Shown: in pieces, positions 1 through 64,000 of the stretch
How positions within the stretch are numbered: the first letter of the stretch is position 1
Layout of the letters: each line of letters begins with the position of its first letter
DNA from: Chrysaora quinquecirrha
Lineage: Eukaryota > Cnidaria > Scyphozoa > Semaeostomeae > Pelagiidae
Direction: 5' to 3'
Assembly (NCBI GenBank): GCA_014526335.1
Contig: JACTAT010000059.1
Location: 5,055,428-5,119,427, forward strand
DNA: 64,000 nucleotides
Notes under the pieces: model-generated
The model's input: only the letters and a program-made list of their open reading frames with translations
Database searches by the model: none
Told to the model about the DNA's origin: nothing
Program-made: the position numbers and the translations under genes

Positions 1-1091
1 TGTCAATCCAATAGAGATCGACTTCAAAGATGACTATGACTGATTAGAATGATCGTGGGATGTTCTGACCCCATAAGCATTAGAGCTATTAGACTATTAA
101 CGAATGGAGGTATGGAGGTATACATACAGTAGACTGCCGTGTCGTTAATAATCAGTTATGAAGCAATGAAGTAAAGGCTGAAGTAGTGCTAATTGTGAAG
201 ACCCAAAGACGTCAGCTAATTCATGCGAAGGCTTACAAAGAAGACATCGTAGTTCTAAGCGATTTAACTTAATTGATACGCCATTTTTGCATAGATAATT
301 GTTCCTTTAACTGACTTTCAAATGCTACGTGGTAATGTACAACAAGATTTTGTTATCGTTCTGTTATAATATGATGCGATGCACTTGCGGATGTTCCAAT
401 GAGGTTATTGCTTACGAGTAAAACATTTTGGCCCTCAATTTTCTCAGTTGCTGACAACGCAACTGCCGACAAGTTGCCGACAGGCTTGAAGCAAGGGGGG
501 GTGCCGCACCCCCCGCACCCCCCCATAACGACGGCCCTGGAGAAAACGCAACATGCTTGCTTTAATGAATTCGTATGAATCCGTCTTGTTTGGCAGAAGT
601 ATATGTTACCAAAGTTATTCCATATAACCTACGTGTCAGTAATAGTCTAGTTTTGCATAAAGTTAGGGCGAATTTATATGCCATTGATACTATCAGGTTT
701 GTTGGTCAAAAATTATAGCAGACTCTGCCAAGAGAAATCAAAGAGTCGCAAACATGGAAGATTTTTAAAAAGAAAATTCTTTTAAAGTCCACAAAATCTT
801 TTGACTGCAGCTGTAAATTGTTTAAAAACTTTATATCTTAACGCTATTGTCTCTGCTTACTTTAAATGGTTTTTTCTATTTTTTATTGTAACATATTTAT
901 TCATGTTTGCTAGCTTTTTCCCTCGATTTGATGGCCTTAATTCCATAATTACCATGACGTTCTCTTAAAGCTCCTTTCTTCAAGCTCATGCTAAGGTCAG
1001 ACTCAGTTTGTTCTTAGCTTGTTCTTAAGCCAGGATCATGTTTTAAAAAGAGAACAGTGAAATTCAAGTGGCTAGAAACTCTAGAACTTAC
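1..1091. other. Ferlin intron at left edge, with a G/C-rich hairpin
   Basis: No coding exon was recognised here. Positions about 490-530 hold a run of G, then GTGCCGCAC, then runs of C, which can fold into a strong hairpin. The remainder is AT-rich. The next ferlin exon (start of C2G) should lie to the left of the window. Confidence 0.5.
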
Positions 1092-4000
1092 CAAAATCTT
1101 CAAGCTTGTAAATCTTACTGTCCAAAACCAATTGTGAAGAGCTAAGATATTGTGGCTTTGCAATATTGTGTCTCTCACACCATGTTTCAAGATGTTCTTT
1201 TGGACTTTTTACATCTCTCCACTGGAATGGGCCTGACCTATAAATGGGAAAGTTTCTAGTCATGTCTACATACTCGAAACCTAGTATGGACTTCATTATT
1301 TAATCAGGTTTTAAGACGTCAAAGACTTACACACATTAATCTTAGACAAAGGACATAAGAAACAGAAAGGACATAGGACATACAAGCATACCAAAGTACA
1401 TAGACACGGTGCATAGGATATACAGGCAAGACAAGTCAAAGGACATAGTTCGTGGAACTTGAAGAGCAAAGGATACAGAACATAAGCGAGATCAAAGGGC
1501 AATACACTGTTACAAGCATTAAAATTCAGTGTCTGCTTTGTTTGTATACTGTAGATCTGGGCTATACAAATACAACGCGTTGAATCCAGTTGTTGGAGCC
1601 TATTAGTTTGTTAGCTTTTGTTATGCTATGCGTTTGAAGTTGTTGGTCTGACCCAGGAACTGAAATCAGCAAACTGCGGACGCCCTACTTTTGCTGGGAT
1701 CACCACAAATCAAAATTTGAGTAGAATAGTGTTTGGTGTTCGAAAAACAACACCCATATGGCTCTACTTCTCTCATTTGTGCAGTTTGATCCACATCTGG
1801 GTATAAATTCAGCCTTAGTGAATTGTTTCAGCTTTTTTGTTATCACAACATTAAAATTTGCAAGAAAAAGGTTTTAAGTATTTTGTTCCAAGATGTTTCC
1901 ATTCTTCTCCGCAATCCTGAAGTTTTGTACAACTCAAAGACAGAGATTATATAAAGATCCTTCGAATTAAAAAATGGTGAAACACTCACGTGTGGTAGCT
2001 CTGTGACAATCCACAGGTTCCTCTGAACTTCGTAAGGAAACGATTCTCCAGATCAATGACTGTCTCTCCAATTAAATCATCACGACCAATCAAATCGTAA
2101 TCCATAATCTTTACTTTCAGATCTTTCATTATTGGGATGGTTGCATCGATTTCAAACATTCTAGTTGAAAAACAATATTGTTGTAGTTACCATTTGGTAA
2201 TGGAACATATGGCGAGGCAAGATTACGAGAATGAAAATAGGAGAATGACTAGTTAAATTGAAGCTGCGACGTGTATGAGCAAGTATTAATTAATATAAGT
2301 GCGCTGTCATCACGTCACATTCTCAAATTTTAGCCTATCACACGCAAAACGTATGAGCTACACAAAGTTGTAATAAAACCAACGATCAAAAATCAAACAT
2401 TGTTTGTCAAGCATTGGAAATTCGCTTATCAAACAGCCTTTGGCCGTTTGGCTACTTTGCAAAACAAAGGCTTGAAAAGCAAATTCGCTTTGCAATGTTT
2501 ATGAAGAACTTCAAAAACATTTTTGCTTGTCACAAACAACAAGTATTTTACGAGCTGTGCCTAGCTTCGTGGCCACACGATCAAACATTGTATGACAAAC
2601 AAAGTCAGGAATAACCATTATTTGATTGTTTTGCCACGGGCTTATCCATGCTTTATAATTCCCCATACAAATAAAAGCATTTTTTTCTGATTCATTATCT
2701 TATCACCTTCTAGAAAACAAAGCTTAAGGACTTCATGCTTCCAGACTTCAATCCGCTCAAGAACACTTGAAGCGTAGAAGAACCTTTTTGAATGACCAAT
2801 CTTTCAATTTTTGTCATGTCTATGCAACTTACAAGATAATAGACTATAGTCTTACCTTCCAAATACTGGTGTCAGTGAATTGGGAGTGTAATTATCTTTA
2901 TCGCTGATTTTCTTTTTGCCAAGTTCAACAACAACGTAAGGATCAGCCTGGAAAAAGATTCAGTTGGGTGAAAAAATAGTCAAGAATGAAAAAAAAGCAA
3001 AATTTTTAGCTGCAAAAGCCAAAGAAGCAACATTGAAAGCAAAAAAGGATCGAGAGAAAAATGAGAAGAATGATTTTCTACAAAATTAAGGAAATGAAGG
3101 CTTTAATCACAGTACCTTTCCACCGGTGTCTTGAGGTTGGAGATCAATAGCCTACAAAAAGAAAACAGAAGAAATTAATTTGATTTGTCAAGAAGACTCT
3201 GATGATTGGTGAAGGTGCAGGCGAAATGGTGTATTAAGCGCCAGTCGCTAGGATCTCAGCAGTAGTTTAACTAATCGAGACCTCAACCCTGGCCGTGACG
3301 CAACTGTGGGTTCAATTATTATTCATTATTTAGATTATTTGTATGATTATTTAGATCTTGAAAATTTACCACATATTTCATACCTTACACATCCCAAGGA
3401 CACAGGGATTGTTATATATTATTAGCAAACGTATCGAGGAAGGTCTATCAGTTTTCCTTTACAAGAGAATTCAAAACAAAGAAAGGCTATAGTTTTATCG
3501 GGAGCAAAAAAGTGGCGTAAATTTTCTTATGATGTAGAAAGAAGTTTCAAAAGACCTTAGCAATTGAAGCATCCGAATATTTTTATAGAAATATTATTAC
3601 GAATAAAAAGGTTTTTTTACTATCTCATATATAAGTAGAGTTAAAAATCATCAAAGGTGGTCTCACAAAAAATACTTGGGTGGAGGAAATCCATAATGTT
3701 TGAGGGCAGAGATCGTTGATATCACACCCTTAATCGCAAGCAAGCAAGCAAGCAAGAAATCTTTATTTATTAACGCAATGGACTTGTTCAGCAGTGGACC
3801 TGTACACTTTGCCCCCAGACTGATATTCTAGAACAAATACACTGGGCCACCATTTACCGAGAGTACAGTGGAGTTGACTGTAGGCTCGTGGAAATCAGTC
3901 CTGTCGAAATTCGAACAAACGATCTGTCTGCCGATTGTGAGCCAAATGCCTTGACCACTCGTCCCCACTATCTCTTATCTCGCCATGTGTATCATTGCTA

Positions 4001-5621
4001 TTACTGAAGTTGGGCAAAGGGACGAGAAACTGGATCCAACGAGGTCCAACGAGTAGAAGAGAATAACGCCTTTTGCAATTTCACAGAATGCGTAAATAGC
4101 TATAATCAGAATCTGAATCAAGGTAAAAACTTTAAAAGAACCTACCTTAATGATGTAGACACGGACTATACAGTCTACAGGAGCACTTGAAGGAAGCTTA
4201 TCAAAATACTTGTTAGGTAATGGAGCACTAGGATCAGCAGGTAACGGATAGACTCTAAAGAGGCCCTGTTAAGTTGCACTACGCGTTTCAAAGAGATCTC
4301 ACCCTGCGAGGTTCAAATCGTTTCAGCTACTGTACAGTACAATGCAGTCTCTATTTGCTGAAAACAAGTTTTAAGATGAATTTTGTGGATAAATTGAAGA
4401 GCATAAAAGAAGCAAAACAAATTTTATTTACCTTAAATTCACCACATGTTGGTTCATCTTCGCCTGAAATGTTCTTAATCTGTTCTTAATTCCTTGGTTA
4501 CTGAGACATCTAGATTTTGTCAGTGAATGTCTTTAGTGGTAATAGGGTCGTGTAAAAATGGAGCATGCTTGTCCAGTTCACTGTTTGCTTGCTTTTTACC
4601 TTCAGTCTGACTATCGTACTTTCATATTTAGTTGATATTCTTAGGGCTTATGAAAAGGCCCAGCCTCAGCTTGTTCTTATTTTGTTCTTAAAATCTGGGC
4701 AAAATCCAGGCTCCTGTTCTTATAAAATTGTTCTTATAAAAGAAAAAGAGTGTAGTTTGCTCCCTCGAATAAGCCCCCACCCTATAAGCTTTATGTTCTT
4801 GTTCATACTCTCGAGTTTCGATAACGGAAAACATAGCCTGCATGCAAAGTATAGGGTGATTCGGTAGAATTTTAATGTACCCAAATCAACAGATATAAAG
4901 TTTTTGATGCAAAAATCGTATAAACACCCACAATTTAATCTAGCTGCAAAGTTTTACTTTTTCAGCGCTGGTATTATCGTTTTTACGAGCGTTCAATGTT
5001 CACGATTTTACAAGGGCTTAGACTCAGTGGGTGTAAAAGTTTCACCTACTTAATTTTTTGCGGTCAAGGCCTTTAAAGAATCGGGAAGGTTTAATACTTA
5101 TGATAATAAGAATACAAGTGCTATAGGACAGCGAAAATTTGTGATTAGACTAAATTTTTGAAAATGGAATACTGACAAAATATGTTTTTTGAGTAAACAT
5201 TCTCCAACAAAGTTCGAAAATATTCTATAATGTTGTTAACAAAATATAATAAAGCCTTTATTGAACAATTGCTCGGTCAATGCAGGAAAATATTCGGACC
5301 TCAGCTTCTTGTACGGACATCACTACGTTCGGTCCGTACGTCATGCTTCGGTCCGAATATTTTCTAGCATTGACCTCGCAATCATTCAATAACCGCATGT
5401 AATGTTGCAGTTATGCCGAATAAATGGATACTTTGAAATGTTTTATAGTTCGGTTTTTATTTGCTGCGGCGTAACTCCGACGCAAGAACTAAATCGAAGG
5501 AATGAATGATTACCGTCATTTTATCATATCCTTTCTCCAAATAATTTCCCGCTTTATCCAAATCTCCACTAGAGGCATAATACTTCGACCACCAATCTAT
5601 TGCTTCTTCTGTGGATAATTC
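1092..5621 (-). CDS. Ferlin exons 22-28: C2F domain and start of the following linker
   Basis: Exon 5621-5514 has the ferlin motif [14 protein letters not shown] 32-nt micro-exon (4463-4432) encodes [10 protein letters not shown], and exon 4265-4146 encodes [12 protein letters not shown] up to VRVYIIK. A 36-nt exon (3151-3116) gives [12 protein letters not shown], exon 2947-2856 gives [20 protein letters not shown], and exon 2160-1990 gives [17 protein letters not shown]. Loop 1 and loop 3 aspartates are all present, so C2F should bind Ca2+. Exon 1237-1092 carries SGPFQWRD. An exon equivalent to human LENVEAF...LYRGK is expected between 5514 and 4463 but I could not find it, and the phase mismatch there agrees that one is missing. 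Confidence 0.9.
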
Positions 5622-8600
5622 CTGCAAAAATATTCAAATGCTTAAGAGAACTTGAAAAACTTCAAAGGCCTTTTCTATAAGATGCTTTGATTTTTCCCAC
5701 TTAAAAATTTTTATCATCATCAAAAAATTTTATTACATGATAAACATTTAAGCACTATCTGAATCTTAAAGTTAAGTTTGGAAGCTTACTGCGATTGTAT
5801 CTTTATCGTAAATTAAGCAACAATGTTAGTAGTGAAATTCTGCTACATTAGTCGAAATTTCTTAGATTCTGAACAAATATTCTCAAGAAGAATACAATGT
5901 TAATCTTATTGTAATAATTAAAACAATCTTACTATATCTTGTATTTTATTTTGAAACTTTTATAATTAAAAAGATATTTGAGTTCCTTAACATTTAATAA
6001 AAATCTCACTGAAAATTGACTACCAAATCACTGTCAATTTTCAGTAATTTTTTGGACTTGATTTAATTGTTTTACTGGGAACTTTATCTAGTAATCCAAT
6101 TTTCAAGGTTCTAAAATCTGCAATCTGAAAATTACACGAAACTTTACATTACAAGTTTTTAGGTTTTAACAAGTTAACTAAAAGCCCTGGCCAAACGATC
6201 AAACATCGTTGGACAAACATTTGAAATTTTCCTCTCAAACAAAATGTTGGACCGTTAAGTCACGTTGCATAACATTGCTCGTCGAATCATTTTTGCTCGA
6301 GATTTTTTGCTCGAGACATGCAACAATGTTTTCTAAGTTGCTCAAAACAATGTAAAGCCGATTCTGCTCGTTGAGCAATTTTGTATTACGTGACCAAACG
6401 GTCAAACGTTGCTTGTAAAGCAAATCTCAAATGTTTGGCAAACAATGTTTGATCGTTTGGCAAGGGCAACAATTGTTGGCATGGATTATATTATGGTAAT
6501 TTACCAACAAACGCATTGAAAATCTTAATAGTTGAAGAGATTTAAATGATTTTAAGAGGTTATAAATTAGAATGATTTCTTACGAATAAGTTCAGAATAC
6601 TCCGTCTAGGCCCTTTAGGTTTATTTAAGATCATTTCCTTTTTCCTTATGTTTTTAGGTTTGAAACGCTTTGGCACTCCACGTCCCATGACTTTTATTAC
6701 TTTCTTTAAACGCTGTGAAAAGAGTAAAAAGTTTAAAACAGGTCATTAATGATATTAAACGTAGAACATATTAATGTTGAGTAGTGAGAAGCATTAAGTA
6801 TCATACAAACCGAAAGGATTGCTGATGAAAAAAATTAAATAAAATTAGTTTAAGCTTGTTAAAAATCGATTTTGTTACACTTAACCATCATCAGATGACA
6901 ACGAATATACCACAAGATACGTAACAGTTAGTGACGCTTTAATTCAATTTGGTATCCCAAAGTGGGTACCCAATTGCCTAGAGATTAGTTTGAAGAAATT
7001 TGTTGATTTTGGAAAGATTATAGTAGCTAATTTATGATTTGGAATTAAACAGTTACAATGGCAAGCACTTTCCATGATTTTGATTTAATTGTTTCTGCTA
7101 GAAAATCACCACTCTTCTAGACTGAGAGAAACTAAGTCATGAATTCTTCAAGGATATCATGATGATAATTAATAATTGGTTTAGGTTTTATATAGATGTT
7201 TGGAGCAAGCTATTTTTTGGAACAAATGGAAAATAACGAAAATAGCTTTTCAATTTTTCAATATAGCACTTTGTTCTGCATATTTTTTTACGATCCTTGT
7301 CGCAGACCTTAAACCCATACAAAAGAAGGAGAACTATTCTCAATCCACAAACCTGTTCCGAGAACACAAATATCGTCTGTAAGTCTCGCTTACTAACGGT
7401 TATATTTTTGTGCTTAAGTACAACAAAATGCTATTTTTTAAATGTCTTTCGAATAAGCTGATTCAAAGACATTATATATGATTTCTAGAATCAAACAAAA
7501 TCTAGAGCAATGAATATCATCATACCCTTTTCTTTTTCTTCTCTTCTATATCGACAGTAACATCTCCTTTCTTCTCACTTGATGCTTCGGAAACGATAAA
7601 AGAACGACAGAATGAAAAATAACGGAAAGTTGGCCATTAGTCACCATTTGGTCACGGCCTGAAACACTGCTTGAAAAGCAAGAGTAAGCTAACATTGTTT
7701 CACAATGTTTTTGAACTACATCACTCAAGCCAAAAATGTTTGACAAGCGATGTTTTATGATGTGGCCAAATGGTAAGACATTGCTTGTAAAGCAAATCGT
7801 AATTATTTGACCAACAATGTTTGATCATTTGGCCACGGCCTAAAGCATTGCTTAACAAGCAAGAGTAAGCTAACATTGTTACGCAATGTTATTGAATTAC
7901 TTCACAAAAAATGTTTGACAAGCAATGTTTGATCTTTTGACCACGGCCTAAAGCATTGCTTAACAAGCAAGAGTAAGCTAACTACACAATGTTTTTGAAT
8001 TACTTCATGAAAAATGTTTGACAAGCAATGTTTTGCGACATGGCAAAACAATGAAACAGATTTTTTGACAAGCAATTTCAAATGTTTAACAGACAGTTTT
8101 TGATCGTTTGGCAGGGCCTAAAAAAGAAGGTTATCAAATGATATTAATAAGAAATTAACCTGCGGTCTCTTCTTGTTCTGTTCCAGGCAATGCCAAAGGT
8201 TCAGCGTTATGTTCAGCTAATGATTTGATCACGTGTAAACCAACAGTAGGTTTTCGTCCAAATGATCTGTTATCACATACTCTGATGTTCAATGGAGGTG
8301 AATACAATTCTTCTTTTGGAAGATACTAAAAAGACAAGAAAATTTCTCAGATATGTTGAACAATATCCAGAAAGCGTTCAGTGTACTAAGGGTTGATAAA
8401 TCATCGAGGGTAGAGCTATAGAACAACATAATGGCGTACTGCAAATGCGAAAGCTACACAGCTTGTTAGCCCCATTTATAAACAATCTGACACATTTTTT
8501 CGGTGGTTGCAGCATGTGATTTTTGGTGACTTGAAAATTTCTTGTCTGTTATGGAAGCACTTGAAAACTTGCTTAAAAGGTTACTTAAAACTAGAAATTT

Positions 8601-11600
8601 GATAAATTCCTATTCTCATACCACATCAAAGAAGTAAGTTGGAACATCGAAATTCGGGTTCTTGGAAGTGTTCTTAATGACAGACGAGTTGACAATATTG
8701 CCACCAACTTCAAATTGGATGCTTGGAGAGGAGACACTGGCAAGTTGGTATTTCTTCATGTTGCGAACACCCCAGCATAGAATCTAGAAATAAAAATATA
8801 GGCACATGAGATGTCAGGAAGGCAAATGAAGAAAAACCTCTCAAAATCTAAACTGAAGACGTATAACAGCCTTTTGTTTTCTGCACTACTCTTAGGGGTG
8901 CCTAATTGCTGGGGTGGGATAGGCGGGGGCTGAATTTCGCCCAAAATGTAATTGGCAGGGGGGTTGGAATAAACGGGGGTCAGAATTTGCTTGACAAACG
9001 TGGTCTCGAAACTGTTGAAACGAAGTGTGAACGGGCCTTAAAGTATTTCTAAGGCAAGGAAATCCAAAGTACTAACAAATAATGGAGAGTAAAAGTGAAA
9101 TTTTACGCTTAAAAGGTCCCAGCAGGCTAAGTAAGAAATATCTACATTAATATCAATGCAAATCTTTATAAGCGGGGGTCCTAATAAGTTCCGGGGGGTT
9201 GAAAAATTTTCAAAAAATTTATTAGCGGGGGATAAAAAATAAGAGTAGATAAAAAATACCCGCTACGGAATTTTCCATATCACTTCTCAGTTTTAGGCCC
9301 TAGCCAAATGTCAGGGTGCCAAAACGCAGGCAGACCCAGCCAGAGGATATCAAACACTATAGGCGCCCCTAAGACGTTCGTAAATACTGTGGGCTACGCA
9401 TGATACGAAACAGGCGACTGTAAAAAAAGCTACTATATATATATACAATATCCTTAAATAAGTCATCCTTAAATGACCTCTAATGTCTGGAGACATTTAT
9501 AAGATATTTTATTAAAAATACAAGACGAAATCAAAAAAAGTTATAATTAATTGCACATTCAACAGATATTCAATGACATAAAAGTTACGAGGTCTTTAAT
9601 GGCAAGAGGAATGCACATTGCGCTAGAACTCGAAAAGATGGCGCTAGAATTCGAAAAGATTACGCTAGAATTCGAAAAATTGGGATTATAATTCGAGCAA
9701 GCAAGCAAAATGCACAAGAATTCGAACAACCAACTTTTTCGTTGACGAACCTACTTTTTTCAGTCGAAAGAAACCCACCTTTCCACTGATAAAATGGGTT
9801 TTCAACTTGAAAAGTGCGTTTTTCGGCGAAAAAGTAAGTTTTTCGAATTCTTGTGCATTTTGCTTACTATATCCGATATCCACCATCAAGTCAAAATATA
9901 CATAAAACTTGGATTTTGCGAACAAAACCGTTCTCGATTTTCGGAAAAGCCTTCCTCCAAACCATTCTTGCAAAATTATAACAGCAGGTTTACACTATAG
10001 ATGTTCAGGTTGTTTGAAACTCTCGCAGGATCAGTGAATCAGTGAAAATTTCACAATAGTAGCCTAATAAGAGCAGAAATCTTTTGTACCTCAATTCCAG
10101 TCCTGACCATGACAGGTCTAATTCCATTTGGTACAATGAATCGATCATCTTTCTTTGGTGGAGTAAATGGCAAATCTGCACCTTCATCCTAAAGTGAGAT
10201 TTAGAATAAGGGTTGACTAACGAAACGCTGATTACAAACAAGGCATTCAGAAATTCAAACTGATCAGTAGCAACGTATGAACAGTGAGTGCAGTTCATTT
10301 ACTGATAACAATGATTGGGATGATGGTGACGAAAAATATGACGATGCACATGACTATGGCGATGTACATGATTATGTCGATGACTGCTAAAGATAATAGA
10401 GATTTCAAACATAAAAATGGCGATGATAACAAAACTGGCGAAGATTAAGATGACATCTTTGCATCCATGCGTCTATTTACACAGGGTCTTCCTCTATGAA
10501 AGTCTACTCCCTTTAATTACTAAATATCCCGCTGTATCCCGCAAGCCGATTCATGTTTAAAACACATCGGATCATGTTTTCAAACAGATCGGGTCGGGCG
10601 CGACATATTTCTGGAAAATGGTAGCCGTATGGAGTAAGGGAATATTCTCATTTCACAAGATGCAATATTTGGTATAAGACAAAAATGAAGTTGTAAAATT
10701 ATATAAATAATGAAAACCCTACCAAGAAAAGCTCAAATGCAGCAAGCAGCTCTCCTGTTGGTCGATCACCACATGTTATTGGATACCATAACAATCTTGG
10801 TGCAGGCGGCTTGGAGCCCTTCAGTTTAACCATTGGTGCGGCCATACAGCGACCTAGGTATTCATCTTTTCCCTAGAAAAATATAAGACTCTGAAATGAG
10901 AGGTGATGTAGCTACGGTTTTGTAAACTTTCTAGAAATTATAAACATGCATCACTGTAATATTTCTGGGAAAGGAACACAGACATGTGGACTAAATAAAA
11001 GTTAAACTAAATAAAAGTTAAAGTCAAAAAAAGTTATAATTAATTAATTAATTAATTGATTAACCATGATCATTTGAATTCGCAGATGAATTTCTAAAAT
11101 TTCTGGAGGTCTATGAGAAGTTGCTTAGGGTGCCTGATAGACGACAGGACATAAGAGGTGGTGGAATTCAAATAATAGGTGGGTTTGAATGAAAGGGAGG
11201 GGGGGTAGAAATTTACCAATGATTCAAGTAACCCTTTCTGCAGAAGTACAGTAACATTTTTCATTCAATAGAAGTTTACAAGTTTAAAAGTAAAACTGTA
11301 TTTCCTCGAGAAAGCATCCTCAATCGAATAAGTGTCACTTTTGGATTAAGCTGCCCATAAGGTTTGTCCCAGACATTCCTTTGATTGTGTATGTGCAAGG
11401 TCTTGATGAAAGGAATCAAGAGACACTTTTTGCTAGTTGCTGCAAAACTTAGTTTTCGCCAGAACATTAGTTTATTCATCAATTTTCAAATAATTATCCC
11501 TTTAAATAAGCGCCACGGGCGCTTTATCGAGGGAATACGAATAGAGCAAGCAGTTTTTGTGGAACAGGTGGAGTTCCCGACGTGCTAACCTATCTCTGCC

Positions 11601-14600
11601 TTTATGTTTGCTGACAACAAGATTTTGTTGTGGAAATTATGTGGACCATTGATCATTTGCAAAAAAGGGGAATGATTTAGAAGGAGGTTAGAAATCCTAC
11701 AATCTTGGACAAAATATATTGGAACAGCCTAAATAGTTCCGCTATTATCTATGAATTCCCCCTCCCCTTCTCGTTACAATGTTGTTTTAAAAAAAAGTTG
11801 TCTTGCTCTACTAGCAACATTGCTTTAGGGGTAAAAAGAGGAAGAATTGGAGCTATGGAAGTAGAAAATCAATGAAATAGGCAGTATTCCTTGGAAAAAG
11901 ACCTTTTTCCAAATATTTTGTCCAAGATTGTAGAGTACAGATGAAATGAATATACGTAGCTCACCACTTGATCTTTGTCGAAAATTTCAATATTGATGCT
12001 CGGTGGACTTTCAGCAATCATAGCAGGGTTTCCATACATTGCAATATCTTCAAATATAAGAGTCTGATCCCATTCAGGACATAGGGTTTGCTTGATCACT
12101 CTTGTAATTTGGCATTGGTTTTCAAATGCAATCTTTGCATAAGGATCTGAAAATAGCAAGGTAAAAAGCATGGTTAGTCATTTACGAACTTCGAAAGAAT
12201 GAGCAACTGAGGTAATTGTCTCCTTGTATGAAAAACAAGATCACGATGAGATCCGACCAAGGGGTTGTATTAATATATTTTGGGTACTAGGGAAGAGCCG
12301 CCCAAAAGGGCATCGTGTTTCATGATTTTGGTATAGCCATGGGTCTTGAAAATTGGCATAAAAAGGGTATTGATTTCCCGATAATCGCTATAAACTTCAT
12401 AAACAACAGTATTATTTTAGTTTGTTTTCACTTTTCTTGGTGAAGTTTGATTCGAACCGACACATTATAGTACATTTTAACATAAATAGTCGGGTTCAGA
12501 TTTTAGTATAATTTTGGTATACATCTTCAGGAATATGGTATAAATATGGGTAGGCACTTTGTTTCTTGGGTGGCACGACCCTATCCGAAATCAAAGTCAA
12601 ATACCCCCCTCCCTGGGAGATTTGAGCACACAACCCTTCGATCATCAGATTAGCTACTTGACAGTCACACTTCTAGGTCCATGGAAAACTGGAAAAACTT
12701 CTAGGGTCATCTGTAAACTACTAAGGCTTGAATTTACACTCACCAGAAACTCCTTCAGAATCTTTGGCCATTACATCTCTTGCTTGGTAGATGTAAGCAC
12801 GGAGTTGGTATTTGTGTGGCTCTTAACAATGAGAAAGATAAAAATTATAATCAATGTGCAATGGATTAAGGTTAAATCGTTACCTAGTACCTAGACAAGC
12901 TTGTATTCTTAGCTTGAATATGTGTAACATGTTCTTTATAATGGCCAGTACGACTAGAGGGAAAAGCATTACTACCAAAAAACAGCAAAACTTCTGTGCT
13001 TGTAAAACTTATTTTGAAAACATTGACGGGCACTATGCTGTTAACTTGAGAGAGGCGAAGCTAGTGTTTCCTTATATAGAGTACTGTCTTCATCAATATT
13101 TTTCAGGCAAAAAGCAATTGTTCCCGGGCAATGGCATACCTTCCCCCTAAAAGCTTGATTCACACAAGCCTTTTGAGTCGACAGGGTCGTCAAGAAGGAT
13201 CAAAAGACTCAAAGGAGCGAATGAGAACATCATTAGCAAATACCCTTACGGCCCAGTCCTAGAAAGGAAAAAGTCCCAAAGACCCAGAAGATCCCCGCAT
13301 GAGCAACTTTGCCAAGTGTGAATGAGGCAAAGACAGAAAAGTCCGAAATACGATATTGATACATATATCAGTATCAACCAGCACGCTTGACTGATTCTTC
13401 TCAAACAGCGAGTTGTTTTGGTATTTTTCAACGGATCACATCTCCAAGGAGCTCCTACTAGTGTGAATATTTGGTCGTTTGAGTCTTCAAAGCTTGTCTA
13501 AACGACCTTTACGTGAATTGAAAAAATCTTGTGTCAACCAGGCTTAAGAGCCCGCCATCACCATCATCAGGTCTGCAGCCAAGGCGGCCGTGAATGCACC
13601 TACTAGTACTAGTGGCCTTCCTGCTTCTATCACTAGTGGTCCATGCTGTGTCCACCATATTTGGAAGATAATGGGGAACTTACGACTACTCCTCTTTTCA
13701 TGCAGATAAATCATGCCAGCAGCAATTGGGCAAGAAAGGTTTTGGTTTCAACTATAACGAGGGCCTAAAATCAGTACCCAGCAATCGCAACAAATGGGTT
13801 CATAAAAGAAGCGTTGACAAACTATGATCCAAAACACACAAGTCACTTACTGTCAAAGCTTAGGAACATTCTAGGAGACAGCAAAACTGGAGGCTTCTCT
13901 TTCTAAAAAATAAAAACATAAAAGGAGAGATCAGTAGCAGCAAAAACTTTCTCTTTTTCAAGGCCCTGGTTACACGAGTGAAATTATCCTGTGAGGTCCG
14001 GCGTTTTATGCTGGCAGTTGTTATTTCATAGTTGTGTTATTTATGAAATGATTATCTATGTCACCTTGATGGGCTGGGATAACACTGTCCCATCTTGATT
14101 TTCCCATATTCACGCAAAATATCCTTAGTGGGATGAAATCATTCACTATGCACACACACTGGGTATGATCCTATTGTCTGAGAAGCAGAAAAATTGACTT
14201 GTTACACGAGTCCCAGTTATCGCAGCTACCATCTTTAGCTGCTGTTGTTGTTGGAAAGCTGCTCAAACTGGCAGTGCAGCTGCTCAGTGTAGCAAATTGC
14301 TGTTGTCGTTGGTCCAGAATGTATGAGCGAATCTCAGACTCGAGTAATAAGTCTAGCAGAAAACTGAACGGTGAGATGGAACAGTGGAATTAAGAATATA
14401 ATAGTATAAACCCTCACCCTCAAGCTCAAAGCTGCAAGATGGGAAAAGGCCTTTGTATGGACTTCAATGTGCTTTACAATCGTTTAATACAATACTAATA
14501 GGCAAATTAGTTCATTAGGAATGGAATAATATGCCAAACATTGAGAGTGCTTACATCTTTCTTCATAATGCGGAAGATTGGTGGAGAACCAGGTTCCTGA

Positions 14601-17600
14601 TTGACAAGCTTACGATGCCATCTACGACGTCGAACCATGTCCATTTTACGCTCTTTCGCGTGGAATTTCATACCGAAAACAGGCGCATATTCCCAACCTT
14701 CAGCTGCTAGCTGCTCTTCTTTCGCCTGGAAAATATACGAGATTCGAAGCTAAGAACCTAAAACAATTTAAATTTCAAACAACATAAAGTAGGTGTTTTG
14801 CTGATTTATTGTAGACTTATTTAGGGCAAAAAGTTCCAGTTTGTGGTCATTAATTAACGAGACAATGCTGTACTGCAGAAATCAGCTAGATGAAGAAGAG
14901 GAAAGTGTTTTACAAAGAAATTAAGAAAATGATATTAAAGACACGGTTTGTAGGAATGCGCTCTTAGGGACAAGAATTTGGCACAATTTCGGGAAAATTT
15001 AGAGAGAACCTCCATTTGACTGTCGGGACGACTTAGGGATATAGCTGAACACCGAGCCTTAACAAGATAGAACATAGCTTGTCCCTAAATTTGAGGACAG
15101 TTTCAAGAAAGAATAGGGCCCATTGATGCCTAAGTTGTGGACAAAGTTGGTTTATGGTCGATTGTGTTACTGTGTGACCTAGAAACGTTTCACCGAACTC
15201 CAATTCCGATATAGATCAATAAAGGTTACATAAGATACAGATCAGATGCGGGTATGGGAGGAAAAGCTTAAATCATCATCCAGTTAACAAACATAAAAAA
15301 AATTATAGAGAACTAACCTTCTTCGCTTCCTTTTTCGTATCTTTCATCAGAACTCTGTTTCTTATCCATCGTCTTCTTCTACAAAGATGGTATGTCTTCT
15401 CAACAGGTGTCCATCCCATTCCAAGTGTAGCTTCCACGCAGTATTCCCAACCTGCAAGTGACATATCATTACTACAATGCTTGAATGAAATAGCACTAGC
15501 TAATTATCTTATCTTTTATCCCACCCATACAACATATGACTGCGGAAAACCTCGAGTTTCATTCTAAGATTCCCTTGCTATGATTTGCGAAGATGAAATG
15601 GCTTTTTAGCGCCATTCACTACGATAGCAGGTTAACTAATGAAGACCTCGACCCTGGCTGTGACGCTACCGTGGCTGGGCTCGAACCCTGACCACGATGC
15701 TACAGCGCCCTTTGCAGTATCTTTATTGAATTTGAATGGCCTAATAGAGGACGAGTATGAACCACAATCTATGATGGTGGGTTCGATAAACCAAAGTCAA
15801 ACTTGCAGTGAAGAGTGTGGAGAGTTGCCAGATCTCTGTTATTCCAGGCAAAAGGCAAAAGGAATTACCACAGTGGGTGTGCTCCGTATCAAGAAGCAGG
15901 GCTTGGATCGCACTGCTTACATTAGCCCCGTGGCTATTCAGTGGTCCCTTTGCTAAACACAGAAACCCACGCCTTGCAAAGGCAGCTATCAATCATTTAA
16001 TCAATCAATTGATCAATCAACTAATCAATCAACCAATCGATCAACTGTTACACTTAAGACGTAACAAAATGTCCTGTAGCTCTGAAGATTGGAATGAAAT
16101 CCTTCTTCAGCTCTGAAGAACATTCTTTCTATAAACTGTGTTTTTTATTCATTTTCACATTCAGCTAACCACATAAAAATTGCACTTACGAATAGCTTAG
16201 TTGCTATGTTAACACACAGTAGTTCTCTATACGAACAGAAGGCAGACAAAGTGCTAAGATTGTGTCAAATCATAAAGGTGTTCTTTTGATTTTCGAGGTA
16301 TGTTGAAAGGCACTGCAGTTGTAAACACATATACCGTTCTACTCAGAAAATATGAATACACTACACACTATTCTATAAGAATACAGACTATAAGAATATT
16401 GAGGCTCAACATCGCTGAAATATAAGAATTATTTAAGAACAATGCCAGGCTCAAGCTTCATGAAGACAATTTTTTATTTCTCTGCTTCTTTCACAAGGCA
16501 CAAAATATGATTGGCAGAGTTGAAATAGTACTTCTAACTGCAGATTAGGTTTTTTGTCATGAAATCGTAAATGACAAAGATTTGACTTGTTTCTCTTGAT
16601 CTTCAGGCTGCTTAATAACATTGTAAATTAAGAAAAATTTAAGAATAATTGAGGCTCGGCAAAAATTAAGGTATTCTTATAAAAAAAAGCGTGTACTAAC
16701 AAACCTTCTTCATCGACGGCTCTGTTAACATCAACCTTCCAATCATCTTCCCAAACCCATCCTTCAGGTGCTTGTATCTCATCACGATGAGAAATAGCAT
16801 CTCCACGCTAGAGTATACGATAAAAGGTCGTTTCAGCAATATTCGATAAGACTTTAAAATACATTTATAGCGATTCACTTTACAAAATACAAAAAGGCAA
16901 ATATTGCAAGGAAAACTTCAGCTGCAAATAAGACCTGTAGGACGTACTTTAAGGGCCTGCCAAACCATCAAACATGGTGAAAAATTTGAAATTTGATGGT
17001 CAAGCAAAAAGTGTATGAGCGTCTAGCCACGTGGAAGAATAATGCTTTGATGACGGGTCCAAGTTTCCTCCATAGCAATTAATTATAAAGAAGATTTTGA
17101 ATAAACATTGCCTTTTATTAAGCAGTTTTACAAATCAGCCCTGGTGGTGCTTAAACGAGGAAATATGTTACGTTATAATATCTAACAAAATAAACAATTT
17201 AAAAATTTGACTTACAACATCAGTATAATGAACAGAGCTTGGTCCATAGTTGCCAGCAGGAATTCTGCATTCATTTTCAAAAGCATCTTCAAGGAATCTT
17301 TTATGACCAGAGTCAGCTTCAAATGTCAGACTGGAAAATAAAGGAAAAGTTGAAAAATTCACACAATGTTGGCATGTGATGTGGTGAGATAAAAACACTT
17401 TGATAGATCGACAATAGAGGTGACTACATGCAAGCTGAAACTGCAGCTGAAGGATCATCAGAGAGCTTATCGTTGGTTTACTAAAGCTAAGTTCAGAATA
17501 CGTGCCAAAGTCGCGCCTAGCAAGAGAAATAACCCCTTGCACGGCAGAGGCACGCATCTGAATCTATCGGCAATTTTAGCTCGGGCTAAAATCTTGGCAC

Positions 17601-20600
17601 GACCCATTTCGCCGTGCTGCACAGCAATGGCTCGACACTAGCACGTCACACCCATATATTGCTGTCACGACAGTCTGGACTATTCTGCTACCAATTTGCC
17701 CATTTAAGGATGATCTGCCCGTACACACTTTGTAAATCAAATCAATTAAAATATCCATATCTGCAAGGAGTACCCATCAAATGTGTGTGTGTGTGTGATT
17801 TGCAACCTCTTTCCAGTAAAGAAAAACCGAATCTAGTGATATCAGTATATCCTTATAGTTTTGCTGCACTCCGTTTGAGTAAGCTATACGAATACACTAA
17901 TTTTCTATCAGAAACTTTGGTCCGCTAATTATAGTGGGGGGGGGGGTCATCTTCTTTCAGACTATTACCATCTTCGTGCGATGAAGCATATATAGCTCTT
18001 AATGCCTGGCTAGACTAGGAGAAATGTCCCCTCCATGTCTCCCAGTTTAGCCACCTCGGAAATTTTGATGGGAAGTACTGTTGGGAGGGGAAATTTGTAG
18101 CGAGAGACATGCAAATGTTGCTGGAAGAAAACAGAAACATTTCTTGTCTCTGCGACTCGGGAAACACGTTGCTTGATTGTAACTCGTATGTTTAGCCACG
18201 CCGAATACAATGTCACGCGCGACATGTCTCCTCGGCGTATCTCCCAGGGTTGTTAAACATGCGAGTGGCAAGCGAGGAACATGTCCCCGAGTCATTTGCA
18301 TGTCGCGGAGACAAGAAAAGTTTCTGTTGTCTCCAAGAAGCATTTGCGTGTCTCTTGCTACAAATTTTGTCGCGCGCTACAAAGATTCCGAGGTGGCTAA
18401 ACTGGGAGACATCGAGGGGACATCAATGTAGTGCGCGACATGTCTCCTAGTTTAGCCACAGCTTTATGCGAAAAATGAATAATACAATTCTCAATTTACA
18501 TGACGTACCTCAACTCAGGATCAACAAACCACTCTCCATCCCATACCCATCCCTCAGGTGGATTGAATTTCTCGAAAGGCAGTTTGATTTCTCCTCTTGC
18601 ATCAGAGAAAGCAGGTCTCGGTAATCCCTTAGCAGTCCATCCAACTATTGGTATACTCATCTGGTTTTCATACGACTCAGCAAAGACGGTGTATTCTCCT
18701 TCTGATATCTCCGTTTTTGTCCAATTCTCTTGGTCTTTTTCAAGTCCAAGCCAAATGATCAATCTCAGCTGGGCTGGCATTTCAGGGTGACCGTCAGTGT
18801 CTCTTCCTTTCTTTCCAGGATACTGCAAAAAGGACAGATAATTGTAAAACAAATACCACGAAGTGTCCCAAAGACGCTTCCGGAGCTGCAATTTTGAGTT
18901 TCAAACAGCTTCGAATTAATGGTGCGAATTTATTAAAAAAGGTTTTCGAACTATCGTAAACGCCTGTGGTTTGAAAAAATAACATTAAATTAATTTACAA
19001 CATTTAGCATTTACGTTGCATTAAAAAAGTTGAAAAATAACACCAACTTTTAGTAATACATAAAATTTCCAATAACAGATTATCTTGTACGTGCATAGCA
19101 AGAGTACAGAGATGGGTCTTTGCATGTCTGGGTCTAGTCTTGTTGTCACTCCAGCTTTCGAAAATGAATAGCTTTCAGATTATTAAACTTACGAAAAAAC
19201 CAAACTAATGACAACTTAAATGACCCAAAATGATTGTAAGGTATTATGCTCATTGAGATAAACACTACGCTAATAATAGTATACATCAACAGCTAAAGCT
19301 TCAACCAATACGTTATGCATGCAAAACGTCTGAAGAAGTCCCCATACTTACGAAGTTTCGTGGCCCCTTTATTGTCTGACATTGGGTCATAACTCAGAAA
19401 AGGATGGAGAAATTTGAGGGCCTGGATTTTTACAAAATAATCACTTCTGTGCGAAAAGAGTTCGGTAATCATACTAAAACAACGCCTACCTTGAGAATTA
19501 TATTCTGGGTCTTTGCACAGTTCTTTCCTTTACAATCAGCGTTTGATGAATAAAGAACTTCGTACGCCGGGATGCGATGGTAGGCAATACGACTACTGCC
19601 AGAAATCATCCATATGACCACGTCAGGCATCGAGTTTTGAGGCTAATAAAAAAGACGAAATTTACTAAATAAATAAGAATTCATTAAATTAATTAGCGGG
19701 GGACGGAAATTAGGCCCCTAAGGGTAAACATCTTTACAGAAAGTGAAGTCCTTCCAAGAAAGAGACAGTTGATTCTAGGGGCTCTAACATCAAAGGACTG
19801 GCATAGTAATGGTTCGACTAAGCTTCCTTCTTTCAAATAAGCCCCCTATCCCATAGGCCTTCCCCCAAACTACGGTAATACACCTTTTCAACCAAGGGCC
19901 TCGTTTTCAAAAAAATTGAAAATCGCCTCAAAGAAACATTTCGACTTCAGATTCGAATTCAGCGCCTTCGTTTTAGTGTTGAGGCAAATTTTTACGCGTT
20001 TAGTCCTTACGATATTGATCCTATAGCGATTAAAAGTTTGAAAATTTATAAGGGACTTGACCGAGAAATTTAAAATTTAACCCCGAACGATTTTTCACGG
20101 TCAAATCCTTTATAGATTTTCAAACTTTCAATTGCCATAAAATCAACATCGTAAGGACTAGAGGCGCAAAAATTTGCCTCCACAATGAAATGAAGGTGCT
20201 CAATCTAAATCTGGAGTCAAAATTTCGTAAATTTCGAAAACGAGGCTCTTAGTTGAAAAGGTGTATTCAATTCTTACTTCAGTGCAAAGATCATGAAGTC
20301 GATTCAAGTAGTTATTGATTTCTTCCATGGCTTCGTTCACATCAGTTGCTTGTTCTCGAAGTTTCGATGCTTCTTCAACAATGGATTGTAGATCATTCGC
20401 TCGAATCTCTTGCAGCTTCAAATCCAGCTCATTAACACCGTTACAAGCGGCGTCAAATTGGGGAAGAGGTTTCCTAAAGAAAAGATAGAATGATATGATT
20501 ATAATAAATGTTCTTGGTTGAGCTACATCTGCGAAAGTTACTGAGAGTAAGGTACACGGCCAGATTATATACGTGAGCTCTATGCGGTTCAATGTAGCTT

Positions 20601-23600
20601 CTTTAATACTTAGTATGGCGAAGGTAGTAATTGTGAACTGTCTTAAAGCCAAGCCAAACCATGCCAAGCCAAGCCAAGCCAAGGCAACCCAAGCCAAGCA
20701 AAGGCAAGCCAAGGCAAACCAAGCCAAACTAGGCCAAGCCAAGAGAAGCCGAGACAAGCCAATGCAAGCCAAGCCAAGACAAGCCAAGCCAAGCCAAGCC
20801 AAGCCAAGCCAAGCCAAGCAGAGCCAAACCAAGCAGAGCCAAGCCAAACCAAGCTAAGGAAAGACAAGCCACGCCAGGCCAAAAAATTTTTGTTTTTGCA
20901 AAGATATGCTCAAATCAAATCATATAAAGACCAATGTAAAAATACTTCAGCTCAACTGCAAGCGATTCGAATCTTATCTCTCTAAGTTCTTAATATCAAA
21001 TTTTTCATGAATGCCAAACACTAGGATAGATTTTTCCTGAAGTTTCATGCGAAAATTGATAGGATTTCAACTCTCAACTGCATGATCAGAGAGCAAACGA
21101 CGATTCCATTGACCTAAAGAGCTCAATGGAGTATACAAGCCATACGGCCCAAGATCATTCTTTCATATAGCTTTATGTTTCAGCTATGTAGAGCCTTCTT
21201 CAGTACCATATAATAAAAATTAACAGGTCGAATAATTGAAGGTTTGTAATACTTAAACACAACATACCTGCAATCAGCAATAAGGGTATCAAGCAGCCTA
21301 ATTAGCAATGCAGCTGTCTCCGCAGGCTGAGCCTTTGCTTTTATACTGATGTCTACTTTCTTCATATTCATTTCCTAATTAAGAGATAACAGTAGCATAA
21401 TAATCAAGAAAAAGCATTTCAAAGCACAATAACTATTCAGCTTCACTTTTCTGAATGATTCAGCTTCACTTTTCGATCCGTATCTGGGTACAAATTCTGC
21501 CTAAGAAAGTAAGTCTGTTTATGAAGGTTTTACTTTGAGCAGTGTCAGAAAAATAAGCTTTTGCATGACCAAATATGTTTTCGCTCTTTTTCCCTTTTTC
21601 GAGATTTTTTTCTTGTATTAAGATATACAACAGAAAGATGCAACATACGCTACAGTAAGAACCCGCATATAAGAAACCCATTTATCAAAACCAAACTGCT
21701 CAGTTTCTTAACAGTTCAGCAATATCCTATGCTGGGATAATCTATCTCTGTTTTTGAAGACATTGGGAAATTGTCCTTCGTTTCAGAGGCGGACTGGCAG
21801 CGAATCTCAAGGGTTGCTATTTCCACTAAANNNNNNNNNNNNNNNNNNNNNNNNNNNNNNNNNNNNNNNNNNNNNNNNNNNNNNNNNNNNNNNNNNNNNN
21901 NNNNNNNNNNNNNNNNNNNNNNNNNNNNNNNNNNNNNNNNNNNNNNNNNNNNNNNNNNNNNNNNNNNNNNNNNNNNNNNNNNNNNNNNNNNNNNNNNNNN
22001 NNNNNNNNNNNNNNNNNNNNNNNNNNNNNNNNNNNNNNNNNNNNNNNNNNNNNNNNNNNNNNNNNNNNNNNNNNNNNNNNNNNNNNNNNNNNNNNNNNNN
22101 NNNNNNNNNNNNNNNNNNNNNNNNNNNNNNNNNNNNNNNNNNNNNNNNNNNNNNNNNNNNNNNNNNNNNNNNNNNNNNNNNNNNNNNNNNNNNNNNNNNN
22201 NNNNNNNNNNNNNNNNNNNNNNNNNNNNNNNNNNNNNNNNNNNNNNNNNNNNNNNNNNNNNNNNNNNNNNNNNNNNNNNNNNNNNNNNNNNNNNNNNNNN
22301 NNNNNNNNNNNNNNNNNNNNNNNNNNNNNNGGTTTTCTGACTGATCGTATATCTAGGGTATAGAAGTAATGATAAATCATAGTCAATGGATAAATACATT
22401 CACTGGCTAAACGATGTTACTCTTAGGTGCCCTATTGCTGGGGATGGAATAAGCAGGGGGTTGGAATTTCAAAGAAAATCCAACTAGCAAGAAGTTGCAT
22501 TAAGCCAGGGAAGTTTGAATTTCATAGACAATATCTCTGGTCTGTAAGGGTTAAAAACTAAGACAAACTCTTCATTCTAGAAGGTAAGAAACTATCATTA
22601 ACAAGGCCAATACGTTGCTTTTCTACAAATGCATCTAATGAAACTCAACGTGTAGCTAACCCAAGATTCAGTTTAATTCTGCCAAAGCAGAATATGGTGC
22701 AAATATTCCGTATAACTCAATAAGTTGAGGTCCTAATAAGAGCGTTGGGTTAGAATTTTCTAATTTAAATTATTTCAGCCGGTAGGGAAAGCAATTAGAC
22801 ATCCAAGAGTAGAACTTCTTGCAAATGTTGAATGAAACAATATCCTTGATCTGCCAATTATTGAAAAATCTAATATTGGGATTACTCTAGATGACAAGCA
22901 GATTACAGCAGTTTGCCCTGAAAGAAAAAATACGGTCGCAGAACATTAATTTGGTTGAACTTCATGCAACATGTTTAGGCTTGTCGCCAGCAGTAATGTC
23001 GCAGCGTGTAGCCGGTTTTTCGCATTGGCTACGCAACACATCGCATTGCTTTCACGCATTTTCCTGGAAATTTTCTAGGACCCATTCTTCTAGGATCCAT
23101 TGTCGCAAAACTTTCGTCGCAGCACTTTTGTTGCAGCATGTAGCCAACTCATGATTTCTCTCAGAACAAAAAATTGTGTGTGTCGCACAGCACAAGTGAA
23201 AAATCTAACGCGTAGCCATGGCTTTGAACATGGAAGAGGAATTGAAGACATAGTTATTAGTCTATTACTTAAGATTTCAACAGGCATATAAATAGAAAGA
23301 TAGAGAGCCAACCTTAGCTTTTTCAAGAATCTCGCTCAAGAATGATGGGATATCCTCACTATCCTTCATGCATAAGCTTGTTTTCCAAGAATGACTATCT
23401 GTAAACACAATTTAATAACTACATCAATATCCTAAAAAAAAATAAATTCCTCATAATGAAACATATTCTACAAGTATTAAATGAGCCTTGTATCATAAAT
23501 ACCCCACTTCCACTACACAAAGGTTTTTGAGTAATTTGAAGTGTCTTGATTTTGACATTGTGGATACTACCATATTGCTATAGCTTCTATCACCTATGGC

Positions 23601-25525
23601 TACTTTAAAACACGGAATATAGAATGATGGAATGGAATGACGCAATGACAGAACAAAGGAATGGAATGAGAACCTATTTATATAATACTTGAAATTTCAT
23701 CTGACAGTACTTATAAATCACTTCTTTGGCTTCTTAGTAGCAGACAAGTTTCACTTTAGGTGCTGTTGGGTCATGGTCTAATCAAGCTGGCTGTTGAGGT
23801 CAGAAGCTCATAGAGGCCTGGGTTTGAGCCCTAGCTAGGATAGTGTTACACAGCCAGTGTTGATGTCTTGATTGGTTCACCTACAACTGAGATCCTAGCA
23901 ACTGGTGCTAAATACACTATTTCACCTTCACCTTAACCATGGCAGTATAAACAGCTTACTATTTCTTAATCCAGAAACAAGTTCCTTGATGGAGGCCATA
24001 TAGTTGTTCATTCCTGCAAAAGAAGGTAGAAAAGTCCTTCATCAATCCATCTTTGCAGAAAATGTGTGATTTTGTTCAAAAAAACTATGGCAAACATAAT
24101 GTTTCAGGGTATAATCTTGACATTCCTTATTTCATAAATTTCCTAAAATGATACCCATGGTGGTTTAAGGGGTGAAGACAATTTAGATTTCTAGAACCTA
24201 TTTCCCATTACAATACCTAAATACATATCTTGCATTTCAGAACTCCAATCATCTAATTTTATTCATTGAACAATGCAATTAAAAAAGTAACTTCATGCTA
24301 TACAATGGAAATAAAAGCAAGGGGCCTATTATAGGGGTCCAGAAGCCCCGCAACCGTGAAAACATCTTTGTGAAATTCAGAATGCATGTAGCCTTTTTCC
24401 ACTAAAAAGCTGCAGCCATTTCCAAAATGCCACAAACTGTTGTCAATACACACCAAAAAATGCAAGCCGCAACTTTTTCTGAAGCTGCAAACCTAGAAAA
24501 AGCATTGTAAAATATGCAAGCCACACTCAAAACAGGGGTCAAAGCCATGAAGCTGCAAACATATAATAGGCCCCCAAGCAAGGAAAGAAGGCAGTGCCAC
24601 TGAAAGCAATGCACTGTTGCACAACGCAGAAATTCAGCACAACCATACAAATGCTTACCTTCCTCCTCATTCATGCAGTCTATGACAGAGGTGTACTTTT
24701 GATGTGCATCACTGTATAGTGCATGGTACAGCTTCTCACTTATTATTTTACTGAAAAAGAAAGGTTCCATGATTTTCAATGCCATAATAGAAAGTTATCT
24801 ACCAGGCTGCATTCCATGTACTTAGGCCCAAAGATCTTCAGCTTGGACGTAGGATTTTTTGGGGTATCAGCGTGACATGTGTAAAATAACAATAGAAACT
24901 GGCGTGGGAGTGTCTAAAATAACAATTTCTATTGTATTCTGCCGTAGATTTCCAGAATGTTGGCGTACCTTTGGCATAATGTTTACATGGAATGCCCCCT
25001 GGGTTATCTATTGTTATTTTGTGATAACAAAGATCTTTATTCATCATGAATTCTGCCACCGTTTTGAGCAAAGCATGTAGACCGGATTATCATCCATCAT
25101 CAATGATGCATGGCCCAAACTCGGGAGTAGGAGTTTTCAAGGAGAAAGGACTGGATCGGTATAATCTTTCTTTGTATACTTTTCTGTCTGTCCAGGGACA
25201 GTGCAAGGGGAAGGGCTGTGCAAGCATGAACAAAGTCCTCTGGATGAGTGAGTTTGAGATGTTATAGGTAGGGTAGGTAGGTAAACAATATAGGGACCAA
25301 TATAGATGTGAAACTGTTGCTAGGCCTATAATAGATATAAAGATATCAAGAAGGTAGGGAAACCTTGATCTTGACTTGTCGAGGAAGTTTAAAATTCTGC
25401 GATAACCTTCAGCTTTTTCTCGTGGACTTATACCATCTCGTTCAACATATGTATTGAGATCCTGCCAATATGATGACAGAAAACTTGTTTTCTCGTCCTC
25501 CATGACATAACGTGGCGTGAGAAAT
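1092..25525 (-). CDS. Type I ferlin (dysferlin/myoferlin-like), partial gene, 28 exons
   Basis: Ferlins are tail-anchored multi-C2 proteins that bind Ca2+ and phospholipids and act in vesicle fusion and membrane repair. Exons, 5' to 3' on the minus strand: 25525-25364, 24750-24659, 24013-23960, 23398-23313, 21374-21268, 20473-20278, 19642-19490, 18822-18509, 17330-17216, 16807-16705, 15451-15318, 14725-14555, 13902-13851, 12821-12744, 12146-11965, 10872-10723, 10188-10090, 8783-8622, 8325-8160, 7584-7526, 6712-6584, 5621-5514, 4463-4432, 4265-4146, 3151-3116, 2947-2856, 2160-1990, 1237-1092. Intron phases agree at every junction except 5514/4463, where an exon of 3n+1 bases must be missing. 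The nested DysF region and SGPFQWRD after C2F mark the dysferlin branch rather than otoferlin. The N-terminal C2A-C2C exons are not found, and C2G plus the membrane anchor lie off the left edge. Homology is by recognition, not by search. Confidence 0.93.
2379..2643. repeat. MITE of the ATCAAACATTG family, partial
   Basis: The ends carry ATCAAACATTGTTTG and, inverted at the other end, CACACGATCAAACATTG with CGTTTGGC-like blocks inside. The same words recur at 6184-6467, 7640-8120, 16951-17037 and 56051-56322. It sits in a ferlin intron and has no coding capacity. Confidence 0.6.
3208..3312 (-). repeat. SINE fragment related to the copy at 23762-23938
   Basis: Read on the minus strand, this segment contains GAGATCCTAGCGACTGG, GCGCTTAATACACCATTTC and CACCTTCACC. 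These match the 3' half of the copy at 23762-23938. Intronic, with no coding capacity. Confidence 0.55.
3736..3975 (-). repeat. tRNA-derived SINE with (CTTG)n tail
   Basis: On the minus strand it begins with a tRNA-like head: GAGTGGTCAAGGCATTTGG resembles a pol III A box region and GTTCGAATTTC resembles a B box. It ends in a repeated GCTT tail (CAAG repeats on the plus strand at 3736-3756). A second copy at 30880-31150 shares the core words CCCCCAGACTGATATTCTAG and GCCTTGACCA. Confidence 0.7.
5254..5400. repeat. Palindromic repeat in ferlin intron
   Basis: GGTCAATGCAGGAAAATATTCGG on the left is mirrored by CCGAATATTTTCTAGCATTGACC on the right, with a GGTCCGTACG-containing centre. It is a short foldback element, probably a MITE. 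It occupies the interval where a ferlin exon is expected but not found. Confidence 0.65.
6184..6467. repeat. Complete MITE, ATCAAACATTG family, about 284 bp
   Basis: The terminal inverted repeats run for about 45 bp. The left end begins GCCCTGGCCAAACGATCAAA; the reverse complement of the right end begins GCCCTTGCCAAACGATCAAA. The interior is not coding. This is the clearest full copy of the family in the window. Confidence 0.75.
6584..8783 (-). CDS. Ferlin exons 18-21: C2E domain followed by a lysine/arginine-rich exon
   Basis: Exons 8783-8622 and 8325-8160 encode C2E ([41 protein letters not shown]). Its loops lack the Ca2+-binding aspartates, as in vertebrate dysferlin C2E. Exon 7584-7526 is the short acidic-then-basic segment with [14 protein letters not shown]. 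Exon 6712-6584 adds 43 residues of which about 19 are Lys or Arg, including [15 protein letters not shown] recall no counterpart of this basic exon in human dysferlin. Otoferlins carry a polybasic linker in a comparable place, so a membrane-charge or nuclear-type signal is possible but unproven. Confidence 0.85.
7640..8120. repeat. Expanded MITE with about three internal tandem units
   Basis: Three consecutive units of roughly 110 bp share CACGGCCTAAAGCATTGCTT, AAGCAAGAGTAAGCTAAC and ATGTTTGACAAGCAATGTTT. The outer end (TGATCGTTTGGCAGGGCC near 8115) is the family terminus seen at 6467. It lies between ferlin exons 8325-8160 and 7584-7526. Confidence 0.65.
8890..9240. repeat. G-rich dispersed repeat
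   Basis: Contains GGTGCCTAATTGCTGGGGTG, GGCGGGGGCTGAATTT and further blocks of CGGGGGTC. A related stretch lies at 22412-22800 (GGTGCCCTATTGCTGGGG). No coding potential; intronic. Confidence 0.45.
9619..9863. repeat. Short direct repeats plus a perfect 22-bp inverted repeat
   Basis: Three units of about 26 bp with CGCTAGAATTCGAAAA occupy 9619-9690. They abut a foldback whose 22-bp arms at 9705-9726 and 9842-9863 are exact reverse complements, beginning GCAAAATGCACAAGAATTCG. The whole block lies in a ferlin intron. Confidence 0.65.
10090..13902 (-). CDS. Ferlin exons 13-17: C2D domain and linker
   Basis: Five exons encode a C2 domain equivalent to dysferlin C2D. Loop 1 reads [17 protein letters not shown] and loop 3 reads [14 protein letters not shown], so the usual Ca2+-coordinating aspartates of both loops are present. 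[10 protein letters not shown] and [12 protein letters not shown] are typical ferlin C2D signatures. The final exon here (10188-10090) is the linker [10 protein letters not shown]...IVPNGIRPV that leads to C2E. Exon 12821-12744 uses the acceptor TTAAG followed directly by AGCC; the other possible AG would break the frame. Confidence 0.9.
14555..19642 (-). CDS. Ferlin exons 7-12: nested inner and outer DysF domains
   Basis: These exons encode the DysF domain-within-a-domain that defines type I ferlins; missense changes here cause disease in human dysferlin. Exon 19642-19490 carries [20 protein letters not shown]. Exon 18822-18509 holds the outer N-terminal half (VFAESYENQ, then [13 protein letters not shown]). 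Exons 17330-17216 and 16807-16705 hold the inner N-terminal half ([11 protein letters not shown] and [11 protein letters not shown]). Exon 15451-15318 gives the inner C-terminal half ([18 protein letters not shown]). Exon 14725-14555 gives the outer C-terminal half ([20 protein letters not shown]). The Trp/Arg stacking motifs appear intact. Splice phases agree throughout. Confidence 0.93.
16371..16683. repeat. Short inverted-repeat element with TTCTTATA termini
   Basis: The left end has TCTATAAGAATA and the right end TATTCTTATAAA. Inside are AAGAATATTGAGGCTCA and TTGAGGCTCGGC. The word AATATTGAGGCTCAG recurs near 31318. Elements with similar TATAAGAAA/TTTCTTATA ends lie at 53924-54276 and 54432-54596. 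Confidence 0.45.
16951..17037. repeat. MITE fragment, ATCAAACATTG family
   Basis: AGGGCCTGCCAAACCATCAA resembles the terminus of the element at 6184-6467. The copy is short and degenerate and lies in a ferlin intron. Confidence 0.45.
17998..18468. repeat. MITE with TTTAGCCAC inverted termini, about 470 bp
   Basis: Left end: CTCCCAGTTTAGCCACCTCG. Right end: CGAGGTGGCTAAACTGGGAG followed by ATGTCTCCTAGTTTAGCCAC. These are long inverted repeats. A shorter relative lies at 56347-56588, and a terminal fragment (CTCCTAGTTTAGCCACAGC) at 34860-34878. Intronic, between ferlin exons 18822-18509 and 17330-17216. Confidence 0.7.
20278..25525 (-). CDS. Ferlin exons 1-6 in window: helical region after FerA/FerB
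   Basis: Six exons encode a mostly helical stretch that aligns with dysferlin between FerB and DysF. The first visible exon (25525-25364) holds [10 protein letters not shown] and [10 protein letters not shown], matching the dysferlin SSYWEDI segment. The following exons carry [57 protein letters not shown] and a long acidic/helical exon (20473-20278) ending in [11 protein letters not shown]. Exon 23398-23313 ends in phase 0 and exon 21374-21268 starts in phase 0. The coding sequence can therefore run straight across the 500-N gap with no missing exon. The donor of the first exon is a weak GTTTCC, but the phase fits its neighbour. Confidence 0.85.
20643..20880. repeat. (AAGCC)n pentanucleotide microsatellite
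   Basis: About 235 bp of AAGCC units with scattered variants. It is open in several frames on both strands and yields spurious Ala/Lys- or Trp/Leu/Ala-repeat ORFs. It lies in the ferlin intron before exon 20473-20278. Confidence 0.9.
21831..22330. other. Assembly gap, 500 N
   Basis: Exactly 500 N, so a placeholder rather than a measured gap. Ferlin exons on the two sides are in matching phase and colinear order, which supports the join. Confidence 0.97.
23762..23938 (+). repeat. tRNA-related SINE
   Basis: The head holds GGGTCATGGTCTAATCAAGC and the B-box-like CTGGGTTTGAGCCCTAG. The tail half has GAGATCCTAGCAACTGG and ends TTTCACCTTCACCTT. Related pieces lie at 3208-3312 and near 15610-15720. 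Intronic in the ferlin gene. Confidence 0.6.
24321..24575. repeat. MITE with GGGGCCTATTATA termini, copy 1
   Basis: It begins GGGGCCTATTATAGGGGT and ends ATAATAGGCCCC, an inverted pair. The interior has GCTGCAAACCTAGAAAAAGC. A second copy spans 26036-26414 and a third, truncated one 41268-41626. The minus-strand ORF over it (24402-24785) is not a gene except where it overlaps ferlin exon 24750-24659. Confidence 0.65.
24805..24990. repeat. Dispersed repeat R1, copy 1
   Basis: Shares GGCTGCATTCCATGTACTTA, ACAATAGAAACTGG and TTGGCGTACCTTTGGC with 40440-40623. The two copies differ at many positions, so they are older than the adjacent near-identical 1-kb duplication. Confidence 0.65.
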
Positions 25526-26403
25526 CTGTGGTCTTTAAAAGTAGATTTTAGATCATTGGTTGTGGTTAGACATCAGCATCAGTAACGAACAAATCTTTAT
25601 GAAAGCGATAGTTCCCGGAGCCAGCAAGAAGAGAAGCCATTGCGAGAAAAAGATGAGAGCAATTCTTCCCTTTCCTTGCCTATCTAGGCCTTTTCGGTCC
25701 TCCAGAGCAAGAAGTCAAACTCAGGGCGGGAAGTTTTGGTCACAGGGAACCAACAGTATAGAAAACTGTTCCACAAATTTTCTCTGAGGAGATTTTTAAG
25801 AAGTCCACGATCTCTCCTGTGTGTATTCATTTTTCCGTCTTAATTTTTCACGCTTGATCTTTCAATCGTAAAAGTTTTGCAAACTATTTTCTCTTTATTT
25901 TTATTTTTGGTCTGTCTGCCAAAAAACAAGATGTCACCAAAAAGGGGTCCTGTTCGAAAGATCGGGCTGTCGGGATGGTGCGCTTTTATGCATTAAGTCT
26001 TTACTTTCCTTGCGATTTAAAGCAAAGTAGCTAATGGAGGTTTATTATAGGGGTGCCAGAACCCGCGGAAAAATCAACTCAAATCCGCACTAGCTACACG
26101 ATAAAGTGAATCGCCAGCAGCTAAGGTTCTACACTTGGTTACTTTTCCTATTACAATTTTTTGGGTACAGAGTCCTTTTCGATCTAATTACTTTTAAAAT
26201 TAAAGAAAGTAGCTGCAGTTCCACCTTGGTTAAAACATGCGGCTGCGAACATGCATAAAGCCGTAGACCGACGTCTTTTACACAGCAAAACACGCAAAAA
26301 CAAAAAGCAACTTTTCCAGAAGCCGCAAACCGTAGAAAAAGCATTGCCAGATCTATAAATCGCACGGCAAATAGGGGTAGAGGTCGTGAAGCCCCAGACT
26401 TCT
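25393..26403. repeat. 1-kb near-identical duplication, copy A
   Basis: This 1011-bp segment is repeated at 40625-41626 in the same orientation. I saw no base substitutions between the copies, only about five one-base changes in A or T runs and one 3-base indel (CCG, after CATAAAG). Copy A contains most of ferlin exon 25525-25364 (from 25393 up), its acceptor, and a GGGGCCTATTATA-type MITE. The identical 75-codon ORFs in both copies (25560-25787 and 40792-41019) are not recognisable genes. Confidence 0.92.
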
Positions 26404-26414
26404 AAATAGGCCCC
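26036..26414. repeat. MITE with CCTATTATA termini, copy 2
   Basis: It begins AGGTTTATTATAGGGGTGCC and ends CTAAATAGGCCCC. The interior shares GCCGCAAACCGTAGAAAAAG with the copy at 24321-24575. It forms the right part of duplication copy A. Confidence 0.6.
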
Positions 26415-26755
26415 AGCTATTAGATAGAGTACAGATAAAACCTACGATTACCATAACGCTCGTCTCATATGCAAGACATGCATAGGCGTAGGAGGCAGGG
26501 CTGCAGCCTCAAACCACAAAAAATCTTTCAAAAACACCAAGATAGCCATATTCAGGCAAGAAATTCGACTGAAGTCAGGCGAAATTTTCATAAACAATTA
26601 ATTAAGAACAGGATATCACCCCCTAGGTTTTACATTCCCCTTATTTTGTACGCCCATGAAGAAATACAATTAACAAAAGATTTCATCCTCTATTTACAAT
26701 TCTTCGTTGCGACCTGGTATTGCAACTGTAAAATTAATACTTCTGTGTTTGTTTT

Positions 26756-26761
26756 TTTATT
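26756..26761 (-). terminator. Poly(A) signal AATAAA for the Ras-like gene
   Basis: AATAAA on the minus strand begins five bases after the stop codon at 26767-26769. If used, the 3' UTR would be extremely short. Other AATAAA-like words may exist downstream. Confidence 0.45.
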
Positions 26762-26766
26762 CCAGT

Positions 26767-29700
26767 TTACGACACAGAGGATCTCCTAGTTCTATTCTTC
26801 TTAACTGATGTTGTCGTATTATTATTCAACTCAGGCTGTTTATTTCCAACTTCTTTCACAAGTATCTTCCTCATTAAGCAATTAAAGCACTCTTTAATTC
26901 CGATATCCAGAGCAGCCGAAATTTCAAAATATGCGCAGTTGTTTTCTCGCGCAAGTTGCATCGCTGTTGATTTTCGTATGCATCTCTTGTCGCCAAGATC
27001 AACTTTTGCACCAACGAGAACGACGGGTCCTGACAGGCGAGGTCCGATTGATTCAAACAGATGTTGAATGTAGTAGAATGACATCATATCAACTACTGAA
27101 TAGACCATGAAGACACCAGTGCAGCAATCCGACATGCGTTCATCGAAAGCTCGTACCTAGAGTAGGGAAGAAAAGGAGACAATGACACGCTAGCGAACCT
27201 ATAATCACTACTGTGGTGGATAATTACTGCTGTTGTGGTACTTTTTGCGTGCTGTGGTGGTAGTTTTTGCGCACTGTGGCGGATGATCACTGTGGTGGGT
27301 TATTATGCTTGATGTGATTGTATTTTTGCGTACTGTGGTGGATTTTGTGGGTTTTCCTTGCTTGATCTATAGATTTTTGCTATGATTTCGTATTCACCAC
27401 ATCAAGCATAATAACCCACCACAAGTAGTGATTATCCGCCACAGTACGCAGAAACTACCACCACAGTAGTGATTATTCACCACAGCGGCGATTATAGGTT
27501 CACTAACGTGCAATGATGTTGTGAAGAAATCCGGTTTATTACGCAAAGAATCCGTAACTAAAACCAGTGAGCATGATTGGCTAAAACAATCGTTCCAAGT
27601 CGCGTACGGTGGTTGATTTGGACACAATATCTCTGCGAAGTCTGCGAAATCTTCCAGCTCTGGAGTCAGGAGAGTTTTGAGCCTCAAAATTCCCCGATTT
27701 CCCGGAGAGTTGTTAAAAACAATGGGCTTTCGATCTCTATGAAGTCTCCAGAAAAAGTAACAAAAGATCCCAAAACAACGCACCCCAAATACTCCCTTCA
27801 CTGGATTCGCTGAGACTATCGCCTTCATTGTTTGCTTTTTTCGCCATTGTGAATTCGAATCGATCTTAAAATTAAATTCCATGTGAATACTCTAGCGTTT
27901 TAGATACCAGATTTTACCTTGACACCCGTGATGCGGGTGTACGTAAATACCAGTTTAGCCTTGAAATGACAAGATGCCACTCAGCTGCCTTTTAACTTGC
28001 ATCCGTTTGAACTTTTGCTAAAGTCCGGGGAGGTTGCGGGATGCCATGTGCAGCTAATCTCCACGGACTTTAGCGACAGTTCAGAAGGCTGCAAGTTAAA
28101 GGCAGCTGAGCTGAGTGATAATAATAGTTAATATTCAAAACATTCTATATTTTTAATGAAATTACTGACCTTTTCTGCAATGCTCGTGAGTTCTAAGGCT
28201 ACATGTCTTCCATCTAATTCAACGTTTCTAAGATAAGTTTCCTCTGTAACGAAGACGTGTGTAAAAATTAGCTACAAGACATTATTCCCTACGTGACAAT
28301 GCATTGATATGATCGGGGTTTTACTGTTCTAGAAGACTCTCAGAAGGCTTCGCCTTTGATCAGTGCGTAGCCAGAAGTCAAACACTTAAGGCAAAAGGGC
28401 GTGGTCAAATAGAATAGGTCGTGGTTCTAAGGGAAAATACCCTACGAGACTTTTGCGTCAGGTTAGGCCACACACCACACAAAAGCTATCTATGCAAAAA
28501 CGACCACCCCAGTGCCCTTCTTGGCTTCGTCACTGCTTTTGAATTGGATAACTACTAGCACTGCGTGTATATTCGTGCATCTTATAAGGGACAGCTATAC
28601 GAGTGCAAGATGAAGGTAACAGCAATTACAACTAAACAAATATCTGATATCTGCTCACCTTTTGATGATTGATATTCATGGATATATCGACCAGTTAAAA
28701 ATCTGACCACTGCAGCTATAAGAAAACAGAATAAAATAGATCTTCAGGTGACTCGCGGAGGAAGCACATTAAGATATAAGCTTTTCAAAGGCAGTGTGAC
28801 TCCCTGAACTTCAAAAGTGGAATTTTACGGCAGTGAAACTCGCACGAGAGTTTTCTGAAAATCGCTTTTGTCTTTAATGCCAAACAGAACCCATGTTGCG
28901 ATGCAGGAAAACATAAAGAAGCAAAAACTAATTAGAGTATCAAGGAATTTGTATGTACAGAAAAATCCTCAAAAATCCAGAATTCAAAAAGAACGTGCTA
29001 GCCAGTTCTGGAGTGCATATGATAACTTTCACTGGAATATAATGGTCGAATCGAGTCGAATACGGTCAAATATATAATCGACATGCATAACGGTAAAGTT
29101 TACCGCAATTGACTTTGATTTTTACCGCAATCACCATCTGTTCATCATCATTTGAGATCCGAGCTTCTTGAGAACTCGTTTCCAAAGGATCGAGTCGAGA
29201 TCAGGGACACAAGTTGAAGTCAGGACAAAAACGACCACTTAAATGACAAATACGAAAGCTTAAGTGCATTATCTTGCCCCTATCCCTTTATCGATGTTAA
29301 ATGGGAGTAAGAATATCCCAATGTTTCTTATGATACCTCTTATCCCTTGTGTGTTTCCTACCTTTTATACCAGAATTTCACAAAAAATATCCCTGGTAGG
29401 TATCTTTTTCCTGATAGGTACCCTGATAGGTACCTAATTAATAATAAAAGAGATGTTTTATTGTACCCTACATCGAAATCATCTAACGGGTTTTCGCGTT
29501 TGTAGATGTGGATGGGGGAATTGACTTGACATTTGGGGCGAAACCTCCGCATTTGGAAAATTTCATTTAGGTTTTGTACTTTAGGGAGTTCAGGTTTGAT
29601 TTTGAATGTCAACCTCGAATTCAAAACAGTGAATGTAGAAAAGTTTTCAATTACCCGTCTTTCCAACGCCAGAAAATCCAAGTAGGAATATCTTGCAAAC

Positions 29701-29958
29701 ATTGCGCATTTTTTCGTTACTTGCTATGGTTATAATAGGCTGCTTTCGCTTCGTCCACGAAAATGTACGGCGAAACGCTTTTCGAAGGGTTACCGAAGAT
29801 CCAGACGAGCTCTTAGCGTCTTGGGAATCGTCTGAGTCGGCTACACGACGACGAGGGGTCGATGGAGTGCTCGGCAAACTTTCGTCCGATTCTGAGAAGT
29901 GATAGATGTCCGGGATTTCCAGCGTCGAACCAAATTTTTCTTTCGCTGATTTGCTCAT
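26767..29958 (-). CDS. Atypical Ras-family small GTPase (RERG/RASL- or RGK-like), about 274 aa
   Basis: Four exons: 29958-29655, 28715-28659, 28243-28170 and 27156-26767. All splice phases match and the start ATG and TAA stop are present, so the gene is complete. A roughly 85-residue Ser/Pro/basic N-terminal extension (SLPSTPSTPRRR, AFRRTFSWTKRK) precedes an intact P-loop, LLGFSGVGKT. The next exon gives VVRFLTGRYIHEY, closely matching RERG. The G3 motif DxxG is replaced by LELTSIAEK, and G4 reads VGAKVDL rather than NKxD; G5 is EISAALD. There is no C-terminal CAAX box (ends RRSSVS). The extension, the missing CAAX and the altered G3 recall RGK proteins (Rad/Gem), whereas the P-loop exon recalls RERG. 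GTP hydrolysis, and possibly nucleotide specificity, are probably altered. Confidence 0.88.
27188..27508. repeat. Large palindromic MITE in intron 3 of the Ras-like gene
   Basis: CGCTAGCGAACCTATAATCA on the left mirrors GATTATAGGTTCACTAACG on the right. CTGTGGTGG and CCACCACAG words alternate through both arms. It starts 32 bp downstream of the last coding exon's acceptor. Confidence 0.75.
27978..28119. repeat. Inverted-repeat element, about 142 bp
   Basis: Left arm CACTCAGCTGCCTTTTAACT and right arm AGTTAAAGGCAGCTGAGCTG are inverted copies. Further matching blocks CTAAAGTCCGGGGAG and CTCCACGGACTTTAG lie nearer the centre. It sits 50 bp from exon 28243-28170. Confidence 0.75.
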
Positions 29959-30879
29959 TATTGAATGTAGGTAAAACTAAACGAATCCAAGCAAACTGGG
30001 TGAATGGTGAATAGTTCAGTTGCTTCAAATCTCTTCTTGCTAAGTCTTGCTAAGGCAGTAGGAGGCAGCAATCTTAACAGTAATGCCACAAATGCAGAGT
30101 TTCCTTCCAAGCTGTCTTCTTTCCTCAAAAAATAACAGGCCACAACAAACAGCCCTGACACGAATATTCAGATCTCAGATTTACAGTGAAAACTCAAATT
30201 CACACAAATTCGGAATCCTCGCCGAAATCTTGCTCGAAAACGCAACTGTCTGTATTCAGGAACAGACTGCCACCAGACAGAACGTTATGCTACAAACATG
30301 CCCTTTACAGTAATTACTTTCTTCAGCAGTAATAACCATTGACACATACAGAATGGTAATCCTAATTGCAATGTGAATACGAACAATAACGACAACCCAA
30401 TATTCCTAACGAGATAATCAAGGTGTGTGATATTTATACAGAAACATATTTTCAAAGGCACAAGTGTGATTTATCTGCAACGACCTGTGAAACCCAGGGG
30501 ATGCTACAGAAACGACCATTAATCTGTGATTATATGTTGTCCTTGTCATATAACGTGTATGGTCTAAAATTAGCGTAGAGAATGCGATGGGTCTATGTCC
30601 TAAAGGGGGAGGGATGGAGGAAAGTCTTGCGAATTTATGAATTTGCTTGCAGATGTGTTTGGGGTACCATATTATTTCGATTCAAGGCCCACTTGAAATG
30701 ACCGCTCCCTCTAAATGTTGAATGATGTGATAAACGCCAATTTCTTTTAAACGTCCTTCCGGATAAACGTCCATCTCTAAAAACGGGCGTTAATCGAAAA
30801 AGAAGCAATTTCCAGTTTATAACTACTGTAGTTAAACGAGGTTGAAAATCTGGATTAATATAAAAATTATGTAAAAAAG

Positions 30880-31150
30880 GCAAGCAAGCAAGCAATATTT
30901 ATTTGTTAACGCAGGTGGTTTCATGACAGCTATACAGCTGATGTGGACCTGCAGCTTGTGCCCCCAGACTGATATTCTAGAAGGAATACCCTTGGCACTC
31001 CTTTACCGACCTCGGAAGGACAGTAAGCTGAGTTAACTCATCTATAGGCTTGTGGAAGAGATTCGCAAGACGTCCCGTCCCGACCAGATTCGAACCAACG
31101 ACCTTACGATCGTGAGCCGAATGCCTTGACCATTTGGCAACACCATCTCA
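30880..31150 (-). repeat. tRNA-derived SINE with (CTTG)n tail, second copy
   Basis: On the minus strand: tRNA-like head with GGTCAAGGCATTCGGC and a good B box, GGTTCGAATCT. The tail is GCTT repeats (plus-strand CAAGCAAGCAAGCAA at 30880-30895). It shares the core CCCCCAGACTGATATTCTAG with 3736-3975. Confidence 0.75.
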
Positions 31151-34100
31151 TAGCTTTCTTTATATCAAGATTTTATGTCCTTTACCCATAATAAACGAGC
31201 ATAAAACTCAAAATTATGGGCCGTTGCAATTAATAATCTTGATCCCTATTAACTATGCTTGATGCGAAGAAGTTCATTTGGAACATTACTAGGCTAAAAG
31301 GGTATGAGAAATAAGAATATTGAGGCTCAGGTCAGATATGCTGGTTCCTTAAAAACAGTATCTATAGCGTTTTGGTTTAAGAGTTCTAAAACCAAAGTAT
31401 TTTATGGTCGTTTGCTTCATGCCAAATGCAACTAGCGCATTAGCTGCCGCAAAGAGAAAACAAAATAAGGGCACATACTTTTGGTTTTCTCAATGATATT
31501 TTCAGAACAGAGACAAAAAATGATGTTAACAATATACATAACTTGTACAGATATAGTTTTGTGTTTACATGTATTTTGAGTATGAAATGTAATTAACAAA
31601 AGTTTACAAATAAACTATTGATTGATACGTTATGCCTATGCTTCCTTCATGGACTAATTACCTGGGCACAGGCGGGCACATGCTACAATTAACTACAAGA
31701 CTAAGTTAAAAATAAAAGAAATTCATTATTATTCAATCAGTGCTTACTAGAACAACATCTATTTACACTAATGTATGTATGGAAAGTGTTGGTGTAAGAT
31801 ACCTATTGACTGAGTTTTCTAAAGGTTACCTAAAGCTACTAGCTAAGAACGGTGAAAAGAAAGACTGAAAGGTCCTTACAGATTCCAGTAGAGCGCCTAA
31901 ACTTTCTTTGACTAATGAGCGAAGAAAATTCTGAAAATCCTCCATAAAGAAAGAAAAGAGAAAAGGAGATGTGTGCCTTCCGTAGCACTGAAATTTTTCT
32001 TTTTACTTTTAGCCATTCCTCTGGTATTCCTTAGGGTCCTGTAGAATGAGACTAACGCTTTGTAGTGTCAGTCCCATATTCCCCAGGACCATAGGGGACG
32101 CATAGGTCCTTCAGCCTGTCATTGCTAAATGTACCGACGAGAACACACTCATTTCAGGTGAACTTAAGTACCGAAAATTTCTTAAACTTCCAAAAATTCT
32201 AGTATTTTTAACAAGAAGGTCCTGACAATCATTTTGTTTTTACAAAATCCCAAATAATATTCTGATAAGGGTTTTACAAATGTAATTTTGTGGACAAGAT
32301 ATTGTTAAAATGTTTCCGTAAATTTTCGTCCAACAATAGAATATATTCTGACGCAATGCAACAAAAAACCCTGGAACCAACCAACTACGACTCGCACAAT
32401 AGAATCAGAAAAAATTCCCTCACTTATCATTAACGTAAGAAAAAGTGCAGTATCGAGAAGAGTTTTGGGAGCAGCCAAAATATATATCCCGTGATAAACT
32501 ACAGAAGTCCTCTATCAAACAAGGGGACAGGGAGAGAGAGGGAAAGGGGTCTGAAAATTCGCAAATTCACATGCAAAGATGGTGCAAATTAATGAAGCTG
32601 GACAAAAAGGGGGCGTTGTCTGGATGCTCATTCTTGTGTCAAAAAGCACCAGGCTTCGAACAAAATCCTGATATTCCTTTGTGGCCTTGAAGGGCCATAT
32701 GGCCCAACCCCCGCATATTGCCCCTTGGAAAGAAAACTTAGAATTCTCAATTGTTTTTTATCATGATAAACATGGAAACCATTGTTTCTTTCAGGCTTTT
32801 ACCTACAGAAGCGTATAGAAGTATGTTCAGCCCTAAAGGTGAAAAATAGCCTTCGAGGTGCAAGCAAGACCTTCTTTACCAACCAAAGCTTTATATACTT
32901 AATGACAATTACTATTAACAGAAACTAATATAAATGTACAAGGTGCTCTAATCCATTCTTCACTACATAACCTAATGTATTTCTTAACCGCTATCTCAAT
33001 GCGTTTTTACGACACTACTAACAAGAGAACGTTAGCCTGCAAATTTTATTAAGACAAATACTACAACCTAAAGATGCTTGCTAAATTCGTTGCCAAATAC
33101 TCAATCTATTTTGCAGCGATCTTGAAAGTTACGGGGTGCGTCATTATCTTGAATCGGATCGGAGGTCGGAGATTTTTCTAACTTTTACCAGAGTCTCAGA
33201 GCACTTAAGAAATGATTTTAGACATTATCGAGATTTGTGATTTTTTCCAGTTCTAAATAAGAGACTTCGGGGTGATTTCGGAAATTTCGAAACCTTCAGC
33301 AAAGGCTATAAAAGGACCCTGGGATGTACCCTGGGAACGATAATGTTAGGGAAATGTGAACATGTACCAGATAAACATAAAGACGCAAAACCGGCACAGT
33401 GGTATTTTTGAATGGAATGGAAATCGCTTCAGAAATTGTTGGAAGAGAAATGTTAACAAGATAAAATAAGGAATATATAAGGATTTAATGGTCAAAATTC
33501 CCTAGATGGACGTCAGTACCCACAGAAAAAACGCAGCAAAGCGTGGGTAATTATTTGCGAATGAATTGCAAACGCATGACGAAAAAAGAACAAAATGATG
33601 TCATTTTTGCTGGACTCTCTAGAGGCAGGGGCAGATGCAGAAACGGCCTAAAAACGTACATTAAAGACCAGATTTTGTTAGACTTTCCTAGTTATCCCTA
33701 TTCTATCTTAATGTATAGAACAAGGAAAACAAATTTTGTTGACGCAGCAAGGGCTAGAAGCAGATATAGCAATAGCTTGTGTGGCCCCACACCTTTGGAT
33801 CCATTATAGCTCAAGACCAGACAGAAGATGATGATAAGTAAAGGCAATCTGCTAAATGATTTTTTATGAATATCAGGTAAGTGAGGCACACCCAAACAAT
33901 CCGATCTTTCTAAAGAGAACCCGGTTGTTCAACTAGAAATAGTAAGATTCCTACTTAAACGAAATTACGACGAATGTAGCAAGCTCAGACTAAGTTAGCG
34001 TTCTAATTTCGACAATTTCATGGTATTTTCGACAATTTTATGGTATAAAACTCTATTTTAGTTATTTAATGTTAATTTTAGTAAAAAAACGTCTTTATTT

Positions 34101-34339
34101 TGTACGGTTGGCTCTCATTCAGCCGCTTGGCTGATCCACCCAACATAATGGGGTTGGTTCGCAAAAATAATCTTTCAGTTCTTGTAAAACAGTAAATTTT
34201 TTTCATAGCGTACCTCATGCTTAGAGAAAACATCAAGATGGCGACTTCGATGTTCAAATAACTGTTGGCACTAATGGTCAAGGCAAGAAACACATACCAA
34301 AGATATCAATGATATAAGAAGCCACAAACCTCGTGATTT

Positions 34340-34345
34340 TTTATT
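34340..34345 (-). terminator. Poly(A) signal AATAAA for the RNF38/44-like gene
   Basis: AATAAA on the minus strand lies about 30 nt beyond the TGA stop at 34375-34377. Confidence 0.5.
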
Positions 34346-34374
34346 AAAATGTTAGAAGATGTCGTCCTTCAGCA

Positions 34375-39534
<5,160 letters not shown>

Positions 39535-40439
39535 CTGTAAGTGAATGAACAAAGCACTCATGATTATTTAAAATGAAGTGAAACAAGTGAAATATTGTAA
39601 AAGTTTATTTTTGAGGACGAATAACTGAAACACAACTGAACATACTGAGTTTTTTGCTTCTAATTATAAATGTCAGAATAGACAAAAACAATATGGAAAA
39701 TATAAACTGAAATGGATCGGGATGCACCAGTTACAAATGTGAAACTGGAATGATGCAGTTTCTTAACACCAATCAGCTCAAGGATATAGCGAGATAGCTA
39801 TTAAACCAGCGAGATTTAGCTTTCTTGTAAACGTGTAGAGATCGAAATTACATAAAATTAAGATTCCCAAAAGTTTTGTTGGCTGATGTGAAGACACTCA
39901 CAAGTATTTTTCTTTCTTATTGCGATTTATTAATATTAACACAGGTACATTATATCAATATAATGGACTGTTGAAATGCCTATTGACTTTTAATGCAGCA
40001 ACCAAAAAACATTTTTTTCAAGTAAAAAGTTGAGAGAGTTTTTACACTCTGTTGAGTCGAGAGCTGTCAAAGAAAGCGTAACCATCTTCAAATCCATGGT
40101 CTTACTTTGCTCAACATTTCTACTTTTTAAGGAGTTTATGACCAAATTTCTAAGCCAACAAGAACATTTAAACACCCCCTTCCTTTCCCACAAAAGTTGA
40201 CCAGATGCAGGCGGAGAATAGAGAAACCTCTTTTGCTCTGTCCCTAGAGCATGGAATTGAGTTCCTCCACTTGTTAATTGTTGAGATCATTTTCACACAA
40301 TAAATCAACTTCTCTCAACTAAGTCAAGAGCATTTAAACAGACCTTAAGACTGTTTTTTGTAAAAGACCTGCTTAATAAGAACAACTATGTTATGTTTTT
40401 GGCTGGAAAAAGCGTCAATATTAGCGTCAATTCATACAA

Positions 40440-40623
40440 GGCTGCATTCCATGTACTTAACCCCAAAGATCTTTGATGTGGACGTAGGATTTTTCACCCA
40501 TCAGTGTGACAAATTTAAAATGACAATAGAAACTGGTGTCAGAGTGTCTAAAAATAACAATTTCTATTGTTTTCTGGCGTAGATTTCAAGAACGTTGGCG
40601 TACCTTTGGCAAAAGTTTACATT
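40440..40623. repeat. Dispersed repeat R1, copy 2
   Basis: Diverged relative of 24805-24990. Here it directly abuts duplication copy B, whereas in the other copy about 400 bp separate R1 from the duplicated block. Confidence 0.65.
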
Positions 40624-40624
40624 G

Positions 40625-41626
40625 AATTCTGCGATAACCTTCAGCTTTTTCTCGTGGACTTATACCATCTCGTTCAACATATGTATTGAGATCCTGCCAA
40701 TATGATGACAGAAAACTTGTTTTCTCGTCCTCCATGACATAACGTGGCGTGAGAAATCTGTGGTCTTTAAAAGTAGATTTTAGATCATTGGTTGTGGTTA
40801 GACATCAGCATCAGTAACGAACAAATCTTTATGAAAGCGATAGTTCCCGGAGCCAGCAAGAAGAGAAGCCATTGCGAGAAAAAGATGAGAGCAATTCTTC
40901 CCTTTCCTTGCCTATCTAGGCCTTTTCGGTCCTCCAGAGCAAGAAGTCAAACTCAGGGCGGGAAGTTTTGGTCACAGGGAACCAACAGTATAGAAAACTG
41001 TTCCACAAATTTTCTCTGAGGAGATTTTTAAGAAGTCCACGATCTCTCCTGTGTGTATTCATTTTCCGTCTTAATTTTTCACGCTTGATCTTTCAATCGT
41101 AAAAGTTTTGCAAACTATTTCTCTTTATTTTTATTTTGGTCTGTCTGCCAAAAACAAGATGTCACCAAAAGGGGTCCTGTTCGAAAGATCGGGCTGTCGG
41201 GATGGTGCGCTTTTATGCATTAAGTCTTTACTTTCCTTGCGATTTAAAGCAAAGTAGCTAATGGAGGTTTATTATAGGGGTGCCAGAACCCGCGGAAAAA
41301 TCAACTCAAATCCGCACTAGCTACACGATAAAGTGAATCGCCAGCAGCTAAGGTTCTACACTTGGTTACTTTTCCTATTACAATTTTTTGGGTACAGAGT
41401 CCTTTTCGATCTAATTACTTTTAAAATTAAAGAAAGTAGCTGCAGTTCCACCTTGGTTAAAACATGCGGCTGCGAACATGCATAAAGTAGACCGACGTCT
41501 TTTACACAGCAAAACACGCAAAACAAAAAGCAACTTTTCCAGAAGCCGCAAACCGTAGAAAAAGCATTGCCAGATCTATAAATCGCACGGCAAATAGGGG
41601 TAGAGGTCGTGAAGCCCCAGACTTCT
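40625..41626. repeat. 1-kb near-identical duplication, copy B, carrying a truncated ferlin exon
   Basis: Same orientation as 25393-26403 and 9 bp shorter, entirely through small indels. The ferlin exon copy (40625-40757) keeps its acceptor but loses its 3' end and donor, so it cannot serve as that exon. It lies upstream of the recognised RNF38/44-like exons on the same strand. Confidence 0.92.
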
Positions 41627-44600
41627 TCCTCAGTCTTTACATATTCATTCAGTTCTAAAATAGTGTCTAGAAATTGCCTTGAGATCAGTTTGAGGGCCTT
41701 TTATTTCTTACAGAAAATGGCTCACCAAGCAGGGATATCAATATTAAGAACCCGCACACCATTAACGTCCAGGAGGCTGGTCGTCGCGTGTTCAAAGAAA
41801 GTGAACAACTATGATGCCGTTAATCGGGAATCTGGTGCATGAAAATACGCCATAATTAATCAGAGAAAACATAGTTCTTTTTAAGGCTCTCTTCGTTAGC
41901 ATCAGAAATGTAAGAATTTATCTTCTGGGTCGGAAAACCACGGCCTCTACCCGTTTGTACCTAGTGTGTTCATTGTGTTGTTACTCAACACAATGACTTT
42001 AGGCCAGGCTATCGCACACACATTTGCAATTTGAGTAAAAGTTAGGCTCTCTCGCAGCGATCATTACAGATCAGGAATTAATTATCGAAAAGCAAGATTA
42101 GACAAAATCAAATTTAATAAATTTATGATGCCGATAGAGTGAAATGAGACAGAAAGAGAGTGCCATCTCAAATCTCTCTCCCAGATATCGTGTTCCACTT
42201 CACTACACAAAGCTGGTGTTGAAGATGCCCCGCGAAGACTCTAATTTCAGGCATAATCAGAGAAATCGACCAGTTTTAAAGCATCATACCTATTCCAGAT
42301 TGATCTATTTAACTTCAGAAAGCTCACTTGTAACCAGCAGCCGACAAATCCAGTTGAGAAAAGTAAAACTTTCTCTGCCTAAAACACTTCTCTGGCTTCT
42401 TCTCTGTATGAAACCCTTCTTTTCCCTATTGATAATATTCAACAACCTCATTATGCCCTTTGCGCAGATGTCAACGCATCACCGGAAACGGATGTGACGA
42501 AATGGATTCCAGATTATGATTGAACCTACGGATTCATCGATAAATGCTCAACAAACGCCTATTTTTTTGTTCAAAACTTCAAATGACTCAAGGCAATTAT
42601 CATGGCCGTAAATTGCAAGTTTATATTTATTTGTATTATTCTTTTATTTCAGTTCTTGCTTCGAGCTAAAAAGAAACGTGCGCACATTGCCCCAGGGCCA
42701 AGATTGGGGTCAGTGAATATCATACTGTGAAGCCCAGTTTGAATTGCACATGGACTTCCGGTTAGTTTCTCAGTCAGTCCAAAATGACAAGCCCATGGAG
42801 GTTGTGGGATTCTGAGAGACCAACAACAAGATTCAAGATTTTGCAGAAGGTTGTATTAGATGTAGGCACAGAATCAGGGCCGGAGCAGCCTATTGGGGTG
42901 GGCGACTGCAACCCCAATATTTTTCGAAGTTCATTGTATTTTTTATGGAATTTAGAGATTTGGGTGCTTTTTCTATTGCTCCTATTGTTTCAGAAACCCC
43001 CCAAAAAATTTTCCTCCTGCACCACTGACACTGAGAATCCCTGCAGCCTCAAGCTTTTCTGGGGGGGGAAAGGATTTTTGAGGCTGTGTACTGATAACTC
43101 AACAAGAAGGTTTATGGGGGTAGGGTATACCCCCTATATCTTTGGGCATCAAACATTCCTGCAATTTGTGCCCCAAAACAAATACTTTTTTCTGATCTTC
43201 CAGGAAAGAAATTACCACCCCCACCCCCCCCCCCCCAAATGGCAGTTTTGTTCCTTGTAGACAACATGGGGAAGGAAAATTCTTTAATAAACATCTCTTT
43301 TTTCAAAAAAATCTAGGGCCCCATTATTCTTGTTGAACTATGTATGTTTACTAAGTACATCTTGGGGTGTGAGCTGCCTTTGCATTAATGGGGTTCAATA
43401 TGACCCTTGAGTAACAATGTTAGAAGCCCCTGGGTTTTCACTCTTACACCTAAGCTCCTAACCAGTTGATATTTTTGGGAAATATATGCAAGCTGCCCCT
43501 AGGGTAATGATGCTTGTGGCCCTTGGGCACCTAAGTCCTCGTGTGGATATTTTCCAAAATGAATTCAAGCTGTCCCTTAGGGTAATAGCGCTTTAAGCCC
43601 TTTGGCACAAATTTTTCCACCTATGCCCCCTCATTGTTATTTTTGGAAATGAATACAAATATCCCATCCCTCATCCCTGACCCAAACTCAGTAGCAAGGT
43701 TGACAAACAAGATATACTTGTTGGTACATTGGAAGGCTCTAAAGAGAGCCTAGTCGATGTTGTGTCCAGTTTTCATCTGCCTGTGTTCCACTTCTGTTGG
43801 TTAGATCTTCATGCCATAACTTCTTCTTCTAAGCTTTCTTGGTTCAGCAGTTGTCTTCTGTCTTCTTGTCACAGCAATATTTTAACATACACTACAGAAT
43901 ACTAATTACTAAATTACTAAACTACAGTTTTTTGAAAGAACAGCAGTTACAAGTTAGCTTCTGAGAATTACAAGATTAATATCAACAGAAAGATAATTTC
44001 TGGCTTTTGCAGTCAGGAACTTTCATGAAAAATTTCTGTGAATATTTACGAAAACACAACTTTCAAAGTCATGAGATTTTGAAAAACATTGCTATCTTCT
44101 CATGAATCTTGAAATAATTTTTTTTGCTTCAATTTTCTCCTTTTAAACTCTTTCCTCCTGCAAAAGCCAAATTCAGCAAATCCATCAAAAATATCTAACC
44201 AACAACAATCTAATACAGGCATCTGAAAACTGTCAAGTCGTTTTGTAAAGTGTGTCACAGTCAAATCAGTTCAAACGTGTGAACAGAACTCAAAGTTCCT
44301 GAATGTTCCAGTCCTAGAAATCAATAAGATTCGTCGTTCCGTAGATCTCTATACAAAGTTCAGACTATTCCGAGTCGACAGACAAAAGGACAATTTGAGG
44401 ACAGATTTTTTATCTTTCCAAAACAAAACAATTTTGTTCCTTGCTTTAGGGCCGAAAATAGTGTCTGTCGTCTCGGAACAGCCTGCTACGTATCTGTAAA
44501 ATCAAATTCTAATATATTGCCTATATTTTAAACACATAGACAGATATTAGTTTACATATTTACATGTACAATTTACAAATACTCTACCCTACACCTACCC

Positions 44601-44761
44601 TCCCTCCCACAATTATCCCCGTCAGTAATTCTGTAATTTGAAATCTATATATGAACACATGTGTACATCGGTAACAAACAAGAAATTTAAAAGTAAAATA
44701 ATAATGTAAAAGCCTTCAGTTCGATGTATTCAAATCTTTCGTATCAAAAATTTTGCTCAGC

Positions 44762-45019
44762 TTAGGAAGCCGAGACTTTTAGCATCTGTCGAAGATGAAC
44801 TGTCATGGCGTCCAAATTCATTTTTTCAAAAGATTCGCCATGACATGAAGATATCCAGGTTGATGGTGGCTTTGGAAGCACATTGGCAGGCGGTGGACTG
44901 TTAAATTTCGGTCCAGCATATCGCTTGTCTCCAGTTTCTGGGATGGATATCGGTGAAGTTGATTTTCGATTTGCATCTATCGACGGGCTTGATCTCGATG
45001 TTGATGTCGTCTTTCTTTC
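44762..45019 (-). CDS. PNRC-like protein, C-terminal exon, cut by the gap
   Basis: The reading frame runs in from the 500-N gap and ends at TAA (44762-44764). It contains KRYAGPKFNSPPP followed by VLPKPPSTW. This is the SH3-binding, proline-rich core of proline-rich nuclear receptor coactivators (PNRC1/PNRC2), which bind nuclear receptors and the mRNA-decapping factors DCP1A and UPF1. After it come MNLDAMTVHLRQMLKV, the short C-terminal segment with an LxxLL-like helix, and the stop. Upstream of the core is a Ser/Thr-rich tract. The N-terminus is hidden in or beyond the gap. The family call rests mainly on the core motif. Confidence 0.8.
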   Translation of the reverse strand, partial: ERKTTSTSRSSPSIDANRKSTSPISIPETGDKRYAGPKFNSPPPANVLPKPPSTWISSCHGESFEKMNLDAMTVHLRQMLKVSAS

Positions 45020-45519
45020 NNNNNNNNNNNNNNNNNNNNNNNNNNNNNNNNNNNNNNNNNNNNNNNNNNNNNNNNNNNNNNNNNNNNNNNNNNNNNNNNN
45101 NNNNNNNNNNNNNNNNNNNNNNNNNNNNNNNNNNNNNNNNNNNNNNNNNNNNNNNNNNNNNNNNNNNNNNNNNNNNNNNNNNNNNNNNNNNNNNNNNNNN
45201 NNNNNNNNNNNNNNNNNNNNNNNNNNNNNNNNNNNNNNNNNNNNNNNNNNNNNNNNNNNNNNNNNNNNNNNNNNNNNNNNNNNNNNNNNNNNNNNNNNNN
45301 NNNNNNNNNNNNNNNNNNNNNNNNNNNNNNNNNNNNNNNNNNNNNNNNNNNNNNNNNNNNNNNNNNNNNNNNNNNNNNNNNNNNNNNNNNNNNNNNNNNN
45401 NNNNNNNNNNNNNNNNNNNNNNNNNNNNNNNNNNNNNNNNNNNNNNNNNNNNNNNNNNNNNNNNNNNNNNNNNNNNNNNNNNNNNNNNNNNNNNNNNNNN
45501 NNNNNNNNNNNNNNNNNNN
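45020..45519. other. Assembly gap, 500 N
   Basis: Exactly 500 N. The left contig ends inside the PNRC-like exon; the right contig begins at the edge of the BEL 5' LTR. No gene bridges this gap, so the join is unsupported from within the window. Confidence 0.97.
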
Positions 45520-45520
45520 A

Positions 45521-45763
45521 TATTGTGAAGGTCACGTGTATTGAAAAGTAAAAGTAAGATGCAAATGTAACGTTGACTTGTAAAGGTTTCAGTTTGACCT
45601 AAGAGTCACGCTCAGATTAGAATTCATGTAGACGAGCACGAGCTTGCAGAATGTTAGAAGTAAGAGATATGTAGGTTGTGTTGTAAATAGATGAGTTCAT
45701 TACAGTTTATTTATAACGTCGCCCTTTTATTGCCTTATTCCTGACCCTAAATACATTCAAATA
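45521..45763 (+). repeat. BEL 5' LTR
   Basis: Starts TATTGTGAAGGTCACGTG and ends ACATTCAAATA. It matches 51637-51879 except for CCCTAAAT versus CCCAAAAT. The base before it is A here and G before the 3' copy, so a TG start is not preserved, or the true edge is masked by the gap. Confidence 0.93.
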
Positions 45764-45765
45764 TC

Positions 45766-45783
45766 TGGCGCCCAACGTGGGGC
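45766..45783 (+). other. tRNA primer-binding site
   Basis: TGGCGCCCAACGTGGGGC lies two bases after the 5' LTR. From established knowledge, this 18-mer is complementary to the 3' end of tRNA-Lys1,2, a primer used by several retroelements. Confidence 0.85.
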
Positions 45784-45797
45784 AGGAAAATTTGGGA

Positions 45798-47387
45798 ATG
45801 GCGACAACGGAGTCAGGGCAGAGCAGCTCTAGCGGGGAGCAACAAGAAGAACGTCTTTTGAACAGACTTCGAGCCCTGAGAGGTGGAAATCGTGCGGCAG
45901 CAACCAAGCTTATCGCAGAATTATCGAGCATTATTCAAGATCAACCGGGATCTTTTCGGGAGCCAAATGTGCTGGCAAGACTTGGATCTATCTCACAAGC
46001 TATGAAACAGAAGCAAGAATACCTGACGGAGTTGAATCAGAAGATACTTGAGCTTTGCGATCTTCCTGATATTGATAAAGAGATAGACGAATCTACTGAG
46101 TATGATAAACGTTTAAGCGAAAGTTTGGGGAAAATAACACTCTACAAGCAGGGAAACTACGTGGAGTTTCCTGGAAATGGAAGTTCTGAGGATTCAGAGA
46201 GTCAACCAACAATGAATATTGTTTCTACACCGCCAAGACATTTGGGTCTTGCAAGTTCAAGCAACGGAGTGCAAGGACCTGCAAACTTCGGGACACCAAG
46301 TCATATTTCACAAGGATTTGAACAAAATTCAGGTACAGCAATCAAATTGCCTAAAATAAGTTTGCCACGTTTCAATGGGGACATTAAACGTTTTTCTACA
46401 TTCTGGCAGAGTTTCGATTGTGCTGTTAATCGAAATTCGAGTATCTCTTCAGTTCAGAAATTCAGTTATTTGCTATCGCTGCTTGATGGGGCAGCATACC
46501 GAGCTCTAGAAGGACTTGATCTAACGGAGCAAAATTATGAACATGGTATCGAAATTCTAAAATCACGCTTCGGAAACAAGCAACAAATAATCAACGAACA
46601 CATGTCGGCGTTATTGAAATTACAAGAGTATCCAAATCAGAAAGTTTCGCAGATTCGTTACATTTTCGATAATATAAATGTACACGTGAGAGGCTTAGAG
46701 ACTTTGGGTATGCCTTCTGAGAAATATGGCAGTTTACTCATTCCAATCATTATGAATAGAATGCCCAAAGAAATAACGTCTCAAGTGGCTAGAAAAATTA
46801 CACAGGAAGTTTGGCCTATCGGAGAAATTTTGGATATTATACGAAGTGAAATTGAAGTCAAAGAGTTTGCAGAAAAGGTTACAGTTGCAGAGAAAAAACA
46901 GGAAAGACAGAGCAACAACTTCTCAAAACCAATTCAAGCCACTACTCAGTCATTCATAGCAAACGAGGCAAGGAAATCTCCAATCTGTGTGTATTGTAAT
47001 GGCGAACACTTGTCACTTTCTTGCACAAATGTAACAGATATCAAAGATCGAAAAAAGAAAATAGCAATTGCAAGGCTGTGTTTCATCTGCTTGAAGCCAG
47101 GACACTTGGCCAAGTCATGTTATGGAAACCGAAAATGTAGGAAATGCGGAGGTAAGCATCACCAGAGCATTTGTGAGAAGAAAATTGCTGAATCAGTTGA
47201 ACCTCCTACTGCATCTCATCAAACAGCTCCAGAGTCTACTACTATAAATGCATCAGTACAAACGAAGGGTGATGTGTTAATGATGACGGCATCAGCATAT
47301 GTGTATGGAGAGGATAGAGGAAAACGCAAGAAGACAACAGTTCTTTTGACAGCGGAAGCCAGAGAAGTTACGTTTCAGAAGAACTGA
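45798..47387 (+). CDS. gag: BEL gag, with the start of protease in the shifted frame
   Basis: The first ATG in frame is at 45798 (GGGAATGGCGACA); the open frame continues 21 bases upstream without an ATG. About 529 codons. Residues around 195-340 form the DUF1759-type gag domain, with KISLPRFNGD and FWQSFDCAVN. Near residues 400-470 are cysteine/histidine knuckles (CVYCNGEH, CFICLKPGHLAKSC, CRKCGGKHHQSIC). The frame runs into a stop at 47385-47387 after a one-base shift near 47349, at the protease active-site aspartate region. Confidence 0.9.
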   Translation: MATTESGQSSSSGEQQEERLLNRLRALRGGNRAAATKLIAELSSIIQDQPGSFREPNVLARLGSISQAMKQKQEYLTELNQKILELCDLPDIDKEIDESTEYDKRLSESLGKITLYKQGNYVEFPGNGSSEDSESQPTMNIVSTPPRHLGLASSSNGVQGPANFGTPSHISQGFEQNSGTAIKLPKISLPRFNGDIKRFSTFWQSFDCAVNRNSSISSVQKFSYLLSLLDGAAYRALEGLDLTEQNYEHGIEILKSRFGNKQQIINEHMSALLKLQEYPNQKVSQIRYIFDNINVHVRGLETLGMPSEKYGSLLIPIIMNRMPKEITSQVARKITQEVWPIGEILDIIRSEIEVKEFAEKVTVAEKKQERQSNNFSKPIQATTQSFIANEARKSPICVYCNGEHLSLSCTNVTDIKDRKKKIAIARLCFICLKPGHLAKSCYGNRKCRKCGGKHHQSICEKKIAESVEPPTASHQTAPESTTINASVQTKGDVLMMTASAYVYGEDRGKRKKTTVLLTAEAREVTFQKN

Positions 47388-49230
47388 AAAAACATCTGAA
47401 TCTCAAGGTAGACTCATCTGAGTCAATAAATCTCAACACTTTTGGTTCTTCTAAGTATAACAAAATAAAATTTGATTCTGTAACCGTAAACATTGAAGTA
47501 GAAGGTGGGGTTATACCGGTACATGCGCTTACCCACAACGTTATCTGCACCCCCCTCTCCTCGCGCGTAGACATAGGGCATTTTCCTTATTTGCAAGGCC
47601 TCAAGTTGGCTGACTGCTTTGACAATGGTAGCAGTAAACGCGTAGATATGTTAATAGGTCTTGATTCTTATTTTGATTTTGTACAGGGAGATATCTTACG
47701 TGGTGGTGGCTCTGGTCCTATTGCTATTAAGAGCAAATTGGGCTGGATTCTATCCGGAAAAAGTGGTAGCAATGATAACGTTAATGAAACTGCTAATTTT
47801 GTATCTACTAATCTTATTATAGAAGGTTTTCCAGGAGAAAATTTTGAGAAGGAATCAAGGGACAAAGAATTGATTTCAACTCTGAGAGACTTTTGGAAGC
47901 AAGAAGCATGTGGTCTGTATGACACAGAAGCCACAGCTGAAGAAGATAAACCCATAGAAAAGAACACAGTGAATTCGAACTTAGAAATTACCCACAATGG
48001 TGAAAGATACGAGGTAGGTTTACCTTTTAATTCTTCTTCGCTTGAATTGTTGCCTACAAATTATGATTTGTGTGCAGGGCGTCTTAAATCATTGCATAGG
48101 AAATTATCTGCTAATCCAGGACTGTTGCAGGAATACAATGGAATAATAAAGGAACAGTTAGAATCTGGTATCATTGAAAGGGTTGGTGAAAGGGTTGAAA
48201 CCCCTCAAGAAAAACAGGAGCAGGCTCATTATCTAGCGCATCATTGCGTTGTGCGGGAAGATCACGACACTACAAAGGTCAGAATTGTCTTCGATGGTAG
48301 TGCTAAAGCAAGCAGCGACAAGCCATCTCTCAACGACTGCTTGGAACATGGAGATAATTTTATGCCTTATCTTTTTGATACCATAATTCGCTTTAGATCC
48401 CATTGTATTGGTTTTACGGGAGATGTCGCTAAGGCATTTCACCAAATCGGTATTAGGGAATCTGATAGAGATTTCCTACGTTTCCTATGGTTTGATGACA
48501 TAAACAAGCCGGAACCCTCTATTGTGCCGTTTCGTTTTTGCCGTCTGCCTTTTGGATTGAAGCCCAGTCCTTCAATCCTCGGGGCAACGATTAATAAACA
48601 TGTGTCTTTATTTCAGGAGAAGGAGCCTAAGGTTGTAAAAATTTTACAGCGTATGTACGCAGACGATATGTCCTGCGGCGGAGAAACCCCTCAGGAGGTG
48701 AAAGAGATAGCTTCTAAAGCTAAGGATATTATGAGTAAAGGGGGCTTCAATCTTCGCAAATTCAAGTGTAATGATAAAACAGTGCTAACGGAAATTCGTA
48801 AGTTAGAAGGGATGGATGATCATTCCCAGGTGAATAATAGCAATGTTTTGGAAGACACGCAATCATTCATGCAGTCTTCAGTCGGTTTAGTGTCCAGTGA
48901 CAGCGAGCATATGACTAAGGTGCTTGGAATAAACTGGGACAGCGAGCGAGATGAGTTTTTCTTTGATTTAAGTAGTTTAGCAGTGTTTGCTAAATCATTG
49001 CAGGCAACGAAACGTTCTGTTCTTAAGATAGCAGCTAAGATCTTTGACCCCCTCGGCTGTCTTAGCGTTTATTCTATTAACTTAAAGATTCTCTTTCAGC
49101 AACTATGTGCGCAGAAAGTATCGTGGGATGAGGAATTGCAGGGCGATGCTAGGAAACGTTACGATGAGCTTGTATCCGCATTGAATTCTATTGCAGGAAT
49201 ATGTATTCCACGTAGCTTATTTATAAGGGT
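47351..49230 (+). CDS. pol: BEL pol segment: protease remainder and reverse transcriptase
   Basis: Open in one frame from the protease region to about 49230. The protease C-terminal part reads DMLIGLDSYFDFV and LGWILSGKSG. The reverse transcriptase has VRIVFDGSAK, FTGDVAKAFHQIGI, LPFGLKPSP and the catalytic RMYADDM. The thumb/RNase H junction carries KIFDPLGCLS. A one-base shift near 49230 moves the RNase H part into another frame; the first frame then runs on to a stop at 49405 with meaningless sequence. Confidence 0.9.
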
Positions 49231-50036
49231 AAGCAGGTATCGGATATTCAGCTCCATGCATTCTCCGACGCTAGTGAAGCTGCTTATGCCACTGTGGTCT
49301 ATTTACGTGTTGTATACGAATCTGGGGAGGTCGATATTAAGTTCATTACATCTAAGGCTAAGGTTACTCCTATACAGAAGCAAAGTATCCCAAGACTTGA
49401 ATTAATAGGGCAGCTTTGATGGCTAAGTTAGTCGACACAGTGCGCAGTGTATTACAAGATGAGTTGAACATGGCAGAACCAATCAAAACGTATTACTGGG
49501 TGGATTCAGCAGTCACTCTTTATTGGATAACGAAGAACAGATCGTGGAAAATATTCGTGCGACGTAGGGTAGACGGTATCCTAGCTCTGTCGTCTCGGGA
49601 GGATTGGTGCTTTTGCCCTGGGGTTCTTAATCCCGCAGATATGCCTTCACGTGGTAAATATGGAAAGGATTTTAGCAACAATCCATTATGGTGGAAGGGC
49701 CCAACTTCCTCAAGTTACCTCCACAGGAATGGCCTAAGTTCGGCGAGGTAGGCAATTTTGAAGAAAGTACAGCTATCGTTGAAGAGATCTCAAATCCTCC
49801 TAGTATTACACATGCTATGGTAAGTTCGGTTGAGCAACAAGCATCTCTCACTAACATAGTAGACACCAAACGATTTAGCAGCAAGTCGAAACTGCTAAAG
49901 ACTATTGGATGGGTATTACGGTTTGTAAACAACATCAAGGCTTCTGTACGCAAAGACAATTCTTTGCAAAAGGGCGAAACAATTAGCGTCGATGAAATGG
50001 AATATGCAGAACGGATTCTTGTAAAGGACATTCAAA
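49231..50036 (+). CDS. pol: BEL RNase H and linker, in three frame-shifted pieces
   Basis: The RNase H signature LHAFSDASEAAYA begins near 49250 in a different frame from the reverse transcriptase. The frame shifts again near 49409 (then TYYWVDSAVTLYWI, NPADMPSRG) and near 49698 (then GPNFLKLPPQEWP). All pieces match the usual BEL order, so this is one gene broken by small indels rather than separate genes. Confidence 0.85.
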
Positions 50037-51528
50037 GGAGGCCTTTCATGAAGAGCTCGAGTTCATAGAAGCAAAATCTACTAAGAGTAAGAAAGTCCCT
50101 TTGAAAGTGAATCAGTTTAATCTATTCGTTGACGATCATGGTGTGTTAAGGTGTCGGTCACGGTTAACGAATGCTTCTATTCCAGAGTCTGCAAAACGGC
50201 CGATATTGTTACCCTCAAATAGTTTCTATTCAGAATTAGTGAGCAGGGAAGCTCATGTTCAGGTAATGCATGATGGAGTGAGAGAGACGTTGAATTACAC
50301 CAGACAAAAGTATTGGATTCTGAGAGGCAGAGAGTTAATCAAGAAGCAAGTTAGAAGGTGTGTCACTTGCAAGAAGTTAGAAGGTCTTCCGTTTAAGTTT
50401 AATGTCACACCAGAGCTTCCTATAGAGAGGGTTGATGACTGTGCCCCGTTTACGCATGTAGGGGTAGACTTCGCAGGGCCTCTTATTGTTAAGGAACTCC
50501 CAGGGAGACCTGAACGTAAATGTTATATTTGCCTTTTCACTTGTGCCACAAGTCGTGGCGTCCATTTAGAATTGGTTGAATCCTTAGATCTCGAATCTTT
50601 CATTAGAGCGTTTCGCAGGTTTACCGCACGAAGAGGTCTTCCTGCTACCTTTCTGTCTGATAATGCTAAAACCTTTCGAGCAATGTCCAAAGAGATTAGG
50701 ACGCTCTTAAGATGTCCGAGACTAAATGAATTTCTTTCTTTAAAGGGTGTCCAGTGGAAATTCATTGCAGAAAGAAGTCCCTGGCAAGGTGGTATTTGGG
50801 AACGCATGGTAAGAAGCGTGAAACGCTGCCTAGTGAAGATTGTTGGCAGAGCAATGCTTAGTTACTTTGAGCTTGCTACTATTCTAGTCGAAATTGAGGG
50901 AGTTGTCAATGCGAGGCCCCTCACGTATGTTCATGACGACGTTGACGGTGTTTCATACCCATTAACTCCGTCGCATATGATAAATGGAAGGAATCTGTTT
51001 CAAAGGCCTGAAGACAGACATTACGAAATTGTCAGTACATATGAGACCTTATCTAAACGGGCAAAGTATCAGCGTTATCTCTTATCAGCGTTCAGCAAGA
51101 GATGGAAAAGAGAATATTTAACGTGTCTTATGGAAGCTTATAAGGTAAGGCAAATTAATGATAAACCTTTGATATCTGTAGGTGATATTGTCATTTTAGT
51201 AGACGACCAGAAGAAACGATCCTTTTGGAAACTATCAAGAGTCACTGAGTTGATTCGTGGAAAAGATGGAAACATTCGGATAGCCAAGGTACAGGTGCCC
51301 ACTGAGAAAGGTATAAAGGTTTTAACACGTTCTATTAAGCATCTTATTCCAGTTGAAGTATCTTCATCATTGTCAATGCAGTTATCTGACGATGAGACCA
51401 AGGCAAAGCAAGCGCATAAGGTTAAGGACAACCCCGGCGTCAGTGTAAGCGACCCTTTATCTTCTAGGCCCCGGCGCAGCGCAGCAGTTGTGGGTGAGTT
51501 ATCAAGAAGAATAAATAATGTTAGTTAA
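50037..51528 (+). CDS. pol: BEL integrase with C-terminal DUF5641-like domain
   Basis: The zinc-binding region has histidines in the REAHVQVMHD segment and CVTCKK. The catalytic core has the DDE residues in VGVDFAGP, FLSDNAKTF and GGIWERMVRS. The C-terminal part, VGDIVILVDDQKKRSFWKL, is the DUF5641-type domain usual in BEL/Pao. The open frame ends at TAA (51526-51528), about 107 bases before the 3' LTR. It joins the preceding piece through a one-base shift near 50035. Confidence 0.92.
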
Positions 51529-51624
51529 TTTCATGATTACTGTTGTATCTGATTCTTTTATGTTGAAGTTTAATGTTACTTTTATCTTTTATCAACTTGT
51601 ATTAGTTGATTAGCTTTGTAATCA

Positions 51625-51634
51625 ACCTGGGGAG
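51625..51634 (+). other. BEL polypurine tract
   Basis: A short purine stretch, GGGGAG within ACCTGGGGAG, directly precedes the TG/TATTGTG start of the 3' LTR. It is the expected primer site for plus-strand synthesis, though short. Confidence 0.55.
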
Positions 51635-51636
51635 TG

Positions 51637-51879
51637 TATTGTGAAGGTCACGTGTATTGAAAAGTAAAAGTAAGATGCAAATGTAACGTTGACTTGTAAA
51701 GGTTTCAGTTTGACCTAAGAGTCACGCTCAGATTAGAATTCATGTAGACGAGCACGAGCTTGCAGAATGTTAGAAGTAAGAGATATGTAGGTTGTGTTGT
51801 AAATAGATGAGTTCATTACAGTTTATTTATAACGTCGCCCTTTTATTGCCTTATTCCTGACCCAAAATACATTCAAATA
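51637..51879 (+). repeat. BEL 3' LTR
   Basis: 243 bp, one substitution from the 5' LTR. It is followed by GACAATTTCACACC. The 5-bp target duplication cannot be checked because the 5' flank is in the gap, although the single visible base (A at 45520) fits the last base of GACAA. Confidence 0.93.
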
Positions 51880-51965
51880 GACAATTTCACACCAAAATAG
51901 TTGTCCGTAACGCAGCACTGAGTCGCTTAATATTTTTGCTCTTATAATTTTTTTCTTCATTATAG

Positions 51966-53777
51966 AATCCTCATGATATGGAGCACAACCATGGCCATTC
52001 ACATGGAACTATTGACAATAAAACTTCAATTGCACACGTGGCATGGATGGTAATTGTTGGTGATGGATTTCATAATTTCAGTGATGGCCTCGCTATCGGT
52101 GCAGCATTTGCAGCCTCGTATACAAGTGGCATTAGTACTGCTATCGCTGTGTTCTGTCATGAACTGCCTCACGAACTTGGTATGTTGGTATTCTTTGACT
52201 ACAGTCAGTATACGCATCTTCGATTGCATAATTTTTTCATCTCCTTCCCTATTACTATGCTATTACAAGTGCATGCAACTTTGGTCTGTCAGCGAGTCTT
52301 TTCTGCTCATGCCTCCTTGTGATCATGCAAGGTCAAGGCATACCTTTACCTTTTACCGATTTTCTTTGCAAAGGCACAGGAAACATTCAAGGACTCAAGA
52401 GAAATGTTCCTTCACTTCCCTCGCCAGACTACCTCCCGACTACCCTAATAATACGGTAGGACCCCCTAAACATGATTGCAAGGGCCGTAGCTGAAATACC
52501 AACGTCTAAAAGTGAGAGTGGTGATTAGGAAGTGAGTCACTCGTGCGAGAGACTGGGTTGCAAAACACTACTCTTCCTAATCATCTTAAACCCCTCATTT
52601 CTGACAAAGTTGCTTTGCTATTGTACTGATGTGCTGCTACACAGTTTGCCCGCTCTATCTATAGTTATGAGTGACTCAGCTTTTTCTTCCATAGGTGACT
52701 TTGCAGTGCTGATCAAATCTGGAATGTCGATCAAACAAGCAGTTTGTTACAATTTGGTATCAGCAGTACTCAGTTACATTGGGCTTGTGATTGGAATAAT
52801 TGTTGGTAACTATTCAGCTGACGGAAAACAATTCGCATTGGCACTCACAGCAGGTCTCTTTCTCTACGTCGCCCTTGCAAACATGGTGAGTTCAGATTAT
52901 ACATCATATAAGTACGTTTACCTGATTTGCTTGCGATTGATGACACCGATTCGGGACTAAGTTTTGTGACAGAAAATGAGAGGGTGCCTAGCAGTTGCGA
53001 CAGTCGAATTCAAAATTGCCTACTTGCAACCCATTAGTCAATTACCTGGGCAAATTTTTCAAAACAAGACCAATAACCACGGCAAAAAATCCGCAATTTA
53101 CGCATAACCCGGGGCGGCAAATGTATGCCACCCCTCCTAGGTGAGTGAGTCAACCATCAGTTACCCCCCCCCCCTCTCGCAGTAATCTCACACAAAACAA
53201 CTTGATCATGAATGATTGCTTTCATAGTTAATATTTTGGCACGACTGAAGGCAAGAGTCCGTGAGTCCGTCTCTCATAATTCATAGAGAATTAGTTGAAG
53301 AACTCTTTCTGTCTACTAAACATTGCCTTGTTGGTTTCGATGTGGACAGATTCCTTAACTCCTAAATGAAACTAAGATCTTGCTTTGCAAATAATTCGGA
53401 ACAAATCCTTGCTGAAATTTTCTGCAAAATTATCTTAGTTTGTTTTGGTCTACCCGGAGATTTTTCACAAGCCTTCAGGTATTTTTCGAGTGCTCTTCTG
53501 GCGGCTAGTGTCGTTCTGTTTAGCTGCATGGGATCTCCAAGTCAGTTTAAATGCTCTTCGTCGTTTGACCCTTCTAATCCAGTGTTCTTGTTTGTTTTAT
53601 CATACAGCTTTTCATTACTGATTTCGTTTTATCATACATTATTTGCAGCTTCCAGAACTGACGTCCAGTATCGACGATGATGTTGGTGATGCGTGGTCCT
53701 TCATTTCTCCTCATCTTGGGATAATCACCGGAATTGTCATCATGCTACTCATCTCAATCTTCGAAGATAAGTTTTAG
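51966..53777 (+). CDS. LIV-1-type ZIP zinc transporter (SLC39A6/A10-like), last three exons
   Basis: Exons 51966-52179, 52695-52885 and 53649-53777, with matching phases and a TAG stop. Exon one begins in frame ([14 protein letters not shown], a His-rich loop). It then gives [17 protein letters not shown] (TM4, with the H, N and D metal ligands) and CHELPHELG, completed to HELPHELGD by the splice (TM5). HExPHExGD is the LIV-1 subfamily signature. Exon two gives [14 protein letters not shown] and [14 protein letters not shown]; exon three ends [11 protein letters not shown]. These match ZIP6/ZIP10 best. Such transporters import Zn2+ into the cytosol. The 5' half of the gene (signal, His-rich ectodomain, TM1-3) is absent. 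The BEL element fills the intron just upstream, and the contig starts at its LTR. Confidence 0.92.
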
Positions 53778-53923
53778 TTATGAAAAAGGTTACATATATG
53801 ATTTCTAGCTCTCATAACAGCTTACTTGGCCAGTTTGGATTCCGATTTCATTAAAGCACCCCGGATTCGATAAGTTCTGCTTCTTCTGTCCTTCTGGGGG
53901 CATACAACATACACGTTTTTTTT

Positions 53924-54276
53924 TATAAGAAACCTGGCTCGGGGCCTAGTTCTAAAAGTTTCTTAATTTTTGGCCCAATTTTAGTTCTAAAAGTTTCTTA
54001 ACAGTTTCTTGATTTTATGGAAAAAATTGCAGTAAAAACGATAAAAAACGGGATATTATTAATAAAATTATTAATATTATTGTATTACAAAGAATTAGTC
54101 ATGCTGGTACGAGAAATTGCACGGAAATGCTAGAGAATTGATAACTACGTCCACAAATGTGAAATCAGTATGTTGGAAAACTGACACAAAAATTTCTCAA
54201 GTTTCTTAACTTCTTCCTCCTAGTTCTAAAAGTTTCTTAACTTTTGGGGTGTCGAATTCTAGGTTTCTTATAAACT
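53924..54276. repeat. Inverted-repeat element with TTATAAGAAACC termini
   Basis: Left end TTATAAGAAACCTGGCTC and right end CTAGGTTTCTTATAAA are inverted. Inside, AGTTCTAAAAGTTTCTTAA occurs three times. Confidence 0.6.
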
Positions 54277-54431
54277 GTTTTTTTTTATAAAAAAACGTTT
54301 ATGTTTATTTAACTTGTATGTTGTCATCAATCATGATTAGTTGAAAAGTTGCAGTGTAATCAAAAGCACTAGACAGCATACATACTTTGATTTATGAATT
54401 AATTCATTTTATTTAACACGCACATTTTTCC

Positions 54432-54596
54432 TTTATAAGAAACATCAGCCTAAGATTTGCATTTGGGTCATTTTTTTGCTATTTTCAAAATACTCGAGTT
54501 AAAACAAACGAAGGGGAATGATATGGTGGTGAAAAACCAGTCTCGTAAAAAGAAACAAGCAGGCTTGGTTTGGAGCCAAATTTTCTTATAAAGAAT
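54432..54596. repeat. Small relative of the TTATAAGAAA element
   Basis: TTTATAAGAAACATCAGCC at the left and AATTTTCTTATAAAG at the right are inverted termini. No coding capacity. Confidence 0.5.
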
Positions 54597-55087
54597 TATG
54601 TACGTACTGAAACGCCTAGATATTTTTTAAATGAATTTATAGGTATTCGAGTATGGTCTGGAAGCGTATAAATGACTATGGCCTTTGTTGTTGATTTTAC
54701 AGTGCCTATGAAATGATATTTTAATTGAACCTTTTTTATCAAAAATAGAAACTTGGAAACATCCTTATGCTAAAAATTGATACGTGGCCGAAAAGTGTGC
54801 ACGGAAAGGGTTGTTTCAGGAGGTTTGAAAATCACAGGTTGCTGTGACCATAGCAAAAACAAATTATGGCGTCACGAGGTTTGCAACACAATTCATAAAA
54901 CAGAAGCACACATGCTGTGGCTACTTCAAGGGAAGAAATTTACCAAGAAGAAACATTTTACAGTTGTTCCGAGAGAGACGTTCATGTTCAGTGTACAACG
55001 CCTGAAGAACTGCACTTTCTTGCAGGGATTGCAAACCCCGTGACGTCACAAATAGCGCGCTTTTTGTCACACAAAAAATTCTAAATA

Positions 55088-55678
55088 CAGTTGACATCCG
55101 CTATCTCGAACTCTCAAGGGAAACTGGAATTTGTTCGAGATAGCGAATGTTCGAGATAACGGATGCCCCATATAAATATAAAAAATTATTGTTTTTAAGT
55201 CAGAAAAGGAACCCCTATTAACATGCAGGGTTACTGATCCCAAATTTCATCAAACAAGTCTGGTACTTTTTAACAAAGGAGTCAAAGATCATCTGCTTTC
55301 ATCCCTACTATTGGTGAAATTGAGATAATGGCGATGCAGCACATCTGGAAAGAGAACAGCTTCATCTATTGTATACAAGGGCAGCATATCACTTAGCTAC
55401 TGCCATTCCCGCTCCGATAGGTGAATTTTATACATATTGTCAGCCTGTCTCTTTATCCAGTTCAGCAGAAAATTTGGCGAAGTTCGAGATAAAGAGCAGG
55501 TTTTCCCCCATGGGAAATCAAAAATGGTTCGAGACAGCGAATGTTCGAGATAACGGGGTTTGAGATAGCGGATGATTTTTCTATACAAACCCTTGTACCA
55601 AAACGAGGGGAAATGGAAAATCGTTCGAGATAGCGAATGTTCGAGATAGCGGGCAGTCGAGATAGCGGATGTCAACTG
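55088..55678. mobile_element. Non-autonomous pogo/Tc1-mariner-type element, 591 bp, TA target site
   Basis: Terminal inverted repeats begin CAGTTGACATCCGCTATCTC and end GAGATAGCGGATGTCAACTG, each flanked by TA (55086-55087 and 55679-55680). Both ends carry extra subterminal copies of TTCGAGATAGCGAATG. No transposase frame is present. A CAGT start and TA duplication are typical of the pogo/mariner superfamily; the family name is inferred. Confidence 0.85.
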
Positions 55679-56050
55679 TACTTTATTTTCCGCCGGGCAT
55701 ATGAGGAGATTCCCTAACGTCAAACCCAAAAAAATGGCATCACTAAAACCAGCTAATTTTGTTCTACAAGAAAACACTGATAATTTGAAATGTAATATTT
55801 CATTTCATAGGCACTTTAAAAACAAAGATTCGATTAAGGATTTGCAATGTAATCCAATGGACAGAAAGCATTTACCGTGGTTTATGATTTAAATTAGTTA
55901 ATCTAACAATTGCAAACGCTTAGGCACTTTTTTATTTGTGAGGGTCTTCGAGCTGAAGTATTTCCACAATTATTACTACACATTTTAACAAGTTTTGTAA
56001 TATGCATTGTATGTATGGTTTTCTGAATCTTACGAATAAACTGAAACACA

Positions 56051-56322
56051 CTGTAAACCATTAAACATTGTTGATCAAACATTTTTGTCTTTACAAATTA
56101 CAAACAATGTTTGACCGTTTGGCAAGGTCACAAAACATCGCTTGGCAAGCAGAACATGAATGGCAATGTTTTTTTAAAACTTCAAAAACAAGATCTGCTT
56201 GCCGTAAGCAAAAATGATTGATGAGCAATGTTCTGTGATGTAGCCAAAGGATCAAACATTCTGTTTGACAAGAAGATTTCAGATGTTAGGCCAGCAATGT
56301 TTGATCGTTTGGCTAGGGCCTA
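56051..56322. repeat. MITE of the ATCAAACATTG family
   Basis: Left end: ACCATTAAACATTGTTGATC and AATGTTTGACCGTTTGGC. Right end: AGCAATGTTTGATCGTTTGG followed by CTAGGGCC. It is the same family as 6184-6467. Confidence 0.65.
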
Positions 56323-56346
56323 AGAACTGTGATCAGTGATCGGTGT

Positions 56347-56588
56347 TAAGCTGTGGCTAAACAAGGAGACATGTTGTGCGCAACTGTGTATTTGGGGTGT
56401 CTCCAATGGTGGCTAAACATGCAAGTAACAAAGCGAGCGACATGTCCCCCTAGTCGCGGAGACAAAAAATGTTTCTGCTTTCACCCGCTACAGAGTTTCC
56501 GAGGTGGCGAAACTGGGAGACATCGAGGGGACATGTTACGCTTGACAATGTCGCACGCGACATGTCTCCTAGTTTCGCCAGGCCTTTA
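56347..56588. repeat. MITE with GTGGCTAAAC/GTTTCGCCA termini
   Basis: Begins TAAGCTGTGGCTAAACAAGG and ends CTCCTAGTTTCGCCAGGC. The inner words GAGGTGGCGAAACTGGGAG and ACATGTCCCC match the longer element at 17998-18468. Confidence 0.65.
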
Positions 56589-57244
56589 TTCAAAAGCACG
56601 GGGATGCAAGGGCAGGACTTACACGCCCGTAGGGATAAAGGTAAAAACTAATTTGTGTTGGAACAGCAGAGACTAACCACTACGTTTCTTGAAGCCAACG
56701 TTGTACTGTAAGCAGCGATTTGCCCCTCGGTATCCTAAAAATGCATACCATTAGTTCAGTGTCAAACCAAACATGATTTATTTAACATCAATGATATTTC
56801 TGAACTTTTTTATAGAAGGGTTGGTGTAAATATAATATTTCGTATTTTTCATTGGCAGTAATATTCTTCGATTGTAGTATTTTTACCAACAAATCTCTTG
56901 ATATTGCACCTAAGAACAATTTTGGGATATATTTCTGGATAATTTTTTGTATTTGGCATTTTAGTATGTAAAAACTTAATAAAGTAGTTTTTGTCAGATT
57001 TCTAATGGATTGTTTGTAATGTTAGATAACTGATATTCTGCACAAATTATATTTCACATCAATCTTACTTTGAGTATTTGTATTTTTTTTTATTTCAAGC
57101 CTCCTAGCCTCTCTCAGAATCTGGAATTAGAAACAGCTCTCGCTCCTCCACGGGGTTTCTGTGAGGTTTGAGAAGTATGATTCGGACTCGTGAACACAGG
57201 TTTAAATGACAGATAAAGCACAGATTTGATCTGTCGTTTATAAA

Positions 57245-57420
57245 CCCAAGAGGGCTGGGTCTAATTGCTATGTATTGCGGTTATAACAAGCAATACCTAA
57301 ATATGGGCGTAAACATCCGAACGATGCATGTGAGAAGAGGACTGGATCTAATTGCTATGCATTGCGGTCCTGGCATGCAAGGCCCCGATGTGGCCGTAAC
57401 CTCCCGAATGAAGCATGTGT
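57245..57420. repeat. Two tandem units of about 90 bp
   Basis: Each unit contains GG(G/A)TCTAATTGCTATG(T/C)ATTGCGG, then a ...GTAAC/GTAAACAT-CCGAA block and GCATGTG. No coding signal. Confidence 0.55.
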
Positions 57421-58403
57421 GAATTCTTTCAATCAGAAAATCTTCGCATGTTGCATGCTCAGCGTTACAGATTTAATCTCATCAATTCGAACTATTATTT
57501 AAACGCGCCTTCCCACCCGCCCTCTGCTCTCTCTCTTTCTCTTTTCTAATTTCTCCTATTACTCCTCCTTCTCACTGCTCCTTCCGCAGTGGGACAGGTG
57601 CGTTAGTCACCGACCTTAAAACCACTGTCTTAGTCAGGCAGTTCATGGGTTTGCAGAGGCTAGAGAGCCGGGGGTGCCCATTCGAGCACATGGGCCAGAA
57701 ATCCTTTTCCTGTTCAACGCACTGTCTATAAGAGTAGTTTATCCCTATATAAGGCTAAAGGGCTGTTGGCAATAGGTTAACCATGTGCTCCTTGGGCCCC
57801 TTGGAGGCTACTCATTTGTGTCTAATGAACTAACGCCCAACTTCCTGACATTCCATCCCGAGTTGGTGGGATTAACAGCCCGCTTACACGAGCAACAGGA
57901 GCGGATCCAGATCAAACTTTGTTACTTTAATAAGCATGCGCACAGGCTATAAAGAAGACAGTGGCCACCCTAACCTTGCGAAGTTAACAATAATAGCCTG
58001 TGCAGCCAATAGACTTTTGGCATGACTGCCAAGGATTTTTCAAGTTAAGAGAAATGTGATCAGAGACTGTAATTTTTCGAGCCTTTCTCAGTGAATTTCC
58101 TAAAAATATTTTCTCCTCAGACCGTATGGGATCGTACGCGAGCCGTTCTATTTACAACTGATATCCAAGGCAAAAGATCTTATAGACATCTCCAAGCAAT
58201 ATTTTGAAGAAAATTAGGGTTTTCCTAGTGGTTTAAACTAGAAGAAGTTTCCGATTTTGCTGGAAAAACATCAAGATAACAACGTTATGTACTGTACTGA
58301 CAACAGCACATGGCTGTGCGGTGACTACAACTACAACAATGCAATGCGGGTGCTAGCACGCGTGACGTAATAATGGGAATGGTCTATTAAAAAGGTTAGT
58401 TGT

Positions 58404-58640
58404 CAGGTCCCTTTTCAACGTCCCCCCACTTTTTCAATAAGGTCAAAGAAAATGTTTGTTTTGCTGCTGATGATAGAGTATTCATTTTCGAACATTCCTA
58501 TTGCTGCTGCAATACACCAGACCAACAAAGCAGCTGATTGTCAGGTCCCTTTTCAACGTTCCCCCACCTTTTCCACAAGGTCAAACAAACTGTTTGTTTT
58601 GTTGCTGATGATAAAGCATACAGCCTGCGGCTCAGCCGAT
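58404..58640. repeat. Direct repeat, two units about 136 bp apart
   Basis: TCAGGTCCCTTTTCAACGT, CCCCCAC and CTGATGATA appear in the same order in both units, with a few changes. Short ORFs across it show no known domain. Confidence 0.6.
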
Positions 58641-59017
58641 TCTCAAACGGTTGAGCGCCTGCATGCAGGTTGTGCTATCCAGCAGCTATTTTTGAATGTG
58701 TTTTTAGAATTATCAATAAAATTATTCTTTTGGAGAGTTGTTTTTCATGTACATTTCGTTTCATGATTAATTTAAGTCTTTTGTCAGGAATAGCGAATTG
58801 CAATTCAAAAGACTCCATAGCAATACCTGTAGCAATGTCTGAATCTATAGCCGGGCGTCCTGTAAACTGATTTGGTAAGAAGATACATGAAGAGATATAA
58901 CTTAGAGTCGTAGATTTGTTTTTATCACAGAACGGCGAGAAAGGGCAGTGACTAAATGAAAACTTATTAATACATCGTATTACAAGAATGCGCTGAAGTG
59001 ATATATATTGTACTGAA

Positions 59018-62000
59018 ATGATTATTGCAGTTCAATTGATTCTCCTCTTTTTCATTGCACTAGGTTGTTCAGATGCAGCAACAAATTCTTCAACAATATT
59101 GCACATTGAGTACTTTGAAAATCCACCGTATATATACAGATCCAATGGAAAGATGCTCGGAGAACTGCCTTATATTTTATCATATTCGAAAAACGGGCCA
59201 TGCAAACATGCTAACTTTTCGATTGAATACGGCGAACCAATGATGCGCTTTGAAGATTTGCTGGTGCAAGTTCGAAATGTTTCTGCTACGATGAAGTTAA
59301 GGGACAAAATTTACGCACTTGCGCCATTCACGGATAAGGACTCAATTGGTCATCCATATTTACAGCATTTTCATACAATGGTTATTGCCAAAACTGCTGG
59401 ATATACAATGATAACTAATAAGCTAACCAAGAACAAGATATACAGGATCGTCATGTTTGGCATGAGTGAAAGTATAACGCTTATTGTTGCTCTTGTTATA
59501 TTTACAGTGGTTGCAGCAATTTTGGTATGGCTTGTGGTAAGATTATTCTAAATATTATAATTAATTACAAAAAGCAACTTTTATTTTCGAAATTTTGCCT
59601 CCCGGAGATATTACAATATCCACATTACATCTCTGTTGACTAGTTGTACTTAGCGCCAGTAGGTACAATCTTGGGACCAAATGTTGGGAACAAGATCTCT
59701 TTTCAAGGAATTCGTCAATTTTATAATTTGAAAACCCCTTAATCCCCGAACCCTAAAAAACATTGGTAGTAAAGCAAGACAACTTTTGTTCGAAACGATA
59801 TTTTAACAGGAGAGAAGGGGGGATCCATAGAAAATAGCAAACCTATTCAGGTTGTTCCAAGATATTCTGTCCGAGATTACAGGGTCTCAGAAGGGCGATT
59901 AACTAGCGACATCTTGGCTTTGATGGTACTGTGGCTGAGGTTCGAGCCCCGATACTGCTGACTTCACAAGACAGTACGAGCTAGTTGGATTAAAGTGGGC
60001 GCAAACCGGCCAACATTGTTGGCTAAAAATGGGCCAACATGCTGGCACGGTGCCATACCATCACAACATCTGAGAAGTTTTGGGTTGCTGACGTCATCTA
60101 CAAAAAACGATATTTTGCAAACATGACAGAAAAGGCAGCAGCTATTTGTTTATTGCTCGCTCTTTTAGTTCACGAAGAAGAAGAAAGAACTCCTGTTCAA
60201 ACTCAAACCGCCACCTTTAATCTATTACTCATTTAAGGGTCTCCGAAATAAAGACCAAAATTGAAACTGTTGTGCCAACATGTTGGTGAGACATAGCAAA
60301 CTGTACCAACACACCAGTTTGATTCAAATCGACGAAAATGTTGGCCAAAATTTTTAAACATGCTTAAAAATGTTGGCCAACATTTTTCCGCCAATAACAT
60401 GTGGCACGGTTTGCGCCTGGCTTTAGAATAAATGGATTAGGCCACGACCCAAGGCTGCATAGCTCTCACTTGTGGATGCTATCACACTTTACGCTTTATC
60501 AACAACCGCCGTCTTTTTCTCAATCGTTCTTTCTCGCTGGCTCTCCTTCGCCTCGTTCTCGATAATGAAACTTTTGACAGTCAGCTGCTTTGCATTTCTG
60601 TCCATCTTAGCGACACATCAATTGGCATGAAGAGTTTCTAGTTCATAAAAATGCAAATAAAGATATTTTGAACAATAAGCTTCGATGGGATTGCTTTTAC
60701 ACTGTACACCTGTCTTGCGCTCTACGGACTAAAAATGCACCACAAGAAATAAAGGCAGTGATAATACGTTTCCCGCTATAATCTATCGTAAAAAAGCCAT
60801 TGGTGTTGTGAGATCCACGTCAGTTAGATTAGCAATGGCTGTGAAATTTTTTCCGTAAACACATGCACTTTCATAAAAAAACACTTTTCTAAACAGTAGT
60901 CTGTCACTTTTAACAGAACTTTTATATTCCTTGTTCTAGGAGAGAAGTCAAAATAAAGACGCGGACTTTTCTTATCGCTTTTTGCCGGGAATATGGGATG
61001 GAATCTGGTGGGCGTTTGTGACTGCAACAACGGTTGGGTAAGTACAATGTGATACCCAAACTGTGTTAAATGAGGGGGTAAAGGGGGTCTTCAGCACCCT
61101 TCACGGAGAATCGAAATCGACTTTTACAAAAAAGCTAAACTTTCGCACTTTCGCTTCACGCTTAATACTCGCTTATGTTTCACGAAATTTTTTTGGTTAC
61201 TTTCATGTCACATATTTTACGAATAAGTGGTTGAATTAGTTATCCTTGTGGTGGGCGCTCAGTTTCCTATCTTTATCTTCGCAAATAAATGCTTGGGGTC
61301 GAATCCCGTCAATGTCGGAATCAGGAACTATAAATTGGGGTCGATTCAATTCAGCTTTCCATTCTGGAGGTCGGTAAATTAGTACTTTTAAGCACTCGAA
61401 TTTCATTGGGGGGAAAAATACAATCTCATAGTCAAATAAATTTGAAATCTATTGGAGAAATTTTGAAATGTCACAAGCGGTCAATTTTTAGAATTTTCCA
61501 AATAACGGAGAATCTGTTTTCTTGTTTTCAATGTGAGTGCAATAAAAAAGGTTAAAAAACAGACCTGCAGTAAAAAAGCCAAAATGTCCATCATTATAAT
61601 GTTTTTATCTCATGATTCAACTCTCAGCTTAAAACATGATGCTCACTGATGATAACCCTCCACGATACTCCGCATCCTCTACTAACATGATGATATCCCT
61701 CCAAGTTGCTGATGATAACCCTCCACTGTACTAATGATAACCCTCTACATTGCATTGGCTCCCTCCGGTGTACTGATGATAACCCTCCACGTTGTATTGG
61801 CACCCTCCACTTTTCTGATATCCCTCCACGTTGTATTGGCACCCTCCACTTTTCTGATATCCCTCCACGTTGTATTGGCACACTCACCTATACTGCACGT
61901 CTTCCACGTTACTCCACATCACGTTGTACGGGGTGATTCTAATTCCTGGGGTTGAGGTACATGATTTTATACACGCCCAGATTTTACAAGCCCAGCGATT

Positions 62001-64000
62001 TAAAATTTAGACATAGATCCCATATTATGAGTTACCAGCTAAATTTAGACCATTTTATGCCGACCATATTTGTACTACGAACATCTTCGAGGCGATATTA
62101 ACACTATTCGGACTCAAACGGAGTGACATTTTTCAGTTTTCCTCAATTTTCCAGCCTCTTGTCCGGATTTTTCGTTAAAATCATATCCATGTTTAAAGAA
62201 TTTCAGAGCCAAAAGCCCATCAATATGGGCGGCACAGAAAATTACCAAAATAATATTAAGAACCTCCCTCCTATTCATGGTTCAGTTACATGAAAGAGTA
62301 GGGAAATCTACAAGATCCTTGTACAATATGAGCTGCCCAAACTAAAGACCCCCTAACGTCAAAGTTATAAGTACAGTTTCTGGTTTGAAAGCACGTCGTG
62401 CAGTTAACCTCGCTTGATGTTTGGACTTTACTTTTCATCTCTAGTCCGTTCATTCCAGGGGTGATTCACACCTTGGGAATCTCGTACACACTTGTCAAAA
62501 TTTCCGTTGATTTCAAGGAAATCCCTGCGAAATCTTTTAGATTCAATAGGATTCGCGTACGCTTTTGGGAGAATGAAATACCCTTCGCTCTAATTCTCTT
62601 TTCGATTTTAGATATGGCGACAAAACTCCGAAAACCTTCCTTGGCAGGCTGATTGGACTATTATGGCTATTCATAAGCATTACACGGCTATTATGACTGC
62701 AACTATTACGGATGAGATCGGTTTAAAAGATAAAAAGGTATCAGCTGTTTGTTTTTTTAAATTTTCAACCTCATTTGATGAACTTCCACAATTTACAGAA
62801 ATTTTGCAAAAGTGCAAGATACGAGATAGCAAGATGCTTGTTTTATAATTAAAGGTCTACCTATTACAAACATGGCCTCTATTACTGTATTCAGCTTGTG
62901 AAATTGGACAGAATTAGACTCCGTTTACCTGAGAGAAACAGATACGGATCATACCTTTCGGGTACGATTTCATTGTTTCCACACGGGAACGGATCCAATG
63001 GATTCGCCTTCAGCGTCCTCAAAAAGATACGATCTCGTTCCCAATACGGAACGGATTTATGCGTGCGTACCCGTGGAAACGATCAACGGAAAAGAGCAAA
63101 TCCACTCGGATCCGTTCCAGCATGAAATAGGGTCTTATTCTCCACCAGTTGAACTCACAAAACTAAGCGCTTGTTCTAATCCATCAGTGCGTACCCGTGG
63201 AAACGAAAAATCTTTCGTAACCTATTTGAGAGCGGATCCACTCATATTAGTGTCATAGGGGGTCTTATACTAAATCCACTGAACTCACAAAACTGAGCGT
63301 TCGTTCTAGATTCTATGCATTAATGCACGTTAAAAGTTATAGTCTTATAGAAATATCCGAATTTCAATGATTATCAAAGAAGGGCTAATAGAGTTTCAAG
63401 TGAAAATCAAATTTAATTATAGTCTCAGTCCCACATGTTGCTCAAGAATTATAGGCCAATTTTCTCTGCTATGAGATCAAATGTATACACTTGTGCGCTG
63501 GTTTCATTCTACCCTTACAATCCTCTAATTGTTTTCCTAACTTTTTCACGAAACATCTGTGAAATCCCCTTGCTTATGCTGGTCTTCAAGGTGGCAGCTT
63601 GTGCAGAGTAAAAACAAGCACTTTTTTCATTGATAGCTATTTGTCGAGAATGTTGCAGGACTGACTCTAATTTTTCTGCTTGTTTTAGATAGCATATTTG
63701 AATGGAACAACAGCAAACGAATACATTCTTGAAGACACTGGCATACCTATTCGTAAGTCACACATTATCATAACAGGGATACTCTAATAGCAAAATCATT
63801 GACAAAGGGCTTGAAGGGAAGGTCTCCAGCCTAGCCCCGTATTGCATAATGATGATCGCTTACTAGCCCTTGGAGTCACATTAGAAGAAAATACCCTATT
63901 CCTAAAGTTCTTTGATCACGACTTGCCAGTTAGTATTAAGTTTTTCTAGCTGTTGCAAAACTTGATGTAGACGTTGACGGCAAAGTCTTTCCAACTCCTC
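59018..64000 (+). CDS. GluR0-like receptor channel: ligand-binding halves around a K+ pore (5' exons, partial)
   Basis: Exons 59018-59536, 60940-61037, 62612-62737, 63689-63752 and 63950 to past the window end. Exon one starts with a signal peptide (LILLFFIALGCSDA). An ectodomain of about 125 residues follows, with IEYFENPPYIYRSNGK and ALAPFTDKD, resembling the first lobe of iGluR/periplasmic binding domains. Three N-glycosylation sequons lie at Asn23, 66 and 87, and a membrane helix at about 152-173. Exon two gives GIWWAFVTATTVG, and exon three completes the K+ filter TVGYGDKTP and begins the second helix. The next exons, IAYLNGTTANEYILEDTG and VAKLDVDVDGKVFP, match the start of lobe two. 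This is the plan of bacterial GluR0 and the rotifer K+-selective GluR. Exon three carries a one-base frame break near 62680-62692, exposing TGA at 62694; the later phases fit only if it is an indel. Confidence 0.85.
59905..59990 (+). repeat. tRNA-like SINE head fragment
   Basis: CTGAGGTTCGAGCCCCGA looks like a pol III B box, preceded by AACTAGCGACATCTTGGC. It lies in the first intron of the channel gene. Confidence 0.4.
59996..60420. repeat. MITE with GCGCAAACCG termini, about 425 bp
   Basis: The left end GGGCGCAAACCGGCCAACAT is inverted at the right as GGCACGGTTTGCGCC. GGCCAACAT and ATGTTGGCC words recur throughout. It lies in the channel gene's first intron. Confidence 0.7.
61680..61930. 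repeat. Minisatellite with 39-bp units
   Basis: CCCTCCACGTTGTATTGGCA followed by CCCTCCACTTTTCTGATAT is repeated from 61783 in exact 39-bp steps (61783, 61822, 61861). Degenerate CCCTCCAC units flank it. It lies between the pore exon and the exon that completes the filter. Confidence 0.85.
62890..63310. repeat. Diverged internal repeat in a channel intron
   Basis: GTGCGTACCCGTGGAAACGA occurs twice (near 63062 and 63187), and GAACTCACAAAACT(A/G)AGCG twice (near 63151 and 63279). ACGGATCC-type words are frequent. Probably a decayed mobile element. Confidence 0.5.

Follow-up and report, generated by a model that had tools for sequence, protein, structure and literature searches.

A frame-broken duplicate of a glutamate-receptor-type gene with a K+-channel filter, and its apparently undescribed family

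Does an animal gene join a glutamate-receptor-type ligand-binding domain to the selectivity filter of a K+ channel and, if so, on which channel plan is it built? The question was raised by a preliminary description of the 64,000-nucleotide stretch of DNA analysed here (the window; C420:5055428-5119427, in a host genome of 328 Mb and 740 contigs). We consider it likely that an anthozoan-type receptor-channel gene was duplicated recently, that the 5' part of the extra copy, with its frame broken, lies in the window, and that the intact protein would be a subunit of a ligand-gated K+ channel.

The window gene and its intact copy

Four exons matched full-length relatives, all on the plus strand and all with GT/AG borders. 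Exon 1 (59018..59536) encodes a hydrophobic leader (called by hydrophobicity, not by a signal-peptide predictor), lobe 1 (S1) of the binding domain and a first transmembrane helix, TM1, at about codons 155-173; it matched the relative P0001 with an E value of 9e-49. Exon 2 (60940..61037) supplies the pore helix together with the filter's first half (...WWAFVTATTVG|), and exon 3 (62612..62737) the second half (YGDK), the beginning of TM2 and that of lobe 2. Exon 4 (63689..63752) likewise encodes the start of lobe 2, as IAYLNGTTANEYILEDTGIPI, a peptide identical in the second copy described below. The intron between exons 2 and 3 interrupts the codon for the first Gly of GYG (phase 2), and the split filter, TATTVG|YGDK, carries the K+ signature TATTVGYGD. 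This succession of parts is the one given in the preliminary description. The exon model matched P0001 (495 aa, from a eukaryote) at 57% identity over 91% of a query that also included a doubtful fifth exon (E 1.9e-92), and the exons recur at ~95% DNA identity in a second, frame-intact locus, which together exclude chance. Among the Pfam profiles, Ion_trans_2 (PF07885) scored 40.4 bits with exons 1-3 (2.7e-10; cut-off 22.5) and 47.9 bits with P0001. Lig_chan (PF00060) scored 18.6 and 28.0 bits, respectively, both below its curated cut-off of 30.8; precomputed database annotation lists PF00060.33 for P0001 and relatives. No Rfam match was obtained in the window at gathering thresholds. The window copy is readable up to exon 4, at the start of lobe 2, and positions 64001-76531 (window coordinates) are N.

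The second locus came from a same-genome search with P0001 and is modelled as a minus-strand gene at C246:688791-697867. Its seven exons comprise 487 stop-free codons, in the order leader, lobe 1, TM1, TTVGYGDK pore, TM2, lobe 2, TM3 (residues 383-401 by hydropathy) and helical tail. Across the part of the window that contains the gene (58557-64000), DNA identity to this copy is 92-96%, introns included, with a mean of ~95%. The visible part of the duplicated block (51901..64000, plus strand) is mostly 92-98% identical to its counterpart; it carries insertions, such as 54697-55816, and a 367-bp piece in which identity falls to 87%. Neither the window upstream of the boundary at 51901 nor the readable sequence after 76531 gave a match of at least 150 bp to C246:668-720k. 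Since matches are lacking outside the block on either side, the pair is better read as a dispersed duplication, 12-25 kb in size, than as two haplotypes.

Exon 3 of the window gene is 16 bp shorter than its C246 counterpart, the deletion junction being at 62681..62682 (plus strand). This deletion takes away part of TM2, and the frame is lost after ...LLWLFIS. As a consequence the exon reads ...YGDKTPKTFLGRLIGLLWLFISITRLL-stop, with an in-frame TGA at 62694..62696 (plus strand) that limits the product to 233 aa; the continuation AIMTATITDEIGLKDKK sits in another frame, and no GT usable by an intron was found between the two frames. With its reading frame broken, the window copy is not supported as a working gene; it is most likely an extra copy that was damaged recently. 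The consistent phases reported earlier thus fail in exon 3, and the five exons are reduced to four. The proposed fifth exon (63950..64000, plus strand) is unsupported: it has a near-identical counterpart in the C246 copy, but one that is intronic there, and the true next exon of that copy (AHTYEEALDM..., matching a relative) lies ~2 kb further downstream.

The two copies differ over 265 codons by 5.5 non-synonymous and 10.5 synonymous changes (dN/dS 0.14). By our estimate, a copy free to drift after the duplication would be expected to show at least three times more amino-acid changes, and the lesion is therefore either young or an assembly error. The latter reading, in which the deletion is an artefact of assembly or haplotype and the window gene is functional, would fit both this low ratio and the intact splice sites of the window copy, but a loss of 16 bp is unlike a typical homopolymer error. 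Moreover, the collinear block stops at 51901, and no counterpart was found in the 15 kb of C246 read beyond it, so the pair does not resemble alternative haplotypes of a single region; we regard an artefact as rather unlikely. It is very improbable that the truncated 233-aa product (lobe 1, TM1, pore and part of TM2) serves as a regulatory or dominant-negative subunit: its frame stays open as far as the TGA and includes leader and pore, but it lacks all of lobe 2 and part of TM2, its transcript would probably be destroyed, and this form is absent from every relative read. Hardly credible is the proposal that the exons belong to an ordinary voltage-gated K+ channel. K+ pores (e.g., KvAP, KCNQ, Kv1 and Kv2) do make up the best 60 of the 229 PDB matches obtained with exons 1-3 at E <=1, but these matches cover the pore region and the adjoining exons encode binding lobes. 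In addition, Kv-like loci in this genome carry the filter without an intron, and the C246 copy, which refutes the proposal, has no voltage sensor and only a leader and one helix before its pore.

Channel plan

The pore is flanked, in C246 and in the relatives, by lobes 1 and 2, both of the periplasmic-binding-protein (PBP) type. The suggestion that a K+ filter lies within a split domain of this type in one animal protein is therein upheld, and the second binding lobe, named beforehand in the preliminary description as something to be sought downstream, is present in the intact copy and in database relatives. By hydropathy, a third helix follows lobe 2 in all six proteins tested (C246, P0001 at residues 396-414, P0100, P0101, P0103 and P0105). 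For this reason the two-helix GluR0 plan, originally proposed for the gene, is dropped; the plan is that of a three-helix ionotropic glutamate receptor (iGluR) with a K+ filter, similar to the rotifer AvGluR1. A lobe-only profile retrieves GluR0 and amino-acid-binding proteins, and, as judged from this sequence relationship, the lobes are homologous to both.

GluR0 of Synechocystis and the bacterial "Group 1" channels share with the family the S1-TM-P-TM-S2 order, the K+ filter and the homologous lobes. In contrast to the two helices of GluR0, however, the family adds TM3, a helical C-terminal tail and introns. AvGluR1 of Adineta vaga is likewise an iGluR with a K+ filter, from which the family differs in being multigenic and in having a filter-splitting intron, a comparison made on features. 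The domain order with a third helix is shared with animal iGluRs (AMPA, NMDA, kainate and epsilon) and insect-type ionotropic receptors (IRs); the pores of animal iGluRs are ordinary and lack GYG, whereas the family has GYG and lacks an amino-terminal domain.

Several observations count against this best explanation. The hydrophobic leader exceeded the threshold in C246, P0001, P0101 and P0103, and fell below the same threshold in P0100 and P0105. Of the Pfam searches suggested in the preliminary description, that for the pore passed its cut-off, but the lobe profile SBP_bac_3 (PF00497) was found in only one of seven family lobe sequences (E 0.013), the lobes being below Pfam detection. When AlphaFold was given the seven family rows only, block-mean pLDDT was 24-49 in the lobes and 61-84 in the pore and TM2; a confident lobe model depends on bacterial rows in the alignment. 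Whole-chain Foldseek comparison with AMPA and NMDA receptors gave E ~1e-11 with low query-normalised TM-scores (0.30-0.35), and families absent from the VIA and Foldseek lists are not thereby ruled out. In a tree of the pore (97 rows, 71 columns), keeping the 17 family rows together was not rejected (p-AU 0.797), and neither was placing the family with K+ channels and away from GluR0 (p-AU 0.524). The 71-column tree is thus undecided between GluR0 and other K+ channels, which likewise weighs against the explanation.

Ligand and proposed mechanism

The position in lobe 1 that we take to be that of the carboxylate-binding arginine was occupied by Arg in 42 of the 49 bacterial-type rows of a 56-row alignment (7 of 49 lacked it), and by D, A, K, A, L, R and S in the seven family rows, where the alignment is weak. 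None of the invariant lobe-1 columns of the family is an Arg or Lys. With this arginine not conserved, glutamate is a doubtful ligand rather than the obvious one. In lobe 2, by comparison with GluR-type domains, an Asp that presumably contacts the ligand amine was present in 7/7 family proteins, and a helix-start Ser/Thr, also assumed to be a ligand-site residue, was S or T in 7/7. IRs, too, often lack the canonical ligand residues. In our reading a ligand would still be enclosed by the clamshell, though in a pose other than that standard for glutamate, and it is probably not an alpha-amino acid held in the usual way.

The family shares its domain order and filter with AvGluR1 and GluR0, and gating of the K+ channel by glutamate or another amino acid, as in those two, would account for the complete conservation of the lobe-2 Asp and Ser/Thr. 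The lobe-1 Arg, however, has no conserved counterpart; the weak alignment at this point leaves room for a shifted basic residue, and we grant such gating about one chance in four. For the rotifer receptor, responses to glutamate, alanine, methionine and cysteine have been reported (PMC12226733 and PMC12332018, where Janovjak 2011 and Lomash 2013 are cited).

In the reading that we prefer, the intact family protein would form one subunit of a presumably tetrameric channel with the membrane orientation of iGluRs. Its extracellular clamshell, composed of lobes 1 and 2, would close on a small molecule, and this closure would pull TM2 and open a pore whose inverted loop bears TTVGYGD; K+ would leave the cell, which would hyperpolarise. 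The architecture is read from the sequence: domain order, filter, leader and three hydrophobic helices in the intact copy. The tetramer, the inverted orientation, the ligand gating, the K+ selectivity and the hyperpolarising effect are all proposed by analogy with GluR0 and AvGluR1. The orientation of GluR0 in the membrane is described, in an excerpt of PMC13099474, as opposite to that of the usual K+ channel and like that of animal glutamate receptors.

Through such a family, a chemical signal could silence a cell instead of exciting it. The family would test whether animals have fast ligand-gated inhibition via K+, and what cnidarians sense by it; as a multigene family of corals and anemones with a third helix, it would also test the shift of iGluRs from K+ to mixed-cation selectivity. 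More tentatively, and with somewhat less than even confidence, hexacorals may hold expanded, undescribed chemosensory-type K+-channel receptors, an inhibitory counterpart of the insect IRs with diverse non-glutamate ligands and inverted pores, by which cells would be silenced.

An expanded gene family

The homologues that the preliminary description proposed to collect were located in Nematostella, in Montipora and in four further entries. The seven family proteins are P0001 (EukProt), P0100 (Montipora capricornis), P0102 (M. foliosa), P0103 (Nematostella vectensis LOC5511609), P0101, P0105 and P0108, the last of which lacks the start of lobe 1. The three named relatives all belong to the Hexacorallia, and it is on these three of the seven that the label "hexacoral" rests. 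They share family and architecture with the window gene, but are only 20-25% identical overall to P0001, its closest relative, and are annotated as "uncharacterized" (searches with P0001 and with the seven-row alignment, in which the 7996 candidates with the most shared words were scored). The contigs of P0101, P0105 and P0108 are short (1.8-3.5 kb) and their frames of 450-537 aa run without interruption, suggesting that they represent spliced transcripts. The window and C246 copies both read TATTVGYGD, and the TVGYGDK columns are invariant among the relatives.

In the published passages available, the combination of a K+ filter with a glutamate receptor was stated in 2010 to be restricted to bacteria (PMC2950845), and the rotifer receptor is named as the animal case (PMC12226733, PMC12332018); K+-selective channels of glutamate-receptor type are, on these passages, bacterial with one rotifer exception. 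The terms GYG, potassium and "selectivity filter" do not occur in the main text of a 2018 metazoan survey (PMC6307864). No description of the family was recognised in the literature searched by title and the start of the abstract, a scope that subscription journals mostly fall outside. The earlier statement that the rotifer is the only animal case therefore agrees with the passages and the searches, but unnamed family entries from Nematostella and Montipora exist. Since these passages and searches show none, the window appears to hold a broken member of an undescribed family of a known kind.

In the genome, 19 loci, the window copy included, have both filter halves on adjacent exons, a count of paired exon matches and not of proven intact genes; a further 10 clusters show a single half. 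Pairing used 78 of 129 exon-match rows (37/63 and 41/66). The 51 rows excluded, by reading, comprised 43 matches to ordinary K+ channels (open frames of 124-703 aa in 37 and of 74-79 aa in 6), 5 other exons of family genes and 3 rows of C653. The initial count was 23 clusters with both halves; four of these (C213:1103k and three in C653) were dropped because one match spans both halves. The family is thus sizeable and expanded, and apparently undescribed.

Fourteen of the 19 loci were read on both sides of the filter intron (C246, C420, two of C213, C257, two of C190, C80, C92, C124, two of C399, C268 and C323); in C268 and C323 a pattern scan missed one or both sides, which closer inspection located. 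In 14/14 the intron lies inside the first glycine codon of GYG, in phase 2. Given introns at a common codon position, bacterial contamination was rejected. The filter of Kv-like loci in the same genome is uninterrupted, and the Lig_chan exons without GYG (7 readable of 8 examined) encode ordinary iGluR pores.

Another family member on contig C213

Contig C213 of the source genome carries two copies of another member of the receptor-channel family, located in opposite orientation at 392-400k (plus strand) and 543-551k (minus strand), with ∼150 kb between them. The matched peptides of both copies are identical and, given this identity together with their opposed orientation, the sequences suggest an inverted duplication.

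Duplicated block and its boundary

The duplicated block in the window contains a ZIP zinc-transporter exon (PF02535, E 3.2e-15) at 52529-52957 (plus strand). Directly upstream of the duplication boundary (51901) are pieces of a BEL/Pao-type LTR retrotransposon (45717-51525, plus strand), which occupy three long frames and include DUF1759, DUF1758 and Pao peptidase A17, reverse transcriptase and integrase.

Other features of contig C420

Two N runs, each of exactly 500 N, occur in the window (21831-22330 and 45020-45519). Downstream of the window, the minus strand of C420:5139428-5149427 contains a reverse-transcriptase-like frame, as judged by eye from its translation.
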